Positions 1 to 64,000 of a stretch of DNA of 64,000 bases are shown here, in pieces. Origin of the DNA: Ruminococcus sp. (lineage in GTDB: Bacteria; Bacillota; Clostridia; Oscillospirales; Acutalibacteraceae); assembly GCA_017403985.1 (NCBI GenBank), contig JAFRDE010000013.1, forward strand, positions 1 to 64,000. Direction: 5' to 3'. The stretch's first letter is position 1. Every line of letters starts with the position of its first letter. The notes below the pieces were generated by a model. That model worked only from the letters and a program-made list of their open reading frames with translations. It was not told where the DNA came from and did not search any database. Both the position numbers and the translations under genes were made by a program.

Positions 1-140
1 GAAGCAGTTATTGGCGAGCAGATTTGAGTCTGATCGAGGAAAAACCGCAGCGAATACTGACGTATTCACGAGGATTTTGACGAAGAGCAGGCACAAATAT
101 GCCGCCAAGAACCGATTGGGGGTTCGACTCCCGTTACCTT
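1..140 (+). ncRNA. Structured RNA / dispersed repeat, copy A (5' part outside window)
   Basis: About 100 nt from position 15 align with few gaps, at roughly 75-80% identity by eye, to the minus strand of 30387-30658. Two hairpins are shared. GAATAC-TGAC-GTATTC at 52-67 corresponds to GAACCC-TGAC-GGGTTC in the other copy, with two base pairs changed compensatorily and the TGAC loop kept. GGCA-CAAATA-TGCC at 90-103 corresponds to a GGGC..GCCC hairpin with the same AAATA loop core. The start of the element lies left of the window. A 'ggttcgactccc' T-arm-like string at 120-131 is not accompanied by the rest of a tRNA. The RNA family was not recognised; raiA-like motifs are only a guess. Confidence 0.55.
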
Positions 141-221
141 AACCTATAGTATTCTACATGAATATTAGTCTCATGTCAAGAAAAATGCATTCAGCGGTAT
201 CTGTTTATTTTCACATTATAT

Positions 222-250
222 TTGAAAAATCTCCGCTTCTGTGCTATAAT
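222..250 (+). promoter_or_regulatory. Sigma-A type promoter of the thioesterase gene
   Basis: TTGAAA at 222-227, a 17-bp spacer and TATAAT at 245-250. It lies downstream of the upstream in-frame ATG at 158, so it supports the start at 272. Confidence 0.75.
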
Positions 251-271
251 CCCTTTGAAAAGAGGGATACC

Positions 272-988
272 ATGAAACTGAGAAAAGAGGCGGTCGTCAC
301 CGCCAGCCTGTGTGATTTCAACGTCCGGCTGAACGTCAAGGGCACGTTCGATCTGCTGCAGGACTACCTGACCGAAATGCTCGGCGAGCTTGAACTGGAC
401 GGCATCTCGCTGCGCGAAAAATACGGCTGCGTATGGGTCTTCACCCGCAACCGCGTCGAGATCGACCGCGAGCTGAACTGGAAAGAGCCCTATATCGCCG
501 AGAGCTTTATCTCGTCGGCAAAGGGCGCGAAGATGACCGTCGACACCGTCCTCAAGGACATGGACGGCAACATCTGCGTCTACTCGCGCATCGAAATGTG
601 CGTCTGGGATCTCTCGGCAAAGAAGATCCGCCGCATCCGCGACGTCGGCGTGACCTCCGATACCCATACGGAAGCGCCCGAGCGGGAGATCGAGTTCAGC
701 CGTCTCAAGCACGAGGGACTGGAGGAGATCGACCGGCTGATCGTCAAGTCGGGCGACATCGACTTCATCCGCCATACCAACAACGTCTCCTACGTACGCT
801 TCATCATGAACACCTACTCCGTCAAGGAGCTGACCGAGCGCCCGGTAAAGATGATCGAAGTGCGCTACGCGGGCCAGACCCACGAGGGCGACGAACTCAT
901 CATCCGCAAGGCGATTCAGGACGGCAGAGAGCTGTTCGACGTTGTCATGGGCGGCATGACCGCCGTCGAATGTGAGATCGTAAGATAG
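272..988 (+). CDS. Acyl-ACP thioesterase-like protein
   Basis: A 238-residue double-hotdog protein of the FatA/FatB-like acyl-ACP thioesterase family, which hydrolyses acyl-ACP to free fatty acid in the cytoplasm. The N-terminal hotdog (about residues 1-125) contains the NRVEIDR and WKEPY-type segments. The second hotdog begins near residue 150 and carries DIDFIRHTNNVSY. In typical members this reads D-x-D-x-N-x-H-x-N-N; here the catalytic-loop Asn is Ile while the His and NN are kept, so activity or specificity may differ. The start at 272 is preceded by AGAGGG and by a promoter at 222-250; the longer reading from 158 would begin upstream of that promoter. The gene is monocistronic and is followed by a bidirectional terminator at 1080. 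Confidence 0.8.
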   Translation: MKLRKEAVVTASLCDFNVRLNVKGTFDLLQDYLTEMLGELELDGISLREKYGCVWVFTRNRVEIDRELNWKEPYIAESFISSAKGAKMTVDTVLKDMDGNICVYSRIEMCVWDLSAKKIRRIRDVGVTSDTHTEAPEREIEFSRLKHEGLEEIDRLIVKSGDIDFIRHTNNVSYVRFIMNTYSVKELTERPVKMIEVRYAGQTHEGDELIIRKAIQDGRELFDVVMGGMTAVECEIVR

Positions 989-1018
989 TGAGGAGTTAGG
1001 AGTGAGAAGTTAGGAGTC
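986..1018 (+). repeat. Heptamer tract, AGTTAGG/AGTGAGG type
   Basis: About four units of a 7-bp motif begin at the stop codon of the thioesterase gene. The complementary tract lies at 1147-1183, so the two form inverted ends of a ~200-bp intergenic element that encloses a GCGGAC..GTCCGC hairpin (1023-1037) and a terminator. Confidence 0.7.
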
Positions 1019-1079
1019 TATGGCGGACTCTGTCCGCACCTGATTCCTATTGACAACTGCAAACTTCCTTAAAATGCAA

Positions 1080-1114
1080 CCTCTTGCGGTTCGATAAGAA
1101 CTGCAAGAGGTTTT
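1080..1114. terminator. Bidirectional intrinsic terminator
   Basis: A long, nearly perfect stem (CCTCTTGCGGTTC, loop GATAA, GAACTGCAAGAGG) is followed by TTTTAT on the plus strand and preceded by an A-rich run for the minus strand. It lies between convergent genes. Confidence 0.75.
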
Positions 1115-1146
1115 ATGCTTTTTGTTTAAACGAAGCGAGTGACCAA

Positions 1147-1183
1147 AACTCCTCACTCCTAACTCCTCACTCCTAACTCTTCA
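1147..1183 (-). repeat. Heptamer tract, CTCCTMA type
   Basis: Five units of CTCCT(A/C)A, the inverted partner of 986-1018. The last codons and the TAG stop of the minus-strand gene ending at 1159 are read inside this tract. Confidence 0.75.
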
Positions 1184-2082
1184 ATGTTCTCATAACTCTG
1201 CTCGATCTCCTTGGAATAGGTCTGTGCGGCGGCGATGATATCGCCGCTCTCCGCGGCAAGATTCGCAACAATCCCCACGGAAACGGTCAAAAAGCGCATA
1301 GCTGCCATGATGTTGCCGTCATTGATCGCGCCGAGAAGGTAGCGGTACAGCCAGTACAGCGAAAGGTTGGTCAACTCCCTCTCATATCGTGAAAAATCAG
1401 GCTGTTTCTCCGCGGCGAGGACGAATAACAAACGGTTCTTTTCATCGATATACTCCAGCTGTTCAAACACATCTGGATCATTACCGGCGGGATCAAACAC
1501 AACGCCCGTCTTCGCCCTCTGCGCTTCCGCAGCCGCCCGCAAAATCCGCTCGAACCGCTCTTCAAGGGGGATCCGCTGCGTCAGGATGTCCGCCGCCCGT
1601 TTGCGAACGTTCAGCAAAAGCCGCATGGTCTCCGCGTCATAATCCTCACAGTTCTTCGCTTGGATATCATAAAAATCGGCGTACGCGCCGTCAGTCGTGA
1701 GGATCAGCCGTGCCGCCTCGGGACAGGCGAGCGCCAGCGTATGCTCCGTAAACACGGTGTAATCCATTGTGATGCGCGGAAAGCGCGCGCAGGTCGCGCA
1801 CAGATGCTCTTCGCCCAACGCACGGTAGATATCGCACAGCCTGTCCGCGCCCCAGAAGGGGCATTTTTTGTTTTCGGCAAGGCGAAACACACGGTCGCCA
1901 TCAGCATCCGTGATGATCGCCTCTCTCAGCTTTTCGCCGAATTCTCCCTGTACGGTATTGTAGAATTGTTCGGCATCGCTGTCGATCACCACGTCCCACC
2001 CCTGACAGCAGGAGTCGGGACAGTCAGCGGCGATACAGCGGAAGTCTTGATAATAAGTCGGATAATAATGTTTCATAGTCAT
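1159..2082 (-). CDS. FliB-like (flagellin lysine-N-methylase family) protein
   Basis: A 307-residue protein with the Cys-rich signature of the FliB/YkgJ family: C-x6-C-x3-C near residues 14-25 (RCIAADCPDSCC), then KKCPFW, RLCDIY and HLCATCARFPR near residues 75-110. Such clusters probably bind a metal or Fe-S centre. FliB in Salmonella methylates flagellin lysines, but no flagellar gene lies in this window, so the substrate here is unknown. Starts at 2106, 2082 and 2076 are in frame. The start at 2082 is chosen because 2106 falls inside the GGTCACT heptamer tract; no strong Shine-Dalgarno sequence decides. The C-terminal residues ELGVRS and the stop are encoded in a heptamer tract. Confidence 0.7.
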   Translation of the reverse strand: MTMKHYYPTYYQDFRCIAADCPDSCCQGWDVVIDSDAEQFYNTVQGEFGEKLREAIITDADGDRVFRLAENKKCPFWGADRLCDIYRALGEEHLCATCARFPRITMDYTVFTEHTLALACPEAARLILTTDGAYADFYDIQAKNCEDYDAETMRLLLNVRKRAADILTQRIPLEERFERILRAAAEAQRAKTGVVFDPAGNDPDVFEQLEYIDEKNRLLFVLAAEKQPDFSRYERELTNLSLYWLYRYLLGAINDGNIMAAMRFLTVSVGIVANLAAESGDIIAAAQTYSKEIEQSYENIEELGVRS

Positions 2083-2092
2083 AGAATACTCT

Positions 2093-2164
2093 TGGTCATC
2101 GGTCACCGGTCACTGGTCACTGGTCACTGGTCACTGGTCACTGGTCACTGGTCACTGGTCACTG
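2093..2164 (+). repeat. Heptamer tract, GGTCACT type (about 10 units)
   Basis: GGTCACT repeated head to tail with only minor changes in the first units. It lies between divergent promoters. It is one of the two longest tracts of the 7-bp class in the window. Confidence 0.9.
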
Positions 2165-2205
2165 ATATTATCCGTCAGTTACATCATAAAGTCAACAAAA
2201 ACCTC

Positions 2206-2233
2206 TTGCATTTTTTCCAAACAGTGTTATAAT
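2206..2233 (+). promoter_or_regulatory. Promoter of the riboswitch/symporter transcript
   Basis: TTGCAT at 2206-2211, a 16-bp spacer and TATAAT at 2228-2233, about 90 bp upstream of the glycine aptamer. Confidence 0.65.
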
Positions 2234-2321
2234 ATAATTCGAAAAAAGAAAATGTGCCGATTGAATCATGCAGAAAAGCCACCGTTCATATACATGAAAC
2301 GGACTTGACCGCGTGAGGACG

Positions 2322-2403
2322 GCACTCCGGAGAATCCCAACATTGGGTGCCGAAGGGGCAAGCACAGTAATGTGTCAATCTCTCAGGCAAAAGGACGGAG
2401 CTT
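2322..2403 (+). promoter_or_regulatory. Glycine riboswitch (single aptamer)
   Basis: The conserved core of the gcvT/glycine aptamer is present: CCGGAGA, then GGGTGCCGAAGGGGCAA, then CTCTCAGGCAAAAGGAC. The P1 strands CTCCG (2325-2329) and CGGAG (2396-2400) pair. Only one aptamer is visible. A small hairpin at 2282-2302 (CCGTT..AACGG region) precedes it and could supply the flanking structure seen in singlet glycine switches. It is followed by a terminator hairpin and a Na+/amino-acid symporter, which fits control of glycine/alanine transport. Confidence 0.92.
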
Positions 2404-2424
2404 TGATAGGACGTTTTTGTGGGT

Positions 2425-2449
2425 CATAGCTTCGGCTATGGCTTTTTTT
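2425..2449 (+). terminator. Riboswitch expression-platform terminator
   Basis: CATAGC-TTCG-GCTATG stem with a GNRA/UNCG-like tight loop, followed by GCTTTTTTT. It lies 22 nt after the aptamer and upstream of the symporter start. Confidence 0.8.
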
Positions 2450-2483
2450 AGTGATCAGTGGTTAGTGACCAGTGATCAGTGAT
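2450..2483 (+). repeat. Heptamer tract, AGTGATC/AGTGGTT type
   Basis: Five degenerate units of AGTGRYY lie directly between the riboswitch terminator and the Shine-Dalgarno sequence of the symporter gene. Confidence 0.75.
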
Positions 2484-2507
2484 ATCCCATAAGAGGAGGA
2501 AATAAAA

Positions 2508-4031
2508 ATGTGGGACAGTTTTTTGAAAACCGTTGAACAGGTCAACGGCATCATCAACAGCTATGTCTGGGGATGGCCGACGATCATCCTGATCCTCGGC
2601 ACCGGTCTGCTGCTGACCATCCGCACCCGCTGCCTGCAGGTGCGCAAGTTCGGCGAATCGCTCAACACCACCATCGTGCCGACGATCAAGAGCCTCGGCA
2701 AAAAGAAGCAGGCTGACGGCAGAGTGCGCTCGATCTCGCAGTTCGAGGCGTTCTCGACCGCGATCTCCGGCACCGTCGGCACCGGCAACATCATCGGCGT
2801 CGTTGCGGCGATCCTGACTGGCGGTCCGGGCGCCGTGCTGTGGATGTGGATCTCCGCGTTCTTCGGCATGATCACCAACTACGCCGAAAACGTCCTCGGT
2901 CTGTACTTCCGTAAAAAGGACAGCAAGGGCAACCTCTCCGGCGGCTCGTTCTACTACATCGCCTTCGGTCTGAAATGGAAATGGCTGGCGTACCTTGCCT
3001 CCATCTTCTGCATCTTCGCCGCTATCGGCATGAGTGGCGTCCAGACCAACAAGATCTCCGGCTCCTTAGCGGAGGCGTTTTCGCGTATGACCGGCTCGAG
3101 CGAGAATACACAGCTGGTCAAGCTGATTGTCGGCATCGTCGTCGCGGTCGTCGCCGGCTTTATCATCATCGGCGGCATCAAGCGCATCGGCAAGGTCGCG
3201 TCCATGCTGGTACCGTTCATGTCCCTTTTATTCATCGTGCTGGCGATCATCGCCATCGCTACCCACTACTACCGCATCCCCGAAGCCTTCGCCCTGATCT
3301 TTTCCAAGGCGTTCAACTTCAGCGCCGTCGGCGGAGGTATACTGGGCTTCACCTTCGCGACCGTCATCAAAAAGGGTATGGCGCGCGGCGTGTTCTCCAA
3401 TGAAGCGGGCTTAGGCTCCTCCGTTATCGCGCACTCCGCGTCAGAGACCCGCGAACCCGTTAAACAGGGCCTGTGGGGTGTGTTCGAGATCTTCTTCGAC
3501 ACCTTCATCATCTGCACCTTGACCGCCTTGATGTTCCTGACCACCTTCGACGTCAACACCCTCTCCCCCGATATGGAGGACGCAGTCATGTCGATGTCCG
3601 TCTTCTCCACCAACTTCGGCGCGTTCGGCACGGCGACCTTCTCGATCATCCTGCCGCTGTTCGCCTTTACCACCATCATCGCGTGGTCGTACTACGGTGA
3701 GAAGGGCGTGGAGTTCTTCTTCGGCTTTTTGAAGGAGGAACACCGCAAGATCCCCGTCACGATCTTCAAGGTACTGTACGTCCTGCTGATCGCGGTATCG
3801 GCGACCATCCACAGCCAGGTGGTATGGGATATCAGCGACACCTTCAACGGCTTGATGGCGCTGCCCAACCTGATTTGCCTGGTCGCGCTGTCGGGACTGG
3901 TATGGAAAATCACCAAGAACTACTTCGACCGCAAAAAAGGCGCGAAGATCGAGCCGATGCTCTCGGCATATCCCGATATGAACGAAGAGTTCAAGCAGGA
4001 TATCATGAGCGGCGATCAGGAAATGCAATAG
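2508..4031 (+). CDS. Sodium:alanine/glycine symporter (AGCS family)
   Basis: A 507-residue membrane protein with about 11 hydrophobic segments, typical in length for AlsT/AgcS transporters, which import alanine or glycine with Na+. Family features are SAISGTVGTGNIIGV near residue 90, GGPGAVLWMW, GGSFYYI and the conserved NEAGLGSS near residue 300. The ATG is preceded by AAGAGGAGGA. The upstream glycine riboswitch suggests glycine-dependent expression. The gene ends in a strong terminator at 4051. The exact substrate preference between glycine and alanine cannot be read from the sequence. Confidence 0.93.
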   Translation: MWDSFLKTVEQVNGIINSYVWGWPTIILILGTGLLLTIRTRCLQVRKFGESLNTTIVPTIKSLGKKKQADGRVRSISQFEAFSTAISGTVGTGNIIGVVAAILTGGPGAVLWMWISAFFGMITNYAENVLGLYFRKKDSKGNLSGGSFYYIAFGLKWKWLAYLASIFCIFAAIGMSGVQTNKISGSLAEAFSRMTGSSENTQLVKLIVGIVVAVVAGFIIIGGIKRIGKVASMLVPFMSLLFIVLAIIAIATHYYRIPEAFALIFSKAFNFSAVGGGILGFTFATVIKKGMARGVFSNEAGLGSSVIAHSASETREPVKQGLWGVFEIFFDTFIICTLTALMFLTTFDVNTLSPDMEDAVMSMSVFSTNFGAFGTATFSIILPLFAFTTIIAWSYYGEKGVEFFFGFLKEEHRKIPVTIFKVLYVLLIAVSATIHSQVVWDISDTFNGLMALPNLICLVALSGLVWKITKNYFDRKKGAKIEPMLSAYPDMNEEFKQDIMSGDQEMQ

Positions 4032-4050
4032 AACACCTTAGAACCATTCC

Positions 4051-4080
4051 GGACGGCAGCGCACAGCTGCCGTCCTTTTT
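4051..4080 (+). terminator. Intrinsic terminator of the symporter gene
   Basis: GGACGGCAG..CTGCCGTCC stem followed by TTTTT. Confidence 0.85.
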
Positions 4081-4156
4081 ATGTGCCGCAAAAATCACGA
4101 CAAAGATAAACACCGGACAAGATACCCGCCTCTGTCGCTTCGCGAATTTCCCTGCG

Positions 4157-4183
4157 GGACGCGGACGAGCCATGCTCGTCCCT
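4157..4183 (+). repeat. Palindrome repeat CGGACGAGC(c/a)ATGCTCGTCC, partial copy
   Basis: One palindromic half of the two-palindrome element found complete at 39348, 53502 and 58122. Confidence 0.6.
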
Positions 4184-4261
4184 CCTGCTCACTGCCCGCT
4201 GACTCCCCCGCTTTGTGTATTATGAATAGAAACGGCGCACAAAAGCTATTCAATAAGCGAA

Positions 4262-4290
4262 TTGTCTTTTTTTATCGTATATGTTATTAT
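4262..4290 (+). promoter_or_regulatory. Promoter of the galactoside operon
   Basis: TTGTCT at 4262-4267, a 17-bp spacer and TATTAT at 4285-4290 in very AT-rich DNA upstream of the GH2 gene. Confidence 0.55.
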
Positions 4291-4342
4291 TTATTATATA
4301 TAAAAACATCCTTTCAAATTTGTAAAAACGTCACACTTTATT

Positions 4343-6772
4343 ATGAGAGAAATCATCGATATCAACAACAACTGGGAATTCACCTCATGCCGGTCGGAGG
4401 ACTTTGCGTGCGGCAAAAGCACCGCCGAACCCGTTCGTCTGCCCCACACCTGCAAGGTCACACCGTTCCACTATTTTGACGAGAGCGAATACCAGATGGT
4501 CTGCGGCTATCGCAGGCGACTGGACCTGAGCGGCAAGGGTGATCGGCGCGCGTTCGTCGTCTTCGGCGCGGCGGCGCATTACGCGAAAGTCTATCTTGAC
4601 GGAGTGCTGATCGGCGAGCACAAGGGCGGCTATACCGCCTTTGAAGTCGAGCTGATCACCGATAACCCATCTCCCCTTTTATATGTCGAACTCGACACGC
4701 GCGAGAGTCTCGACTTCCCGCCGTTCGGCAAGGTCATCGACTACATGACCTACGGCGGCTTATACCGCGAGGTCCGGCTTGAATACCGCCCGTACAACCG
4801 TATCGGCGACCTGTTCGTCAAGCCTGCCGTCCCGTCTTCTGTCAGGACAAGCGCCGGAAAGAACAAAAAGCTGATCGGCGGACTTACCTTTGACGGTGTG
4901 ATCAATTGCGAAATCGATATCATCGGAGAAGCCGACGCTGTCAAACTCACGGCATATGACAAAGACGGCGATATGCTTGCCGAACGCGAGAACCCGTACG
5001 GCGGTCCCTATACCCTCACTGTCCCCAAGGCGCGGCTGTGGGATATCGAGAGCCCCGTTCTGTACGATATCAAAGCGGAGCTGATCAAGGACGGCGAGAC
5101 CGTCGACAGCCTGACGCGCCGCGTCGGTTTCCGCCGCATCGAGTTCAAGGCGGACGGCTTTTATCTCAACGGCAGAAAGCTCAAGCTCCGCGGGCTGAAC
5201 CGTCACCAGAGCTACCCCTACGTCGGCTACGCGATGCCGTGCTCCATGCAGCGGCTGGACGCGGATATTCTCAAATACGAATTAGGCTGCAACGCCGTGC
5301 GCACCTCGCACTATCCCCAGTCGCACCACTTCATCGAGCGATGCGACGAGATCGGGCTTTTGGTCTTTACCGAGATCCCCGGCTGGCAGAACATCGGCGG
5401 GGACGCGTGGAAGGACGTCGCGGTACAGTCCGTCGGCGAGATGGTACAGCAGTACCGTAACCACCCCTCGATCATCCTCTGGGGCGTGCGCATCAACGAA
5501 AGCCCCGACGATCACGACCTTTACGTACGTACCAACGCGGCAGCGCATGAACTCGACCCCACCCGTCCCACCGGCGGCGTGCGCTATCAAAAAAAGAGCG
5601 AGCTGCTCGAGGACGTTTATACCTACAACGACTTCAGCCACGACGGCAAATCGCCGGGATGCGAGCCGAAAAAGGCGGTCACCTCCGAGCTGACCAAGGC
5701 GTTCCTCATTTCGGAATACAACGGCCACATGTTCCCGACCAAGCCCTATGACGACGAGGAACACCGCGCCGAGCATATGCTGCGGCACGCGCGCGTGCTG
5801 GACGCCGTCAGCTCCCATGACGATATCGCGGGCTCGTTCGGATGGTGCTTCTTCGACTATAACACCCACAGGGAATTCGGCGCGGGCGACCGCGTATGCT
5901 ACCACGGCGTATGCGATATGTTTCGCAACAAAAAGCTCGCCGCCTACGTTTACGCGGTACAGCAGGACGCGGTTTCCATCCTCTCTTTGAGCTCGTCGAT
6001 GGATATCGGCGACCACCCCGCAGGCAACCGCGGACGCGTTTACATCCTCACCAACGCCGACAGCGTCCGCTTCTATAAAAACGACAGCTTCATCCGCGAA
6101 TACACCCACGCGGATTCTCAGTTCCGGCATCTTAACCGTCCCCCGATCGAGATCACCGATTACATCGGTCCCCTGATCGAGGAGAATGAGGATTTCGCCC
6201 CCGCACAGGCGGATTTCGTCAAGGATATCCTCAACGAAAGCGCCCGCTTCGGCATGAACGGTATTTCCGCCGAATCCAAGCGCAAGGCGGCGGTTCTGAT
6301 GCTGAAGTATCACATGACCTATGAGGACGCCTACCGTCTGTACGGCAAGTACATCGGCAACTGGGGCGAAAAGAGCGTCACCTTCCGCTTTGAAGCGATC
6401 AAAAGCGGCAAGGTCGTCAAAACGCTGACGGTCTCACCGTTTGAACAGCGCCGGCTGGAAGCGCAAGTCAGCCACACCGAACTGGTCGAGGACAAAACCT
6501 ACGACGTCGCCGCGGTACGCATCCGCATGACCGACCAAAACGGCAATACCCTCCCCTATATGAACGGCGCTGTCACAGCCCATATCGAGGGCGAGGCGGA
6601 GCTCATCGCAGAGGAGCCCGTAATGCTGCGCGGCGGTATGGGCGGCGTATATGTCCGCACCATCGGAAAAAGCGGCAAAGTAACCCTCACGCTCAGCGCC
6701 GAGGGCTGTCAGCCGATAACCATAGTATTCAATATCACATCCCAATCAGGCAAGGAGGATCGCGATGGATAA
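4343..6772 (+). CDS. Glycoside hydrolase family 2 protein (beta-galactosidase type)
   Basis: An 809-residue GH2 enzyme without a signal peptide, so cytoplasmic. Order: N-terminal jelly-roll (residues about 10-170), Ig-like domain (about 175-270), then the TIM barrel opening with GFRRIEFKADGFYLNG and GLNRHQSYPYVG. The acid/base Glu is in WGVRINESP (normally WGxxNE) and the nucleophile Glu is probably in LISEYNGHM. Known GH2 activities include beta-galactosidase, beta-glucuronidase and beta-mannosidase. The GH36, GPH transporter and GH53 neighbours favour galactoside use, but this is inference. No clear Shine-Dalgarno sequence precedes the ATG. The 3' end overlaps the next gene by 8 bp, so translation is coupled. 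Confidence 0.9.
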   Translation: MREIIDINNNWEFTSCRSEDFACGKSTAEPVRLPHTCKVTPFHYFDESEYQMVCGYRRRLDLSGKGDRRAFVVFGAAAHYAKVYLDGVLIGEHKGGYTAFEVELITDNPSPLLYVELDTRESLDFPPFGKVIDYMTYGGLYREVRLEYRPYNRIGDLFVKPAVPSSVRTSAGKNKKLIGGLTFDGVINCEIDIIGEADAVKLTAYDKDGDMLAERENPYGGPYTLTVPKARLWDIESPVLYDIKAELIKDGETVDSLTRRVGFRRIEFKADGFYLNGRKLKLRGLNRHQSYPYVGYAMPCSMQRLDADILKYELGCNAVRTSHYPQSHHFIERCDEIGLLVFTEIPGWQNIGGDAWKDVAVQSVGEMVQQYRNHPSIILWGVRINESPDDHDLYVRTNAAAHELDPTRPTGGVRYQKKSELLEDVYTYNDFSHDGKSPGCEPKKAVTSELTKAFLISEYNGHMFPTKPYDDEEHRAEHMLRHARVLDAVSSHDDIAGSFGWCFFDYNTHREFGAGDRVCYHGVCDMFRNKKLAAYVYAVQQDAVSILSLSSSMDIGDHPAGNRGRVYILTNADSVRFYKNDSFIREYTHADSQFRHLNRPPIEITDYIGPLIEENEDFAPAQADFVKDILNESARFGMNGISAESKRKAAVLMLKYHMTYEDAYRLYGKYIGNWGEKSVTFRFEAIKSGKVVKTLTVSPFEQRRLEAQVSHTELVEDKTYDVAAVRIRMTDQNGNTLPYMNGAVTAHIEGEAELIAEEPVMLRGGMGGVYVRTIGKSGKVTLTLSAEGCQPITIVFNITSQSGKEDRDG

Positions 6773-8243
6773 TAAGAGCAAAATCATTTTCGGCAATCCG
6801 ATCAGCGCCAAGGACTACAAAAAGGCGCTCGCAAGCAAAAAGAAATTCCTCAAAAAATACGGCGACGACAGCAAGAAGGCGTACGCGGCAAAGCTCGTTG
6901 AAAACGCCACGCTGAACGCCCCCTTGGGCGTGCTGGATATCCGTGTCGGCGAGGGTGAGGGCGAGATCCCCTTTGACATGGAAAAGGGAATCATCGTCGG
7001 CAACATCCGCATGGGCTTCGGTCACTACCGCATCTCTATCGCGATGGCATCGGCCGCCCACGCGCTGGGATACACCCCCTACTGGATGGATCTCAACTCC
7101 TACAGGGACACCACCTGCACCAAGGTCATCGGCGAGCAGAACGACCTCTACAGCCTCGGCTCGCGCCTTTCTCAAAAGAGCAGGCTGTTCAACAAGATCG
7201 TATGGGAGCCGATGAACTACGAGGGCTTCCGTCAGCTCTCTTACAACGCCGCGGATCAGAAGAACGCCGAGCTGATGGCGCCCGTATTCCATAGCGTCCC
7301 CAAGGATATTCCCCTGATCGGCACCCACGTATGGCCGGCGCAGGCGGCGATCCACGCCGGCATGAAGCACGTCGTCAACGCCATCCCCGACAACTGGCCG
7401 ATGGCACTGCACCTCGCCGAGGGCGCGACCCACACCATCCAGACCCGCCAGAGCTACATGGGCTACCGCATCCTCAACGGCTTCAAAAAGAAACAGGTCT
7501 TAAAACCGATGCCGGCGAAGGACCTCGTCTACACCGGACACTATATCGACCATGAGCTGGTCGCGAATATCGAAAAAGACTGTGACGCGCGCATGAAGCG
7601 CAAGACGGACGGCGAACCGATGCGCTTCCTGCTCACGATCGGCGGCGCGGGCGCTCAGCGCGAGCTCTTCGCCGCGGTCATCAAATACCTCATGCCTTCC
7701 GTCAAAGCGAAAAAAGCCGCCCTCTACGTCAACGTCGGCGACTACAGAGCGGTATGGGACGAGCTGTGCAAAGAGATCCCCGAGCTCGCTTCACAGAGCA
7801 CGACCCACTTCAACGACTGGGACGATACCAACGCCTTCGCACAGGACGCCCTGATCGGAAAGGTGGAAGGCGTCCACGCCTTCTGGCACGAGAACATCTT
7901 CGAGGCGGTCTACTGCACCAACCTTTTGATGCGCTCCGCGGACGTCCTGCTGACCAAGCCCTCCGAGCTCGCCTTCTACCCCATCCCGAAGCTCTTCTTA
8001 AAGCGCATCGGCGGGCACGAAAAATGGGGCGCGATCCACAGTGCCGAGATGGGCGACGGCACCCTCGAGTGCGAGGATATCCCCCACACCCTGCAGATGG
8101 TCAGCCTCTTTTTAAACGAAGAAGCTACCCTGAAAACCATGTGCGACTGCATCAAAGCGAACAAGATCGCGGGGCTCTACGACGGCGCGTACGAGGTCGT
8201 GAAGCTCGCGATGGCGAAAAAAACAGTGGTTAGTGGTCAGTGA
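6765..8243 (+). CDS. Uncharacterised GT-B-like (MurG/MGDG-synthase fold) protein
   Basis: A 492-residue soluble protein that I cannot assign to a named enzyme. GNIRMGFGHYRIS near residue 78 resembles the glycine loop of MGDG-synthase/MurG-type glycosyltransferases. TIGGAGAQRE near residue 285 resembles the GGxGA loop at the start of the second Rossmann domain. A C-terminal segment LLTKPSELAFYPIPKL near residue 390 could be the sugar-nucleotide site. It overlaps the GH2 gene by 8 bp and lies upstream of a sugar symporter, so it is in a galactoside operon, yet it would make rather than break a glycosidic bond. The last codons (TVVSGQ, stop) are encoded by a heptamer tract. Confidence 0.6.
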   Translation: MDNKSKIIFGNPISAKDYKKALASKKKFLKKYGDDSKKAYAAKLVENATLNAPLGVLDIRVGEGEGEIPFDMEKGIIVGNIRMGFGHYRISIAMASAAHALGYTPYWMDLNSYRDTTCTKVIGEQNDLYSLGSRLSQKSRLFNKIVWEPMNYEGFRQLSYNAADQKNAELMAPVFHSVPKDIPLIGTHVWPAQAAIHAGMKHVVNAIPDNWPMALHLAEGATHTIQTRQSYMGYRILNGFKKKQVLKPMPAKDLVYTGHYIDHELVANIEKDCDARMKRKTDGEPMRFLLTIGGAGAQRELFAAVIKYLMPSVKAKKAALYVNVGDYRAVWDELCKEIPELASQSTTHFNDWDDTNAFAQDALIGKVEGVHAFWHENIFEAVYCTNLLMRSADVLLTKPSELAFYPIPKLFLKRIGGHEKWGAIHSAEMGDGTLECEDIPHTLQMVSLFLNEEATLKTMCDCIKANKIAGLYDGAYEVVKLAMAKKTVVSGQ

Positions 8244-8253
8244 CCAGTGACCG
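8224..8253 (+). repeat. Heptamer tract, AGTGGTT/AGTGACC type
   Basis: Four units beginning inside the last codons of the preceding gene. An inverted partner lies at 8341-8364, just before the next Shine-Dalgarno sequence. Confidence 0.75.
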
Positions 8254-8340
8254 GATTATGATAAGGAACAAAAGAACAACTCCTTTATCGGCAACTTCAA
8301 AATATATTGTAATCAAAATATATTGTAATCTATCAAAAAG

Positions 8341-8364
8341 TCATTACTGACCACTGGTCACTAA
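8341..8364 (-). repeat. Heptamer tract, TGGTCAC type
   Basis: Three units, inverted relative to 8224-8253. The pair brackets an ~90-bp AT-rich gap inside the operon. Confidence 0.7.
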
Positions 8365-8379
8365 TACCGGAGGAAAACT

Positions 8380-9780
8380 ATGAAACGCTTAACCAAAAGA
8401 CAAATGAGAATCTTTGCTGTCGGTCAGCTCGGATGGTCGACCCTCAGCGGCATCATCAGCGCGTGGTTCGTCACCTTCTATCTGCCCACACAGGTGGATA
8501 TCGAAGGCGGCGCCATACAGTACATCGTGCCCGGTCTGGTCATCGGCGGCTTTCTGACCGTTCTCGGTCTGATCACCGCCCTGTCCCGTATCTTTGACGC
8601 GATCACCGACCCGTGGATCGCCTCGCTCTCCGACCGCAGCAAGAACCCGCGCGGCAGGCGCATCCCCTTCATGCAGTACGCGGCTATCCCGCTCTCCCTC
8701 GTCACCGTCCTGCTGTTCTGTGCGCCGGTCAACATGATCAGCGGCTGGAATATCGCGTGGATCGCGGTGTTCATCGTGCTGTTCTACCTGTTCATGACCA
8801 TGTACTGCACCCCCTACAACGCTCTGATCTCCGAATTCGGCAAGACGCAGGACGACCGCATGTATATTTCCACCGCAATCTCCCTGACCTTCTTCGCAGG
8901 CACGATGCTCGCCTATACCCCCTTCGTCTTCGCAGGCATGCTGCGCGGCAGCGTGGGCTTTGCGTGGAGCTACCGCATCTGCTTCATCGTGCTGGCGGTC
9001 GTCTCCTGCATCTGCATGCTGATCCCCACCTTCTGCCTGAAGGAAAAGGAATTCGTCGATACCAAGCCCTCTAACGTCAATATGCTCAAGTCCCTCGGCG
9101 CGACCTTCAAGAACAAGGATTTCCGCACCTTCGTCGGCTCCGACATCATGTACTGGGTCGGTCTGACCCTGTTCCAGACGGGTCTGCCGTTCTTCGTCAA
9201 GGTTTCGATGAAGCTGGACGAGAGCTTCACTATGTATTTCCTCGGCGGTATGACCGTCCTCTCCGCGTGCTTCTACCCCTTCGTATCCAAGCTGGTCAAA
9301 AAGTTCGGTAAGAAAAAGCTCGTCATCACCGGCTTCATCGGTCTGGCGCTCGCCTACGTTATCGCGGGTCTGATCGGTATCATCGGCACCACCGTGATCC
9401 CCGGCGTGGTATACGGCGTGCTGATCTGCCTGATCGCCGCATTCCCGATGGCGCTGCTCGGTATCATCCCGCAGAGTATCGTCGCGGACGTTGCCGAGGC
9501 TGACGGCATCGAGACCGGCGAGAACCGCGAGGGCATGTTCTTTGCGGCGCGTACCTTCGCCATGAAGTTCGGCCAGTCGCTCGCGATGCTGGTCTTCACC
9601 TCTCTCGCGATCATCGGCACCACCCAGAACGCGAACTCCAACGATATCACCGCCTCCGTCACCGGCATGATCCTCGTCGGCTTCGTCGCCGTGGCGTTCT
9701 GCACGCTCGGTGCGATCCTGCTCGGCTTCTACAACGAGAAGAAGATCATGAAGACCATCGAGAAGAAGAACGAAAAGTGA
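8380..9780 (+). CDS. GPH-family sugar:cation symporter (MelB/LacS type)
   Basis: A 466-residue protein with 12 predicted membrane segments. The GPH (glycoside-pentoside-hexuronide) signature is visible: RIFDAITDPWIASLSDRS near residue 70, followed by GRRIPFM, and YCTPYNALISEFG near residue 145. These transporters take up oligosaccharides such as melibiose, lactose or raffinose with Na+ or H+. The position between GH2 and GH36 genes supports galactoside import. GGAGG precedes the ATG. There is no PTS-like EIIA domain at the C-terminus, unlike streptococcal LacS. Confidence 0.9.
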   Translation: MKRLTKRQMRIFAVGQLGWSTLSGIISAWFVTFYLPTQVDIEGGAIQYIVPGLVIGGFLTVLGLITALSRIFDAITDPWIASLSDRSKNPRGRRIPFMQYAAIPLSLVTVLLFCAPVNMISGWNIAWIAVFIVLFYLFMTMYCTPYNALISEFGKTQDDRMYISTAISLTFFAGTMLAYTPFVFAGMLRGSVGFAWSYRICFIVLAVVSCICMLIPTFCLKEKEFVDTKPSNVNMLKSLGATFKNKDFRTFVGSDIMYWVGLTLFQTGLPFFVKVSMKLDESFTMYFLGGMTVLSACFYPFVSKLVKKFGKKKLVITGFIGLALAYVIAGLIGIIGTTVIPGVVYGVLICLIAAFPMALLGIIPQSIVADVAEADGIETGENREGMFFAARTFAMKFGQSLAMLVFTSLAIIGTTQNANSNDITASVTGMILVGFVAVAFCTLGAILLGFYNEKKIMKTIEKKNEK

Positions 9781-9924
9781 GTTAGGAGTGAGAAGTGAGG
9801 AGTGAGGAGTTAAGGGAAACGCTTCGCGTTTTTGATTTGTAAAAAGCCTCTGATAACAACATATCAATCGGGTGCGTGTGTCCCGCCATCAACTCCTAAC
9901 TCCTAATTCCTAACTCCTAACTAC
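9778..9924 (+). repeat. Composite heptamer-bounded hairpin element E1
   Basis: Order: AGTTAGG/AGTGAGG tract (9778-9815), hairpin AAACGC-TTC-GCGTTT (9817-9831), a ~45-nt spacer, a GGGTGCG..CCCGCC block, then a complementary CTCCTAA/TTCCTAA tract (9890-9923). The same order occurs at 22249-22388 and 34335-34497. It fills the gap between the transporter and GH36 genes. Confidence 0.8.
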
Positions 9925-9939
9925 CATTAAGGTGATACT

Positions 9940-12288
9940 ATGATCAAAAAACTGACCGGCGAACGGGACGGCTTCGTCCTGCTCACCGATAACACCTCCT
10001 ATATCATCGCGATCGCGCCCTCGGGCCATCCCGAGCACCTGTACTACGGCGCGAAGACCGATATCGACGCCTTTGACGAGCTGGAAGCCCTGCGGCAAAA
10101 GCGCGAATTCGAGCCCGGCAACACGATCGTCTACTCCGAGGAGCATCCAACGACCGTCTTAGAGGACATGTGTCTCGAATGTTCCGGCACCGGTCACGGC
10201 GATATCCGCGAGCCCTTTATCGAGCTCGTCCGCGCCGACGGCACGCGCACCACAGATTTTCTCTATCAGGGATGCGAGATCTCGGATATCAAGCCTGAGA
10301 TCACCGGGCTGCCCGGCTCCTACGGCAAGGACGACAAGGTCGAGCACCTCTGCCTGTCGCTGGCGGACGGAACGCTTGTTTTAGAGCTGCACTACTGCGT
10401 CTATCCGGAATGCGACGTGATCACGCGCTGGGCAAAGCTCGTCAACAACGGCGAGGAACCGATCGAGCTCGAGCGGCTGATGTCCACCCAACTCGACCTG
10501 CCCGACAGCGGATGGTCGATCGCCTCCTTCCACGGCGCGTGGACGCGTGAAATGGACAAAAGCACCGTCAGCGTCCCGAGCGGCAAATATGTAATCGAGA
10601 GCCGCGCCGGCTGTTCCTCTAACCGCGCCAATCCCTTCTTCATGCTCCACCGTCCCGACGCCGTCGAGGATTACGGCGACGTCTACGGCTTCAACCTGAT
10701 CTACAGCGGCAACCACTATGCCGCCGTCGAGGTCAGCTCCTTTTTCAAGACCCGCATCGTGCAGGGCGTGAATCCCGCGGGCTTCCGCTTTGTGCTGGAA
10801 CACGGCGAGACCTTCCACACCCCCGAGGCGGTCATGACCTTTTCGCAAAAGGGCTTCGGCGGTCAAAGCCGCAATATGCACCGCTTTGTAAAAAAGCACA
10901 TCATCCGCGGCGAGTGGGCGGATAAGGAACGCCCTATCCTGCTCAACTCGTGGGAGGCTTCCTACTTCAACATTAATGAAAGCAAGCTTGTTTCACTGGC
11001 AAAGGCGGGTAAAGAGCTGGGGATCGAGCTGTTCGTCATGGACGACGGATGGTTCGGCGACCGCAGCGACGACACCCGCGCCCTCGGCGACTGGGATCCC
11101 AATATGAAGAAGCTCCCCGGAGGGCTGAAACGCCTCTCTAAAAAAATCACCGACCTCGGGATCGGCTTCGGCATCTGGGTAGAGCCGGAGATGGTCAACA
11201 TCGACAGCCACCTGTATCGGCAGCACCCCGACTGGGCGACGGCAATCCCCGACCGTCTCCACAGCGAGGGGCGGCATCAGCGGATCCTCGACCTGTGCAA
11301 TCCCGACGTCACCGACTGGCTGATCAAAAAGATGACCGAGGTCTTCTCCTCGGGCGATATCACCTACGTCAAATGGGATATGAACCGCATTTTCTCGGAC
11401 GTATACTCCCCCTATCTGACGCCAAAGCGGCAGGGCGAGACCGCTCACCGCTATATCTTAGGCTTATACAAAGTCATGCGCGCGCTGACCTACCGCTTTC
11501 CGCACATCCTCTTTGAGGGCTGCGCCTCGGGCGGCTGCCGCTTCGATCTCGGTATCCTGAGCTTCTTCCCGCAGATCTGGGCGAGCGACAATACCGACGC
11601 GCTCTGCCGCTCTCATATCCAGGAGAGCTACAGCTACGGCTACCCGCAGTGCTGTGTCTCAGCGCACGTCTCCGGCGTTCCGAACCACCAGACCCTGCGC
11701 ACCACACCGCTGCAGACGCGCTTCAGCGTCGCGGCGTTCGGCATCTTGGGTTATGAGCTCGACGTCGGCGATATGTTCCGCTTCGACAAGGAGCGCACCC
11801 GACTGCAGATCACGCTCTATAAGGTCTGGCGCGACGTATTGCAGTACGGCGAATTCTATCGTATCCGCTCGGACAACGTCCACGAATGGCTCTGCGTCAG
11901 CGATGACAGGACCCGCGCCGTGGGAATGCTCATGCAGGAGCTGGTACAGCCGAACACGCAGTCGTTCCGCTTCTTCTGCAAGGGGCTCGATCCCGACCGC
12001 ACCTACCGCTTCCACAATATCTCCGGCAAGGTCAACATCAAGCTGTTCGGCAGCCTGATCAATACCATGTCGCCCATCCATGTCCGTCAGGACAGGACAC
12101 TGCATAACCTGATCGCCCGCTTCTACAAGATGGGCGGCGAGGCGGAGGACTATACGGCGAAAGGCTCTGTGCTGATGAACACGGGCGTCGCCCTGCGTCA
12201 GCAGTTCTCCGGCACCGGCTATAACGAAAACGTCAGGCTCTTCCCCGACTTCGATTCGCGCATGTATTTCGTCGAGGCGATCGATTAG
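9940..12288 (+). CDS. Alpha-galactosidase, GH36
   Basis: A 782-residue cytoplasmic GH36 enzyme that removes terminal alpha-galactosyl residues from melibiose, raffinose or galactomannan oligosaccharides. An N-terminal beta-supersandwich occupies about 1-330 and the catalytic barrel starts near LFVMDDGWFG (residue 366). The nucleophile Asp is in YVKWDMNR near residue 475 and the acid/base Asp is in WASDNTDA near residue 547, with the FEGCASGGCRFD loop between them. Length matches the 720-780 residues of bacterial homotetrameric members. It is the last gene of the operon and is followed by a terminator at 12406. Confidence 0.95.
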   Translation: MIKKLTGERDGFVLLTDNTSYIIAIAPSGHPEHLYYGAKTDIDAFDELEALRQKREFEPGNTIVYSEEHPTTVLEDMCLECSGTGHGDIREPFIELVRADGTRTTDFLYQGCEISDIKPEITGLPGSYGKDDKVEHLCLSLADGTLVLELHYCVYPECDVITRWAKLVNNGEEPIELERLMSTQLDLPDSGWSIASFHGAWTREMDKSTVSVPSGKYVIESRAGCSSNRANPFFMLHRPDAVEDYGDVYGFNLIYSGNHYAAVEVSSFFKTRIVQGVNPAGFRFVLEHGETFHTPEAVMTFSQKGFGGQSRNMHRFVKKHIIRGEWADKERPILLNSWEASYFNINESKLVSLAKAGKELGIELFVMDDGWFGDRSDDTRALGDWDPNMKKLPGGLKRLSKKITDLGIGFGIWVEPEMVNIDSHLYRQHPDWATAIPDRLHSEGRHQRILDLCNPDVTDWLIKKMTEVFSSGDITYVKWDMNRIFSDVYSPYLTPKRQGETAHRYILGLYKVMRALTYRFPHILFEGCASGGCRFDLGILSFFPQIWASDNTDALCRSHIQESYSYGYPQCCVSAHVSGVPNHQTLRTTPLQTRFSVAAFGILGYELDVGDMFRFDKERTRLQITLYKVWRDVLQYGEFYRIRSDNVHEWLCVSDDRTRAVGMLMQELVQPNTQSFRFFCKGLDPDRTYRFHNISGKVNIKLFGSLINTMSPIHVRQDRTLHNLIARFYKMGGEAEDYTAKGSVLMNTGVALRQQFSGTGYNENVRLFPDFDSRMYFVEAID

Positions 12289-12405
12289 TTGACAGTCGGC
12301 AGTATAAATAGCATAAAACTAAAACCTCAAAACTGAAAAAAACGCACTGTAAGATTCTCCTGCTTTGCCTCAGAATGACAACTGAGAAGTTTTTCTACAG
12401 TCTTA

Positions 12406-12435
12406 AGCTCTCCCTTTTTAGGGGAGAGCTGTTTT
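12406..12435 (+). terminator. Terminator of the galactoside operon
   Basis: AGCTCTCCC-TTTTTA-GGGGAGAGCT stem followed by GTTTTCG. The stretch 12289-12405 holds no gene. Confidence 0.7.
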
Positions 12436-12507
12436 CGTCAGTAAAACCAAACGTACGCGCTCTGATTCCGATTATATCCGTCACTCTTCTGAAAAAATCC
12501 AAAACTG

Positions 12508-12536
12508 TTGAAAAGCGCTTATTCGTTTGATATAAT
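12508..12536 (+). promoter_or_regulatory. Promoter of the GGDEF gene
   Basis: TTGAAA at 12508-12513, a 17-bp spacer and TATAAT at 12531-12536. Confidence 0.75.
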
Positions 12537-12544
12537 AGGCAAGT

Positions 12545-12578
12545 CTACGGTAACGGGAGTCGATTTCTGTTACCGTAG
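12545..12578 (+). promoter_or_regulatory. Leader hairpin of the GGDEF gene
   Basis: CTACGGTAAC..GTTACCGTAG forms a 10-bp perfect stem right at the start of the predicted transcript and ~40 nt upstream of the Shine-Dalgarno sequence. No T-run follows. It may stabilise or regulate the leader. Confidence 0.5.
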
Positions 12579-12632
12579 GGTGACTGTAATAATCGGAACC
12601 ACACGCATCGATAACGCAAAGGAGGCGATACG

Positions 12633-13762
12633 GTGGGGAAAAAACTAAAAAGAATATTTTTGTTTGACACAGACTCAAGCGTCGATATAGAAAAGATAAA
12701 GCCTCATATCATGGAGGATAACCGTAAATTCGCCGTGGTATGGTCAAGCTTCGAGCTCGTCTACTGGGGATTCTGTCTGTTCATGTCTTTTCGGGAAGAA
12801 TTATTCACCCGCTGCCGACATGCTTACATTACCGCGATCATAATCGGCTTTCTCGCGTGGATATGCTCGGTGTTCCTTGTGAAAAAAATGCCGAAGCTGA
12901 TCCATCTGGCAAAGATCCTTGTTTATGTATCGCTCTTCAGCGGAAGTCTGCTGATCGCGCAGAGTCTGTTGCAGACCGATACCAAAACGATCATGATCTT
13001 CGCTTCGGTTCTGATCGCTCCGATCTTTTTCGTGAGCAACACGCTGTCGAACGTCATCGTGGCTCTTGCCGATATCCTCGCTGCGCTGATCCTGCTCAGG
13101 TACGGCTTAGCGCCTGAGGTTTACAGCTGGGCGATCACCGATTTGATCATCTTTTGTTCAATCGGCGTGACGCTCGGACATTTTGTCAACAAAGCAGATT
13201 CGAGCGATATGTATTTGCCGAATCAGCCGTCCAGTTTGCGGACGCCAACGTTAAGCTGGCTGAGATGCAGGCGAAATACGCCTATTACGATCAGATGACC
13301 GGTCTGCTCAACAGACGAAAGTTTTCTGAAAAATCGGATGAATTCAAGCTGTTTATGCCGCCGTACTGCTGTGTGGTCATGGTGGATATCAACGGCTTGA
13401 AAGCGATGAACGATACATACGGACACGAGGCGGGCGATGAGTTGATCATCGGCGCAGCCGAATGTCTGAAAGCTGCTTTTGACGGGGTCGAATCGATCTT
13501 TCGCATCGGCGGCGATGAGTTCTGCGTTATCCTGACCGATCCGCAGATCGACGTCGAAAGCTGTCTTGATCAATTAGAAGCTTCATGTCAGCAACGGAAA
13601 GGGCATTATGTCAAAAACATCTCCGTATCCCACGGCTTTGCCTCGACCGAAGAATTCACCGATTTCAGAACCATTCTGAAAACTGCGGATCATAGAATGT
13701 ATGAAAACAAAAGAAGCTATTATTCAGCCGCAAATGCCGACAACACACAAAATCAAACCTGA
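12633..13762 (+). pseudogene. Membrane diguanylate cyclase (GGDEF) split by a frameshift
   Basis: The GTG start at 12633 follows AAAGGAGG. The first frame gives about six hydrophobic segments (residues about 40-185) and reads to NKADSSDMY near 13210. The continuation that belongs to a GGDEF protein, starting YVFAESAVQFADAN and YYDQMTGLLNRR, is in another frame and runs to 13762. A single-base deletion (or 2-base insertion) near 13205-13225 explains this. The catalytic domain itself looks intact: the RIGGDEF motif near 13507 and the MVDINGLKAMND metal-binding segment are present. Intact, it would be an inner-membrane cyclic-di-GMP synthase of about 375 residues. It could be a true pseudogene, a phase-variable state or an assembly error. 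Confidence 0.8.
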
Positions 13763-13764
13763 AA

Positions 13765-13801
13765 CAAAAAGCGACACGGATACACCGTGCCGCTTTTTTT
13801 A
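13765..13801. terminator. Bidirectional terminator
   Basis: AGCG-(A)CACGG-ATACA-CCGTG-CCGCT stem with TTTTTTTT on the plus strand and an A-run upstream. It lies between the GGDEF gene and convergent trpS. Confidence 0.75.
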
Positions 13802-13810
13802 TTCGGTTGA

Positions 13811-13847
13811 GATTGCCGCGGGGCTAAAGCCCCTCGCAATGGCAATC
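13811..13847. repeat. REP-like hairpin (GATTGCC..CGCAATG family)
   Basis: GGGGCTAAAGCCCC hairpin framed by GATTGCCGCG and CGCAATG. Other copies are at 14902, 23821, 24442, 25976, 37711, 56652 and 60661. Confidence 0.7.
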
Positions 13848-13853
13848 AAAAAA

Positions 13854-14876
13854 TCAATGCTTCGGCAGAACGTAGCCGATCTTCTTCATCGCCTTTTCCA
13901 CCGTGCGGTGGCTGAAGCGCTGAACGAACTCGACGCTCTTGGTGTAGCATTCCTCGATATACTTTTTATCCTTGACATACTCCTGATAACGCTTGCGGAT
14001 GGGAGCGAGCTCCGCCACGACAGCCTCGCCGACAGCGGTCTTGAAGTCGCCGTAGCCCTTGCCGTCAAAGTCGCGTTCGATCTCTTCATAGCTCAGTCCG
14101 GTTACCGCGGAATAGATGGACATCAGGTTGTTGATACCGTCCTTGCCCTCGGCGTAGCGCACCTTCGCCTCACTGTCGGTGATCGCGCGCTTGAACTTCT
14201 TCATGATAACGCTGTCGTCGTCGGACAGCAGGATATAGCTGTTGGCGTTCTCATCGCTCTTGCTCATCTTGGAGGTCGGATTCTGCAGGCTCATGACGCG
14301 CGCGCCGTCCTTGGGGATGAAGCCCTCGGGGATCTTGAACACGTTGCCGTAGATGCCGTTGAAGCGGTTGGCGATATCGCGGGTCAGCTCGAGGTGCTGC
14401 ATCTGGTCGGCGCCGACCGGTACCTTGTCCGTCTGATACAGCAGGATATCGCCCGCCATCAGGGTGGGATAGGTGAACAGACCGGCGTTGATGTTGTCCG
14501 CGTGCTTCGCGCTCTTGTCCTTGAACTGGGTCATGCGGCTGAGTTCGCCGAACTGGGTATAGCAGTTGAGGATCCACGCCATGACCGCATGATCGGGGTT
14601 GTGGCTCTGGATGAAGAACGGCGCCTTGTCGACGTCGATACCGCACGCCATGATGGACGCGTACATATCGATGATGTTCTTGCGGAACGCCGCGGGATCC
14701 TGACGCACGGTGATCGTGTGCAGGTCGGCGAGCGCGTAAATGCAGTTATATTCGGGATTCTCCTGCATCCTCACCCAGTTCTTGACCGCTCCCAGATAGT
14801 TGCCGAGAGTGATGGAGCCGCTGGGCTGGATCGCCGAGAATACGATTTGCTTCTTTTCGGGGGTAGTGTTTTCCAT
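13854..14876 (-). CDS. trpS: Tryptophan--tRNA ligase
   Basis: A 340-residue class I aminoacyl-tRNA synthetase that charges tRNA-Trp. The HIGH-equivalent region is QPSGSITLGNYLGAV near residue 12 and the KMSKS loop is SKMSKSDEN near residue 197. VGADQMQHLELTRDIA near residue 148 is the typical tryptophan-pocket segment. The ATG at 14876 has AAAGGAC at the right distance; the in-frame TTG at 14900 lacks one. A REP pair separates it from the upstream aminotransferase gene. No T-box was seen in the leader. Confidence 0.97.
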   Translation of the reverse strand: MENTTPEKKQIVFSAIQPSGSITLGNYLGAVKNWVRMQENPEYNCIYALADLHTITVRQDPAAFRKNIIDMYASIMACGIDVDKAPFFIQSHNPDHAVMAWILNCYTQFGELSRMTQFKDKSAKHADNINAGLFTYPTLMAGDILLYQTDKVPVGADQMQHLELTRDIANRFNGIYGNVFKIPEGFIPKDGARVMSLQNPTSKMSKSDENANSYILLSDDDSVIMKKFKRAITDSEAKVRYAEGKDGINNLMSIYSAVTGLSYEEIERDFDGKGYGDFKTAVGEAVVAELAPIRKRYQEYVKDKKYIEECYTKSVEFVQRFSHRTVEKAMKKIGYVLPKH

Positions 14877-14901
14877 AGTAATCTGTCCTTTATGTATCAA
14901 T

Positions 14902-15026
14902 TGTCATTGCGAGGGAGCGAACGAGCGACCGTGGCAATCCCCCTGTCGGAGCAACCGTTTGATGTAACAGAAAAGCCGTTACGTTGCTTTGTGGGATTGC
15001 CACGCCCTAAAGGGCTCGCAATGACA
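14902..15026. repeat. REP pair (BIME-like)
   Basis: GTCATTGCGAGGGAG.. at the left end and ..GGGCTCGCAATGAC at the right end are inverted copies of the same unit with a ~60-nt spacer. The same arrangement occurs at 23821-23932 and 60661-60787. Confidence 0.8.
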
Positions 15027-15041
15027 TGGTTATCATTACGT

Positions 15042-16235
15042 TTACAGTATCGTTTCCTTCGCCAGCTTGCCGATCTCCTTGATACCCTCTGTGAGGTCCT
15101 CGTCGGTCGGAGTGGAAAAGTTGATGCGGAAGCTGCGGCACGGCAGGTCGCTGTCGGTCAGGAAAGCGTTGCCCGGTACCACGCATACCTTGCGCTCGGT
15201 CAGCTTCTTGCAGAAGCCGAGCATATCCACATCCTCGGGCAGGTCGCACCAGATGAACAGACCGCCTTCGATCTTATTATAGGTGATTCCGTTCGGCACG
15301 ACATACTCGTCGAGCAGCTTCATGCACAGAGCGGCTTTTTCGCGGTAGAGATCGCGCAGGAACGCCAGATGGCCCTCAAAGTCATACTTCGTCAGAAATT
15401 CGTTGCAGATCATCTGCGACCACATCGTCGTATGGACGTCCTGTCCCTGCTTGCAAATAATCATCTTCGCCATCGCCGCCTTGGGCGCGCACATAAAGCC
15501 GACGCGGATACCCGGAGAGATGACCTTACTGAACGAACCGGAGTAGATCACGATGCCCTCAGTATCAAAGCTCTTGATAGAGGGTACATCCTCGCCGAAA
15601 TAGCGCAGGTCGCCGTAAGGGTTGTCCTCGATGATCAGGCAGTTGTGCGCGAACGCCAGCTCATAGAGCTTCTTTCTCTTTTCAAGCGACATAGTCACGC
15701 CGGAGGGATTCTGGAAGTTCGGGATGGTATAGATCATCTTGGCGTTCGGATTTTCGTCCAGCGCCTTTTCGAGCTCCTCCATATCCATGCCGTCGCTCTC
15801 GACGGTCACACCGACCAGCTTTGCATTATAGCTGCGGAAGGTGTTCAGTGAGCCGATGAAGCTGGGCGCTTCACAGATCAGCACATCGCCCTCGTTGAGG
15901 AAGCTCTTTCCCGCGAGGTCCATGACCTGCTGGGCGCCGGATACAACGATCAGCTCGTCATCATCCGTGCCGATATTATGCTTTTCCTTGAGATAGGCTT
16001 TCAGCGTATCGCGCAGAGGGGTATAGCCCTCGCTGACGCCGTACTGCAGCACGCCGATAGGATTCTCTCTGAGGATCCGCTCGCTGATCTCGCGGATCGC
16101 CTCGACCGGAAACGCGTCGGGAGCAGGGTTGCCCGCCGACAGAGAGATAACGTCCGGATCGGATGCGCTCTTTAAAATCTCGCGGATCGCGTTCGGCTTG
16201 AGCGCCAGAACCTTATTTGAAAAACAATAATCCAT
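15042..16235 (-). CDS. PLP-dependent aminotransferase, class I/II (AAT-I fold)
   Basis: A 397-residue fold-type I aminotransferase resembling LysN/alpha-aminoadipate or aromatic aminotransferases. Features are SLSAGNPAPDAFP near residue 30, QYGVSEGYTPLR near residue 65, the NPSGVT cofactor motif near residue 170 and the Schiff-base lysine in YSGSFSKVISPGIRVG near residue 233. It lacks the N-terminal helix-turn-helix of MocR regulators. Substrate is not determined. The ATG at 16235 (or an upstream GTG at 16244) follows GAAAG. The promoter carries a perfect palindrome over its -35 hexamer, which suggests a dedicated regulator. Confidence 0.85.
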   Translation of the reverse strand: MDYCFSNKVLALKPNAIREILKSASDPDVISLSAGNPAPDAFPVEAIREISERILRENPIGVLQYGVSEGYTPLRDTLKAYLKEKHNIGTDDDELIVVSGAQQVMDLAGKSFLNEGDVLICEAPSFIGSLNTFRSYNAKLVGVTVESDGMDMEELEKALDENPNAKMIYTIPNFQNPSGVTMSLEKRKKLYELAFAHNCLIIEDNPYGDLRYFGEDVPSIKSFDTEGIVIYSGSFSKVISPGIRVGFMCAPKAAMAKMIICKQGQDVHTTMWSQMICNEFLTKYDFEGHLAFLRDLYREKAALCMKLLDEYVVPNGITYNKIEGGLFIWCDLPEDVDMLGFCKKLTERKVCVVPGNAFLTDSDLPCRSFRINFSTPTDEDLTEGIKEIGKLAKETIL

Positions 16236-16274
16236 AAAAATCACACTTTCATCAATAAAATACGTACATTAGTA

Positions 16275-16303
16275 ACTATATCACAAGTTGCACGATTGTG
16301 CAA
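16275..16303 (-). promoter_or_regulatory. Promoter with overlapping palindromic operator
   Basis: On the minus strand, TTGCAC (16303-16298), a 17-bp spacer and TATAGT (16280-16275). The perfect palindrome TTGCAC-AATC-GTGCAA occupies 16288-16303 and covers the -35 hexamer, as expected for a dimeric repressor site. Confidence 0.7.
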
Positions 16304-16739
16304 GAACATTACGGAAAAACTCTGAATCAATCTGGTTCAGCCGTACAACTGCTGAAAGTATTGCAGATCATCAAAACCGGATGACGAAAAGACCTTCCCT
16401 TGACCGTTGTTTGACCGATGATCTATCGCCCTTCCGCGGTACGTCGCAAGCGCCGTACCCTACCACTCACACTGCAATGTTTACTGTAGGGGACAGCGCT
16501 CGCCGACGTCCCGAAACGTTGATGATATATGCTGTCCGCCGCGGATCGCTGTTACGATCCGCTGCAACGTTCTTCCGATTCGTTAAAGCAATGCATCAGA
16601 TTCACGAGGGAGCCGGTTTTCATGGCGTTAAAGCGTTAAAGTCACGGCGGTTTCACGGTGTTGTGCGGCGATCAGAGATAAAAAGCAGCCTTTTCCTGCC
16701 ATTTTTATCGTGTTTTCTCAATTTTTTCTTGAATTTTTA
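16304..16739. other. Gene-free interval with a dispersed repeat
   Basis: No convincing gene. A 159-codon open frame over 16288-16767 runs through repeat DNA and shows no domain. 16434-16514 contains CCGCGGTACGTCGCAAGCG followed by CCGTACCC and GGGGACAGCGCTCG, shared with 58280-58362. Confidence 0.6.
16434..16514. repeat. Dispersed repeat R6 (GGTACGTCGC..CGTACC hairpin)
   Basis: Shares about 50 nt with 58280-58362, including a GGTACG..CGTACC hairpin, CACACTGCA and TAGGGGACAGCGCTCG. Confidence 0.65.
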
Positions 16740-16768
16740 TTGTATCTATGCGGATTTTGGTGTATAAT
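16740..16768 (+). promoter_or_regulatory. Promoter of the DHHW/Nudix transcript
   Basis: TTGTAT at 16740-16745, a 17-bp spacer and TATAAT at 16763-16768, with a ~130-nt leader. Confidence 0.65.
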
Positions 16769-16904
16769 GTAAAAGAATATAACTATACTCTCGGAAGTAT
16801 CGTCAAAAAGCGCAAAGGATTCGCCCCAAAAAGGAGGATTATCTTTTGCAAAAGTTCCGTAAAACATCCGGAATCAGATGATACTCAGTGATCGGAGGAG
16901 ATCC

Positions 16905-18044
16905 ATGAAAAGAACTGATCAAAAACGCCGAACGCGCCGCTTCGGCAAATTGTCCCCGAAACAGGGGCTCACACTTACGCTGTGCCTGCTGATGGCGGCG
17001 GCTGTCATGCTGACCTGCACACAGTGCAAAAGCACTGTCGACGCGCAGAACACGGCGACCGAGGCGCCGACCGAAGAAGTGATCGAGGTCGCGGCGACCG
17101 AAGCGCCGGCATTCGATCCGCTGCACTTTGAAAAGCCCAATATCCCGGACGACGGCACGGACGGCTACACTTCATCCGTCGACTCGGGCGTGTACATCTA
17201 CAAAAACATGGCGTTCGAGCTCTGCGGCGGCAGCGATTCCGCGGCAGAGGACTACGCTTCGGCGATATCCGACTTCAAAAAGAACGCGCCGCAGTTCACC
17301 GTCTACAACATGGTGGTGCCGACGCACGCCGAGTATGGGCTGCCCGACAGATTGGCGCAGGAGACCTATACCGCCTCGCAATCCCAGAACATCCAAAAGG
17401 TCTACTCCAGCTACACAGAGGACGTCAAGCCCATCAACTGCTACAACAAGCTGTGCGAGCATATCGACGAGTACCTATACTTCAACACCGATCACCACTG
17501 GACGGGCCTCGCCGCTTATTACGCGTATCAGGCGTTCTGTGAGCAGACGGGTCAGACCCCGCTGCAGCTGAGCGACTGTACGGAGAACAAGAAAGAGGGC
17601 TTCACGGGCACCTTCTCCGACTGTGCGGACGATCTGAAATCCGACACCGTATACTACTGGACCTTCCCCTACGCGACCCACGCGATGCGCACGGAAGAGA
17701 GCGGTTCGGAACCGTACGAGATGGATATCTTCTACGAGTACATCGAGGACAGCAGCGGCCTGTACAGCACCTTCATCTGCGGCGACTCATGCCTCTTCGT
17801 CATGTACAACGACGATAATAAGAACGGCAAGAAGATCGCCGTCGTCAAGGAAAGCTACGGCAACGCCTTCGTTCCCTACCTGACCAATAACTATGAGGAG
17901 GTCCACGTGATCGACTCCCGCTACTTCCAGGGCAGTATCAAAGAATACATGGAGGAGAACGGGATCAACGAGATCATTTTTGTCAACAACACCATGTCGT
18001 CGAATAATCCGTTCATGGTCGACGGTATCCGCGAGATCAGTTAA
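16905..18044 (+). CDS. Secreted/anchored DHHW-family protein (AlgJ/AlgX/DltD-like)
   Basis: A 379-residue protein with a basic N-terminus and one membrane anchor or signal segment at about residues 20-42; no clean lipobox. The extracellular part has YFNTDHHWTGLAAYYAY near residue 195, the motif that names the DHHW family of SGNH-like proteins related to AlgJ/AlgX, which act with MBOAT proteins in O-acetylation of surface polymers. A late segment VKESYGNAFVPYL near residue 320 matches the usual second conserved block. GGAGGAG precedes the ATG at 16905. The stop lies 14 nt before the Nudix gene. The MBOAT partner is not adjacent but lies at 22.4-23.8 kb beside a second DHHW gene. Confidence 0.8.
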   Translation: MKRTDQKRRTRRFGKLSPKQGLTLTLCLLMAAAVMLTCTQCKSTVDAQNTATEAPTEEVIEVAATEAPAFDPLHFEKPNIPDDGTDGYTSSVDSGVYIYKNMAFELCGGSDSAAEDYASAISDFKKNAPQFTVYNMVVPTHAEYGLPDRLAQETYTASQSQNIQKVYSSYTEDVKPINCYNKLCEHIDEYLYFNTDHHWTGLAAYYAYQAFCEQTGQTPLQLSDCTENKKEGFTGTFSDCADDLKSDTVYYWTFPYATHAMRTEESGSEPYEMDIFYEYIEDSSGLYSTFICGDSCLFVMYNDDNKNGKKIAVVKESYGNAFVPYLTNNYEEVHVIDSRYFQGSIKEYMEENGINEIIFVNNTMSSNNPFMVDGIREIS

Positions 18045-18058
18045 CAGGGGGTACCGGC

Positions 18059-18748
18059 ATGATAGGAAAGAGGGTAAAAGTTAACGTATACGGTATGCTG
18101 GCGGACGGTCTGTACTCCGGCTACGCGAGCGCCGATAACGTTAAGAACAAAAGCGCCTATATCATCGCGAAAAAACAGCCTCGCGATTTTATGTTCGGCG
18201 TCGTCATTGCGGTTGCAGCCATCAAGGGCGCGGGCGAAAAGCTGATCATCGCGCCCGAGGGCGAGATATACTATGAGCCGGCGATCCTCGAGCGACTGAG
18301 CCGCCTGCGCAACGTGCAGGTGGAGCACCTGAACTGTCTGTACGAGAAGAGCTGCGGCGCTATCGTCATTTATAAGCAGGGCGACCGGTGCAAGATCCTG
18401 CTGGTCAGAAACCACAACGGCAGGAACTACAGCTTCCCGAAGGGGCATGTCGAACTGGGCGAGACCGAGGAGGAGACCGCGATCCGCGAGGTCAAGGAAG
18501 AGACCGGGCTCGACATCAGCATCATCCCGTCGTTCAGAGAGGTAGCGGATTACTGTCCGTTCGGCAAGATCCGCAAGCGCGTCGTATTCTTCATGGCGCA
18601 GACCATGAGCGACAAGGTACATATCCAGGAGGAGGAGATCGACTCCTTTATCTGGGTCGACCTCGAGGAAGCACACCATCGCTGCACCTACGACAACGAC
18701 CTGCGCGTCATCCGCAAGGCGCGGGAAAATATTGATAAACTACAGTAA
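18059..18748 (+). CDS. Nudix hydrolase with an extra N-terminal domain
   Basis: A 229-residue protein. The C-terminal Nudix domain (about 98-225) has a complete Nudix box, GHVELGETEEETAIREVKEE followed by TGL (G-x5-E-x7-REVxEExGL), so it should bind Mg2+ and cleave a nucleoside diphosphate-linked compound. The N-terminal 95 residues (opening MIGKRVKVNVYGMLADGLY) are not a recognised domain to me. Start is supported by AGGGGG and 14-nt spacing from the upstream stop. Probably co-transcribed with the DHHW gene. Substrate unknown. Confidence 0.85.
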   Translation: MIGKRVKVNVYGMLADGLYSGYASADNVKNKSAYIIAKKQPRDFMFGVVIAVAAIKGAGEKLIIAPEGEIYYEPAILERLSRLRNVQVEHLNCLYEKSCGAIVIYKQGDRCKILLVRNHNGRNYSFPKGHVELGETEEETAIREVKEETGLDISIIPSFREVADYCPFGKIRKRVVFFMAQTMSDKVHIQEEEIDSFIWVDLEEAHHRCTYDNDLRVIRKARENIDKLQ

Positions 18749-18758
18749 ATTGCAGTAA

Positions 18759-20423
<1,665 letters not shown>

Positions 20424-20473
20424 TATTTGATAAAAATCATCTTAGTATTTCAAAAATAATTCTGTTTTTCCTG

Positions 20474-20502
20474 TTGACATCACAACAAAAAGCGTTTATA
20501 AT
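20474..20502 (+). promoter_or_regulatory. Consensus promoter of the BlaI-type regulator
   Basis: TTGACA at 20474-20479, exactly 17 bp, and TATAAT at 20497-20502: a perfect sigma-A consensus. Confidence 0.85.
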
Positions 20503-20592
20503 ATGCTAAAATAAATATACATTTACTGCATTTTCTTTCAAAAGCCACAAACTACATATTCAGGAAACATCAAGAAAGAGGTATGTATATAA

Positions 20593-20967
20593 ATGCTGAC
20601 TAAAAGTGAGAAACAGATCATGGACCTGCTGTGGAGCGTCAACGAACCGCTGTCGTGTACGGAGATCGTAGAGATGTCCGGCGAAAAGACATGGAAGGAC
20701 AGCTACGTTCATTCCCTGATCAAGTCCCTGATGAAGAAGGACATGGTGGAGATCGCCGCATTCGAGCTGATCTCCCGCAGCTACGCGCGTAAGTTCATGC
20801 CCAAACTGAACAAGGAACAGTACTGCCTGCGCGAATACTTGGCTGAGTCTCCGGAAAACAGCTTCCTGAAGCTGTTCACCGCTTACGCGGAAAACTATGA
20901 CGACGCGGAAGAAATGAAGCAGATCGAGGCTGTTATCAAGCAATGGAAAAAATCGCATAACGCATAA
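20593..20967 (+). CDS. BlaI/MecI/CopY-family winged-helix repressor
   Basis: A 124-residue protein with the BlaI/MecI N-terminal winged helix: LTKSEKQIMDLLWSVNEPLS, then a recognition helix around KTWKDSYVHSLIKSLMKK. The C-terminal half is shorter and more divergent than in staphylococcal BlaI. These repressors normally dimerise on palindromes and are inactivated by a BlaR1/MecR1 protease. No BlaR1-like gene is beside it, so target and signal are unknown. The gene stands alone between a consensus promoter and a strong terminator. Autoregulation is possible but no obvious operator palindrome was seen. Confidence 0.8.
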   Translation: MLTKSEKQIMDLLWSVNEPLSCTEIVEMSGEKTWKDSYVHSLIKSLMKKDMVEIAAFELISRSYARKFMPKLNKEQYCLREYLAESPENSFLKLFTAYAENYDDAEEMKQIEAVIKQWKKSHNA

Positions 20968-21001
20968 TTTGTTTTTTGAGCACAACATAACGGATATACG
21001 A

Positions 21002-21031
21002 AAGGGAGGAGCGTTCGCTCCTCCCTTTTTT
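21002..21031 (+). terminator. Terminator of the BlaI-type gene
   Basis: AAGGGAGGAGCG-TT-CGCTCCTCCCTT stem followed by TTTT. Confidence 0.9.
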
Positions 21032-21059
21032 ATCGGTTACTATATTCGAACAATAACTG

Positions 21060-21085
21060 ATCACTGACTACTAACCACTAAAAAC
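21060..21085 (-). repeat. Heptamer tract, ACTGATC/ACTAACC type
   Basis: Three to four degenerate units immediately downstream of the DHHW gene's stop codon. Confidence 0.55.
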
Positions 21086-21087
21086 TA

Positions 21088-22227
21088 CTATTGCAGCCAG
21101 CCGAGGTTGGTATCCGTCGCTAAATTGTCGATGGAGTACAGCACCAGCACGCGGTCGATCCCCTCGTTTTTGATCAGCTCGCTGACGGAAGCGGAGTAAT
21201 AGCGCAGGTCGACCATGATGATCTCGCTGAAATGGTCGGCGAGGTACGGTACCAGCGAATGGGCGAAGCTGTCCTTGATGACCAGCAGCTTTTCGTCGGA
21301 GGTCGCCGCCTCGTTTTTGATCACGGTATAGGGATGGTTACCGTCGAGGTAGATGGGATACTTATCGTCCTCCTCAAGGTGCTTGAGGAAGAACATACCC
21401 TCCTGACCGATGGTATCGGCGCCGTCGGTGATAGTAACGGTAATTGGGTTCTTCTCATCGTTCGCGTGACTGTCCCACACCTCGACGGTATCGGGATCGG
21501 TCAGCCAGAAGCCGGAGGACGAATAGGTGGTGCCGTAGAAGCCGGGATACTCGGTGACTTCATAAGCGCTCTCGGGGTTCGCGGTGTAGCCGAGCGAATC
21601 GGCGAGCGCGGTATAGGCGGTGTAGGCGCCCTTCGCCGTCCAGTGGTGGTCGGTCTTATAATAGATCTGCTCGATGCCGCTGTCATAGGTATCCTTGAAC
21701 AGGTCGCGGACGTCGACAAAATCAGCGGCCGGCAGCGCCGCCTTCATCATATCAAACTCCGCGTCATCTTTATATTCTTTATGCACGGCGGGCAGGATAT
21801 CGTCGCAGACATAGCCGGTGGAAGGCGCGATCAGCACCGTAGGCTTCACGGGGGATTTCTCGGCGAACTCTTCGATAAAGCCGATGTTGCGGACAAGGCC
21901 GCTCATATCCTCGGGGTCGTTGACCAGATAACCGTCCTTACACAGATAGATGCCATTACTGCCGTTGTTGCCGATAGCATAGTTATAGTAGGCGGAGAGT
22001 CCCACCCAGAAGTTGCGCCCCGCGGTCTGGTCGGACAGGAACTTTTCAAAGTCCTCGCCGAAGTCGCCGGACAAAAGGCTGCTGAACGTGAATTCGGGTG
22101 CCTGCTGGAGATAGCGCTTTTCGGAGGAGCTGTATTCTTTTTTCGGCAGGACAAGGAACAACACCAGCATCGTCACGATGAAGGCGACAAAGATGATCGC
22201 CGGCAGGCATTTGTAGACCTTTTTCAA
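21088..22227 (-). CDS. DHHW-family protein, partner of MBOAT
   Basis: A 379-residue membrane-anchored protein with an N-terminal transmembrane helix (AIIFVAFIVTMLVLFLVLP, about 10-30) and an extracellular SGNH-like domain. KTDHHWTAKGAYTAYTALA near residue 200 is the diagnostic motif, and LLVIKDSFAHSLVPYLADHF near residue 316 is the second conserved block. The start is a TTG at 22227, ten bases after AAGGAG; the next upstream in-frame TTG at 22236 would abut the Shine-Dalgarno sequence. It follows the MBOAT gene after element E2, an arrangement like AlgI with AlgJ/AlgX, in which the MBOAT protein moves acetyl groups across the membrane and the SGNH-like partner places them on a polymer. Confidence 0.85.
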   Translation of the reverse strand: MKKVYKCLPAIIFVAFIVTMLVLFLVLPKKEYSSSEKRYLQQAPEFTFSSLLSGDFGEDFEKFLSDQTAGRNFWVGLSAYYNYAIGNNGSNGIYLCKDGYLVNDPEDMSGLVRNIGFIEEFAEKSPVKPTVLIAPSTGYVCDDILPAVHKEYKDDAEFDMMKAALPAADFVDVRDLFKDTYDSGIEQIYYKTDHHWTAKGAYTAYTALADSLGYTANPESAYEVTEYPGFYGTTYSSSGFWLTDPDTVEVWDSHANDEKNPITVTITDGADTIGQEGMFFLKHLEEDDKYPIYLDGNHPYTVIKNEAATSDEKLLVIKDSFAHSLVPYLADHFSEIIMVDLRYYSASVSELIKNEGIDRVLVLYSIDNLATDTNLGWLQ

Positions 22228-22248
22228 GAATATCAACTCCTTTCAGAT

Positions 22249-22388
22249 AATTAGGAATTTGGAATGAGGAATGAGGAATTTCGGGAAACGCTGACGCGTT
22301 TTGGATTTGAATAATGTGTGATATTACTTACAGATCGGGTGCGGGTGTCCCGCCATCAACTCCTAATTCCTAACTCCTAACTCCTCAT
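22249..22388 (+). repeat. Composite heptamer-bounded hairpin element E2
   Basis: GGAATKW tract (22251-22281), hairpin AAACGC-TGAC-GCGTTT (22286-22301), spacer, GGGTGCGGG..CCCGCC block, then a complementary CTCCTAA/TTCCTAA tract (22357-22388). Same order as E1 (9778) and E3 (34335). It separates the MBOAT gene from its DHHW partner. Confidence 0.8.
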
Positions 22389-22391
22389 TAA

Positions 22392-23786
22392 TCAAAATCT
22401 AAAGTATAAGAACGGATTATAGCTCTGGGATACCAAAAGGGCGGTGGCGATACCCAGCACCGCACAGCAGAACAGGGTCTTGAGCAGCGGAGCCGCCTTG
22501 GTGTTCTCGATCTTGCGGTAGAGGTTCGTCATCACGGGGGTGGAAGCAAAACCTGCTACCAGCAGCATCGGCAGATAGGACAGCGCCAGCGCGCCGGCGT
22601 CCGCGGTGATCGCCGTGCCGCCGAAGCTGAACATCGACGTAAAGAACGCGCCCATCTCGGAAAGGTCGCTGAAGTAGAACAGCACCCAGCCGAGGATGAT
22701 AAAGAACAGCGCGTAGATATGCTGTACCGCCGCGGGAGCCTTATCGAGCCACTTTTTCAGGATGAACTTTTCGAGCACCAGCAGTCCGCCGAAGTACAGA
22801 CCCCAGAAGATGAAGTTGAAATCCGCACCGTGCCAGAAGCCGGTGAGGAACCATACGATCAGCAGGTTGAGGATCTGGCGCGGGACGCCCTTGCGGTTGC
22901 CGCCCAGCGGGATATAGACATACTCTCGGAACCATGTGCCGAGCGAAATGTGCCAGCGGCGCCAAAACTCGGTAATGCTCTTGGATATATAGGGATAATT
23001 GAAGTTTTTGAGGAATTCGAAGCCGAACATGTTGCCCAGACCGCACGCCATATCCGAATAGCCGGAAAAGTCGAAATAGATCTGGAAGGTATAGGCGATG
23101 ATGCCGACCCACGAGCCGAGCCAGCCCATCTCGCCGGTCGCGCGGATGTTGTCCCACAGAGCGCCCATCTGGTTGGCGATCAGCACCTTTTTGGCAAGAC
23201 CGACACAAAAGATACAAACGCCCTTGGTAAACTGATCGAGCGTTTCCCGTCGGTGGTCGAGCTGATAGGCGACGTCCTTATAGCGGACGATCGGACCCGC
23301 GATCAGCTGCGGGAACAGGGATACATAGGTACCGAAGGTGATAATGTTCTTCTGCACCGGCGCATCGCCGCGATATACGTCGATCGAGTAGGACATCGTC
23401 TGGAAGGTGTAGAAGCTGATGCCGATCGGCAGGGGGATCTTCAGGCTCGGGATGTTCAGGAACGGCAGATAGCTGAGCGTATCGGCGAGGAATCCCGCGT
23501 ATTTGAAGAAACCCAAAAGACTGAGGTTGATGCATACCGACAGGACGAGGAAGACCTTCGCCTTCTTCTTGTTCGTCTCGCGGTATTTGTTGATGAAGTA
23601 GCCGCAGGTATAGTCGACGATGGTGGAAAAGATCATCAGGGTGACATATACCGGCTCGCCCCAGCCGTAGAAAACGAGGTTGACGACAAAGAGCAGGAGG
23701 TTGCGCCATTTGCGCGGACATATGTAATAGAGTATCAGCACGATCGGCAGATACATGAACAGGAATAATAACGATGAAAATACCAT
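22392..23786 (-). CDS. MBOAT-family O-acyltransferase (AlgI/DltB/PatA-like)
   Basis: A 464-residue polytopic protein with about ten membrane segments, the usual length of AlgI/PatA proteins. SITEFWRRWHISLGTWFREYVYIP near residue 265 is the family core and the catalytic His is in TGFWHGADFNFIFWG near residue 310. It would transfer acyl (probably acetyl) groups from cytoplasmic acyl-CoA across the membrane to a surface polysaccharide or peptidoglycan. AAGGAGG precedes the ATG. The adjacent DHHW gene is the expected extracellular partner; the polymer is not identified. Confidence 0.93.
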   Translation of the reverse strand: MVFSSLLFLFMYLPIVLILYYICPRKWRNLLLFVVNLVFYGWGEPVYVTLMIFSTIVDYTCGYFINKYRETNKKKAKVFLVLSVCINLSLLGFFKYAGFLADTLSYLPFLNIPSLKIPLPIGISFYTFQTMSYSIDVYRGDAPVQKNIITFGTYVSLFPQLIAGPIVRYKDVAYQLDHRRETLDQFTKGVCIFCVGLAKKVLIANQMGALWDNIRATGEMGWLGSWVGIIAYTFQIYFDFSGYSDMACGLGNMFGFEFLKNFNYPYISKSITEFWRRWHISLGTWFREYVYIPLGGNRKGVPRQILNLLIVWFLTGFWHGADFNFIFWGLYFGGLLVLEKFILKKWLDKAPAAVQHIYALFFIILGWVLFYFSDLSEMGAFFTSMFSFGGTAITADAGALALSYLPMLLVAGFASTPVMTNLYRKIENTKAAPLLKTLFCCAVLGIATALLVSQSYNPFLYFRF

Positions 23787-23820
23787 ATGCCTTTTCCTCC
23801 TTTCTCAACTTATTTTTCAT

Positions 23821-23932
23821 GTCATTCCGAGGGAGCAGCGCGACCATCCCCTGTCATCAATCCGTTTGACTTAACAGAAAGGACCACTCCCTCTTTGTGG
23901 AATTGCCGCGGGCTGAAGCCCTCGCAATGACA
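23821..23932. repeat. REP pair (BIME-like)
   Basis: Inverted copies of the GTCATT(g/c)CGAGGG / GCCCTCGCAATGAC unit, matching 14902-15026 in layout, including the TTTGAT/TTTGACTTAACAGAAA spacer. Confidence 0.75.
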
Positions 23933-23937
23933 GCTAA

Positions 23938-24348
23938 TCAAAACAGTATATTTTTCTTAAAATCCGCGCCGCAGCGGGGGCAGTGGATGCTCTGTACGCC
24001 GGTGCGCTTTTTCAGCCTTAACTGCGCCTTGCAGTAGGGACAGCGCAGGTAGCGGTGGGTCTTGAAATCCCGCACCTTCATATACTGGCGCTTGAAGAAA
24101 TCCGCGACAGCCGTGTAAATGCTGACAAAGCGGTTGTTCTCATACAGTCGTTTCGTGATATTCTTGGACAGGGAGCGGAACACCGCCAGCGCGCCCAGCA
24201 GGAGAATCACGATCACGAGGATCGGGCTGCGGACAAAGAGGTTGATCACATAAACTGCCGCCGCCAAGATCCAGATAAACGTATTCAATTTATCGTGTCC
24301 GTAGCGGCCCTGCATGAATTCAGCCGCTTTTTTCAGAAAGTTACGCAA
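23938..24348 (-). CDS. Small membrane protein with C-terminal zinc ribbon
   Basis: A 136-residue protein of unknown function. Two hydrophobic segments (about 25-58) are followed by a basic linker and a zinc ribbon: CPYC-x17-CPRC at about residues 105-128. Such a layout fits a membrane-tethered metal or nucleic-acid binding protein. The start is TTG, supported only by a weak GGTGAT upstream, so the true start could differ. It is transcribed toward the MBOAT gene but a REP pair intervenes. Confidence 0.65.
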   Translation of the reverse strand: MRNFLKKAAEFMQGRYGHDKLNTFIWILAAAVYVINLFVRSPILVIVILLLGALAVFRSLSKNITKRLYENNRFVSIYTAVADFFKRQYMKVRDFKTHRYLRCPYCKAQLRLKKRTGVQSIHCPRCGADFKKNILF

Positions 24349-24373
24349 AGTATCACCGTAGCCTTAAAATATA

Positions 24374-24428
24374 AGGTGGGCGCTGCCCACACCCGATTGA
24401 CAACGGGAGGAGCAAGCCCCTCCCCTAC
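24374..24428. repeat. Two-hairpin module R4
   Basis: GTGGGCGCTGCCCAC hairpin, ACCCGATTGACAA, then GGGAGGAGCAAGCCCCTCCC hairpin with CCTAC. The same two-hairpin order recurs at 27446-27500; the second hairpin alone is at 51871 and 53659. Confidence 0.65.
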
Positions 24429-24441
24429 ATCATCGGATAAA

Positions 24442-24461
24442 ATTGCCGCGTCGCAATGACA
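24442..24461. repeat. REP-like half unit
   Basis: AATTGCCGCGTCGCAATGAC, a minimal copy of the REP family. Confidence 0.5.
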
Positions 24462-24537
24462 TAATCATAGTAATTCACTTAACTTTCATATTAACACACG
24501 GAGCGGTGTTTTTCAAGAAAATAATTCCTTTTCGCTA

Positions 24538-24566
24538 TTGAATATTACCGAATATCGAGGTATACT
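24538..24566 (+). promoter_or_regulatory. Promoter of the ClC transporter gene
   Basis: TTGAAT at 24538-24543, a 17-bp spacer and TATACT at 24561-24566. Confidence 0.7.
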
Positions 24567-24587
24567 TTTATGCAGAATGACGGTATT

Positions 24588-24620
24588 GAGTGATCAGTGG
24601 TCAGTGACTAGTGATCAGTT
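24588..24620 (+). repeat. Heptamer tract, AGTGATC/AGTGGTC type
   Basis: Four to five units between promoter and Shine-Dalgarno sequence, so transcribed as 5' leader. Confidence 0.75.
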
Positions 24621-24642
24621 ATAACCCAGATAGGGAGTTTTT

Positions 24643-25911
24643 ATGGACAAGCTCAAAGAAACCGCGAAGCACAATGCCTCGCGGGTCAAACAATATATCA
24701 TATCCTTTTTCAAATGGACGCTGATCGCCCTTATCACGGGCGCGGTCGGCGGCGGGATCGGCGCGGGCTTCCGCTATGCGATCACATGGGTCACCGATAT
24801 CCGGATGCAAAATCCGTGGCTGTGCTTTCTGCTGCCCGCGGGCGGCGTGATAATCGCCTTTTTATACCGCGTCACCAAGCTCAGCGGTCACGCGGACACC
24901 AACCTCATCATCAACTCGGTGCGCTCTGAGGACAAAGTACCGATCCTCTTGGCTCCGGTCATCTTCCTGTCCACCGTGATCACCCACCTGTTCGGCGGCT
25001 CGGCGGGCAGAGAGGGCGCGGCGTTACAGTTAGGAGGCTGTATCGGCAGCTTTATCGGCAGGGTCGTCCGCCTCAACGAAAAGGATATGCCCATCGCCCT
25101 GATGTGCGGCATGAGCGGGCTGTTCTCCGCGCTGTTCGGCACGCCGCTGACCGCTACCGTCTTCGCGATGGAGGTCATCTCGGTCGGCGTCATCTATTAC
25201 AGCGCCTTCCTGCCGTGTCTGGTCGCGGCGCTGACGGCGTTCGGCGTGACCTTCCTGTGCGGGCTGTCGCCCGCCGCATATGCGCTCACAGTCGTGCCGG
25301 AGCTGAACATCCTCAACATCCTCACGGTCGCCGTGATCGGCGTCGCGGCGGCGGTGATGAGCATCGTCTTTTGTGTTTCTCTGGAACAAACGCATAAATT
25401 TGCCGCAAAGTTTTTTCATAATGAGTACCTGCGTACCGCTGTCGGCGGTACGGCGATCGCCCTGCTCACACTTTTGATCGGCACGCGGTACAACGGTATC
25501 GGCGGCGAGGTGATCGCGGCGGCGGTCACCGAGGGCGAAGCGCTCCCCTATGACTTCATCCTCAAAATGCTGTTCACCGTCGTCACAATCGGCTTCGGCT
25601 ACAAGGGCGGCGAGATCATACCGACCTTCTTCATCGGCGCGACCTTAGGCGCGACGCTCTCTCCCCTGCTGGGGCTGCCCGCCTCTTTCGGCGCGGCGAT
25701 CGGACTGGTAGCGCTGTTCTGTGCGGTGGTCAACTGCCCCATCGCCTCGATCATCCTGTCGATCGAGCTGTTCGGCAGCCGCGGGCTGATCTTCTTTGCT
25801 GTTTCTCTCTGCGTAAGTTACATGCTGTCGGGCTACTACAGCCTGTACTCCGGGCAGAAGATCATGTACAGCAAGAGAAGGGCGAGGTTCATCAATAAAC
25901 AGGCGAAGTAA
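24643..25911 (+). CDS. ClC-family chloride channel / H+:anion antiporter
   Basis: A 422-residue polytopic protein of the ClC family. The anion-path motifs are visible: GGSAGREGAALQLGG near residue 112 (GREGP in most members, here GREGA) and GGEIIPTFFIGATLG near residue 322 (GxFxP-type, here less canonical). There are no C-terminal CBS domains. It could export chloride or fluoride; the altered motifs leave the ion uncertain. GGGAG precedes the ATG and a promoter lies at 24538. It converges with mgtE at a shared terminator. Confidence 0.88.
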   Translation: MDKLKETAKHNASRVKQYIISFFKWTLIALITGAVGGGIGAGFRYAITWVTDIRMQNPWLCFLLPAGGVIIAFLYRVTKLSGHADTNLIINSVRSEDKVPILLAPVIFLSTVITHLFGGSAGREGAALQLGGCIGSFIGRVVRLNEKDMPIALMCGMSGLFSALFGTPLTATVFAMEVISVGVIYYSAFLPCLVAALTAFGVTFLCGLSPAAYALTVVPELNILNILTVAVIGVAAAVMSIVFCVSLEQTHKFAAKFFHNEYLRTAVGGTAIALLTLLIGTRYNGIGGEVIAAAVTEGEALPYDFILKMLFTVVTIGFGYKGGEIIPTFFIGATLGATLSPLLGLPASFGAAIGLVALFCAVVNCPIASIILSIELFGSRGLIFFAVSLCVSYMLSGYYSLYSGQKIMYSKRRARFINKQAK

Positions 25912-25923
25912 TACTAATCAAAA

Positions 25924-25958
25924 ACTCCCTCTGTCGACAGACAAAGGGAGCTTTTTTT
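25924..25958. terminator. Bidirectional terminator between ClC gene and mgtE
   Basis: CTCCCT-CTGTCGACAGACAA-AGGGAG stem followed by CTTTTTTT on the plus strand; A-run on the other side. Confidence 0.75.
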
Positions 25959-25975
25959 GAAATGTACTGCGCCTC

Positions 25976-26013
25976 TTTGTGGGATTGCCACGGCTCCTTT
26001 GGAGCCTCGCAAT
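25976..26013. repeat. REP-like hairpin
   Basis: GGGATTGCCACGGCTCC-TTT-GGAGCCTCGCAATAA, a single REP unit at the 3' end of mgtE. Confidence 0.65.
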
Positions 26014-26032
26014 AACCATTTTGAGTAAAAGA

Positions 26033-27415
26033 TCATATATGCAGCAGGGCGGTCGCGATCTGGAAATAAACAAAGAGGGAGATCGCGTCTACGATGGTGG
26101 TAATGAACGGCGACGCCATGACCGCGGGGTCGAAGCCGATCTTCGCCGCGATCATCGGCAGGGTACATCCGACCAGCTTCGCGATAAAGATGGTGACGAC
26201 CATCGTCAGGCAGACGACCAGCGCGACCTGCAGGGTGATGCCGGTATTGCCGAGCACGAGGCGGTCGAACAGCATGATCTTGGCAAAATTCGCCGCCGCG
26301 AGGGTCACGCCGCAGAGCAACGCTACGCGCGATTCTTTAAAGATGACCTTGAAGATGTCCTTGAACTCGATCTCATCCAGACTCAGCGCACGGATGACGG
26401 TGACGGACGCCTGTGAGCCGGAGTTACCGCCGGTGTCCATCAGCATGGGGATAAAGGCAGACAGCACCAGCGAGCCCGCGAGCGCGTCCTCAAAGCCGGT
26501 GATGATCATGCCGGTGAAGGTGGCGGAGATCATCAGGATCAGCAGCCACGGGATACGGGCAAAGTAGGTCTCGAACACGCCGATACGGTCGTAGGGCTTG
26601 TCGGTGGTCGGCGTGATAGCCGCCATCTTCTGGATATCCTCGGTTGCCTCTTCCTCCATGACGTCGATCGCGTCGTCGACCGTGACGATACCGACGAGGC
26701 GGTTCTCTTTATCGACGACAGGGATCGCTAAGAAGTTGTACTTATTGAATATCTGGGCGACCTCTTCCTGATCGTCGAGGGTGTTGACGGAGATGACGTT
26801 GGTCTCCATGATGTTTTCAACTACCTCGTCCTCGTCCGCCAGCAGTAGCGTCTTGATGGTGACGATACCGATCAGAGTAGAGGAGGTATCCGACACATAG
26901 CAGGTATAGATCGTCTCTTTATCGATACCGGTGCGGCGGATGCGCTTGATCGCCTCCTCGGCGGTCATCTTGGGTCGGAGGATAACGCACTCGGTCGTCA
27001 TGATCGAGCCGGCGCTGTCCTCGGGGTATTTTAATATCTCGTTGATTTCTTTTCTTGTCTGGGGATCCGCCTGACGAAGGATTCGCTTGACCACGTTCGC
27101 GGGCATCTCCTCGACCAGGTCAACCGCGTCGTCGACGTACAGCTCATCGATGAGCTCCTTGAGCTCCGTATCCGAAAAGCCGTGGATCAACAGCTCCTGG
27201 GTATCCTCGTCCATCTCGACGAAGGTCTCGGCAGCCGTTTCCTTCGGCAGCAGACGGAACAGCAGGGCGGTCTTTTCGCTCTGCAGATCCTCGAACACCG
27301 CCGCGATATCGACGGGGTTCATGGTGTTGAGGATATCGCGCAGAGCGGCATATCTCTTGTTCTCGAGCAGGGTCTGGATCGTGTCGAACAAGTTGACCGT
27401 AGTATTCCTTTCCAT
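26033..27415 (-). CDS. mgtE: Magnesium transporter MgtE
   Basis: A 460-residue Mg2+ channel/transporter. The N-terminal helical superhelix domain covers about 1-130, paired CBS domains about 135-265 (with SAGSIMTTECV at their start and VVDKENRLVGIVTVDDAID in CBS2), and five membrane helices about 285-460 with MLMDTGGNSGSQASVTVIRAL near residue 335, the family's pore motif. Length equals that of typical homologues. GGAGG precedes the ATG. A promoter and a ~460-nt leader are predicted upstream (see 27885-27913). Confidence 0.96.
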   Translation of the reverse strand: MERNTTVNLFDTIQTLLENKRYAALRDILNTMNPVDIAAVFEDLQSEKTALLFRLLPKETAAETFVEMDEDTQELLIHGFSDTELKELIDELYVDDAVDLVEEMPANVVKRILRQADPQTRKEINEILKYPEDSAGSIMTTECVILRPKMTAEEAIKRIRRTGIDKETIYTCYVSDTSSTLIGIVTIKTLLLADEDEVVENIMETNVISVNTLDDQEEVAQIFNKYNFLAIPVVDKENRLVGIVTVDDAIDVMEEEATEDIQKMAAITPTTDKPYDRIGVFETYFARIPWLLILMISATFTGMIITGFEDALAGSLVLSAFIPMLMDTGGNSGSQASVTVIRALSLDEIEFKDIFKVIFKESRVALLCGVTLAAANFAKIMLFDRLVLGNTGITLQVALVVCLTMVVTIFIAKLVGCTLPMIAAKIGFDPAVMASPFITTIVDAISLFVYFQIATALLHI

Positions 27416-27445
27416 AAAAATAACCTCCTATCCTTTTAACAGTTG

Positions 27446-27500
27446 AGGCGGGCTTCGCCCACACCCAATCGATAGCGGGAGGAGCAAGCCCCTCCCCTAC
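27446..27500. repeat. Two-hairpin module R4
   Basis: GCGGGCTTCGCCCAC-type hairpin followed by CGGGAGGAGCAAGCCCCTCC and CCTAC, as at 24374-24428. Confidence 0.65.
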
Positions 27501-27604
27501 TGTTATGAGGGAATTCGGGAGGCACTGTGGAAGGTATGCGTCAATTTCACTGATTGTTGATGAAACGCAAGTTATGATCGACGTCATTAAGTAAAGAAAA
27601 GGTA

Positions 27605-27682
27605 TCTCGCTGACGCTCGGTCAGTTAATACAATTCCTCAGTCGCCGCAAGGGCGACAGCTCCTTTTCCCAAAAGGAGCCTT
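27605..27682. repeat. Dispersed element R5, short copy
   Basis: TAATACAATTCCTCAGTCG, a small hairpin and CGACAGCTCC-TTTTCCCAAAA-GGAGCC. Longer copies are at 47784, 49191 and 50306. Confidence 0.75.
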
Positions 27683-27724
27683 CTATACTTAATGACATTG
27701 AACGCAGTCATCAATCATCAGCAA

Positions 27725-27847
27725 TCAGCTGATAAAGCGGGAGTGAACGCCGTACGGCAGACTTCCGCTGTGTTCAGTTCTTTGACGTCGTCGCCCTCCG
27801 GCAGTGCCGCTCGTACTTCCTGCGTCCATTTCCTCGCCTCTTTTCAT
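27725..27847 (-). other. 40-codon open frame in the mgtE leader
   Basis: ATG at 27847, TGA at 27725; a second in-frame ATG at 27829 follows AGGCGAGG. A third reading of the same DNA, without a start codon, gives a protein-like stretch beginning RKWTQEVRAALPEGDD. The region is GC-rich and folds extensively (for example GCCGTACGGC), so a regulatory leader peptide, a structured RNA or a gene remnant are all possible. No known riboswitch consensus (M-box, ydaO, NiCo) was recognised. Confidence 0.3.
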
Positions 27848-27884
27848 TGATGGATTCTGTCAGAGATCTTCCGACAGTACTATT

Positions 27885-27913
27885 ATTTTACTCTCCTGTC
27901 ACTAATAAGTCAA
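27885..27913 (-). promoter_or_regulatory. Predicted promoter of the long mgtE leader
   Basis: On the minus strand TTGACT (27913-27908), 17 bp, TAAAAT (27890-27885). Transcription would start near 27878, giving a leader of about 460 nt before mgtE. Confidence 0.6.
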
Positions 27914-27947
27914 TCAAAATCTGATACAAATTTATGTATTATTTACC

Positions 27948-27976
27948 TTGATTTTCAGATATTGTTACTCTATAAT
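27948..27976 (+). promoter_or_regulatory. Promoter of the small membrane protein gene at 28023
   Basis: TTGATT at 27948-27953, 17 bp, TATAAT at 27971-27976. Confidence 0.75.
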
Positions 27977-28022
27977 ATAGCTACTAACCGATGCGCGTTC
28001 AGCGTATCCTACGGAGCTTAGC

Positions 28023-28568
28023 ATGAACGATAAATTTGAAAAAACGCTTAAGGAGCTTATCCCGTATATCATCATCATCGGCATCCTGTATCTGCTCCTG
28101 CCCCTGTTCATGGGAAAGGACGCGGGTTTTGCCACCTACTTCATCCAGCTGGGACTGTTCCCGCTGACGGCGATCGGCTGCGGCGTATTTTATAAGATCA
28201 AGAAGAAAAGGAATAATATCTGGCTGTGTCTGATCGCACCGATCTTTTATGCGATCGCGGCGCTGCTGTACGGCATGTGGCGCGACTCGTGGTACACGGT
28301 GCTGATCTATATCGTCGCCTACTTCCTGTGCGGTTATCTGGGACTGATACTCGGCGATATCCTGCCGATCAACAAAAAGGGCGAATCTATCCGCAGTCTG
28401 ATCAAAAAAACCTCGAACCCGCCGCGCAGAGTCAATGTCGAGGAAGAGCCTGCCGCTCCCGACAATTTCGTCGCGAAGGATCCCGAAAAGGACGTCGATC
28501 TGGACACATCAACCACCGAAGACGACATCGAAGCGATCCTGCAGAGTATCCACAACCGAAAGCAGTAA
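28023..28568 (+). CDS. Conserved membrane protein of unknown function
   Basis: A 181-residue protein with four hydrophobic segments in residues about 15-115 (YIIIIGILYLLLPLFMG, FIQLGLFPLTAIGCGVFY, IAPIFYAIAALLYGMW, VLIYIVAYFLCGYLGLILG) and a charged cytoplasmic tail of ~65 residues rich in Asp/Glu (KDPEKDVDLDTSTTEDDIE). I do not recognise the family. Start lies behind CGGAG and a good promoter; the gene is followed by its own terminator, so it is a monocistronic unit. Confidence 0.7.
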   Translation: MNDKFEKTLKELIPYIIIIGILYLLLPLFMGKDAGFATYFIQLGLFPLTAIGCGVFYKIKKKRNNIWLCLIAPIFYAIAALLYGMWRDSWYTVLIYIVAYFLCGYLGLILGDILPINKKGESIRSLIKKTSNPPRRVNVEEEPAAPDNFVAKDPEKDVDLDTSTTEDDIEAILQSIHNRKQ

Positions 28569-28574
28569 TCAAAA

Positions 28575-28596
28575 GCTCCCGGAAGGGAGCTTTTTC
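28575..28596 (+). terminator. Intrinsic terminator
   Basis: GCTCCC-GGAA-GGGAGC stem followed by TTTTTC. Confidence 0.85.
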
Positions 28597-28619
28597 TTTG
28601 GAAAACTTCAGGTGAAATA

Positions 28620-28649
28620 TTGACACGGTTCTCTGTTATCATATATAAT
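28620..28649 (+). promoter_or_regulatory. Promoter of the PAP2 phosphatase gene
   Basis: TTGACA at 28620-28625, 18 bp, TATAAT at 28644-28649. Confidence 0.75.
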
Positions 28650-28682
28650 GATATATAGATAATCGGTTGTCGGCGCTGCCGA

Positions 28683-28741
28683 CATTAATACCATCCCTCG
28701 GTCGCCGTTCGGTGACAGCTCTCTTTACCAAAGGGAGCCTC
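28683..28741. repeat. Dispersed element R5, short degenerate copy
   Basis: TAATACCATCCCTCGGTCG, hairpin CGTTCGGTG and CAGCTCTCTTTACCAAAGGGAGCC, in the leader of the PAP2 gene. Confidence 0.65.
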
Positions 28742-28765
28742 AGGGAATCTTTTACGGAGCGAATT

Positions 28766-29305
28766 ATGTTTCAGAAACTGCGACAGCTGGACGAGCGCGT
28801 TGTCGAGCGCATGTCCGCGATCCATCGCCCCGTGCTGGACAAGGTGATGGTGCTGTTTACCTATTCGGGTACCGGCGCGTTCATCTGGTGGATAGCCTTT
28901 GTGATCCCGATGCTGATCTCCCGCCGTTTCAGGGAGACCAGCGCGATCATGACAGCCGCCTTGGGCGTCAACTATCTGCTCGGTGAGATCATCATCAAAA
29001 AGAGCGTCGGCAGAGACCGCCCGTCCACACGGATATCGGATGAAGATATGAAAATCAATAAGCCGAAGGACCACTCCTTCCCCTCGGGGCACAGCGCGTC
29101 GTCCTTCTGCGCCTTTACGGTCACGGCTTGGTTCTGTCCGTTCTGGATCTGGGTGCCGGCGCTGCTGCTGGCGATCACCATCGCGTTCTCGCGCATGTAT
29201 CTGCGGGTGCATTACCTGACGGACGTCATGGGCGGCGTCGTTCTGGGCATACTGGACGGAACGCTGGTAACGCTTATTTTCCGCGCATTTGTATTCAAAG
29301 GTTAA
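28766..29305 (+). CDS. PAP2-family phosphatase
   Basis: A 179-residue membrane phosphatase of the PAP2/undecaprenyl-pyrophosphate phosphatase type. The three catalytic motifs are present: KKSVGRDRP near residue 80, SFPSGHSAS near residue 105 and SRMYLRVHYLTDVMGG near residue 145. About five membrane segments. Substrate may be undecaprenyl pyrophosphate or phosphatidylglycerophosphate. The ATG at 28766 follows CGGAGC; a longer open frame upstream runs through repeat R5 and is rejected. Confidence 0.9.
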   Translation: MFQKLRQLDERVVERMSAIHRPVLDKVMVLFTYSGTGAFIWWIAFVIPMLISRRFRETSAIMTAALGVNYLLGEIIIKKSVGRDRPSTRISDEDMKINKPKDHSFPSGHSASSFCAFTVTAWFCPFWIWVPALLLAITIAFSRMYLRVHYLTDVMGGVVLGILDGTLVTLIFRAFVFKG

Positions 29306-29318
29306 TACTGTCATCAAA

Positions 29319-29347
29319 CATCCTGTATGCCGCAGGATGTTTTTTCT
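29319..29347 (+). terminator. Intrinsic terminator of the PAP2 gene
   Basis: ACATCCTG-TATGC-CGCAGGATGT stem followed by TTTTTTC. Confidence 0.85.
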
Positions 29348-29398
29348 TTATGTGAAGATAACAATTTTGTTACAATTGATTATTTTTCCGTTTGACGA

Positions 29399-29429
29399 TT
29401 GACAAGAGAAATATTACAATTTGTATAAT
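29399..29429 (+). promoter_or_regulatory. Possible promoter upstream of the DnaA-box cluster
   Basis: TTGACA at 29399-29404 and TATAAT at 29424-29429, but with a long 19-bp spacer. Confidence 0.4.
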
Positions 29430-29456
29430 AATTTTTCTTTTTTTCATCAAAAGAAG

Positions 29457-29650
29457 ATAGGATAATTCTGTTAAAAAAATTATGGAAAACTATGAAAACC
29501 GTAAAACTCTGTAAAATATCCGCTATATTCAAGCTGCTTTCCCGTGAGTTATCCTACTTATCCACAGAGTTATCAACATTTTTATTGAAAAATACGAATA
29601 ATACAAAACGTATATTTTCTTGAAAATAATTATTTTTTGAAAAATTAACG
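29457..29650 (+). other. DnaA-box cluster in AT-rich DNA
   Basis: Three head-to-tail 9-mers lie in 30 bp: TTATCCTAC (29549-29557), the perfect DnaA box TTATCCACA (29558-29566) and TTATCAACA (29570-29578). An inverted TTATCCTAT-type site is at 29457-29465. The flanks 29340-29520 and 29580-29650 are extremely AT-rich in an otherwise GC-rich window, as in DNA-unwinding regions. No dnaA, dnaN or gyrB is nearby, so this may be a secondary DnaA-binding locus rather than the chromosomal origin. Confidence 0.5.
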
Positions 29651-29701
29651 TCATGCCGCCGGGATTTTTTTCATATGCTTTCTTTAGAAATGAGGGTTGC
29701 T

Positions 29702-30265
29702 ATGGAAAAGAGGAGCGCTGCGGTCTCCGAGACGGTCGGAGCGGTTGTGATCTACTGCGCCGCCGTCTTTCTGCACTTCGTTTATCCGCTGTCCGGCGGA
29801 TCGGCGCTGAGCATCCTGTTCGGCGCGGTCAACGAGAGCGTATGGGAGCATACCAAGATCTTTTCGGCGGCTTATATCGGGTGGTCGCTGCTGCAGCTGT
29901 GCTGGCTGAAAGTGCGTTTCAGGCAGTATGTCGCGGCGAAATGCATCGGGCTGTACACGCTGATGGGGCTGATCATCGGCGTTTTTTACGCTTACACCGC
30001 TTTGACCGGGCACAGCGTCGTATGGGTGGATATCCTGTCCTCTCTGCTGTCGGTGGCGGCAGTACAGGTGATGACGTATTTTCTGGAGACCGGCGGCAAC
30101 CGGCTGGAGGAGCTTTTTTTGCCGGCGCTGATGCTCATCATGCTGTATTATCTGATGTTCTTTTCGTTCACGATCTTCCCGCCGAGGGCGGAATTGTTTC
30201 GCGATCCGGTCGGCGGAGGGTACGGCGTCACGGCAACTATTGAACGATATGTCAAAAAGGGATAG
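29702..30265 (+). CDS. Integral membrane protein with VNESVWEH motif
   Basis: A 187-residue protein with about six hydrophobic segments. FGAVNESVWEHTKIFS near residue 45 is a conserved-looking motif between helices 1 and 2, resembling an uncharacterised clostridial membrane family. No enzymatic motif is recognisable. The ATG at 29702 follows GAGGG at a good distance; the upstream ATG at 29675 does not. It lies between the DnaA-box cluster and the minus-strand structured RNA. Confidence 0.7.
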   Translation: MEKRSAAVSETVGAVVIYCAAVFLHFVYPLSGGSALSILFGAVNESVWEHTKIFSAAYIGWSLLQLCWLKVRFRQYVAAKCIGLYTLMGLIIGVFYAYTALTGHSVVWVDILSSLLSVAAVQVMTYFLETGGNRLEELFLPALMLIMLYYLMFFSFTIFPPRAELFRDPVGGGYGVTATIERYVKKG

Positions 30266-30317
30266 GATTTTCGGTCAATAATCAGCTTATTTTTCCATGC
30301 AAAATTCGCTTTTTTTC

Positions 30318-30347
30318 TTGCTAAGAAGCATAGCCGCATACTATATA
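30318..30347 (+). promoter_or_regulatory. Possible promoter of the rlmB-type gene
   Basis: TTGCTA at 30318-30323, 18 bp, TATATA at 30342-30347. A transcript from here would run antisense through the structured RNA at 30387-30658 into the methyltransferase gene. Confidence 0.4.
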
Positions 30348-30386
30348 TGGTATACTGTAATGGTATGAGCACGATTATGATGTGTG

Positions 30387-30658
30387 CCAACCGAGAACAA
30401 ATCCGAACCCGGTTTTGACGGGCATATTTCCGCCCGCTCTTTGTTGAAATCCTCGCGAACCCGTCAGGGTTCGCTGTGGTTTTGCCGCGATCGGACGAAA
30501 ATCTGCTCCGGCAAAACTCCGAAGGACTAAAAATGAGCAAGATTTCGTGCAAGTCTCGGTGCAGAAAGAGCAGGCAGGCCGGCGCCTGCCAAGATTGATA
30601 AGCCGAGAATTGCCGAAATATTGCCATTTGCTGCGAGTTTGGATTTATTCTCGGCTGG
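30387..30658 (-). ncRNA. Large structured RNA candidate, copy B
   Basis: The ends 30641-30658 and 30387-30404 form an 18-bp helix. As minus-strand RNA all 18 positions pair, two of them as G-U, while on the plus strand two would be A-C mismatches. This fixes the strand. Inside are GGCAGGC-GCCG-GCCTGCC (30573-30590), GCGAACCC-TGAC-GGGTTCGC (30455-30474) and GGGC..AAATAT..GCCC (30420-30435). The last two recur with compensatory changes in copy A at 1-140. No protein is convincing in either orientation. The family is not recognised; raiA-like or another large bacterial RNA class should be tested. Confidence 0.7.
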
Positions 30659-30664
30659 CTGGGT

Positions 30665-31429
30665 ATGCCTATGAACAACAATAAACAACAACCGTATTCG
30701 AATGATGAACTGCTGATCGGACGCAACCCGGTCGCCGAGGCGCTCAGCTCCGGACGCTCCGTGATCAAGGTGATGATCGCCAAGGGCGGTGCATCGGGCG
30801 CGGCGGTAGAGATCGCCGCCAAAGCGAAGAAGGCGGGGATCCCCGTGCAGGAGGTCGACCGCAAAAAGCTCGATTTCATGACCGGCGGCGCGGCGCATCA
30901 GGGCGTAGCGGCGCTGTGCGCGGTAAAAGAGTATTCCTCTATAGAAGATATCCTCGCGCTGGCGGAAGAGAGGAACGAAGCGCCGTTCATCATCATCCTT
31001 GACGAGATCGAGGATCCGCATAACTTAGGCGCGATCATTCGCTCGGCGGAATGCGCCGGCGCGCACGGCGTCGTCATCAAGAAGCGCCGCAGTGCGGGGC
31101 TGACCTACACCGCGTATAAAGCGTCGGCAGGCGCGCTCGAATACCTGCCCGTCGCGAGGGTCACAAATATCGCCGACACCGTGGACGAGCTGAAAGCCCG
31201 CAACATCTGGGTATACGGCGCCGATATGAACGGTACGGACTACCGAAAGACCGACTTTTCGGGCGGGGTCGCGCTGGTCATCGGCAACGAGGGCAAGGGG
31301 ATCTCGCGGCTTGTCAGAGAGAAATGCGACGTCATCGTATCTCTGCCGCTGAAGGGTAAGATCAACTCGCTGAACGCCTCCGTCGCCGCGGGAATACTGA
31401 TGTATAAGGTCGCGGAGAGCAGAGAATAG
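30665..31429 (+). CDS. rlmB: TrmH/SpoU-family RNA 2'-O-methyltransferase (RlmB-like)
   Basis: A 254-residue SPOUT methyltransferase. An N-terminal substrate-binding domain (about 15-90, with LIGRNPVAEAL and HQGVAAL) precedes the knotted catalytic domain with all three SpoU motifs: ILDEIEDPHNLGAIIRSAE near residue 103, VIGNEGKGIS near residue 206 and LPLKGKINSLNASVAAGI near residue 228. RlmB methylates 23S rRNA G2251; in Clostridia some homologues modify other sites. No good Shine-Dalgarno sequence precedes either ATG (30665, 30671). The start lies 7 nt from the 5' end of the minus-strand structured RNA. Confidence 0.88.
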   Translation: MPMNNNKQQPYSNDELLIGRNPVAEALSSGRSVIKVMIAKGGASGAAVEIAAKAKKAGIPVQEVDRKKLDFMTGGAAHQGVAALCAVKEYSSIEDILALAEERNEAPFIIILDEIEDPHNLGAIIRSAECAGAHGVVIKKRRSAGLTYTAYKASAGALEYLPVARVTNIADTVDELKARNIWVYGADMNGTDYRKTDFSGGVALVIGNEGKGISRLVREKCDVIVSLPLKGKINSLNASVAAGILMYKVAESRE

Positions 31430-31433
31430 TTAA

Positions 31434-31605
31434 CGATTCGGATAAAGGATAACAGATAATGGTTAACGGCGGGCTCCACCCGCGCCCATATTAGTGGATA
31501 GTGGCCAGTGATCAGTGGTTAGTAAATCAGGCGGGCTCCGCCCGCACCCGATTTATATAGCAATCCAAAAAGTAAAGCGTCAGCGTTTCCCAAAAACGTT
31601 CACCG
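31434..31605. repeat. Heptamer tracts and GC hairpins
   Basis: A GGATAAM-type heptamer tract (31440-31468) leads into a CGGGCTCCACCCG block; a second AGTGRYY-type tract (31494-31525) leads into a GCGGGC-TCC-GCCCGC hairpin with CACCCGAT; AAAGCGTCAGCGTTTCCC follows. These are the building blocks of elements E1-E3 in a less regular order. Confidence 0.65.
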
Positions 31606-31634
31606 TTATCCGATCAAGAAAGGAGATGAGAATC

Positions 31635-34334
31635 ATGGGTCTGTTCCGCAGAGATAAGAATCACAAGGACGCGAAATACAAGACAAAAGAAGTTTTTACC
31701 AAGGCGGAAGAAACCGAGCAGCCCGCGGACGAAGAGCCGTCCGACGAGGAGTATACCGATATCAGCGAAGCGGCTGTCGACTCATTTTCTCAGCCTCAAA
31801 GCAACAATAAGATGGAGGAGATCTACTCCACAAGAGATAAACACGTCAAGTTCCGCCGTCAGGAACCGCTGGCGGAAGAAGCCGCCGCAAAGCGCAAAGA
31901 GGCGGCTAAGGACGACCTCATCCGCGGCAAACTGGAATTCAGCTCCGTCGGCGACGAGGATACGCCCGAGGTAAAGCTGGAAGCGGAGCTGGATCCGAAC
32001 GCGATCGTCAGCGACGAGATCATCGAGGACGTTGTCGACGTCAAGAAGCTGAGAAATATCTACGTTCAGGATATCGACGATATCGACGTCAGCCTCGATC
32101 CGATGGAAAGCGTCAAGGAATACGAAAAGCAGGCGCAGGACAAGCAGCGCCGCGACGCACGTTCCGCTAAGAAAAAGCCGGAAGAGCCTTATGTCCCCAC
32201 CGGCGATACCGTGGTCGCGAAGGTGCCGGTGTATCAGCATGAGGACAGCGTGGACAAGCTCTACCTCAAAGCCGGCCGCTTCACGGACGTCGTCGAGAGC
32301 GAATACGACGAATACCTCAAATCCACCGATCCCACGATCTCCAAAAACTATCACGCGCCGAAGCCGATGGTGAAGCCGCACCAGAGCCTGCTGTACACCC
32401 TCAGTCAGGTCGCCATGCGTCATAAGGCGGAATCCGAGCAGAAGCAGAAGAGCAAGGAGATCATGCGCAACAACTTCGACGAGGAAGCGCCGAAGCCAAA
32501 AGAGAAAAAGAAGCGTTCCCGCGTCGGAAAATTCTTCCGCGTTTTGTCGGCTGTGATCACATCGGGCTTCAACTCTCCCTCCGAGGACGAGCAGGAGCGC
32601 GCGATGGACTACAGCTCCCGCGAGGACGAGAACTACATACTGGAAAGAACCCGCAGCAACATCAAGCGGCAGGCGATCCACCTGACGCTGTACATCGTGA
32701 TCGGTCTCGCGATCCTCGGTCTGGTGATCTGGGAACGCGCCGCGGGCGCTCAGGCAGTCGCCGCGAACGGCGCCGGAACCGCCTTCACCTACTGCGGACT
32801 GAACTTCATCCTGACGATCGCGCTGGGCGTCGTCGCGAGACATACACTGATCGACGGCGTCAAGCCGCTGAAACGTTTCAAATTCAACTGCAGCACCGTG
32901 CTCGCCCTCGCCTACGGCGCCTGTCTGCTGCAGAGTCTTACTTCGCTGTTCACCTGCACCTCTTTTGTCGGCAGCGATCACCATCTGTACAGCTTTGTCG
33001 CCGCGTTCGGTCTGGCACTGAACGCTTTAGGCAGACTGCTGATGGCGCTGAGGGTCAAGAGCAACCTCAAATTCATCAGTGACCGATCCCCCGCATATGC
33101 GGCGAAGATATACGACGACGAGGAAACCGCGCGGCGCATGGTCAGCGGTACCACTACCTCTAAGGGCATGATCGCATACCAGCATGTCACCCGTTTCCTC
33201 TCCGACTTCTTAAAAATCTCCTACGCCCCCGATCCGAGCGAGGAGCTGTCCGGAAAGATGGCGCCGATCGCGATCATCGCTTCCCTGTTCGTCACGATCC
33301 TGTACGCGATCATCTTCAAGAGCGTTCAGGGAGCCGTTTCCGCTCTGGCAGTCATGCTGTGCATCAGCATCCCGTTTACCGGCATGCTCGCCGGCAACCT
33401 GCCGCTGCTGCTGTTCAGCCGCAGGATGCTTAAGGAAGACGCAATGATCGCGGGTTATCCTTCCGTACGCCAGTTCTGTGACACCTCCGCGATCATGATG
33501 AGCGCGAGCGACCTCTTCCCGTCCGGTTGCGTCACCATCCAGGAGCTGCTTCCCCTGCAGGAATACAGGGTCAGCGAGAGTCTGCTGATGGCGGCTGCAG
33601 TTCTGCGCGAGGCGGCGTCGCCCATCGCTCCCGCCTTCGACGAGCTGGTCATGGAAAACAACAACGTCCTGCCGGCGGTAGAGAGCGTCATGTTCGAGGA
33701 TAAGAGCGGGCTGGTCGGCTGGATCAACGGCGAACGCATACTGATCGGCAACATGAAGCTGATGAACCGCTACCATATCTCCATACCCACCGACAGGATC
33801 TCCTCCAAGCGCAAGAATAAGTCGCTGGAGACCTCTTACGTCGCGGTAGCCGGACAGGCTGTCGCCGTACTGGGGCTGTCATACGAAGCATCCAAAGTCA
33901 CCAAAGATCAGATACAGAAAGCAGAACGCAGCGGACTGGCGCTGATCGTCAGCACGACCGACGTGAACGTCACCGCGGAGCTGATCTCCGACCGCTACGA
34001 GGTATTTTACCGTTCGGTCAAGGTCACAGCTCCCGGCTACTCGAACGTGATCGATGAAGCCACCACCAAGGTGGAGGAAGCCTCGCGCGCCTATGTCGCT
34101 ACGCGCGGGCGCATCGGTTCGCTGGCACGCGCCATCGGCGGATGCATCGGCATCAAGTCCAACATCAGCCTCGGTATCGTCGTCGGTATCTTCGGCATGA
34201 TTCTGGGTATTCTGCTGAGCGCGACGCTGGCGCTGTACGCCTCTGTCGCAAGGCTGTCGATCGTGGAAGTGATGATCTATATCGGTTTCTGGGTAGCGGC
34301 TACCATTATCGCGGAGCTGATCAAGAGACCGTAG
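31635..34334 (+). CDS. Degenerate P-type ATPase-like membrane protein
   Basis: An 899-residue protein. Residues about 1-335 are charged, rich in Asp/Glu/Lys and probably disordered. Four membrane segments follow (about 350-480), then a short cytoplasmic part, then helices with CISIPFTGMLAGNLPLLLFSRR near residue 580, which resembles the M4-to-P-domain entry of heavy-metal P-type ATPases. At the position of DKTGT the sequence is FCDTSAIMM: the Asp remains, the rest is lost. N-domain-like GLVGWINGERILIGNMKLM follows near residue 695. TGES and GDGxND motifs are absent. The last ~60 residues form two membrane helices. It is probably not an ion pump; its role is unknown. AAAGGAG sets the start at 31635. 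Confidence 0.65.
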   Translation: MGLFRRDKNHKDAKYKTKEVFTKAEETEQPADEEPSDEEYTDISEAAVDSFSQPQSNNKMEEIYSTRDKHVKFRRQEPLAEEAAAKRKEAAKDDLIRGKLEFSSVGDEDTPEVKLEAELDPNAIVSDEIIEDVVDVKKLRNIYVQDIDDIDVSLDPMESVKEYEKQAQDKQRRDARSAKKKPEEPYVPTGDTVVAKVPVYQHEDSVDKLYLKAGRFTDVVESEYDEYLKSTDPTISKNYHAPKPMVKPHQSLLYTLSQVAMRHKAESEQKQKSKEIMRNNFDEEAPKPKEKKKRSRVGKFFRVLSAVITSGFNSPSEDEQERAMDYSSREDENYILERTRSNIKRQAIHLTLYIVIGLAILGLVIWERAAGAQAVAANGAGTAFTYCGLNFILTIALGVVARHTLIDGVKPLKRFKFNCSTVLALAYGACLLQSLTSLFTCTSFVGSDHHLYSFVAAFGLALNALGRLLMALRVKSNLKFISDRSPAYAAKIYDDEETARRMVSGTTTSKGMIAYQHVTRFLSDFLKISYAPDPSEELSGKMAPIAIIASLFVTILYAIIFKSVQGAVSALAVMLCISIPFTGMLAGNLPLLLFSRRMLKEDAMIAGYPSVRQFCDTSAIMMSASDLFPSGCVTIQELLPLQEYRVSESLLMAAAVLREAASPIAPAFDELVMENNNVLPAVESVMFEDKSGLVGWINGERILIGNMKLMNRYHISIPTDRISSKRKNKSLETSYVAVAGQAVAVLGLSYEASKVTKDQIQKAERSGLALIVSTTDVNVTAELISDRYEVFYRSVKVTAPGYSNVIDEATTKVEEASRAYVATRGRIGSLARAIGGCIGIKSNISLGIVVGIFGMILGILLSATLALYASVARLSIVEVMIYIGFWVAATIIAELIKRP

Positions 34335-34497
34335 GACAGTGAATGGTGAATGGTTTCGGGAAATGCTGACGCATTTTCTGTTTTATAATAACAGATGACA
34401 AATGCTTTTTGGTTTCTGTAAAGAATCCTCAACAATAAATGGGTGCGGGCAGCGCCCGCCATCAACCATTCACTATTCACCATTAGTCATTCACCCA
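34335..34497 (+). repeat. Composite heptamer-bounded hairpin element E3
   Basis: GTGAATG tract (34339-34354), hairpin AAATGC-TGAC-GCATTT (34361-34376), ~65-nt spacer, GGGTGCGGGC-AGC-GCCCGCC hairpin, then complementary CCATTCA/CTATTCA tract (34466-34496). Compared with E1 and E2 the heptamer differs at both ends together and the hairpin changes compensatorily. Confidence 0.8.
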
Positions 34498-34530
34498 TAA
34501 AGATTATTTCAGAAAGTGAGATATATTATT

Positions 34531-35181
34531 GTGTTAATTGCACCTTCATTATTGTCTTGTGATTTTTCAAGATTCGGAGACGAGATCAAGCGCGTCGATA
34601 AAGCCGGCGCGGATATCATGCACCTCGACGTCATGGACGGGCACTTTGTGCCGAACCTTACCTTCGGCGCGCCGGTCGTCAAAAAGCTCAGACCCGCCTC
34701 CGAAAAGCCGTTTGACGTTCATCTGATGATCAGCGAACCGCACCGCTATATCAATGATTTTGCCGACGCGGGCGCGGACATCATCTCGTTCCACACCGAA
34801 TGTGACAGCAATATCGACGAGACGCTGAAGCTGATTGAAGATCGCGGCGTCAAGCCCGCTTTGGCGATCAAGCCGGGCACCAATCCGCAGGTCGTCCTGC
34901 CGTATCTCGACCGGCTGTACATGGTGCTGGTGATGACGGTGGAGCCGGGCTTCGGCGGTCAGAGCTTCATGCCCGACATGATGGAAAAGGTCACGTTCCT
35001 GCGAAAAGAAATCGCAAAGCGCAGACTCTCTACCCTGATCGAGGTAGACGGCGGCATCGCCAAGGACACCATCGCGACCGCCGCGAAAGCGGGCGTTGAC
35101 ATCTGTGTCGCGGGCACGGCGGTATTCGGCGCTCCGGACGCGAAAACGGCGATCGACGAGCTCAGAGAGCTGTGTAAATAA
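34531..35181 (+). CDS. rpe: Ribulose-phosphate 3-epimerase
   Basis: A 216-residue TIM-barrel enzyme that interconverts ribulose-5-phosphate and xylulose-5-phosphate in the pentose phosphate pathway. Family motifs: LIAPSLLSCDF at the N-terminus, MHLDVMDGHFVPNLTFG near residue 33 (metal His and Asp), VHLMISEP near residue 68, MTVEPGFGGQSF near residue 140 and EVDGGI near residue 175. The GTG at 34531 gives the usual N-terminus; another GTG at 34516 adds an atypical MRYII extension. GAAAGTGAG lies upstream. Confidence 0.96.
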   Translation: MLIAPSLLSCDFSRFGDEIKRVDKAGADIMHLDVMDGHFVPNLTFGAPVVKKLRPASEKPFDVHLMISEPHRYINDFADAGADIISFHTECDSNIDETLKLIEDRGVKPALAIKPGTNPQVVLPYLDRLYMVLVMTVEPGFGGQSFMPDMMEKVTFLRKEIAKRRLSTLIEVDGGIAKDTIATAAKAGVDICVAGTAVFGAPDAKTAIDELRELCK

Positions 35182-35215
35182 TTCAAATATTATAAAAAAT
35201 ATCGGACATAATAAA

Positions 35216-35245
35216 AGCAGGAGCACAGGCTCCTGCTTCTTTTTA
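35216..35245 (+). terminator. Terminator of rpe
   Basis: AGCAGGAG-CACAGG-CTCCTGCT stem followed by TCTTTTT. Confidence 0.85.
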
Positions 35246-35275
35246 TCGTCTGTTTTGATCTAATTTGATTTGATC

Positions 35276-35794
35276 TTATTCCTCGTCTTCGATCACGTTC
35301 CAGTCAGCATCGTACTTGGTTCTGAACGTCGCGCCGTCCTCGCTGTATTCGGTCACGACATACATCTTGACGTTGCCGTCGGCGTCCATTTCGGTACGCT
35401 GGGTCTCGAAACCGTCTTCGTTTCTCTCGATCAGCACCTGTGCCGCCACGCTGCCGTCGGAACCGTAGCGGATCTCTTTGACGGAAAAGCCGTTTTCGTC
35501 ATACTCATAGCCGACCGAGCCCTGCAGCTTGCCGAGTGCATCGTAGGTATAGTCGCGCGTGACATGACCGTCTTCGTCCTTATCCAGCTTGGTATAGCCG
35601 GTGGCATTGCCTTCGGCGGTCGTGGCGATCGGTACGGCTCCCTCAGGGACCTGAATCTCAGCCTCTGTCGCGCTTACTGTCTCCGCCGCGGACGCAGGCT
35701 TTTCGGCAGGAGTATCGGACTTTTTGCAGGCGGTCAGCGATACGACGCTTATCGCCATTATCAGAATCAATAACAAAGAGGTTAATCTTTTCAT
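35276..35794 (-). CDS. Small lipoprotein with repeated Gly/Asp/Tyr-rich motifs
   Basis: A 172-residue lipoprotein: signal KRLTSLLLILIMAISVVSL with lipobox LTAC near residue 23, a low-complexity Ala/Glu linker, then short repeats of the type YDALGKLQGS, YDENGFSVKE, YGSDGSVAAQ, NEDGFETQR and DADGNVKMY, a YD/RHS-like beta-repeat pattern. The mature protein would be anchored outside the membrane; function unknown. The second Met (35794) is used as start because it follows the better AGGAG spacing; the first Met is adjacent. A promoter is at 35852-35879. Confidence 0.8.
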   Translation of the reverse strand: MKRLTSLLLILIMAISVVSLTACKKSDTPAEKPASAAETVSATEAEIQVPEGAVPIATTAEGNATGYTKLDKDEDGHVTRDYTYDALGKLQGSVGYEYDENGFSVKEIRYGSDGSVAAQVLIERNEDGFETQRTEMDADGNVKMYVVTEYSEDGATFRTKYDADWNVIEDEE

Positions 35795-35851
35795 CATACT
35801 TCTCCTATACTCAATACATATTGGCGCGGCAGATCGGCGCGCTACTATGAC

Positions 35852-35879
35852 ATTATATCATATTTTACGGTTTAGTCAA
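35852..35879 (-). promoter_or_regulatory. Promoter of the lipoprotein gene
   Basis: Minus strand TTGACT (35879-35874), 16 bp, TATAAT (35857-35852). Confidence 0.65.
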
Positions 35880-35899
35880 CCGCTGAAAACGGAGGAAAT

Positions 35900-37018
35900 A
35901 TGATGGTTGTATCTTCAAATATCAAGGAATGGTATCTGCGGTATCCGACGGGGGACCCGATGCGAAAGACCGCGCTGTGTCATATCACGGATGAAAGGGA
36001 TTTTTTGCCCGCAAACAGCAGTATGTTTCATGCCGCCGCCACACAGGCTGCCGCCGCGCTGAGCATGAGCGCCGCGGATGAAAAGCTGCTCAAAGAGAAT
36101 CTGAGCGCTTTGGGGTACAAGGATATCGTCACCCTCGCCTATCAAGAAACCGACCGCAAAAAGATCGGGATGTGCATCGGCAGCCGCGTCAGGGACGACC
36201 GATTACAGGTCGCCGTCGTCCTGCGCGGAACCTGCGGAGACGAGTGGTACTCGAACTTCGATATCGGCTACTCGGCAGAACACAGCGGCTTTGCGAAAGC
36301 CGCCGACTTTGCGGAACTGAAGCTGGGCGACTATGTATTCACCCGCGCGATCTGTGTCCATCCCGAATTCTTCATCACCGGCTACAGCCGCGGCGGCGCC
36401 GTCGCCAATATCCTCGCGAAACGGCTGTGCGACCGCTACGGGATCGATAACGTCTGCGCCTATACCTTCGCTTCTCCCTCCACCACCATCAGCCGCCGCA
36501 CCAACCGTTACGGCAGTATCTTCAACCTCGTGCGGCAGGAGGATTTCTTCACCCGCGTGCCGCTGATCGGTTGGGGCTATACCAAATACGGCAAGAATAT
36601 TTCGCTGTCCGATCACGGCGATATGACCGTGCGCTATCATGATCTGACAGGAGAGGATTATATCGGCTTCACCCGTCAATGTCTGGTAGACAACTTCCTG
36701 TGCGCGCTGCAAAGGCTCGCGCCAAATGTGCACGCCTATTACCGCCGTCAGCGGCAGGTCGGAGACCGCAAGCTGAGCATGTACGAATTTCTCAACTGTG
36801 TCGCGGACATGCTGTCGCAGCACATGGATGACGCTGTCGCGGACGTATTCTTTTCGGCGATGTTCTCCGATTATGCGGACCTCATCAGCTTTCTGTCGAG
36901 CGGCGCAGACCTGAGCGAGATCGTCGCGTCAACCGCCGCCGTGCCGAAGTGCAGCGTCGCGGACAGCCACAGCCCTGCCGCCTATATGGCGTCGCTGGAA
37001 CTCTTTCTGCCACAATAA
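35900..37018 (+). CDS. Class 3 lipase-like alpha/beta hydrolase
   Basis: A 372-residue protein without a signal peptide. VAVVLRGTCGDEWYSNFD near residue 103 is the oxyanion-side strand of class 3 lipases. FITGYSRGGAVANILAKRL near residue 155 holds the nucleophile Ser (GxSxGG). YTFASPST near residue 190 and LVRQEDFFTRVPLIGWGYT near residue 213 (catalytic Asp region) follow the lipase-3 order. The final catalytic His is probably in the HDLTGEDY region. GGAGGAA precedes the ATG. Its last 90 bp overlap the 3' end of the opposite-strand gene. Confidence 0.8.
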   Translation: MMVVSSNIKEWYLRYPTGDPMRKTALCHITDERDFLPANSSMFHAAATQAAAALSMSAADEKLLKENLSALGYKDIVTLAYQETDRKKIGMCIGSRVRDDRLQVAVVLRGTCGDEWYSNFDIGYSAEHSGFAKAADFAELKLGDYVFTRAICVHPEFFITGYSRGGAVANILAKRLCDRYGIDNVCAYTFASPSTTISRRTNRYGSIFNLVRQEDFFTRVPLIGWGYTKYGKNISLSDHGDMTVRYHDLTGEDYIGFTRQCLVDNFLCALQRLAPNVHAYYRRQRQVGDRKLSMYEFLNCVADMLSQHMDDAVADVFFSAMFSDYADLISFLSSGADLSEIVASTAAVPKCSVADSHSPAAYMASLELFLPQ

Positions 37019-37498
37019 TGCGCCGTATTCCTTCACATGCGCTATCATAGTATCGCTCAGCGGACAGCTCTCGGCATACTCGATAATATCAGCCGGCGCG
37101 ATACCCCAAGGGATCAGCACAAACCGATCCCTGTAGCGATATACGGAATAGCCTTCCTCGTCGGGATGCAGGGCGCGATAATCGAGCATCGCGTCAGCGT
37201 CAAAGAACACATACAGCTGCGCCCTGCGCTCGCGCTTGACGCGGTACTTTTTGCGGTATTTTGCCCTGCAGACGGAGATGATCAACAGGCACCCGCCGCG
37301 CGACGGCAGCGCTTCGATCAGATAGCTTTTACCGGAATGGTCCAGCCCGCAGGTCTCGCCGATTTGATACAACAGTCTTTTCAGTCCCTTTTCGGGACAT
37401 TTTGCCGTTTCTTCGTCAAAGTTCAACGAATAAGCGTCCATATCCTTTGCGCAAAGCGACACCAATATCGTTCCTTTGTCCAGTAACTCGATCGTCAT
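36929..37498 (-). CDS. MecA-like adaptor protein
   Basis: A 189-residue protein. The N-terminus MTIELLDKGTILVSLCAKDM and the middle HSGKSYLIEALPSRGGCLLIIS followed by a basic linker and a second alpha/beta domain (QLYVFFDADAMLDYRAL) resemble MecA/YpbH adaptors, which deliver substrates to the ClpC unfoldase. It is shorter than Bacillus MecA (218 residues). The last ~30 codons lie antisense to the end of the lipase gene. No competence genes are in the window, so the target proteins are unknown. The ATG follows AGGTGTAC. Confidence 0.65.
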   Translation of the reverse strand: MTIELLDKGTILVSLCAKDMDAYSLNFDEETAKCPEKGLKRLLYQIGETCGLDHSGKSYLIEALPSRGGCLLIISVCRAKYRKKYRVKRERRAQLYVFFDADAMLDYRALHPDEEGYSVYRYRDRFVLIPWGIAPADIIEYAESCPLSDTMIAHVKEYGALLWQKEFQRRHIGGRAVAVRDAALRHGGG

Positions 37499-37710
37499 AA
37501 GTACACCTCAAATCTGTCTATATGATAAAAGACAATTCCATCATAAACAAGTGATGATTATTGGATGGAAAATATTGACTGAAGTATTTTATGATAGGAT
37601 GAAAAAAGAGTGACTGTTTTTCAAAAACGCATTGACACGCTTTGCCGCATATTGTAGAATTTTATCAGAAGCATCCGGTATACCCGCGACGAGAAAAGCT
37701 CTGCTCCTCT

Positions 37711-37746
37711 TTGTGGGATTGCCACGGGCTTTGCCCTCGCAATGAC
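37711..37746. repeat. REP-like hairpin
   Basis: GTGGGATTGCCACGGGC-TTT-GCCCTCGCAATGAC, in the leader of the GH13 gene. Confidence 0.75.
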
Positions 37747-37776
37747 GGCGTATTTTACTACATAGGAGTGAATGAC

Positions 37777-39327
37777 ATGAGTACAATCTGGCTGAAAAAT
37801 TCCGTTTTCTATGAGATCTATCCCCAGAGCTTTTACGACAGTAATTCCGACGGTATCGGCGATCTGCGCGGTATCGCCATCAAGCTCGATTACATCAAAA
37901 ACCTCGGCTGCAACGCGATCTGGATCAACCCGATCTACGATTCGCCGTTCATGGACGCCGGCTACGACGTGCGCGACTACAAAAAGATCGCACCGCGGTA
38001 CGGCACGATGGATGACTTTGAACATCTGCTGGAGCAGGCGCATAAGCGCGATATGAAGATCCTGCTCGACCTTGTACCCGGTCACACCAGCGATACGCAC
38101 GAGTGGTTCCAAAGCGCAAAGTCGCCCTTCCCCGGCGAATTTGACAACCGCTACATCTTTACCAAGAGCGTATGGGACGCGCCGGAGCAATACCGCATGA
38201 TGTGCGGTATCTGCGACCGCGACGGCAACTATCTGGTCAACTTCTTTTCCTCCCAGCCGGCGCTGAACTACGGCTTTTATGAGATCACCCATCCCGAGTG
38301 GCAGTTCTCTTCCGACTCGCCCGAGGCGTGGGCGACCGTGGACGCGCTGAAAGATATCATGCGCTTCTGGCTTGACAAGGGGATCGACGGCTTCCGCGTC
38401 GACATGGCGGATTCGCTGGTCAAAAACGACGACGATAAGGTCGCGACCGCGAAGATTTGGCGCAATATCCGCGAGATGATGGACAGCGACTATCCCGACG
38501 CGGTGCTGGTATCGGAGTGGAGCAATCCGCTGCGCTCGATCGTCAACGCGGGCTTCCACGCGGACTTTTACCTCGACCATCCGGGCAACGGCTTCAACGA
38601 GCTGTTCCGCAAAAAGACCGACAACGATAACCTGAGCTTTTTCGCCGATCAGGCGCACGGCGACATCACCGCGTTCCTCGCGGATTATACGCCCGCTTAT
38701 CTGTGCTCGAAAGATCACGGCTACATCAGCTTCATCACCAATAACCACGATATGCCTCGCGCGCCGTTTTACATGAGCGAGTGGATGATCCAGCTCAGTC
38801 ACGCCTTCATCATGACGATGCCGGGCGTACCGTTCGTCTACTACGGCGACGAGATCGGTATGCGCTACCGCACCGACCTGATCTCGAAAGAGGGCGGTTT
38901 CTCGCGCACCGGCTCGCGCACGCCGATGCAGTGGAACCACGATAAAAACCTCGGCTTCTCGGACGCGGACGAGGATATGCTCTACCTGCCGCTCGACTAC
39001 AGCGAAGGTTACCCGACCGTTGCGGATCAGGAGGGCGTGGGCGGCAGTATTTATGAGAACATGAAGTCGCTTATCGCGCTGAGAAAGGCGAATCCGGAGC
39101 TTTCAAACGACAGCGAATTCGAGATCGTTTACGCGAAGGAAAAGGAATATCCTTTCGTCTACAAAAGAGGCAGCTTCACCGCCTTTATCAATCCGTCGGA
39201 CGAGGATAAGACCATCGAATTCGATACCGAGGGCACGAAGGAGTATTTCTTCCTCGGCGGGTATGAGATCGGTGAGGATCATGTCGTGATCAGGAGCAGG
39301 AGCTTCCTCTTGTTAAGGCATGAATAA
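37777..39327 (+). CDS. GH13 alpha-glucosidase / oligo-1,6-glucosidase family enzyme
   Basis: A 516-residue cytoplasmic GH13 protein. FYEIYPQSFYDSNSDGIGDL at the N-terminus is typical of GH13 exo-enzymes. Catalytic residues: nucleophile Asp in GFRVDMADS near residue 208, acid/base Glu in LVSEWSNP near residue 244 and the transition-state Asp in TNNHDMPR near residue 323. Calcium/loop motif NGDGIGDL appears as NSDGIGDL. Likely hydrolyses maltose/isomaltose-type oligosaccharides; trehalose or sucrose specificity is not excluded. The ATG at 37777 follows ATAGGAG; the longer frame from 37642 reads through a REP unit. Confidence 0.92.
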   Translation: MSTIWLKNSVFYEIYPQSFYDSNSDGIGDLRGIAIKLDYIKNLGCNAIWINPIYDSPFMDAGYDVRDYKKIAPRYGTMDDFEHLLEQAHKRDMKILLDLVPGHTSDTHEWFQSAKSPFPGEFDNRYIFTKSVWDAPEQYRMMCGICDRDGNYLVNFFSSQPALNYGFYEITHPEWQFSSDSPEAWATVDALKDIMRFWLDKGIDGFRVDMADSLVKNDDDKVATAKIWRNIREMMDSDYPDAVLVSEWSNPLRSIVNAGFHADFYLDHPGNGFNELFRKKTDNDNLSFFADQAHGDITAFLADYTPAYLCSKDHGYISFITNNHDMPRAPFYMSEWMIQLSHAFIMTMPGVPFVYYGDEIGMRYRTDLISKEGGFSRTGSRTPMQWNHDKNLGFSDADEDMLYLPLDYSEGYPTVADQEGVGGSIYENMKSLIALRKANPELSNDSEFEIVYAKEKEYPFVYKRGSFTAFINPSDEDKTIEFDTEGTKEYFFLGGYEIGEDHVVIRSRSFLLLRHE

Positions 39328-39347
39328 AAGTAAACTTTAATAATCAC

Positions 39348-39454
39348 AGGGACGGTCATCGGTCGTCCGCAATATGACAAACGCTGTATCAATCGAAAGC
39401 CATGGATAATCATACAACGTTCCTGTCAAGCGGACGAGCAATGCTCGTCCCTAC
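39348..39454 (+). repeat. Two-palindrome element R2, copy 1
   Basis: Left palindrome GGACGGTCAT..GTCC, GC, 59-nt core (39371-39429 region), GC, right palindrome GGACGAGCAATGCTCGTCC, CTAC. The core has the same length and orientation (ATGAC..ATCGAAA) as the copy at 58122. Confidence 0.8.
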
Positions 39455-39474
39455 ATATATATGGAGGTATCATC

Positions 39475-40029
39475 ATGAACCATATCGGCACAGTCACCCT
39501 CGAGACCGACCGTCTCATCCTGCGGCGGTATACGCTCGGCGACGCTGAGGATATGTTCCGCAACTGGGCGGCAAGCGAAGAGGTCACGCGCTACCTGACA
39601 TGGGAACCGTACAAAAATGTTGACAGCGTCAAAGGCTACATACAATATGTCAACGACTGCTATGAAAAGCCCGATCATTACGACTGGGTGATCGAATACA
39701 AAGAACTCGGTCAGGTCATCGGCTCGATCGGCGTAGTCTCCATGCACGAGGATATCGCCGCGTGCGAGATCGGCTACTGCCTCGGCGACAGATTCTGGGG
39801 CAAAGGGATCATGCCCGAGGCGCTCTCTGAAGTCATCCGCTTCCTGTTCGAAGAGGTCGGCATGAACCGCATCCAAGCCACCCATGACGTCAATAATCCG
39901 AAATCCGGCAGAGTGATGGAGAAATGCGGCTTGCGGTATGAGGGCACCATGCGGCAGGCAAGCAGGAATAATCAGGGCGTCTGTGATTCGGTTATGAGAG
40001 CGATATTGAGGGAAGAGTTTTCGAATTAA
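39475..40029 (+). CDS. GNAT N-acetyltransferase (RimJ/RimL type)
   Basis: A 184-residue acetyltransferase. ETDRLILRRYTLGDAEDMF at the N-terminus and EIGYCLGDRFWGKGIMPEAL near residue 100 (acetyl-CoA loop, here R-x-W-G-K-G) are standard for the RimJ/RimL-like group; HDVNNPKSGRVMEKCGL near residue 140 completes the fold. These proteins acetylate N-termini, amino sugars or antibiotics; substrate unknown. GGAGGT precedes the ATG. Its stop codon directly abuts the stop codon of convergent spoIIE. Confidence 0.9.
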   Translation: MNHIGTVTLETDRLILRRYTLGDAEDMFRNWAASEEVTRYLTWEPYKNVDSVKGYIQYVNDCYEKPDHYDWVIEYKELGQVIGSIGVVSMHEDIAACEIGYCLGDRFWGKGIMPEALSEVIRFLFEEVGMNRIQATHDVNNPKSGRVMEKCGLRYEGTMRQASRNNQGVCDSVMRAILREEFSN

Positions 40030-42354
40030 TTACGCGTTTTCCACCACCTTCATCGCAATGGCGGTAATGTCGTCGTCGTGATCGTTCATGCGGCGCTTGC
40101 GCGCTTCTTCTACGATATGGGCGGCGAGCTGTTCGGCGGAGCCCTCGCGCCAGCTCATAATCAGCTTTTCGATCCAGTCGGGCGAGCCGATCATCACGCC
40201 GTCCGAGACCATCACGATCCAATCATCCTTCGTCAACACCATGTCCTCCCGGACAAAGCGGGCTTCGTTCAGGATGCCCAGCGGCAGGGAGGGCATTTCT
40301 TTTTGGTAGAGTCTGCTGTTCTTCTTCACAAAGGTCGTGCAGGCGCCCGCCTTCATCAGCTCCGCCTTGCCGGTGAAGCAGTTAAATTCGACGAGGTCGA
40401 GCGTAGCGAGGGACTCTTCCTCGCTCTTGATCATCAGCGAGGAATTCGTCACCGCTAAAGAGCAGTCGTAGCTCAGCCCCGCCTTACATAGCTTCGTCAT
40501 CAGGCTGACAGCCATGTTCGCGTCCACCGCCGCTCTGCCGCCCGAGCCCATGCCGTCGGAGATCATCGCGACGGTGCTGCCCGCGCCGTTTGCAAAATAG
40601 TTCAGACAGTCGCCGCAGAGCTCGCCGTCGTCACAGACATGCTGGGCAGTGCCGATCTCAAGGCCGAACAGCGGCAGCTCGCACATCACGACCCGCGCCC
40701 TGTCGCCCTCGAAGCTCAGCACAGGGCTCTCAAAACAGCGTCCGCAGGCGCGGGTGACCTCGCGGCTGATCTGCGACTTGGACAGTGCCGTCCGCTTGCC
40801 GACAGCGATCTCAATCTCGACGGTCATGCCGCCGAGCTTGCTTGTCCGGCAGGAACAGTCGACGACGGATAAACCCGCGCCGGACAACGCTTCGATCACC
40901 TTTTCGGCGCAATTCTCGTCATAGCCTTCGATATAGGCGAACTCTTCGGACAGATCGCGGAGGATATCGCTCAGACCGGCGAACTGGCCCGCAACCACCG
41001 ATCGAACGCCCGTGATCCTGCGGCGCGCCGACTCCATCGACAGATAGTCGCGGTAGGCGCGGCTGACGCTGTGGGCGAGCTCGCTCGTTTTACAACAGCG
41101 TTTGAGGAAGTTGTCGGCGATATCCGTTTCTTTGACATATCCGCGTTCTTTGAGCGCAGGGGTCAGGCGGTGAAAATCGTCGAGCGTCATGCCGCGCTCT
41201 TTTTCCCAGCAGTAAACGCGCAGACCGCAGTTTTTGCAGGTGTAGTCGGCGGCGCGTTCATAGATCCAGTTCGCGTTGGGCTCATAGAGTCTCGAGAGCC
41301 TGTCCGACACCGCGTTGACGCAGGAGCTGACGTTCTCGAGCGCCTTGGAGCAGTGTTCGAGGCGCATGGTAACGCTGCGGCGGATCGTTTCCTCCCCCGC
41401 ATGCGCTGTATCGTCGCTGAAGATCGCGGACAAGAAGTTCCCCGCGTCCTTCGGAATCAGCAGGAACAGTCCCGAGGCGACGCCGCATTCGATCGCCGTT
41501 GTCAGCACCATACCGCGGTCGGGCGCGGCAAAGGCGAACACCGTGCCGCAGATCAGCGCGGCAAACATCACGGCAACCTTGCCCATCGGCGCCAAAAGCC
41601 CGCCGACCAGACCGGACAGCGAGTACCCCGCCGCCAAAAACAGGAGCTTCGCGTCCGACAGGGCGAATACGGTACCGGTCGCGATACCCGCGATGCTGCC
41701 GCCCTTGATCATTCCGTACCGCGCGAACAACAGGATCAATAATACCGCCAGTATCCTGCCGACCGACACCGAGCCGATCATCACCCCGGACAGGGATAAC
41801 AGCAGGATACAGCCCGTCATCGACAGGCAGCTCAGCTCCTGCTGTGAGAAGCCCGACAGCGCGCGGCGCGACTCGAATAACAAAGCCGTTCGGCTGATGA
41901 AGTAAGCGCCCGCCGCGGCGATCAGCGCCTCGATCACGGATTCGTACACTTCTGTCATCTCGCTGCGGGAGGAGAGAGTCAGGGCGATCCCCGTCGCAAA
42001 TACGGGGATAAAGGCAACAACGGGCGCGAACAGGCGGTGCTCGGAGATCCTCTTTACCTCGTTGAGCACCCAGCGTATCGCGCCGATGGACACGACCACG
42101 GCGATATAACGAAAGGTCGACAGCGGCGAAGAAAGCAGATAGCTCAGCGCCGCGCCGAGCATCCCGGCGGGCATATAGGCGAACGGTAGCGCCGCGACGA
42201 TCGACGCGCCGAAAGGCGAAAGATCGCCGAGCGTCGCGCCGCGCGACACGATCCCTCCCGCGACAAAGCAGGAGATATGCAGTACGACCTCCCGTGCGAT
42301 CCCGCGGGATCTGACGCGCGAACGCGCGCTGTGCACAGCTTGTACAACAGACAT
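40030..42354 (-). CDS. spoIIE: Stage II sporulation protein E (PP2C phosphatase)
   Basis: A 774-residue protein with about ten membrane helices in residues 40-330, a central regulatory region (about 330-550, with a Cys-rich CKNCGLRVYCWEK stretch) and a C-terminal PP2C domain. ISDGMGSGGRA near residue 570 and VSDGV near 725, plus DDDITAIAM near the end, are the metal-binding motifs. SpoIIE dephosphorylates SpoIIAA to activate sigma-F at the sporulation septum. AAGGA precedes the ATG. It indicates a spore-forming lineage. No terminator separates it from the convergent acetyltransferase gene. Confidence 0.95.
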   Translation of the reverse strand: MSVVQAVHSARSRVRSRGIAREVVLHISCFVAGGIVSRGATLGDLSPFGASIVAALPFAYMPAGMLGAALSYLLSSPLSTFRYIAVVVSIGAIRWVLNEVKRISEHRLFAPVVAFIPVFATGIALTLSSRSEMTEVYESVIEALIAAAGAYFISRTALLFESRRALSGFSQQELSCLSMTGCILLLSLSGVMIGSVSVGRILAVLLILLFARYGMIKGGSIAGIATGTVFALSDAKLLFLAAGYSLSGLVGGLLAPMGKVAVMFAALICGTVFAFAAPDRGMVLTTAIECGVASGLFLLIPKDAGNFLSAIFSDDTAHAGEETIRRSVTMRLEHCSKALENVSSCVNAVSDRLSRLYEPNANWIYERAADYTCKNCGLRVYCWEKERGMTLDDFHRLTPALKERGYVKETDIADNFLKRCCKTSELAHSVSRAYRDYLSMESARRRITGVRSVVAGQFAGLSDILRDLSEEFAYIEGYDENCAEKVIEALSGAGLSVVDCSCRTSKLGGMTVEIEIAVGKRTALSKSQISREVTRACGRCFESPVLSFEGDRARVVMCELPLFGLEIGTAQHVCDDGELCGDCLNYFANGAGSTVAMISDGMGSGGRAAVDANMAVSLMTKLCKAGLSYDCSLAVTNSSLMIKSEEESLATLDLVEFNCFTGKAELMKAGACTTFVKKNSRLYQKEMPSLPLGILNEARFVREDMVLTKDDWIVMVSDGVMIGSPDWIEKLIMSWREGSAEQLAAHIVEEARKRRMNDHDDDITAIAMKVVENA

Positions 42355-42408
42355 GTTATCATTCCTTATATATTAATGACAAGCGGTGATTGCCGCTTTC
42401 TGCCCCTC

Positions 42409-42442
42409 ATTATAACGGATATGAACGCACGCGTTTGTCGGG
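42409..42442 (-). promoter_or_regulatory. spoIIE promoter region with possible Spo0A site
   Basis: Minus strand TATAAT (42414-42409) without a good -35 at 17 bp. CCCGACAAA, a 5-of-7 match to the inverse of the 0A box TGTCGAA, lies ~20 bp further upstream (42442-42434). Known spoIIE promoters depend on Spo0A and have unusual spacing, so the layout is suggestive only. Confidence 0.35.
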
Positions 42443-42610
42443 GTATGGATGGATATTTCGGTAACCTTTTTGGGGATTATTGAAAGACAAAACAGAAATC
42501 CTATCTTTAAAACAGAAATCATCCATTTGTCAGGAAGATTGCCGCAGGATTGACAACAGTGGCGCAAGGCTGAGAAATACTGCGCAATATGTGCGGATTC
42601 GCAGAAAAAA

Positions 42611-42634
42611 GCTCCTTCAAACGAAGGAGCTTTT
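42611..42634. terminator. Terminator downstream of the sigma-factor operon
   Basis: GCTCCTT-CAAACG-AAGGAGC stem with TTTT on one side and an A-run on the other. Confidence 0.75.
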
Positions 42635-42677
42635 GAACTTTGAGGGATTCATGATTGCAAGGAGCAGATCATGTAGG

Positions 42678-43976
42678 TTATTGGTGAGTGATATCGTCGT
42701 TGAGCAGGGTCAGAGAAGATGGGATATCGTTTTGATACTCGATCCGATAACAGGCGATACGGTCACCGAAGGTCACCCACAGGTATTTGCCGTCGGAACA
42801 GATGCTGTAGAACCACTGCGTGGGCGTATCCCATTTCAGGTAGAATCTTTTGCCGTCGCTCAGGCGGGTAGCGCTGATGGTCTGCTCTCCTCCGCCCTCG
42901 GTCACGACGTAGCCCTGCGTATAGTTAAGACAATAATCTCGTCCGCACTGCGCGGAGGCGAACACACGATTCTGGGTACCGTCGGGTCGGACGATCAGCG
43001 AATCGCGGTCGTAGTCCCGAACGCCGTTGCCGTCGCGCCCGATCGCAAAGCTCAGGCTGTCGCCTATGGTGCGCACGTCATACGGCTCGACGTCAAACTC
43101 CGTCAGCTCTTTTCCGTTCTCGGTCAAACGGTAGGCGTAATCGAACCAGCTTGTGCCTTCCTTTAAAATCAGCTCGAGGGTCCTGTCGCCGACGGTGTAG
43201 GTCACCTTCTCGGCAAAGACGGGGGTATGGCTGTAGAGTTGATCAAAGGCTTTGTCGTATTCTTCGGTACCGGGATCCCGACTTGTCAGAACGAAGCGTA
43301 GCTTGTCGATCTCTTCCTGATTCACGTATTCGTCGATGATGGTCGTTTTGCGGTCGCCTGTGATACCGTCGATGATGAAAAGCTCGTTATGCAGACCGAC
43401 ATTCTGACCTTCATAGTTGACTTCGACAGCAATATCGTTCGCACCGGCGGGGTACATATAAGGATCGGTCACCTTTGCCTCGAAACGGTAGAGCTTCTCG
43501 CTTTTCGTCTCGCCGTGACGGATACGATAGATCCAGCTACCCTTGCTGTAGTAGAAGCCGTAGTCGTTCGCGGTGAAGGAGTACCATGTGTTCTTCATGC
43601 GGTCTATGAGACAGCCCCCCGTCAGGCGGGTCGATTTTTCCTTGAAAGAGGGAGAGTTAAGATCGTCCGCGGAAACCGTATCGTCATCTTCGATCGAATA
43701 GCGGAAGAAACCGTCGCCGGGGAGCTCGTAGTAGAAATATCCGCCGGCGGAGATGCCTTGCGGACCATAGGAGCAGTTCGCGCCGAAGCCGCCGCCGAAT
43801 ACTGCGACGAACTGTACCATGAAACCGAAGATCAAGATCAGACAGGCGGCAAGCAATCCGCGCTTCCACATTCGCCTGCGGCGCACGCGCTCCATGCGGG
43901 CGTCGATCTCCTGTAAATATTCATCCTTTGCTTCGCCGATCACATCGAGCAGGAGTTCGGTCTTTTTCACAGCCAT
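42678..43976 (-). CDS. Membrane protein, putative anti-sigma factor
   Basis: A 432-residue protein with a ~40-residue basic cytoplasmic N-terminus (EYLQEIDARMERVRRRRMWK), one membrane helix (GLLAACLILIFGFMVQFVAVF, about 40-60) and a large extracellular part with beta-propeller-like repeats (GGYFYYELPGDGFFRYS, DYGFYYSKGSWIYRI, DGKYLWVTFGDRIACYRIE). It overlaps the upstream ECF sigma gene by 10 bp. Position, single helix and topology fit a transmembrane anti-sigma factor that senses an outside signal, but no recognised anti-sigma domain is visible. Confidence 0.65.
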   Translation of the reverse strand: MAVKKTELLLDVIGEAKDEYLQEIDARMERVRRRRMWKRGLLAACLILIFGFMVQFVAVFGGGFGANCSYGPQGISAGGYFYYELPGDGFFRYSIEDDDTVSADDLNSPSFKEKSTRLTGGCLIDRMKNTWYSFTANDYGFYYSKGSWIYRIRHGETKSEKLYRFEAKVTDPYMYPAGANDIAVEVNYEGQNVGLHNELFIIDGITGDRKTTIIDEYVNQEEIDKLRFVLTSRDPGTEEYDKAFDQLYSHTPVFAEKVTYTVGDRTLELILKEGTSWFDYAYRLTENGKELTEFDVEPYDVRTIGDSLSFAIGRDGNGVRDYDRDSLIVRPDGTQNRVFASAQCGRDYCLNYTQGYVVTEGGGEQTISATRLSDGKRFYLKWDTPTQWFYSICSDGKYLWVTFGDRIACYRIEYQNDIPSSLTLLNDDITHQ

Positions 43977-44524
43977 CCCTCCTCTCTCAGAAGGTCACGC
44001 AGAGAGTCGCGGGTGCGCTTGAGGGTCATTTTGACCTTGCTCTGGGTAAATCCGAGCTTCTTTGCGGTATCTGACACAGAATACAAATACCAGTAGCGCA
44101 TGAGGAAGATCATACGGGAATCGCCTTCAAGCTGTGACAGGAAGGCATGAATGATCCTGATAAGCTCCTGCCGCTCGGCTTCGCTCTCGGCGGTCTCGGA
44201 GTCGGGGACGACCTCTGTAAGTTCATCAAGCGCTAAGGCTGTCTCGCCGTTGAAGCGCTTCTCGGCATGAAGATAACGGTAGCGCTTGAGAGAGTTATTG
44301 CGCGTAAGCTTGCCGAGATAGGTACGCAGGACGGCTGGCTTTTGCGGGGGCATGGAGTTCCATGCGCCGACATAGGTATCGCTGACGCTTTCCTCAGCAT
44401 CCTCTATCGAGCTGAGGATATTCAAAGCAATCGTATGCAGATAGCGGTCATATTTTTCCTTTGTGAGCGCGATGGCGCTCTCGTCGCGGTCCCAATACAG
44501 CGCGACGATCTTTTCGTCCTCCAT
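43967..44524 (-). CDS. ECF-type RNA polymerase sigma factor
   Basis: A 185-residue sigma-70 family protein. Region 2 spans about 20-90 with DAEESVSDTYVGAWNSMPP (region 2.2/2.3), and region 4 spans about 125-180 with YSVSDTAKKLGFTQSKVKMTLKR as the helix-turn-helix for the -35 element. No region 1.1 or 3, so group 4 (ECF). It is translationally coupled (10-bp overlap) to a putative membrane anti-sigma factor. Autoregulation is typical; the upstream AATTGACTAAAACGG at about 44551-44565 on the minus strand may belong to its promoter. Confidence 0.9.
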   Translation of the reverse strand: MEDEKIVALYWDRDESAIALTKEKYDRYLHTIALNILSSIEDAEESVSDTYVGAWNSMPPQKPAVLRTYLGKLTRNNSLKRYRYLHAEKRFNGETALALDELTEVVPDSETAESEAERQELIRIIHAFLSQLEGDSRMIFLMRYWYLYSVSDTAKKLGFTQSKVKMTLKRTRDSLRDLLREEGWL

Positions 44525-44596
44525 GTCATCACCTCTTATCCTTATACTACCGTTTTAGTCAATTTGGTCACATTATAGCAGAGAAAAAGGTAAAAG

Positions 44597-44628
44597 AAAA
44601 GCTGCCGTACCGAAATACAACAGCTTTG
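44597..44628 (-). terminator. Terminator at the end of the arginine cluster
   Basis: Minus-strand AAAGCTG..CAGCTTTT hairpin followed by TCTTTTACCTTTTT, just after argF. Confidence 0.55.
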
Positions 44629-44637
44629 TAGGTTTGA

Positions 44638-45624
44638 TTATGCAAGGGTCGCGGCGATGACGGCTTTGATGGTATGCATGCGGTTCTCCGCCTCGTCGAA
44701 GACGATGGAGCGCTCGCTCTCGAAGACCTCGTCGGTGACCTCCATGCAGTCGATGCCGAACTTGTCGTGGATCTGCTTGCCGATGGTGGTGTTCAGGTCG
44801 TGGAAAGCGGGCAGGCAGTGCATGAAGCGGCACTGTGCGCCGGCGTTGTCCATCAAGGCGGCGTTTACCTGATATGGGCTGAGGTCGCGAATGCGCTCCT
44901 CCCACACCTCATCGGGCTCACCCATACTGACCCACACGTCGGTATAGATGACGTCGGCGTTCTTTGTCGCGGTCATGGGGTCTTCGATAAATTCGAGGAC
45001 GGCGCCCGTGTCCTTTGCGACAGCCTGACACTGAGCGACCAGCTCGGCGTTCGGGAAATATTTCTTCGGCGCGCAGGCGACAAAGTGCATACCCAGCTTC
45101 GCGCAGCCGACCATCAGGGAGTTGCCCATGTTGTAGCGCGCGTCGCCCATATAGACGAGCTTTTTGCCCGAAAGCGTACCGAAATGCTCACGGATCGTGA
45201 GGAAATCGGCTAAGATTTGGGTGGGGTGGAACTCGTTGGTAAGGCCGTTGTAGACGGGTACGCCCGCGTATTTTGCCAGCTCTTCAACGATCGTCTGGCC
45301 GTAGCCGCGGTACTCGATGGCGTCGTACATCCTGCCCAGTACCCGCGCGGTATCGGCGATCGACTCTTTCTTGCCGATCTGGGAGCCTGAGGGGTCGAGG
45401 TAGGTCGGATGCATGCCGAGATCAGCCGCCGCGACCTCGAACGCGCAGCGGGTGCGGGTAGAGGTCTTTTCAAAGATCAGGGCGATACTCTTGCCCTCGC
45501 ACAGACGATGGGGTATGCCCGCCTTTTTCTTTGCCTTTAGGTCGGCGGCGAGATCTAACAAGCCGTTGATCTCTTCGGGAGTAAGGTCTAATAACTTCAG
45601 GAAATGTTGGTTTTTCAGGTTCAT
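44638..45624 (-). CDS. argF: Ornithine carbamoyltransferase
   Basis: A 328-residue enzyme that makes citrulline from ornithine and carbamoyl phosphate. [16 protein letters not shown] near residue 50 is the carbamoyl-phosphate loop, and MHCLPAFHD near residue 268 (HCLP) and the SMG-type ornithine loop (VSMGEP near residue 228) are present. ATG at 45624 lies 7 nt after GAGG; the earlier ATG at 45630 is too close. It starts 13 nt after the argD stop, so the two are co-transcribed. It is the last gene of the arginine row. Confidence 0.96.
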
Positions 45625-45637
45625 AGTCATACCTCGT

Positions 45638-46792
45638 TTACTGTAAACAATCGATGATAACATCGACAGCCTTTTGGAGCTGTTCTGCCGGGATATTCAG
45701 CGGGGGCAATAATCTCAGCTTGTCCTTGGCGGAAAGGCAGAGAACGCCTTTTTCGATACAGGCGGAGAGTACTTCGGCAACGGGCTTTTCGGTCTTGATA
45801 CCGATCATCAGACCGAGACCGCTGACCTCAAAGCCTGCTTCTTCAAGGCGAGTCTTGACATAATTACCCTTTTGGGCGACTTCTGCCAAAAACGCGTCGT
45901 CCATGCGGTTCATCACGGAGATCGCCGCCGCCGCGCAGACGGGATTACCGCCGAAAGTGGAGCCGTGATCGCCGTAGGAAAGGACGTCCGCGACTTTTTC
46001 GCTCATCAGGGTCGCGCCCATCGGCAAGCCTGCCGCGAGGCCCTTCGCGGTCGACACCACGTCGGGCTGAACGCCGAAATGCATATAGGAATAGAGCTTG
46101 CCGGTGCGGCCGTTGCCGGTCTGTACCTCGTCGATCATAAAGACGATATCGTTCTCTTTGCAGATATTTTCGACCGCTTTGACAAAGTCCGCGTCGAGGG
46201 TGTTCACGCCGCCCTCGCCCTGTACCGTTTCGATTAGGATACCGGCGATCTTATTTTCAGCGACGAGCTGTTTGAGCCCGTCGATATCGTTCGGCTCGGC
46301 GTAGAGGAAGCCCTCGGTCAGCGGGAGGAAATCGCGGTGAAAATGATCCTGTCCCGTCGCGGCGAGGGTGGTCAATGTACGGCCGTGGAAGCTCTTGTTG
46401 AGTGTGATGATGTTGAAATATTCGGCTCCTTTATGCGATGCGGCGTATTTGCGCGCGACCTTGACGGCGCACTCGTTCGCCTCCGCGCCGGAGTTCGAGA
46501 AAAACACCTTGCTCATGCCGGTGCAGGTGCAGAGGATCTCCGCCAGCTCAGCGCAGGGAGCGGTGTAGTACAGGTTAGAAGTATGCTGTAAAGTCTTAGC
46601 CTGATCGGCGACAGCCTGCGCCCAGACGGGATCGGAATAACCGAAGGCGTTGACGCCGATGCCGGAGGTCATGTCGATGTATTCTTTGCCGTTTTCATCC
46701 CGGCAAAGGCAGCCCTCGCCCTTGATGATAGCAAGGTCGAAGCGCTTGTATGTATGCGCGATATATTGTTCATCTATTGTTTTGATGCTCAT
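45638..46792 (-). CDS. argD: Acetylornithine aminotransferase
   Basis: A 384-residue class III PLP aminotransferase. [16 protein letters not shown] near residue 98, FHGRT near residue 134, [16 protein letters not shown] near residue 217 and the Schiff-base lysine in [15 protein letters not shown] near residue 247 are all as in ArgD. It converts N-acetylglutamate semialdehyde to N2-acetylornithine using glutamate. AAGGAG precedes the ATG. argF follows after 13 nt. Confidence 0.95.
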
Positions 46793-46806
46793 AGTGTTCT
46801 CCTTAG

Positions 46807-46888
46807 AAGTAACGAGTGGTCAGTGATTAGTGGTTAGTTATCGGTGGGCTTCGCCCACGCCTATTTGAATTATTAACTGGTCACTGTT
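46807..46888. repeat. Heptamer-bounded hairpin element between argB and argD
   Basis: AGTGGTC/AGTGATT tract (46811-46838), GTGGGC-TTC-GCCCAC hairpin with GCCTA, short spacer, and an inverted TAACTGGTCACTG end (46873-46886). The argB stop codon lies inside that end. Confidence 0.7.
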
Positions 46889-47753
46889 TCTCGTCCGCGA
46901 GGACCATGGTGCCGGCGCCCTCGTCGGTCATAAGCTCCATGAGGATGGAGTGCGGGACTCTGCCGTCCATGATGATGACCTTATGCACGCCCTTGTAGAT
47001 CGCCTCGATACAGCAGCCGACCTTCGGGATCATGCCGCCGGAAATGATTCCGTCGCGGTAAAGGGTCTGTGCCTGCGATACGGTGATCTGGGGGATCAGG
47101 CTGTTTTCATCGTCCTTATCCTTTAAAATGCCCGCGATATCGGTCATCATGATCAGTCTTTCGGCGTTGATCGCGCCGGCGATATACGCCGCGGCGGTGT
47201 CGCCGTTGATGTTGTAGGCGTTGCCCTCATCGTCGCAGCCGATGGTCGAGATGACCGGGATATAGCCCTTTTCGAGCAGGTCCATGATCGGCTCGGGACG
47301 GATGTTGGTGATGTTGCCGACGTAGCCGAGGCGGGGATCCTTCATCTCGGCTTCGATCAGCCTGCCGTCCATGCCGGAGATGCCCATCGCCTTGCCGCCC
47401 TTTGCTTCGAGCAGGTTGACAAGGGTCTTGTTGACCTTGCCGGACAGTACCATCTGGACGATCTCGATAGTCTCTTTATCCGTCACGCGCAGACCGTCGA
47501 CGAACTCGGGCTTTTTGCCGACGCGCTCCATGATATCGTTGATAGCGGGACCGCCGCCGTGCACCAGCACGACTTTGACGCCGATCAGCCACAGCAGGAC
47601 GATATCCTGCATGACCTGCTCTTTGAGCTCTTCGTTGATCATGGCGTTGCCGCCGTATTTGACGACGACGATCTTTCCGTTATATTTTTTGATATATGGC
47701 AGAGCGGCGCAAAGCACCTCTGCCCTGTCGGCATTTGAAAAATTGTTGTTCAT
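46881..47753 (-). CDS. argB: Acetylglutamate kinase
   Basis: A 290-residue amino-acid kinase phosphorylating N-acetylglutamate. KYGGNAM near residue 28, LVHGGGPAIN near residue 62 and INGDTAAAYIAGAI near residue 178 are the ATP- and substrate-binding motifs. The N-terminal helix (SNADRAEVLCAALPYIKKYNG) typical of arginine-sensitive hexameric enzymes is present, so feedback inhibition is likely. The stop codon (DEKQ, TGA) falls in a heptamer tract. AAGGAG precedes the ATG. Confidence 0.96.
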   Translation of the reverse strand: MNNNFSNADRAEVLCAALPYIKKYNGKIVVVKYGGNAMINEELKEQVMQDIVLLWLIGVKVVLVHGGGPAINDIMERVGKKPEFVDGLRVTDKETIEIVQMVLSGKVNKTLVNLLEAKGGKAMGISGMDGRLIEAEMKDPRLGYVGNITNIRPEPIMDLLEKGYIPVISTIGCDDEGNAYNINGDTAAAYIAGAINAERLIMMTDIAGILKDKDDENSLIPQITVSQAQTLYRDGIISGGMIPKVGCCIEAIYKGVHKVIIMDGRVPHSILMELMTDEGAGTMVLADEKQ

Positions 47754-47783
47754 AAAAAACTCCTTATAGCCTTCCCTGTCAAA

Positions 47784-47951
47784 AGCCTCCCTTTGGTAAA
47801 GCGAGGTGGGTCGGCGTTAAGCCGACTCGGAGGGATTGCATGATTGACCGAGCACAGTGAGAAACCCTTTTATACGGTTGGTCGCTTTGCTCCGTTGATA
47901 CAATTCCTCAGTCGACATTCGTCGACAGCTCCCTTTCCCAAAGGGAGCCTT
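47784..47951. repeat. Dispersed element R5, long copy 1 (argB-argJ gap)
   Basis: About 165 bp. Left end AGCCTCCCTTTGGTAAAGCGAGG, middle GACCGAGCACAGTGAGAAACC and GGTCGCTTTGCTCCGTTGATA, CAATTCCTCAGTCGAC, right end AGCTCCCTTTCCCAAAGGGAGC. Both ends are hairpins and the ends are inverted relative to each other. Confidence 0.85.
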
Positions 47952-49166
47952 TTACGTCCGATAATCTCCGTTGATCTTCACATAATCATAGGTCAGGTCA
48001 CAGCCCCACGCAGAGGAGGCGAACTCGCCGTCGTTCAGCGCGACGAGGATCTCGATCTCTTTTTCGAACAGGATCTCTTTCGCCTTTTCCTCGCTGAATG
48101 CGACGCCTGCGCCGTCCTTGCAGACTAAAATTTCTCCCTTGTCGCTTTTAAAGCTGACGTCGATCTTGGTGACGTCGACGGGAGCGCCGGAATAGCCGAT
48201 CGCGCACAGTACGCGGCCCCAGTTGGCGTCCGCGCCGAACATCGCCGCCTTCAAGAGGCTGGAGCAGATAACGGACTTCGCGACGGTTTTCGCGATCTCG
48301 AGCGTTTTTGCGCCGCTGACCTTGCACTCCAGAAGCTTGGTCGCGCCCTCACCGTCGCCGGCGATCATACGGCACAGCCCGACGGTCACGGTGTTGAGCG
48401 CCTGCATAAAGGCGGTGAAATCCTCGCCCTCAGCAGTGATCTCCGTGTTGCCCGCCATACCGTTGGCGAGGACCGTCACCATATCGTTGGTGGAGGTGTC
48501 GCCGTCGATAGAGATCATATTGAACGTATTTTGGATATCGCCCGACAGCGCCTTTTGGAGCATATCGGGGGCGATCGCGCAGTCTGTCGTGATGAACACC
48601 AGCATGGTCGCCATGTTCGGATGGATCATGCCGCTGCCCTTGGCGATGCCGCCGATACGGCAGGTCCTGCCGCCGCAAGTGAATTCGACCGCGACCTCCT
48701 TCGGGATCGTGTCGGTGGTCATGATGCCTAAAGCCGCCTCATGGCTGCCGTCGGCGCTGAGCTTGGATACCAGCTCGTCCATACCGTTTTTGATCGGGTC
48801 GAGGCTCAAAGGCTGACCGATCACGCCGGTAGAGGCGACGACCACGTCATTTGCGGCAACGCCGGTCTTTTCCTCGACCAAAGCCGCCATACCCTCGGCG
48901 ATCTCGATGCCGTCGGCGTTGCAGGTATTGGCGTTGCCGGAGTTGCAGATGACCGCCTGCGCCTTGCCGTCGGCGATATGCGCCTTGGTGACGGTCAGGG
49001 GAGCGCCCTTGACGAGGTTCGTGGTATAGACCGCCGCCGCGGAAGCGGGAACGTCGCTGACGATCAGCGAAAGGTCGTTTTTCGATGTATTTTTGCGGAT
49101 GCCGCAGTGAACGCCGGAGGCTTTGTAGCCCTGCGCCGCGGTCACGCCGCCGTTGATGAGTTTCAT
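47952..49166 (-). CDS. argJ: Bifunctional glutamate N-acetyltransferase / ornithine acetyltransferase
   Basis: A 404-residue ArgJ precursor that transfers acetyl from acetylornithine to glutamate and can also use acetyl-CoA. The autocleavage region reads AKGSGMIHPNMATMLVFIT near residue 180, with the nucleophile Thr in MATML. The C-terminal AMFGADANWGRVLCAIGYSG near residue 310 is conserved. Its presence makes argE and argA unnecessary (cyclic pathway). GGAAG precedes the ATG. R5 elements flank the gene on both sides. Confidence 0.96.
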   Translation of the reverse strand: MKLINGGVTAAQGYKASGVHCGIRKNTSKNDLSLIVSDVPASAAAVYTTNLVKGAPLTVTKAHIADGKAQAVICNSGNANTCNADGIEIAEGMAALVEEKTGVAANDVVVASTGVIGQPLSLDPIKNGMDELVSKLSADGSHEAALGIMTTDTIPKEVAVEFTCGGRTCRIGGIAKGSGMIHPNMATMLVFITTDCAIAPDMLQKALSGDIQNTFNMISIDGDTSTNDMVTVLANGMAGNTEITAEGEDFTAFMQALNTVTVGLCRMIAGDGEGATKLLECKVSGAKTLEIAKTVAKSVICSSLLKAAMFGADANWGRVLCAIGYSGAPVDVTKIDVSFKSDKGEILVCKDGAGVAFSEEKAKEILFEKEIEILVALNDGEFASSAWGCDLTYDYVKINGDYRT

Positions 49167-49190
49167 ATACTATCTTCCTTTCAGGGAATT

Positions 49191-49355
49191 AAGCCTTCCT
49201 TTGGGAAAGGAAGGTGTCACCCAAAGGGTGACGGATGAATTGTACTGAATCGACCGAGCGCAGCGAGATACTATATTTTATTCGGTTTATCGCTTTGCTC
49301 TATTGATACAATTCCTCAGTCGCATTCGCGACAGCTCCCTTTCCCAAAGGGAGCC
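49191..49355. repeat. Dispersed element R5, long copy 2 (argJ-argC gap)
   Basis: Same ~165-bp plan as 47784-47951: AAGCCTTCCTTTGGGAAAGG, hairpin ACCCAAAGGGT, TGTACTGAATCGACCGAGCG, ATTGATACAATTCCTCAGTC, and AGCTCCCTTTCCCAAAGGGAG. It touches the argC stop codon. Confidence 0.85.
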
Positions 49356-50276
49356 TTAGATTACCAGTCCTGTCGCTTCATCCAGTCCCAGACGGATGTT
49401 CATGTTCTGGATAGCCGCGCCGGACGCGCCTTTGCCGAGGTTATCGAAGCGGGAGATCAGGGTGATGCGGTCGTCGTTGCCGAACGCCGCTACGATCATG
49501 TCGTCGCGTCCGCTAAACGCCGCCGCGCTGATAAAGCCGCTCTCGGTACTGTCGTCATAGCGGATCAGACCGCTCTTGTAGTAATCTTTATATGCTGTCC
49601 TGATATCGTCCAAGGAACAGGATATCATATCGCGCGTTACGGTGACGCTGACCTCCATGCCGCTGTAGTAGGAGGCGACGATCGGGCTGAATACAGGTTC
49701 TTTATCGAGCCCGCAGAGCTTCGCCATCTCGGGGAGGTGCTTATGCGCCTGAGGGAGCGCGTAGATTCGGGGCGCGTCCAACAGCGGATCGCGATCCGCG
49801 CTCTCATATTCCGCGATCATCTTTTTGCCGCCGCCGGAGTAGCCGGTCAGCGAAAAGCATGACAGCGTACTGTCCGCGCCGAGGATCCCCAACTCAACCA
49901 GCGGACGAACCAAAGCGATGAAGCCGCTGGCGTGACAGCCGGGGTTGGCGATACGGGTAGCAGTCTTGATCTGCTCGCGCAGTCCCGTTAACTCGGGCAT
50001 ACCGTAGGTCCAGCCGTCGGCGGTACGGTGAGCGGTCGAGGTGTCGATCACCACCGTGTCGGGATTCGTTATCAATGATACCGCTTCAATCGCCGCCGCA
50101 TCGGGCAGGCAAAGGAAGCTGATATCGCAATTGTTGAGCATTTCGGCGCGTGCCGCGGTATCCTTCCTGAGTTCTTCGGGCAGGATCATCAGCTCGAGCT
50201 CTGGACGGTCGGCGAGGCGTTCGCGGATCCTGAGGCCCGTGGTGCCGGCGCTGCCGTCGATGAATATTTTGTACAT
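49356..50276 (-). CDS. argC: N-acetyl-gamma-glutamyl-phosphate reductase
   Basis: A 306-residue enzyme of the shorter (type 2) ArgC class. DGSAGTTGLRIRERL near residue 7 is the NADP-binding loop, the catalytic Cys is in ANPGCHASGF near residue 113, and YSGGGKKMI near residue 150 plus LPQAHKHLPEM near residue 175 complete the active site. It makes N-acetylglutamate semialdehyde. AGAAGGAT precedes the ATG. Confidence 0.95.
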   Translation of the reverse strand: MYKIFIDGSAGTTGLRIRERLADRPELELMILPEELRKDTAARAEMLNNCDISFLCLPDAAAIEAVSLITNPDTVVIDTSTAHRTADGWTYGMPELTGLREQIKTATRIANPGCHASGFIALVRPLVELGILGADSTLSCFSLTGYSGGGKKMIAEYESADRDPLLDAPRIYALPQAHKHLPEMAKLCGLDKEPVFSPIVASYYSGMEVSVTVTRDMISCSLDDIRTAYKDYYKSGLIRYDDSTESGFISAAAFSGRDDMIVAAFGNDDRITLISRFDNLGKGASGAAIQNMNIRLGLDEATGLVI

Positions 50277-50305
50277 ATGGTCTTATCCTTCTGATTGGTA
50301 CGTAA

Positions 50306-50468
50306 AGCCATCCTTTGGGAAAGGAAGGTGGCACCCGTAGGGTGACGGATGAATTGTACTAAATCGACCGAGCACAGCGAGAAACCATTTTATTCAGTTT
50401 GTCGCTTTGCTCCATTAATACAATTCCTCACCCGCTCCCGCAGGAGCTCCCTTTGCCAAAGGGAGCCT
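50306..50468. repeat. Dispersed element R5, long copy 3 (argC-argH gap)
   Basis: Same plan as the other two long copies: AAGCCATCCTTTGGGAAAGG, hairpin ACCCGTAGGGT, AATCGACCGAGCACAGCGAG, TTAATACAATTCCTCA, CCCGCTCCCGCAGGAG hairpin and CTCCCTTTGCCAAAGGGAG. Confidence 0.85.
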
Positions 50469-51839
50469 TTACAGCTTCTCTCTCACAAATTTGATTTGCT
50501 GTTCGATCGACTGCACGGAGGTGCCGCCGACGGAATTGCGCTTGTTCACGCAGGTATAGAGGTCGATATCCTCATAGAGATCTTCTTCAAAGAGGTCGGA
50601 ATATTCTTTGTATTTTTCGAGCGGTAAGGTCTCGAGCACCTGACCGTTCTCGATGCAATAGGCGACGATGGAGCCGGAGATCTTGTACGCGGTGCGGAAG
50701 GGCATACCCTTCTTGGTCAGGTAATCGGCGAGGTCGGTCGCGTTGATAAAGCCGCGCTGCGCCGCCTTCTTCATGTTCTCAGCCTTGACCTTCATGGTGG
50801 AGATCATACCGATAAAGACCGCCAGCGACATGGCTGCGGTATCGACCGCGTCGAACACGCCCTCCTTATCCTCCTGCATATCCTTGTTATAGGCGAGGGG
50901 CAGACCCTTGAGCATGGTCAGCGCGCCCATCAGGTCGCCGTAGACGCGTCCGGTCTTGCCGCGCACGAGCTCCGCCATATCGGAGTTCTTCTTCTGCGGC
51001 ATGATGGAGGAACCGGTGGTGTAAGCGTCGGAAAGCTCCACAAAGCCGAATTCCCAGCTTGACCAGAGGATGATCTCCTCAGACAGTCGGGACAGGTGCA
51101 TCATCAGGATCGCGATATCTGACAGCAGCTCAATCACAAAGTCGCGGTCGGACACGCCGTCGAGCGAGTTCATCGCGATGCCGTCGAAGCCTAACTGCTC
51201 CGCTTCAAAATAGCGGTCGGTATCGTAGGTAGTACCGGCTAAGGCGCAGCAGCCGATCGGCGAAATATTCATGCGGCGCTTGCAGTCCGTCATACGGTCG
51301 ACATCGCGCAGGAGCATCATGGCGTAAGCGAGCAGATGATGACCGAACATGATCGGCTGGGCTCGCTGTAAATGCGTATAACCGGGCATGATCGCCTCTT
51401 TGTACTCCTCTGCCTTCTCGGTAAGGGCTGAGATCAAACGCTTGGTATCGACCGTCAGCTCGTCGACGCGGTTCATCAGGTACATTCTGAGGTCAAGTGC
51501 TACCTGATCGTTTCTGGAACGAGCGGTATGCAGCTTTTTGCCGACGTCGCCGACGCGGGAGGTGAGCACCTCCTCAACGAACATATGGATATCCTCGGCG
51601 TTCGGATCGATTGCAAGCCTGCCCGCGGCGATATCGTCGAGGATGCGTAAGAGCTCGTCACAGATCGCGTCCGCCTCCCAGCGCTCGATGATGCCCTGCT
51701 TTGCGAGCATCTGCGCGTGGGCGATAGAGCCCGTGATATCCTCCTTATACATCCGGCTGTCAAAGCCGATGGAGCTGTTGAATTCATCCGCGATCTTGCT
51801 GGTGTCTCCGGCGGTACGTCCCGCCCACATTTTTGCCAT
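50469..51839 (-). CDS. argH: Argininosuccinate lyase
   Basis: A 456-residue fumarase/aspartase-superfamily enzyme releasing arginine and fumarate. The signature TTGSSIMPQKKNSD near residue 280 carries the catalytic Ser loop; HTARSRNDQVALDLR near residue 108 and GYTHLQRAQP near residue 157 are the other conserved blocks. ATG at 51839 follows AGGAG; the longer reading from 51881 covers repeat DNA. Confidence 0.96.
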   Translation of the reverse strand: MAKMWAGRTAGDTSKIADEFNSSIGFDSRMYKEDITGSIAHAQMLAKQGIIERWEADAICDELLRILDDIAAGRLAIDPNAEDIHMFVEEVLTSRVGDVGKKLHTARSRNDQVALDLRMYLMNRVDELTVDTKRLISALTEKAEEYKEAIMPGYTHLQRAQPIMFGHHLLAYAMMLLRDVDRMTDCKRRMNISPIGCCALAGTTYDTDRYFEAEQLGFDGIAMNSLDGVSDRDFVIELLSDIAILMMHLSRLSEEIILWSSWEFGFVELSDAYTTGSSIMPQKKNSDMAELVRGKTGRVYGDLMGALTMLKGLPLAYNKDMQEDKEGVFDAVDTAAMSLAVFIGMISTMKVKAENMKKAAQRGFINATDLADYLTKKGMPFRTAYKISGSIVAYCIENGQVLETLPLEKYKEYSDLFEEDLYEDIDLYTCVNKRNSVGGTSVQSIEQQIKFVREKL

Positions 51840-51870
51840 AGTTTTTTCTCCTGTCTTATATACGCGTAAC

Positions 51871-51966
51871 GGCGGGAGCAAGCCCCCGCCCTACGAAAAT
51901 GACATACAAATCTAAAACGCGTCAGCGTTTCCCTTAACCATTCACCATTCACTCTTCACCATTCAC
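51871..51966. repeat. Heptamer tract with covarying hairpins (argH-argG gap)
   Basis: CGGCGGGAGCAAGCCCCCGCC hairpin (R4 type), then AAACGC-GTCA-GCGTTT (51915-51930), CCCTTAA and a CCATTCA/CTCTTCA heptamer tract (51936-51966). This is the reverse orientation of the E1-E3 left end. Confidence 0.7.
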
Positions 51967-51978
51967 CGATGCAAAGAA

Positions 51979-53208
51979 TCATTTATTCTTTGCATCCACA
52001 ACCGCCTGTACCTTGATCGGCAGACCGAAGAGGTTGATGAAGCCCGCGGAATCGGTCTGGTCGTAATCGGACTCGCCGAAGGTCGCGATCTCTTCGCTGT
52101 AGAGGCTGTAGGGGCTGTCAACGCCCGCCTTGATGATATTGCCTTTGTACAGCTTGAGCTTGACGTAGCCGGTGACCTTCTCCTGCGTCTTGTCGACGAA
52201 GGCGGAGAGCGCCTCACGCAGCGGGGTGAACCACTGACCGTTGTAGACGAGCTCTGCGAAGGTGATGGATAATCTCTGCTTCTCGTGCATGGTCATCTTG
52301 TCGAGGCAGATGGACTCGAGGGTCTCATGCGCCTTGTAGAGGATGGTGCCGCCGGGGGTCTCATATACGCCGCGGCACTTCATGCCGACCAGACGGTTCT
52401 CGACGATGTCCAAGAGACCGATGCCGTTCTTGCCGCCCAGCTCGTTTAATTTGAGGATGATGTTCTTTGCGGACATCTTCTCGCCGTCGAGCGCTACAGG
52501 CACGCCCTTTTCGAACTCGATGGTGACATAAGTCGGCTCGTCGGGGGCGTCGATCGGGGATACGCCCATCTCGAGGAAGCCGGGCTTCTCATAGGTCGGC
52601 TCGTTGTTGGTATCTTCAAGGTCAAGGCCCTCATGGCTCAGGTGCCAGAGGTTCTTATCCTTAGAATAATTGGTTTCTCTGTTGATCTTGAGGGGGATGT
52701 TGTGCGCCTCGGCGTACTCGATCTCCTCCTCACGGGACTTGATATCCCAGATACGCCACGGAGCGATGATGGGCATGTTGGGAGCGAAATGCTTGATCGC
52801 CAGCTCGAAACGCACCTGATCGTTGCCCTTGCCGGTACAGCCGTGGCAGATCGCGTCTGCGCCCTCCTTAAGAGCGACTTCGACGAGACCCTTCGCGATG
52901 CAGGGACGCGCGGTAGAGGTACCCAGCAGGTAATCCTCGTAGACAGCGCCCGCCTTCATGGTGGGGATGATGAAATCATCGACGTACTCCTCGGTCTGGT
53001 CGAGGACATAGAGCTTGGAAGCGCCGGTCTTGATCGCCTTTTCCTCTAAGCCCTCCAGCTCGTCAGCCTGTCCGACGTTGCCGGATACCGCGATGACCTC
53101 GCAGTTATTATAGTTTTCTTTCAGCCACGGGATGATGATGGATGTGTCCAGACCGCCCGAATAAGCTAATACGACTTTCTTGATATTTTCCTTGTTCAGT
53201 GTTTTCAT
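51979..53208 (-). CDS. argG: Argininosuccinate synthase
   Basis: A 409-residue N-type ATP pyrophosphatase that joins citrulline and aspartate. [18 protein letters not shown] near residue 12 is the P-loop (SGGxDT); [14 protein letters not shown] near residue 115 binds ATP and citrulline. GGAGGT precedes the ATG at 53208; an upstream in-frame start at 53238 lies in the operator region. First gene of the row, directly behind a promoter with ArgR-like sites. Confidence 0.97.
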
Positions 53209-53221
53209 GGTGATACCTCCG

Positions 53222-53317
53222 AATGAATATGCAATCAATTTTGCGTTTATGCATTAATTATACACTATCATGCATATTTGTCAAGGGTTTTCTGCATATT
53301 ATTGCAAATGGATGCAT
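53222..53317 (-). promoter_or_regulatory. argG promoter with phased ArgR-like operators
   Basis: Minus strand TTGACA (53284-53279), 16 bp, TATAAT (53262-53257). ATGCAT-like sites begin at 53229, 53249, 53270, 53292 and 53312, spaced 20-22 bp. TGCAT-TAATT-ATACA (53250-53264) overlaps the -10 and TGCAT-ATTA-TTGCA (53293-53306) lies upstream of the -35. Both are palindromes of ARG-box type. ArgR hexamers bind pairs of 18-bp boxes 3 bp apart (21-bp period), which this matches. Confidence 0.65.
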
Positions 53318-53426
53318 TTTCTGTCATCCTTGACAAAAACCAACATCTATTATAGCGGAGTTTTGTCCATTTATCAAGCCAAATTATCGCATAGAATCGC
53401 GCATAAATATAGGTATAATCACGATA

Positions 53427-53753
53427 GTCAGGAGTGAGTGGTTAGTGACCAGTGATTAGTGATTAGTTAATCAGGCGGGCTCTGCCCGCACCCGAAAAAA
53501 GTAGGGACGGTCATTGACCGTCCGCACGGCAGAAGCGTTTCTTTCCTATCCTGCGTTTTCGATAAATGAAACGCCCGTCATTCTGCGGACGAGCACTGCT
53601 CGTCCCTACGGAAGCAGAGATTTGCTCCGCGATCAACGGCATCTGTCATCAACGTTACGGGAGGAGCAAGCCCCTCCCCTACAACTCACGACTGCGGCGC
53701 TGCCAATAATTCCTAACTCCTAACTCCTCACTCCTAACTCCTCATTCCTCATT
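53427..53753. repeat. Compound repeat island upstream of the TagF-like gene
   Basis: No gene. Order: AGTGATT/AGTGGTT heptamer tract (53432-53472), GCGGGC-TCT-GCCCGC hairpin, R2 element (53502-53632), GGGAGGAGCAAGCCCCTCCC hairpin (53659-53681), CTCCTAA/CTCCTCA heptamer tract (53707-53753). The two tracts form the outer ends. Confidence 0.75.
53502..53632 (+). repeat. Two-palindrome element R2, copy 2, inverted core
   Basis: Left palindrome GGACGGTCATTGACCGTCC, core 53526-53584 (59 nt), right palindrome GGACGAGCACTGCTCGTCC, then CTACGGAAGCAGAGAT. The flanks match copy 3 at 58122 in the same orientation, but the 59-nt core is its reverse complement with about 4 differences. Confidence 0.85.
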
Positions 53754-53798
53754 GAAAGGAGTGTTTCAACACTGTAACCGCTACAAGTGGTAGATTTG

Positions 53799-53828
53799 TT
53801 GACAAAAAGCACATAGATATGGTATCAT
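53799..53828 (+). promoter_or_regulatory. Promoter of the TagF-like gene
   Basis: TTGACA at 53799-53804, 18 bp, TATCAT at 53823-53828. Confidence 0.7.
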
Positions 53829-53885
53829 ATATAGTTGAAAAAGAGCGTATTAGCGCTCATGTGAAAGAGTGAAAGGGGAAAGAAT

Positions 53886-56597
53886 ATGACAGTCTCCGTT
53901 ATCGTTCCTTATATCGAATCCTCAGACCTGATCCTGAAAACTGCCGATTCGCTGAAGAATCAGCATAAAACGGACACGTCGCAGCTGCAGCTTCTGGTCG
54001 CCGACGCCACACAGGAGCAGAGCGCAAAGGAAAAGTTAGCGTCCTACAGCAACGTCAAAATCGTCGCTGTACCCGGCGACAACGAGGCTGAGGCGTATAA
54101 CGCCGCGCTGAAGGAGCTCGACAGCGACTGCGCGATCGTGGCGCGTCCGGGCGACGTTTTCGGCAGCCACTACTTTATGAACGCGCTCAAGGCGCTGAAT
54201 CTCAATAAGCCCTACGCCTTCGCGGCGCCGCAGCGCTTTTGCATCAATCCCGTTTACACCCGCTACAAATATATCAGCCGCACCAACGTCCCTGTCAAGC
54301 AGCAGAACGCGGTCGCGGATATCCGTGATTATCCGAACCTGCTCCAGATGGAGCCGGACGGCAACATTATCAAGAGCGAGGTCCTGAAGCAGTATCCCGC
54401 CGACCCGAAGCTGAAATTCGAATACTTCCACGACGTGATGCTGCGCCTGCAAAGGGATTATCCGACCTACTACGCGATGGGTGAGGCGAACTTCAACTCC
54501 TTCATGCCGCTGAGCGACGATTCGGCTTACTTCGTGCCCTCCAACCGTATCGAATGGTATCAGGAGAGCGTCGACAGCTTCCTGCTGCCGCTGGCTGAGC
54601 GCTTCAAAAACGCGGACGGCACCCTCCCCTATTACATCCAGTTCTACCTGATGTACGCGGTAGCGGCACGCTTCCTCGCCAACATGAACAACCGCAACAA
54701 GCGCAACATGAGCGTCGAAGAGCTCGACAGCTTCTTTCAAAGCTGCAAAAAGGTGCTGGACCTGCTGGATGACGCCATGATCCTCAACGCGGGCAAATAT
54801 AAGGCGCTCGGCTACAGCGAGGAAGCCGCCGAGATGTTCTACATGCTCAAATACGATACGACCCTCTACGATATGCCTCAGCACCTGAGCGAAGGCAACG
54901 AGGACGTCGCCCTCGACGTCAGCGACGTAGTCATCGCGCGTATGCAGGGACAGAGAGTCGGTCTGCACGTACTGGATTACAGCGACGGCAAGATCCTGCT
55001 GGACGGCTCCTTCCGTCAGGTATTCAACCTGAACAAGATCGAGCTGTATGCCGTATGGAACGGCGAGCGCATCGACCTCGTCGACAACGACCGCTATTCG
55101 CTGACCAAGTACTTCGGCATCAGCGCCTATAAAAAATTCACCTTCCGCCTTGATCTGCCGATCGACGACAGCCTGTCAAAGCAGAAGCTGAGCTTCTTTG
55201 CAAAATACAAAAACACCCGCGTGCCGCTGCAGTTCTCCTATCTGCACCACTGGGCGAAATTCGCCGCAGCTCCTGCGGGCGGCTACTGGCGGTTCAACAA
55301 ATACATGGCAACCATCGCCGACAACCGCGACCTGATCATCGAGCGCGCTTCAAAGAAAAAGACCCTCAGCCGCGAGCTGCACTATCTGCCGGGCGTCTTC
55401 AGAGAGAGCAAGCGCACCTTCATCACCCGCGTGCAGTACTGGCTGACCCGCCCGTTCTATAAGAACAAGCGCATCTGGCTGATGTACGATAAGCTGTACA
55501 AGGGCGGCGACAGCAGCGAGTACCTGTACCGCTTCTGCAAAGGCAAAAAGGACGGCGTGACCCGCTACTACATCATCGACAAGAACACCTCCGACTATAA
55601 GCAGATGAAGAAGGACGGCCTGCATCCCGTCAAGACCGGCTCCTTAAAGCACAAGATGGCGTTCCTGAACGCGGACATCACCCTGATCACCAACTCCCAG
55701 ACCTTCCCCTTCAACGGCTACAGTCTGGATAAGAGCCGCTTCATCCGCGACCTGTGCAACTTCCCGACCATGTGCCTGCAGCACGGCTTATCGGTACAGA
55801 AGTGCGCGATGGCGCAGCAGCGCATCATCGACAACACACGGATGTACTTCATCGCCAGCAAGTATGAGGAAAAGAATCTGAACAACCACGCCTACAGCTA
55901 CGAAGGCACCGACATCATCCGGATGACCGGTATCGGACGCTACGACGGACTGATCAACAACGACCAGAAGCAGATCCTCTTGTCCCCGACATGGCGTATG
56001 TACAACGCGATGCCCGTCACCACCAGCGAGGGTGAACAGCGCTCTTACAACCCCGACTTCAAGAATACGGTCTACTACCGCATCTATAACGACCTGATCA
56101 ACGATCAGAAGCTCATCGAGACCGCCAAGCGCACCGGCTACAAGATCAAGTATCTGCTGCACCCGATCCTCTCCGCGCAGGTGGACGACTACACTCCCGA
56201 TCCGTATGTGGAGGTCATCTCCTCGGTCGGCGACTTGAGCTACGAAAAGATCCTGACCGAATCGAGCCTGATGGTCACCGACTACTCCGGCGTACAGTTC
56301 GACTTTGCGTACATGAAAAAGCCGCTCGTCTACTTCCACCCTGACGAGCTGCCCGCGCACTATGACGACGGCGGTTTCTTCTACGACACCATGGGCTTCG
56401 GCGAGATCTGCACCACCTCGCAGATGCTGGTCGACACCCTGTGCGAATACATGGAGAACGGCTGCAAAATGAAGCCCGAGTACATCGCCAGAGTCGACGA
56501 CTTCTATCACTACGACGACCACAACAACTGCCAGCGCATCTATGACGAGATCATGAAGTTCCAGAAGCAGGTAGACGTCGATAAAATGAGGAGTTAG
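53886..56597 (+). CDS. TagF-like CDP-glycerol:poly(glycerophosphate) glycerophosphotransferase with GT2 N-terminus
   Basis: A 903-residue two-domain protein. Residues about 1-230 form a GT2-like domain (VSVIVPYIESSDLILKTADS; a DxD-like ARPGDVFGSHYF near residue 90). Residues about 530-890 form the CDP-glycerol glycerophosphotransferase domain with FPTMCLQHGLSVQK near residue 638, the substrate His, and SSLMVTDYSGVQFDFAYMKK near residue 795, the TDYSS-type CDP-glycerol motif. It would polymerise a glycerol-phosphate polymer such as wall teichoic acid. AAGGGG precedes the ATG. The last codons (KMRS) and TAG lie in a heptamer tract. Confidence 0.88.
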   Translation: MTVSVIVPYIESSDLILKTADSLKNQHKTDTSQLQLLVADATQEQSAKEKLASYSNVKIVAVPGDNEAEAYNAALKELDSDCAIVARPGDVFGSHYFMNALKALNLNKPYAFAAPQRFCINPVYTRYKYISRTNVPVKQQNAVADIRDYPNLLQMEPDGNIIKSEVLKQYPADPKLKFEYFHDVMLRLQRDYPTYYAMGEANFNSFMPLSDDSAYFVPSNRIEWYQESVDSFLLPLAERFKNADGTLPYYIQFYLMYAVAARFLANMNNRNKRNMSVEELDSFFQSCKKVLDLLDDAMILNAGKYKALGYSEEAAEMFYMLKYDTTLYDMPQHLSEGNEDVALDVSDVVIARMQGQRVGLHVLDYSDGKILLDGSFRQVFNLNKIELYAVWNGERIDLVDNDRYSLTKYFGISAYKKFTFRLDLPIDDSLSKQKLSFFAKYKNTRVPLQFSYLHHWAKFAAAPAGGYWRFNKYMATIADNRDLIIERASKKKTLSRELHYLPGVFRESKRTFITRVQYWLTRPFYKNKRIWLMYDKLYKGGDSSEYLYRFCKGKKDGVTRYYIIDKNTSDYKQMKKDGLHPVKTGSLKHKMAFLNADITLITNSQTFPFNGYSLDKSRFIRDLCNFPTMCLQHGLSVQKCAMAQQRIIDNTRMYFIASKYEEKNLNNHAYSYEGTDIIRMTGIGRYDGLINNDQKQILLSPTWRMYNAMPVTTSEGEQRSYNPDFKNTVYYRIYNDLINDQKLIETAKRTGYKIKYLLHPILSAQVDDYTPDPYVEVISSVGDLSYEKILTESSLMVTDYSGVQFDFAYMKKPLVYFHPDELPAHYDDGGFFYDTMGFGEICTTSQMLVDTLCEYMENGCKMKPEYIARVDDFYHYDDHNNCQRIYDEIMKFQKQVDVDKMRS

Positions 56598-56651
56598 GAG
56601 TTAGGAATTAGGAATGAATGGCGGGCGCTGCCCGCACCCGATTATAATAAT

Positions 56652-56681
56652 GTCATTGCGGGGCTTTAGCCCGTGGCAATC
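56652..56681. repeat. REP-like hairpin
   Basis: GTCATTGCGGGGC-TTTA-GCCCGTGGCAATC within element E4. Confidence 0.7.
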
Positions 56682-56696
56682 TCAACCAAATAAAAA

Positions 56697-56733
56697 CGCC
56701 CGCGACTTTTACACAGAGTCGCGGGCATTTCCT
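56697..56733. terminator. Bidirectional terminator
   Basis: GCCCGCGACT..AGTCGCGGGC 10-bp perfect stem, TTTT on the minus strand and ATTTCCTTTAT on the plus strand, between convergent genes. Confidence 0.75.
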
Positions 56734-56797
56734 TTATATGCTGTTATTTCAATCCAAAAGCCGTCAGGCTTTCCCTTCATTATTCATTCTTAAGTTT

Positions 56798-57946
56798 TCA
56801 GTCTTCAGTCTTCAGTTTTCTCTTCTTCCTCGCCTCTCTCAATTCCTGCAGGTTCGCGGGCTTACGCTGCATATACGCCATGAAGATATCGCACACCTTG
56901 CGGACGAGGACGCACAGCACCAGCGAAACGACGAAGCTGCCGAAATAAAGCATGACATAATGCTCGGGCTTGGTGTTGTAAACGCGCTCGATATAGTGGT
57001 TGATGTTCAGATAGATCATGTAGTATTCCATCGAGTACATACCGACGAATTCAAAGAAATTGCGCAGGAGATTGCCTCTGCCCTTGTGGCGCAGAGAGGT
57101 GCAGACAAAGCTGAGCAGCACCACCAGCACGATGCCCAGCGCGGCGCCGACATAGCGATAGAAGAAGATGTACATCGGCTCGATATCTTTGCTGTATCCG
57201 GGGATCAGCGCCTTCATGATGGGCGTATAGCTGTTGAGCAGAGCGGTCAGACCGACAGCCAGCCCCAGAAACAGCCAGAGCCATTTGCGGTTGATCTCCT
57301 TCTTTTCCATGACGAACTTGCCCGCCCAGATGCCGATGACGAAGGACGGTACGCGGCACAGCGCGATCTCCCAGTAACGGTAGAAGCCGGGCGCGATGAA
57401 GCGCAGCGCGAAGGTGGCGGCCACGACAACCGCGATGATGCCGAGCATGCCCCACAGGCGGAAGCGCTCGATGATCTTGAAGAAGATCGGGAATACGAGG
57501 TACAGCACCAGGATCAGCGAGATGAACCAGAACACGCGTTCACCCTTGGCAAAGAAATAAGTGAACGAGATACGGCTGAGATAGTGCTTGAGACCGGATG
57601 TGTATCTGCCGGTCGCGTAACGGAACGAGAAGTAAAAGATCCCGATCAGCAGCGCCGTAGGCAGCACACGCATAAAGCGCTTTTTCAGAAAGCGCCCGAA
57701 GCGGTTATCCTTGGTGAAGGAGAAAAACAATCCGACGCCCGACAGGAACAGGAACATGTCCACGCCGATATTGCCCATGCCGCGGAAAGCGCCGAACACA
57801 TCGATGATGAATTTGTTGTCCGTGTACTGCGCCATCGTCAGGAAATCCGAGTGGAAGAGTCCGATCCACAGCGTCGCGATACCGAACAGGACGTTGCGCG
57901 CTTCGCTGATGGTGAACAGGTTGAACATTTTTTTGGAAGAAGCCAT
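56798..57946 (-). CDS. Acyltransferase family 3 (OafA-like) membrane protein
   Basis: A 382-residue polytopic protein with about ten membrane helices, the usual size of acyltransferase-3 proteins that O-acetylate surface glycans. GIATLWIGLFHSDF near residue 20 holds the conserved catalytic His; GVDMFLFLSGVGLFFSF near residue 62 and KKRFMRVLPTALL near residue 90 are family blocks. No C-terminal SGNH domain. The ATG at 57946 follows CGGAGGG. The last residues (KLKTED) and TGA are encoded in a CAGTCTT heptamer tract. Convergent with the TagF-like gene. Confidence 0.88.
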   Translation of the reverse strand: MASSKKMFNLFTISEARNVLFGIATLWIGLFHSDFLTMAQYTDNKFIIDVFGAFRGMGNIGVDMFLFLSGVGLFFSFTKDNRFGRFLKKRFMRVLPTALLIGIFYFSFRYATGRYTSGLKHYLSRISFTYFFAKGERVFWFISLILVLYLVFPIFFKIIERFRLWGMLGIIAVVVAATFALRFIAPGFYRYWEIALCRVPSFVIGIWAGKFVMEKKEINRKWLWLFLGLAVGLTALLNSYTPIMKALIPGYSKDIEPMYIFFYRYVGAALGIVLVVLLSFVCTSLRHKGRGNLLRNFFEFVGMYSMEYYMIYLNINHYIERVYNTKPEHYVMLYFGSFVVSLVLCVLVRKVCDIFMAYMQRKPANLQELREARKKRKLKTED

Positions 57947-58121
57947 AAAAACCCTCCGTTTCCCAAAAATACAGTCCGGCATACAGCCAAACTATCTTTA
58001 GTATTATACCAAAAACTGCCTATACTGTCAATTCCGTTTGTAAGTTTCTCATCCATGTTTATTCCTCCCGCGACAGGGCGTTGGTTAACATCAATCATCG
58101 GTCAAGGCGAACCCTCTTAAC

Positions 58122-58252
58122 GTAGGGGCGGTCATTGACCGTCCGCAGAATGACGGGCGTTTCATTTATCGAAAACGTCAGATAGGAAAGAAGCGCTTCT
58201 GCCGTGCGGACGAGCAATGCTCGTCCCTACGGAAGCAGAGATCTGCTCCGCG
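58122..58252 (+). repeat. Two-palindrome element R2, copy 3
   Basis: GGGCGGTCATTGACCGTCC, GC, core 58147-58205 (59 nt), GC, GGACGAGCAATGCTCGTCC, CTACGGAAGCAGAGAT. Core orientation equals copy 1 and is opposite to copy 2. Confidence 0.85.
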
Positions 58253-58279
58253 GAAGACGTCATCTGTCATCAACCCCCT

Positions 58280-58362
58280 GCCGCGGTACGTCGCAAGCGC
58301 CGTACCCTACCACGCACACTGCATAGGGGACAGCGCTCGGACACGCGTGTCCGACGTCCGGT
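58280..58362. repeat. Dispersed repeat R6
   Basis: GCGGTACGTCGCAAGCGCCG, TACCCTACCAC, CACACTGCA, GGGGACAGCGCTCG, as at 16434-16514. Confidence 0.65.
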
Positions 58363-58414
58363 AACGCTGGTTTGTCATCAATCGTCGGTCAACCCGTCCC
58401 CTCTCAATTATCAT

Positions 58415-58443
58415 TTGCATTTTCTTAAAATATGTATTATACT
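58415..58443 (+). promoter_or_regulatory. Promoter of metG
   Basis: TTGCAT at 58415-58420, 17 bp, TATACT at 58438-58443; leader of about 210 nt. Confidence 0.6.
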
Positions 58444-58558
58444 ATTACGGTATGGATATTTCGCGGACGGATCCGATGACTATTTGGTATTGCCTTATCC
58501 GATCGCTCCGCGAACGTCCCTTGTGTCAAGGGACGCGGACGAGCAATGCTCGTCCCTA

Positions 58559-58642
58559 CTGACCGCTAACCACTATTCATCAAACAGGCGTGGGCAAAGC
58601 CCACCCATAACTTGCCACTGGTCACTGACCACTGGTCACTAA
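58559..58642 (-). repeat. Heptamer tracts with GTGGGC hairpin in the metG leader
   Basis: ACTGACC/GCTAACC tract (58559-58580), GTGGGCAAAGCCCAC hairpin, and CACTGGT/CACTGAC tract (58612-58642) ending next to the Shine-Dalgarno sequence. Confidence 0.7.
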
Positions 58643-58662
58643 ACAAACAGGAGTGAACACCC

Positions 58663-60639
58663 ATGTGCAAGGAATGTGCAAAGAAGACGTTTTACATCAC
58701 GACCCCGATCTATTATCCCTCGGGCAACCCCCATATCGGTCATACCTATACGACCGTCGCGTGCGACTCGATCGCGCGCTATAAGCGAATGCAGGGCTAT
58801 GATGTGATGTTCCTGACCGGTACCGACGAGCACGGTCAGAAGATAGAGGAAAAAGCCAAGGAACAGGGCATCACCCCCAAGCAGTATGTCGACGAGATCG
58901 TCGCGATCTTCAAGAAGCTGTGGGGGTACATGAACATCAACTATGACCGCTACATCCGCACTACCGACGACTACCATGTCGAGAGCGTACAGAAAATCTT
59001 CAAGGAGCTGTACGACCGCGGCTATATCTATAAGGGCGAGTACGCGGGCAAGTACTGCACCCCCTGCGAGAGCTTCTGGACGGAATCTCAGCTCGTGGAC
59101 GGCAAGTGCCCCGACTGCGGCAGAGAGGTCATCGAAGCCAAGGAGGAAGCGTACTTCTTCAAGATGGCGCCCTTTGCCGAGCGCATCGAAAAGCTGCTGA
59201 CCGAGACCGACTACCTGCGTCCGCGCACGCGCGCCACAGAGCTGGTCAACAACTTCCTGCAGCCCTCCGTCGACGAAAACGGCAACAAGACCTACGGTCT
59301 CGAGGACCTGTGCGTATCGCGCACCAGCTTCACATGGGGCGTGCCGGTCACCTTCGACCCCAAGCACGTCGTCTATGTCTGGATCGACGCGCTTTCCAAC
59401 TACATCACCGCGCTGGGCTACGAGAACGGCGCGTTTGACGACTACAAGACCTACTGGCCCGCGGACGTCCACATGGTGGCGAAGGACATCATGCGCTTCC
59501 ACGCGATCATCTGGCCCGCGATGCTGATGGCGCTCGAGCAGCCGCTCCCGAAACACCTCGCCGTGCACGGCTGGATCACCTTCAACGGTCAGAAGATGTC
59601 GAAATCGCTGGGCAACGTCGTCGACCCGTTCATCCTCGGCGAACGCTACGGCGTAGACGCGATCCGCTACCACATCATGCGCGAGATGGCGCTGGGCGCG
59701 GACAGCTCCTTTTCTAACGAGATCATGATCAACCGCATCAACACCGACCTCGCCAACGGTCTGGGCAACCTTGTCAGCCGTACCGTCGCGATGATCGACA
59801 AGTATTTCGACGGCACCTTGCCGACCGAGCGTGAAGACGGCGACTTTGACGACGATCTGAAGACGATCGCGACCGCACTGAAAGCCAAGGTCGACAGCTA
59901 TGTCGAGAACACACAGCTGAATTACGCGCTGGAAGAGATCTTCAAGCTGGTCTCCCGCGCGAACAAATACATCGACGAGACCACCCCGTGGATCCTCGGC
60001 AAGGATGAGTCTAAAAAGGCGCGTCTTGCGACCGTGCTGTACAACCTGCTCGAGAGCATCCGCATCGCCTCTACCCTGCTCTCCGCTTTCATGCCGACCA
60101 CCATGCCCAAGGTCTTTGAGCAGATCGGCGCTGTTGACTGCGCGACATATGAAAACGCGGACCAATTCGGCGTCCTGCCGCTCGATGTGACCGTTCACCG
60201 CGGCGAAGCGCTCTTCCCGCGCATCGACGTGGACAAGGAAATCGAGGAGCTCAACGCGATCATCAAGAACAACGAGCCCAAGGAAGAGCCCGCCTTCGAT
60301 ATGCCCGCGCATAAGCCCGAGATCGCCTTTGACGACTTTGAGAAGGTCGAGATGAGGGTCGCGAAGGTGCTGAACTGCGAGAAGGTGAAGAAGAGCAAAA
60401 AGCTCCTCAAATTCACGCTGGACGACGGCGAGGGCGAGCGCATCATCCTCTCCGGCATCGCGGAGTACTACGAGCCCGAGGAGCTGATCGGCAAAAACAT
60501 CGCCTATGTCGCGAACCTCGCGCCCCGCAAGATGATGGGGATAGAGAGCTGCGGCATGATCCTCTCCGCCGAGAGCGGCGACGGACTGAAGGTCGTCACG
60601 ATCGACGATTCCATTCTGCCGGGCGGAAGCCTTGTTTAA
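58663..60639 (+). CDS. metG: Methionine--tRNA ligase
   Basis: A 658-residue class I synthetase. HIGH is in GNPHIGHTYTT near residue 22; the zinc knuckle CTPC..CPDC (residues about 127-145) is of the one-Zn type; KMSKS is in GQKMSKSLGN near residue 310. The anticodon domain follows (about 370-520) and a C-terminal Trbp111-like tRNA-binding domain occupies about 550-658 (FEKVEMRVAKVLNCEKVKKS). AGGAG precedes the ATG. No SAM or T-box leader was recognised. Confidence 0.97.
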   Translation: MCKECAKKTFYITTPIYYPSGNPHIGHTYTTVACDSIARYKRMQGYDVMFLTGTDEHGQKIEEKAKEQGITPKQYVDEIVAIFKKLWGYMNINYDRYIRTTDDYHVESVQKIFKELYDRGYIYKGEYAGKYCTPCESFWTESQLVDGKCPDCGREVIEAKEEAYFFKMAPFAERIEKLLTETDYLRPRTRATELVNNFLQPSVDENGNKTYGLEDLCVSRTSFTWGVPVTFDPKHVVYVWIDALSNYITALGYENGAFDDYKTYWPADVHMVAKDIMRFHAIIWPAMLMALEQPLPKHLAVHGWITFNGQKMSKSLGNVVDPFILGERYGVDAIRYHIMREMALGADSSFSNEIMINRINTDLANGLGNLVSRTVAMIDKYFDGTLPTEREDGDFDDDLKTIATALKAKVDSYVENTQLNYALEEIFKLVSRANKYIDETTPWILGKDESKKARLATVLYNLLESIRIASTLLSAFMPTTMPKVFEQIGAVDCATYENADQFGVLPLDVTVHRGEALFPRIDVDKEIEELNAIIKNNEPKEEPAFDMPAHKPEIAFDDFEKVEMRVAKVLNCEKVKKSKKLLKFTLDDGEGERIILSGIAEYYEPEELIGKNIAYVANLAPRKMMGIESCGMILSAESGDGLKVVTIDDSILPGGSLV

Positions 60640-60660
60640 GTAATCGAAATTAAATAATAT

Positions 60661-60787
60661 GTCATTGCCACGCCCCGCTTGCGGGGCGTGGCAATCCCAC
60701 AATGAGGGAATCTCTTTTTCTCCCGCATCAAACGGTATTGTCGACAAGGGGATTGCCGCGTCGCGTAATCCGCTCCTCGCAATGACA
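60661..60787. repeat. REP pair (BIME-like)
   Basis: GTCATTGCCACGCCCCGC-TT-GCGGGGCGTGGCAATCCC at the left end and GATTGCCGCGTCGCG..CGCTCCTCGCAATGAC at the right end with a 40-nt spacer, filling the metG-tatD gap. Confidence 0.8.
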
Positions 60788-60806
60788 TTTTCTTTTTGAG
60801 GTAATT

Positions 60807-61577
60807 ATGTTAAACAACATCTTTGACGCGCACGCGCACTACGACGACCGATGGTTCGACGAGGACAGGCGCAGCCTGCTTTCCTCTCTTCCCCAAAACG
60901 GCGTATCCTATATCGTGAACGCCGCCGTCGATCTTTCGACCGCAAAAACCGCGATCGCATACGCCGAAGCCTATCCGTTCATGTACGCCTGCGCCGGTAT
61001 CCATCCCGAGAACCTCGAGGGACTGCCGGACGATTATCTCGCGCAGTTGACGGAGCTGTTACAGCACCCGCGGGTGGTCGCGCTCGGCGAGATCGGGCTC
61101 GATTATCACTGGGACATCCCGAAGGATGAACAGAACCGCGTCTTTGAGGAACAATTACGGCTCGCAAAAGAACTGGATGTGCCGGTGGTCATCCACGACC
61201 GCGAGGCGCACGGCGACGTGATGGCGCTGGTGCGAAAATATCAGCCGAAAGGACTGATGCACTGCTACTCGGGCTCGGTCGAAATGCTCAAAGAGGTGAT
61301 AAAGCTCGGCATGAGCATCTCGCTGGGCGGGACGGTGACCTTCAAGAACGCGCGCGTACCCGTAGAGGTCGCCGGGGCGGTGCCGCTCGACCGGCTGCTG
61401 CTCGAGACCGACGCGCCGTATCTCTCCCCCGTCCCCTATCGCGGCAAGCGCAACGACAGCACCAAGATCGCCTGCACCGCGCAAAAGATCGCAGAACTCC
61501 GCGGCATGGATCCGCAGGAGCTGATCGACCTTACCACAGAGAACGCGAAGCGATTATTCGGCATCGTCTCAGAATGA
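60807..61577 (+). CDS. TatD-family metal-dependent deoxyribonuclease
   Basis: A 256-residue TIM-barrel hydrolase. Metal ligands: HxH in IFDAHAHYDD near residue 10, Glu in VALGEIGLDYHW near residue 94, His in VVIHDREAHG near residue 130, His in LMHCYSGS near residue 154 and Asp in LLETDAPYLSP near residue 204. The complete set suggests an active 3'-5' DNase/hydrolase. In Firmicutes a tatD homologue commonly follows metG, as here. GAGGT precedes the ATG. Confidence 0.95.
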   Translation: MLNNIFDAHAHYDDRWFDEDRRSLLSSLPQNGVSYIVNAAVDLSTAKTAIAYAEAYPFMYACAGIHPENLEGLPDDYLAQLTELLQHPRVVALGEIGLDYHWDIPKDEQNRVFEEQLRLAKELDVPVVIHDREAHGDVMALVRKYQPKGLMHCYSGSVEMLKEVIKLGMSISLGGTVTFKNARVPVEVAGAVPLDRLLLETDAPYLSPVPYRGKRNDSTKIACTAQKIAELRGMDPQELIDLTTENAKRLFGIVSE

Positions 61578-61675
61578 AAACATTTTTGCAATAAACTTCC
61601 CCGGTGCAAGCACTAAAGTGTCCGCCGAACACTTTACCCTCCCTCTGCTCGGGTGGGGTATTACACCCGTCAAAA

Positions 61676-61748
61676 CTGATCACTGCTCACTTGCCACCGG
61701 TCACTGGTCACTTGCCACCGGTCACTGATCACTTGCCACCGGTCACTA
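61676..61748 (-). repeat. Heptamer tract, TTGCCAC/CGGTCAC/TGATCAC (10 units)
   Basis: Ten 7-bp units in register, with a higher-order pattern: TTGCCAC-CGGTCAC pairs recur every 21 or 28 bp. One of the two longest tracts in the window. Confidence 0.9.
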
Positions 61749-61755
61749 AAAAAAC

Positions 61756-61790
61756 ATCCCGGTTTCAGCATTGACTGAAATCGGGATTTT
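61756..61790 (-). terminator. Terminator overlapping the end of the pseudouridine synthase gene
   Basis: ATCCCGGTTTCAG-CATTGA-CTGAAATCGGGAT stem (one bulge) with A/T runs on both sides. Its distal arm encodes the last residues NPDFSQ of the minus-strand gene ending at 61765. Confidence 0.75.
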
Positions 61791-62451
61791 TGATTGATGG
61801 ATATTGACCGAAGTATTCGTTTTTCGGGGTATAGACAAAGCTCATTTCCTCGCCGGTGAACGGATGCGCAAAACGCAGCTCATGGGAGCAGAGCATGATA
61901 TGCTCGCTCTCAATATGACTGCCGTAGCGTCGGTCGCCGACGAGCGGCGTCTTTCGCGACGCGAACTGCACGCGGATCTGGTGCGTCCTGCCGGTCAGCA
62001 AACGAATCTTCACCAGCGTGAGCGGCTCGCCGTCGACCCCCGCTGTCTGCAAAACCTCATAGCACAGGCGCGCTTCCTTGACGCCGCAGCGCTCGCGCCT
62101 GACGACATAGCTCTTGTTCTTTTTGCGGTCGAAGTACAGCAGGTCAGTATACTCTCCCGTCGATTGTTCCGGCACGCCCTCGATCACGGCGAGGTAGGTC
62201 TTTTCCAGCCCGCCGCGCTGTATCAGGTCGCTCAGGCGCTTTGCCGCCTCTTTGGTTTTGGCGTATACCATCACGCCCTGCGTCGTGCGGTCGAGCCGAT
62301 GGACGGGATATACCCCGTCACAGCCCGATTCCGCTTTCAGCAAAGCGGGCATATTGGGCTTCTTTTCATCATCCTCGCTCAGCACCCCATAGGGCTTATA
62401 CGCGACAATGATTTGCTCATCCTGATAATAAACAAAAGTTTTGTATTCCAT
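61765..62451 (-). CDS. RluA-family pseudouridine synthase
   Basis: A 228-residue protein lacking the S4 domain. The catalytic Asp is in VHRLDRTTQGVMVYAK near residue 52. IYQDEQIIVAYKPYG-like N-terminus (YYQDEQIIVAYKPYGVLSED), the LLTGRTHQIRVQFA block near residue 155 and GDRRYGS near residue 178 fit the RluA/RsuA superfamily. The uridine target in rRNA or tRNA cannot be inferred. ATG at 62451 follows a GTG at 62454; no strong Shine-Dalgarno sequence. The gene's end overlaps its own terminator. Confidence 0.9.
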   Translation of the reverse strand: MEYKTFVYYQDEQIIVAYKPYGVLSEDDEKKPNMPALLKAESGCDGVYPVHRLDRTTQGVMVYAKTKEAAKRLSDLIQRGGLEKTYLAVIEGVPEQSTGEYTDLLYFDRKKNKSYVVRRERCGVKEARLCYEVLQTAGVDGEPLTLVKIRLLTGRTHQIRVQFASRKTPLVGDRRYGSHIESEHIMLCSHELRFAHPFTGEEMSFVYTPKNEYFGQYPSIKNPDFSQC

Positions 62452-62478
62452 CACAGGTCAAAAGTCAGAAGCATCTTT

Positions 62479-62512
62479 AACTCCTAACTCCTCACTCCTA
62501 ACTCCTCACTAA
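62479..62512 (-). repeat. Heptamer tract, CTCCTAA/CTCCTCA type
   Basis: Five units directly abutting the stop codon of fhs. Confidence 0.8.
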
Positions 62513-64000
62513 TCAGAACAGCCCGCTGATCACGCCGTCGTCGCTGACGTCGATCAGCTCTGCGGCAGGCTTTTTCGGCAGGCCGGGCATGGTCATGATG
62601 CTGCCGGTCAGCACGACGATGAAGCCCGCGCCGGCAGAGATGCGGATATCCTGCACATGGATGACAAAGCCCTCGGGCGCGCCGATCAGCGGCGCCTCAT
62701 CCGAAAAGCTGTACTGCGTCTTTGCGATACAGACAGGCAGGTGCGCGTAGCCCATCGAGGTGAGCTTCCGGATCGCGTTCTCCGCCTGCTTGGTAAAGGC
62801 GACGTGGCTCGCGCGGTAGACATGCTTCGCGACAAAGCGGATCTTCTGCTCTACGGGGATATCGAGCGGATAAGCATATTCAAAATTCTCGTTGCTTTCC
62901 TCTTCACACAGGCGGATGACCTCGTCCGCGAGATCGATGCCGCCGACGCCGCCGTCAGCCCAGACGTTGGACAGAACGGCGTTGACGCCCAGCTCCTTAC
63001 AGCGCTGGATCACCATGTCGATCTCCGCGTCCGTATCGGTCGGGAAGCGGTTCAGCGCTACGACGCTCGGGAGCTTGAACACGTTCTTGATATTATCCAC
63101 GTGGCGCAGCAGGTTCGGCAGACCCTTTTCGAGCGCCTCTAAATTCTCGGGAGCCAGATTCTTTTTATCCACGCCGCCGTGCATCTTCAGCGCGCGCACG
63201 GTGGCGACGATCACCACGGCGTTCGGCTTCATGTCCGCGTAACGGCACTTGATGTCGAGGAACTTTTCCGCACCGAGATCCGCGCCGAAGCCCGCCTCGG
63301 TAACGGTGTATTCGCCCAGCTTTCGCGCGACCTTGGTCGCGAGCACGGAGTTGCAGCCGTGGGCGATATTAGCGAAGGGACCGCCGTGCACAAAGGCGGG
63401 GGTGCCCTCTAAGGTCTGTACTAAGTTCGGCTTGATCGCGTCGGTCAGCAGCGCGGTCATCGCGCCCTGCGCGTGCAGATCGCCCGCGGTGACGGGCTTT
63501 TCGTCATAGGTGTAGCCCACGATCACGCGCGACAGCCGCTCCTTGAGATCGCGGATGCTCTCGGACAGGCACAGGATCGCCATGACCTCGGAGGCGACGG
63601 TGATGTCATAGCCGTCCTCGCGCGGCACGCCGTTGACCCTGCCGCCCAAGCCGTCGGTCACATAGCGGAGCTGGCGGTCGTTCATATCCACGCAGCGCTT
63701 CCATGTAATGCGTCTGGGGTCGATGTTCAGGCTGTTGCCCTGATAAATATGGTTGTCGATCATCGCGGCAAGCAGGTTGTTTGCCGCGCCGATGGCGTGC
63801 ATATCGCCGGTGAAGTGCAGGTTGATATCCTCCATCGGGACGACCTGCGACCAGCCGCCGCCAGCGGCGCCGCCCTTGATGCCGAATACGGGTCCGAGCG
63901 AGGGTTCGCGCAGCGCGACGTTCGCCTTTTTGCCCAGCTTTCTGAGTCCGTCGGCGAGACCGATGGTGGTAGTGGTCTTACCCTCGCCCGCGGGGGTGGG
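62513..64000 (-). CDS. fhs: Formate--tetrahydrofolate ligase (5' end outside window)
   Basis: At least 495 residues are present; the N-terminal ~60 residues lie beyond the window. The frame stays open to 64000. The P-loop [18 protein letters not shown] is at the window edge, followed by [44 protein letters not shown] and the C-terminal [18 protein letters not shown], all hallmarks of FTHFS. It makes 10-formyl-THF from formate and ATP, feeding one-carbon metabolism or acetogenic-type reactions. The internal Met at 63835 is not the start. Confidence 0.97.

What the first reader, a model, noticed from the sequence alone, without database searches (positions are those of the whole stretch)
30387..30658. 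Large structured RNA candidate with an 18-bp closing helix on the minus strand
Seen: the ends of a 272-nt intergenic element pair over 18 positions as minus-strand RNA (two G-U pairs), but would have two A-C mismatches if transcribed from the plus strand. Internal hairpins are well formed. The TGAC-loop hairpin and the AAATA-loop hairpin recur in the partial copy at 1-140 with compensatory base changes. This combination (covariation, strand-specific wobble pairs, size, intergenic position) is the pattern of a genuine large ncRNA. I do not recognise the family; raiA-like RNAs are one candidate.
Basis: partly seen in the sequence, partly recalled or inferred. Interest (0 to 1): 0.82.

Follow-up and report, generated by a model that had tools for sequence, protein, structure and literature searches.

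The report
Clostridial palindromic mobile element family
The "large RNA" is one copy of a roughly 275-bp piece of jumping DNA that folds on itself; relatives are scattered in many copies through gut Clostridia, and it seems to be kept for its ability to move rather than as a working RNA at this spot.

Summary
The structure is real; the "minus-strand ncRNA" reading is not supported. Window 30386-30659 is a 274-bp insertion: three related genomes have the empty site upstream of rlmB, and two sister copies show an exact TA target duplication. Terminal inverted repeats (TIRs) close two long hairpin arms. It belongs to a dispersed family: matches in 79 of 394 genomes sampled in the order and 59 of 391 in the class (own genome included), and none outside the order in a 398-genome phylum sample. 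Most delimited members are 270-285 bp. Outer TIRs differ widely between elements yet match within each. Covariation is strong (65 of 104 pairs), but G-T and A-C departures are about equally common, unlike RNase P of the same genus. Copies under 3% divergent differ by one-sided changes only (79 versus 0), so pairing is regained along propagating lineages, not kept at each site. This fits a TA-inserting MITE-type element whose spread needs its palindromic fold. Unusual are the constant architecture, the exchangeable TIR sequence, and no IS630 (DDE_3) or DDE_Tnp_1_2 transposase in 19 carrier genomes. The mobilising enzyme is unknown. No Rfam family matches.

The parts
30386..30659 (-). Whole element, 274 bp, in the family's common orientation (the orientation of model R1)
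   Evidence: Ends set by alignment of the two arms and by empty sites in G017, G012 and G052
30386..30411 (.). One terminal inverted repeat arm, 26 bp (GCCAACCGAG...)
   Evidence: arms pair
30634..30659 (.). Other terminal inverted repeat arm, 26 bp (...CTCGGCTGGC)
   Evidence: arms pair
30385..30385 (.). Remnant of the left TA target duplication (A lost)
   Evidence: empty site reads CATACC-TA-CACAT on the minus strand; assignment by inference
30660..30661 (.). Remnant of the right TA target duplication (now TG)
   Evidence: assignment by inference
30412..30517 (-). P4 hairpin arm with the TGAC apex; basis of model R1
   Evidence: R1 match 124.7 bits (the copy is in the model's alignment); helices 6-7, 94-97% of cells paired
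30518..30526 (-). P3, a 3-bp hairpin at the junction
   Evidence: helix 5
30527..30633 (-). P2 hairpin arm with the GGCAGG/CCTGCC apex; this arm carries ~110-nt inserts in some copies elsewhere
   Evidence: helices 2-4; inserts
1..139 (+). Partial second copy (subfamily B) cut by the contig start: P4 arm and right TIR
   Evidence: R1 match at 7-112; 95% identical to a full 278-bp B copy with its TA ends
140..141 (+). TA at the end of the partial copy
   Evidence: same boundary in full B copies
30665..31429 (+). rlmB, 23S rRNA (guanosine-2251-2'-O)-methyltransferase; host gene next to the insertion, not part of it
   Evidence: TIGR00186, 253.4 bits, cutoff 160.15

Best explanation
A non-autonomous, MITE-type mobile DNA element of about 275 bp that inserts at TA and duplicates it. 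Its terminal arms and two internal arms are palindromic, so either DNA strand can fold into a closed three-arm hairpin. Propagation depends on this Watson-Crick pairing: copies that lose pairing decay in place, while lineages that keep or restore pairing go on spreading, so TIR sequences drift widely between lineages but stay matched within each element. The mobilising enzyme acts in trans and is unidentified. Shown: insertion, TA duplication, multicopy dispersal, matched TIRs, covariation, no strand bias, range over many genera of the class. Inferred: that pairing is needed for mobility, and that an enzyme in trans moves it.
For: Empty sites for 3 of 14 tested insertions: the finding's site in three genomes, the L036 and L033 sites in one each, with exact TA duplication at the latter two. 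In the distant genome G460 a repeat that carries the element (L336) also occurs 4.4 kb away without it, CCGCC-TTAA-GAGGC against TTAA on both sides of the element, which fits a TA duplication. Own genome: 6 or 7 copies of the A/C kind and 11 nearly full plus 5 partial B stretches. Matches in 79 of 394 order and 59 of 391 class genomes. Outer 14 TIR bases: 1.3 mismatches between arms of one element, 7.25 between arms of different elements, 68 of 71 used. Covariation 65 of 104 pairs. G-T against A-C: 59:87, 42:40 in TIRs, 116:151 in 47 members. At <3% divergence 79 one-sided and 0 two-sided changes, two-sided ones growing with divergence. Of 101 distant matches examined 83 had a paired-arm call, 63 of these 270-285 bp long. 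Remnants of little more than the two TIRs.
Against: No autonomous relative or transposase found: no DDE_3 in 19 genomes, no DDE_Tnp_1_2 in 19. TIR patterns in 6 genomes gave one inverted pair at 0.6-4 kb (G017:C28, 1.1 kb); its far end lies inside a 179-aa frame and looks like chance. 11 of 14 sites gave no counted empty match. The finding's own duplication is decayed (TA to CA and to A on minus). TA counts (52 of 71; 63 of 75) come from searches that reward TA or allow it a window. TIRs of B copies are out of register in A1, so helix 1 is under-counted. The slight G-T lean to the plus strand and the 36 of 44 long open frames on the model strand are unexplained. A constant interior is unusual for a deleted IS.
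Confidence: 0.8

Rival explanations
1. Ordinary IS-derived MITE: relic of a TA-inserting IS (IS630/Tc1-mariner or IS427-like) whose sequence-specific transposase is lost or unassembled. The fold is a by-product and each TIR subfamily matched a different transposase. (Overlaps with the best explanation except on the role of pairing.)
For: TIR plus TA duplication is the IS630 signature (recalled). Related copies share TIRs. Assemblies break at repeats, so ISs may be missing from MAGs.
Against: No DDE_3 in 3 and 16 genomes, 7 of the 16 being at least 90% complete; no DDE_Tnp_1_2 in 19; no credible autonomous TIR pair in 6 genomes. The interior is better conserved than the outer ends across the order, the reverse of what is expected of a deletion derivative.
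Confidence: 0.3
2. Moved by a large serine recombinase: such enzymes cut with a 2-base stagger (recalled), which would also leave the same dinucleotide, here TA, at both ends of an inserted circle. (Compatible with the best explanation; it names an enzyme.)
For: A resolvase/recombinase gene (PF00239, PF07508, PF13408) lies 0.3 kb from a copy in L114; related frames occur in L136 and L254.
Against: Only 3 of the 205 loci examined by blastp hold such a frame; these enzymes are common in Clostridia (recalled); no whole-genome association was tested.
Confidence: 0.1
3. Large structured ncRNA transcribed from the minus strand with a function at its locus.
For: Stable fold and covariation. Gene starts lie slightly more often on the sense side, 27 against 19 of 125 sites. 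Three terminator-like hairpins inside the element against 0.7 in shuffles, two on plus and one on minus.
Against: No G-U excess on the minus strand, while RNase P shows one on its own strand; empty sites; no Rfam match; one promoter-like site, on plus, with 0.7 expected by chance; copies decay one-sidedly.
Confidence: 0.06
4. Pairing is kept mutationally, by template switching that corrects imperfect palindromes, without selection.
For: Both strands are treated alike.
Against: Close copies show 79 one-sided and 0 two-sided changes, whereas one-step correction should give two-sided changes at once. Particular mismatches persist inside helices: C-A at columns 64-108 in 25 of 31, T-G at 66-106 in 29 of 31.
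Confidence: 0.07
5. RNA-mediated mobility: a folded transcript of either strand is the moving form or guides the enzyme.
For: Conserved unpaired stretches and a fold shared across the order.
Against: No wobble bias; a TA duplication and paired DNA ends suit a DNA-level mechanism.
Confidence: 0.06

Closest known systems
ERIC/IRU, Correia/NEMIS and RUP bacterial MITEs (Delihas 2007, PMC2229807; passages seen)
   Same: Short, dispersed, TIRs with TA at the termini, target duplication, strongly base-paired transcripts; movement by transposases hypothesised, without experimental support at that date
   Different: About 275 bp against <200 bp in that paper; two internal arms besides the end stem; outer TIR sequence changes between elements; range over many families of one class. 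That paper calls such elements A+T-rich; GC of the P4 arm is 0.52 in the two copies from the window's genus and 0.31-0.52 over the best matches
IS630/Tc1-mariner-derived MITEs (recalled)
   Same: TA target duplication, TIRs, no transposase inside
   Different: No DDE_3 transposase in 19 element-bearing genomes; outer TIR sequences differ widely among elements
REPIN/RAYT elements (recalled; PMC3116915 seen in search listings only)
   Same: Dispersed palindromic non-autonomous DNA in bacteria whose enzyme is not on the element
   Different: As recalled, REPINs are shorter and make no TA duplication; RAYT-type genes were not searched for here
raiA and other large bacterial RNAs in Rfam
   Same: Size and covarying multi-arm fold
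   Different: No Rfam match; mobile and multicopy; no strand-specific wobble

Membership tests
Bacterial MITE (general) | Short, dispersed in many copies | tested here: met
Bacterial MITE (general) | Terminal inverted repeats | tested here: met
   in the finding's own decayed copy a strict repeat search reports none
Bacterial MITE (general) | Target site duplication on insertion | tested here: met
   Exact TA at 2 sites, decayed at the finding's site, consistent at L336; 11 of 14 sites not informative
Bacterial MITE (general) | No transposase gene inside | tested here: met
   Longest stop-free stretch 97 codons, in varying frames, over 47 members
Bacterial MITE (general) | Moved in trans by a transposase sharing its TIRs | tested here: inconclusive
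   None found, but many genomes are fragmented or incomplete and only two transposase families were searched
IS630/Tc1-mariner MITE | TA duplication | tested here: met
IS630/Tc1-mariner MITE | Related DDE_3 transposase in host genomes | tested here: not met
   0 of 3 and 0 of 16; controls ring
raiA RNA / any Rfam family | Covariance-model score at or above gathering | tested here: not met
   Only the glycine riboswitch at 2317-2408; nothing credible at E<=10 around the element
Strand-specific structured ncRNA | Excess of G-U over A-C among departures from Watson-Crick pairs on the transcribed strand | tested here: not met
   59:87 on minus against RNase P 69:19; 116:151 with 47 members; mild lean to plus, 88:60 and 166:114
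Strand-specific structured ncRNA | Discrete transcript | not testable with these tools
   No expression data on hand
ERIC / Correia / RUP | Sequence homology to those families | not tested
   Their sequences were not fetched

The most novel reading that the evidence does not exclude
A lineage of mobile DNA, spread over a whole bacterial class, that is recognised by shape rather than by end sequence. A host-encoded or otherwise separate enzyme acts on the folded three-arm hairpin (cruciform or single strand) with TA at its tips, so TIR sequence is free to change so long as it stays palindromic; the element has no IS ancestor.
Probability: 0.25. Interest if true: 0.86.

Novelty: new variant of a known kind. 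Interest (0 to 1): 0.62.

Why it matters
It turns one odd hairpin into a large family of structured mobile elements in Clostridia (many named carriers are ruminant-gut genomes), matched by no Rfam family. Because end sequence varies while pairing stays, the family is a natural experiment on what a MITE's mobilising enzyme reads: sequence or fold. It also warns RNA finders that covariation alone can come from mobile palindromic DNA; comparing G-U with A-C departures helps to separate the two.

Tried and rejected
raiA or another known RNA: rejected by cmscan.

Minus-strand RNA from wobble pairs: rejected with an RNase P control from the same genus and a small tRNA control (11 tRNAs, 20 G-T, 0 A-C; ARAGORN itself favours pairs).

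AAATA hairpin: no covariation.

Autonomous transposon with the same TIRs: TIR pattern in six genomes gave element-length pairs, single ends and one inverted pair at 0.6-4 kb, whose far end lies in an unrelated frame; TIR scan of the loci held; search for a second arm up to about 5 kb upstream where the contig allowed, whose one strong far match (L336) is a copy of the target repeat without the element.

DDE_3 and DDE_Tnp_1_2 transposases: none in 19 genomes each. Other transposase families were not searched.

Phage or plasmid carriage: no exact pattern match in IMG/VR, no blastn match in plasmids or phages.

A gene that recurs beside copies: the largest cluster spans 14 of 205 loci and looks like an ABC transporter; a serine recombinase cluster spans 4 loci (3 by direct blastp) and is kept as a lead.

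Strong orientation bias to neighbouring genes: weak only, 27 against 19 of 125 sites.

Template switching as the only source of palindromy: disfavoured by the excess of one-sided changes.

A coding element: open frames in varying frames.

Full report
What was claimed.

Check of the observation. The 18-pair end helix with two G-U pairs is there. The minus strand folds at -130 kcal/mol (z -9.4, 0 of 200 shuffles as good), the plus strand at -123.4 (z -8.8); as DNA the two strands are alike (-74.1 and -72.3). The TGAC hairpin does recur with compensatory changes. The AAATA hairpin does not covary. A strict inverted-repeat search reports no pair of 15 bp or more in this copy; the arms are 26 bp with mismatches. 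cmscan finds no Rfam family: the only match in the window is a glycine riboswitch at 2317-2408, and at E<=10 four hits far below their thresholds appear around the element.

It is a dispersed repeat. In its own genome (G000, 2.68 Mb, 63 contigs) there are 6 or 7 copies of this general kind (two pieces at contig ends may be halves of one), some with an insert or shortened. A second subfamily, B, to which the partial copy at 1-140 belongs, has 11 nearly full stretches (245 bp or more) and 5 partial ones at contig ends, some of which may be halves of one copy. Several contigs, the window's own among them, begin or end in a copy. Of 39 genomes searched (own included), 5 have matches at E<=0.001: G000, G012 and G017 many, G005 and G015 one each. 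By equal contig lengths, G012 corresponds to the CAMJMQ assembly and G017 to RUG041 (an inference).

It is an insertion. Flanks of 14 insertions, joined without the element, were searched in 40 genomes of the genus. For 3 of the 14 sites a spanning empty site was found and aligned: the finding's own site, upstream of rlmB, in G017, G012 and G052; L036 in G012 (a weaker 72% match in G050 was not aligned); L033 in G048. L036 and L033 show TA once in the empty site and on both sides of the element. The finding's site reads CATACC-TA-CACAT when empty and CATACC-CA-[element]-A-CACAT here, an old insertion with decayed duplicates. The other 11 sites gave no counted match; flank pieces of L047 match a dispersed repeat that runs up to 16 bases past the junction and were not counted. 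In G050 the rlmB site holds about 75 bp of other sequence between the flanks. In the distant genome G460 the element of L336 sits in a repeat of which a copy without the element lies 4.4 kb away: CCGCC-TTAA-GAGGC when empty, TTAA on both sides when occupied, which fits a TA duplication though TTAA itself is possible there.

Anatomy. Outer arms of about 20-26 bp pair; inside lie a long arm P2, a 3-bp hairpin P3 and a long arm P4 with the TGAC apex. In a set already limited to 245-300 bp, 64 of 79 elements are 270-282 bp; copies with ~100-nt inserts (about 370 bp) and internally deleted ones (177-204 bp) also occur. Outer TIR sequences fall into many types (GGGTGACAGGAATA, AGCAACCGAGAATA, GGGTAACAGAAGCA, AGGTAACGGGAGTC, GGCATCCGATACAA and others). 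The two arms of one element differ by 1.3 of 14 bases on average, those of different elements by 7.25; 68 of 71 unique elements were used, 3 with overextended ends dropped. L108 joins a B-type interior to an A-type TIR. Remnants that keep little more than the two TIRs exist.

Covariation. On 31 non-redundant full elements (from 58 of 255-290 bp, by a 93% identity limit, two odd copies dropped; alignment A1), 104 pairs were tested: 88.7% of cells pair, 65 pairs change on both sides, 390 double-change cells against 75-104 for structures slid by 1-3 columns and a shuffled mean of 124. The TIRs of B copies are out of register in this alignment, so helix 1 is under-counted.

But not as a strand-specific RNA. 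In a structured RNA, departures from Watson-Crick pairing should favour G-U over A-C on the transcribed strand. RNase P from the same genus (25 of 30 fetched sequences; five longer than 365 nt dropped) gives G-T 69: A-C 19 on the true strand and 43: 63 on the other. The element gives 59: 87 on minus and 88: 60 on plus, its TIRs 42: 40, and a 47-member alignment from across the order 116: 151 and 166: 114 (at a stricter threshold 58: 52 and 53: 62). If anything the lean is against the minus strand. These counts are not independent of relatedness. Mismatches conserved in whole lineages come in both kinds: T-G at columns 66-106, C-A at 64-108.

How pairing is kept. Among 122 unique elements, pairs of copies under 3% divergent (49 pairs) show 79 one-sided and 0 two-sided differences at paired positions; at 3-6% it is 207 and 36, and two-sided changes grow with divergence. 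RNase P has fewer one-sided per two-sided changes in every bin (0.7 against 2.9 at 6-10%), but only 3 sequence pairs under 3% (8 and 1). So individual copies seem to decay like free DNA after insertion, while the lineages that keep spreading regain pairing. The simplest reading is that pairing matters for propagation. A purely mutational palindrome repair would give two-sided changes at once.

Range. A covariance model of the P4 arm (R1; 29 of the 31 sequences, two with deletions in this arm left out) finds matches in 79 of 394 genomes of the order (38 of 168 genera, E<=1e-4), 59 of 391 of the class (36 of 223 genera, E<=1e-6), and 4 of 398 in a phylum-wide sample, all four within the order; each count includes the own genome, and strict filters may lose weak matches. 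From 100 fetched regions 101 matches were examined: 83 had a paired-arm call, 63 of them 270-285 bp; the rest are cut by contig ends, lack an arm or are overextended. Their outer TIRs are yet other sequences.

Mobilising enzyme. None was identified. DDE_3 (IS630/Tc1-mariner) is absent from 3 and 16 carrier genomes, DDE_Tnp_1_2 from 19; the same searches ring in control genomes. TIR patterns in six genomes gave one inverted pair at transposon distance, judged chance. Among genes near copies in 205 loci no transposase cluster stands out; a large serine recombinase lies 0.3 kb from a copy in L114 and related frames occur in two other loci, a lead only. Many genomes are incomplete or fragmented, so absence is not proof.

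Known relatives. Passages of Delihas 2007 (PMC2229807) describe bacterial MITEs with TIRs, TA termini, target duplications and base-paired transcripts (Correia, ERIC, RUP) and say that mobilisation by transposases lacked experimental support. In a 2024 review (PMC10969869, passages) the words searched for Ruminococcus, Firmicutes and Clostridia do not occur in the main text. Five literature searches listed no paper whose title or abstract start describes this family; the library holds open-licence papers only.

Verdict. A TA-inserting MITE-type element family, not described in what these searches cover, with a conserved three-arm fold that seems needed for spread. It works like a MITE and meets the tested defining features except that no mobilising transposase was found. 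That the enzyme reads shape rather than end sequence is the boldest reading left open, at about one in four.

Noticed in passing
L003, L004, L038, L041, L043, L045, L046 (P2 apex); L244 near 1667-1718: A separate ~107-113-nt repeat (GCGTC...GGGGACCCCGATCAA) sits in the apical hairpin of P2 in several copies, replacing one or the other side of it. About 50 nt of the same repeat lie in a variable part of the RNase P RNA gene of G017, which is 487 nt long where most relatives have about 345. It may be a second element that settles in hairpin tips.
   Followed up: partly
L010, L012, L074, L075, L077, L078, L079: Short remnants in G000 that keep little more than one or both TIRs of an element, as if the interior had been deleted between the arms.
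   Followed up: partly
right TIR of window copy 1-139 and B-type and distant copies such as L257, L259, L260, L294, L299: The inner TIR often reads like GGTTCGACTCCC, resembling the T-arm and 3' end of a tRNA (resemblance recalled, not tested); the TTCG core tends to stay while its surroundings change in matched pairs.
   Followed up: no
L247, L250, L255, L265, L278 and others: Several copies sit so that the TA at one end is part of the upstream gene's stop codon or the other end abuts a ribosome-binding site (TAAGGAG...), so TA in tight operon junctions seems a common target.
   Followed up: partly
L114:4190-5785 and element at L114:6088-6361: A large serine recombinase gene (PF00239, PF07508, PF13408) lies about 0.3 kb from a copy; related frames occur in L136 and L254. 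Whether it has to do with the element is untested.
   Followed up: partly
window 2317-2408: Glycine riboswitch aptamer, 63 bits; ordinary.
   Followed up: no
G050:C61 near 33530-33603 (L201): At the rlmB site where the element is missing, this genome has a different ~75-bp sequence with short direct repeats between the flanks, so the spot may have been used more than once.
   Followed up: no
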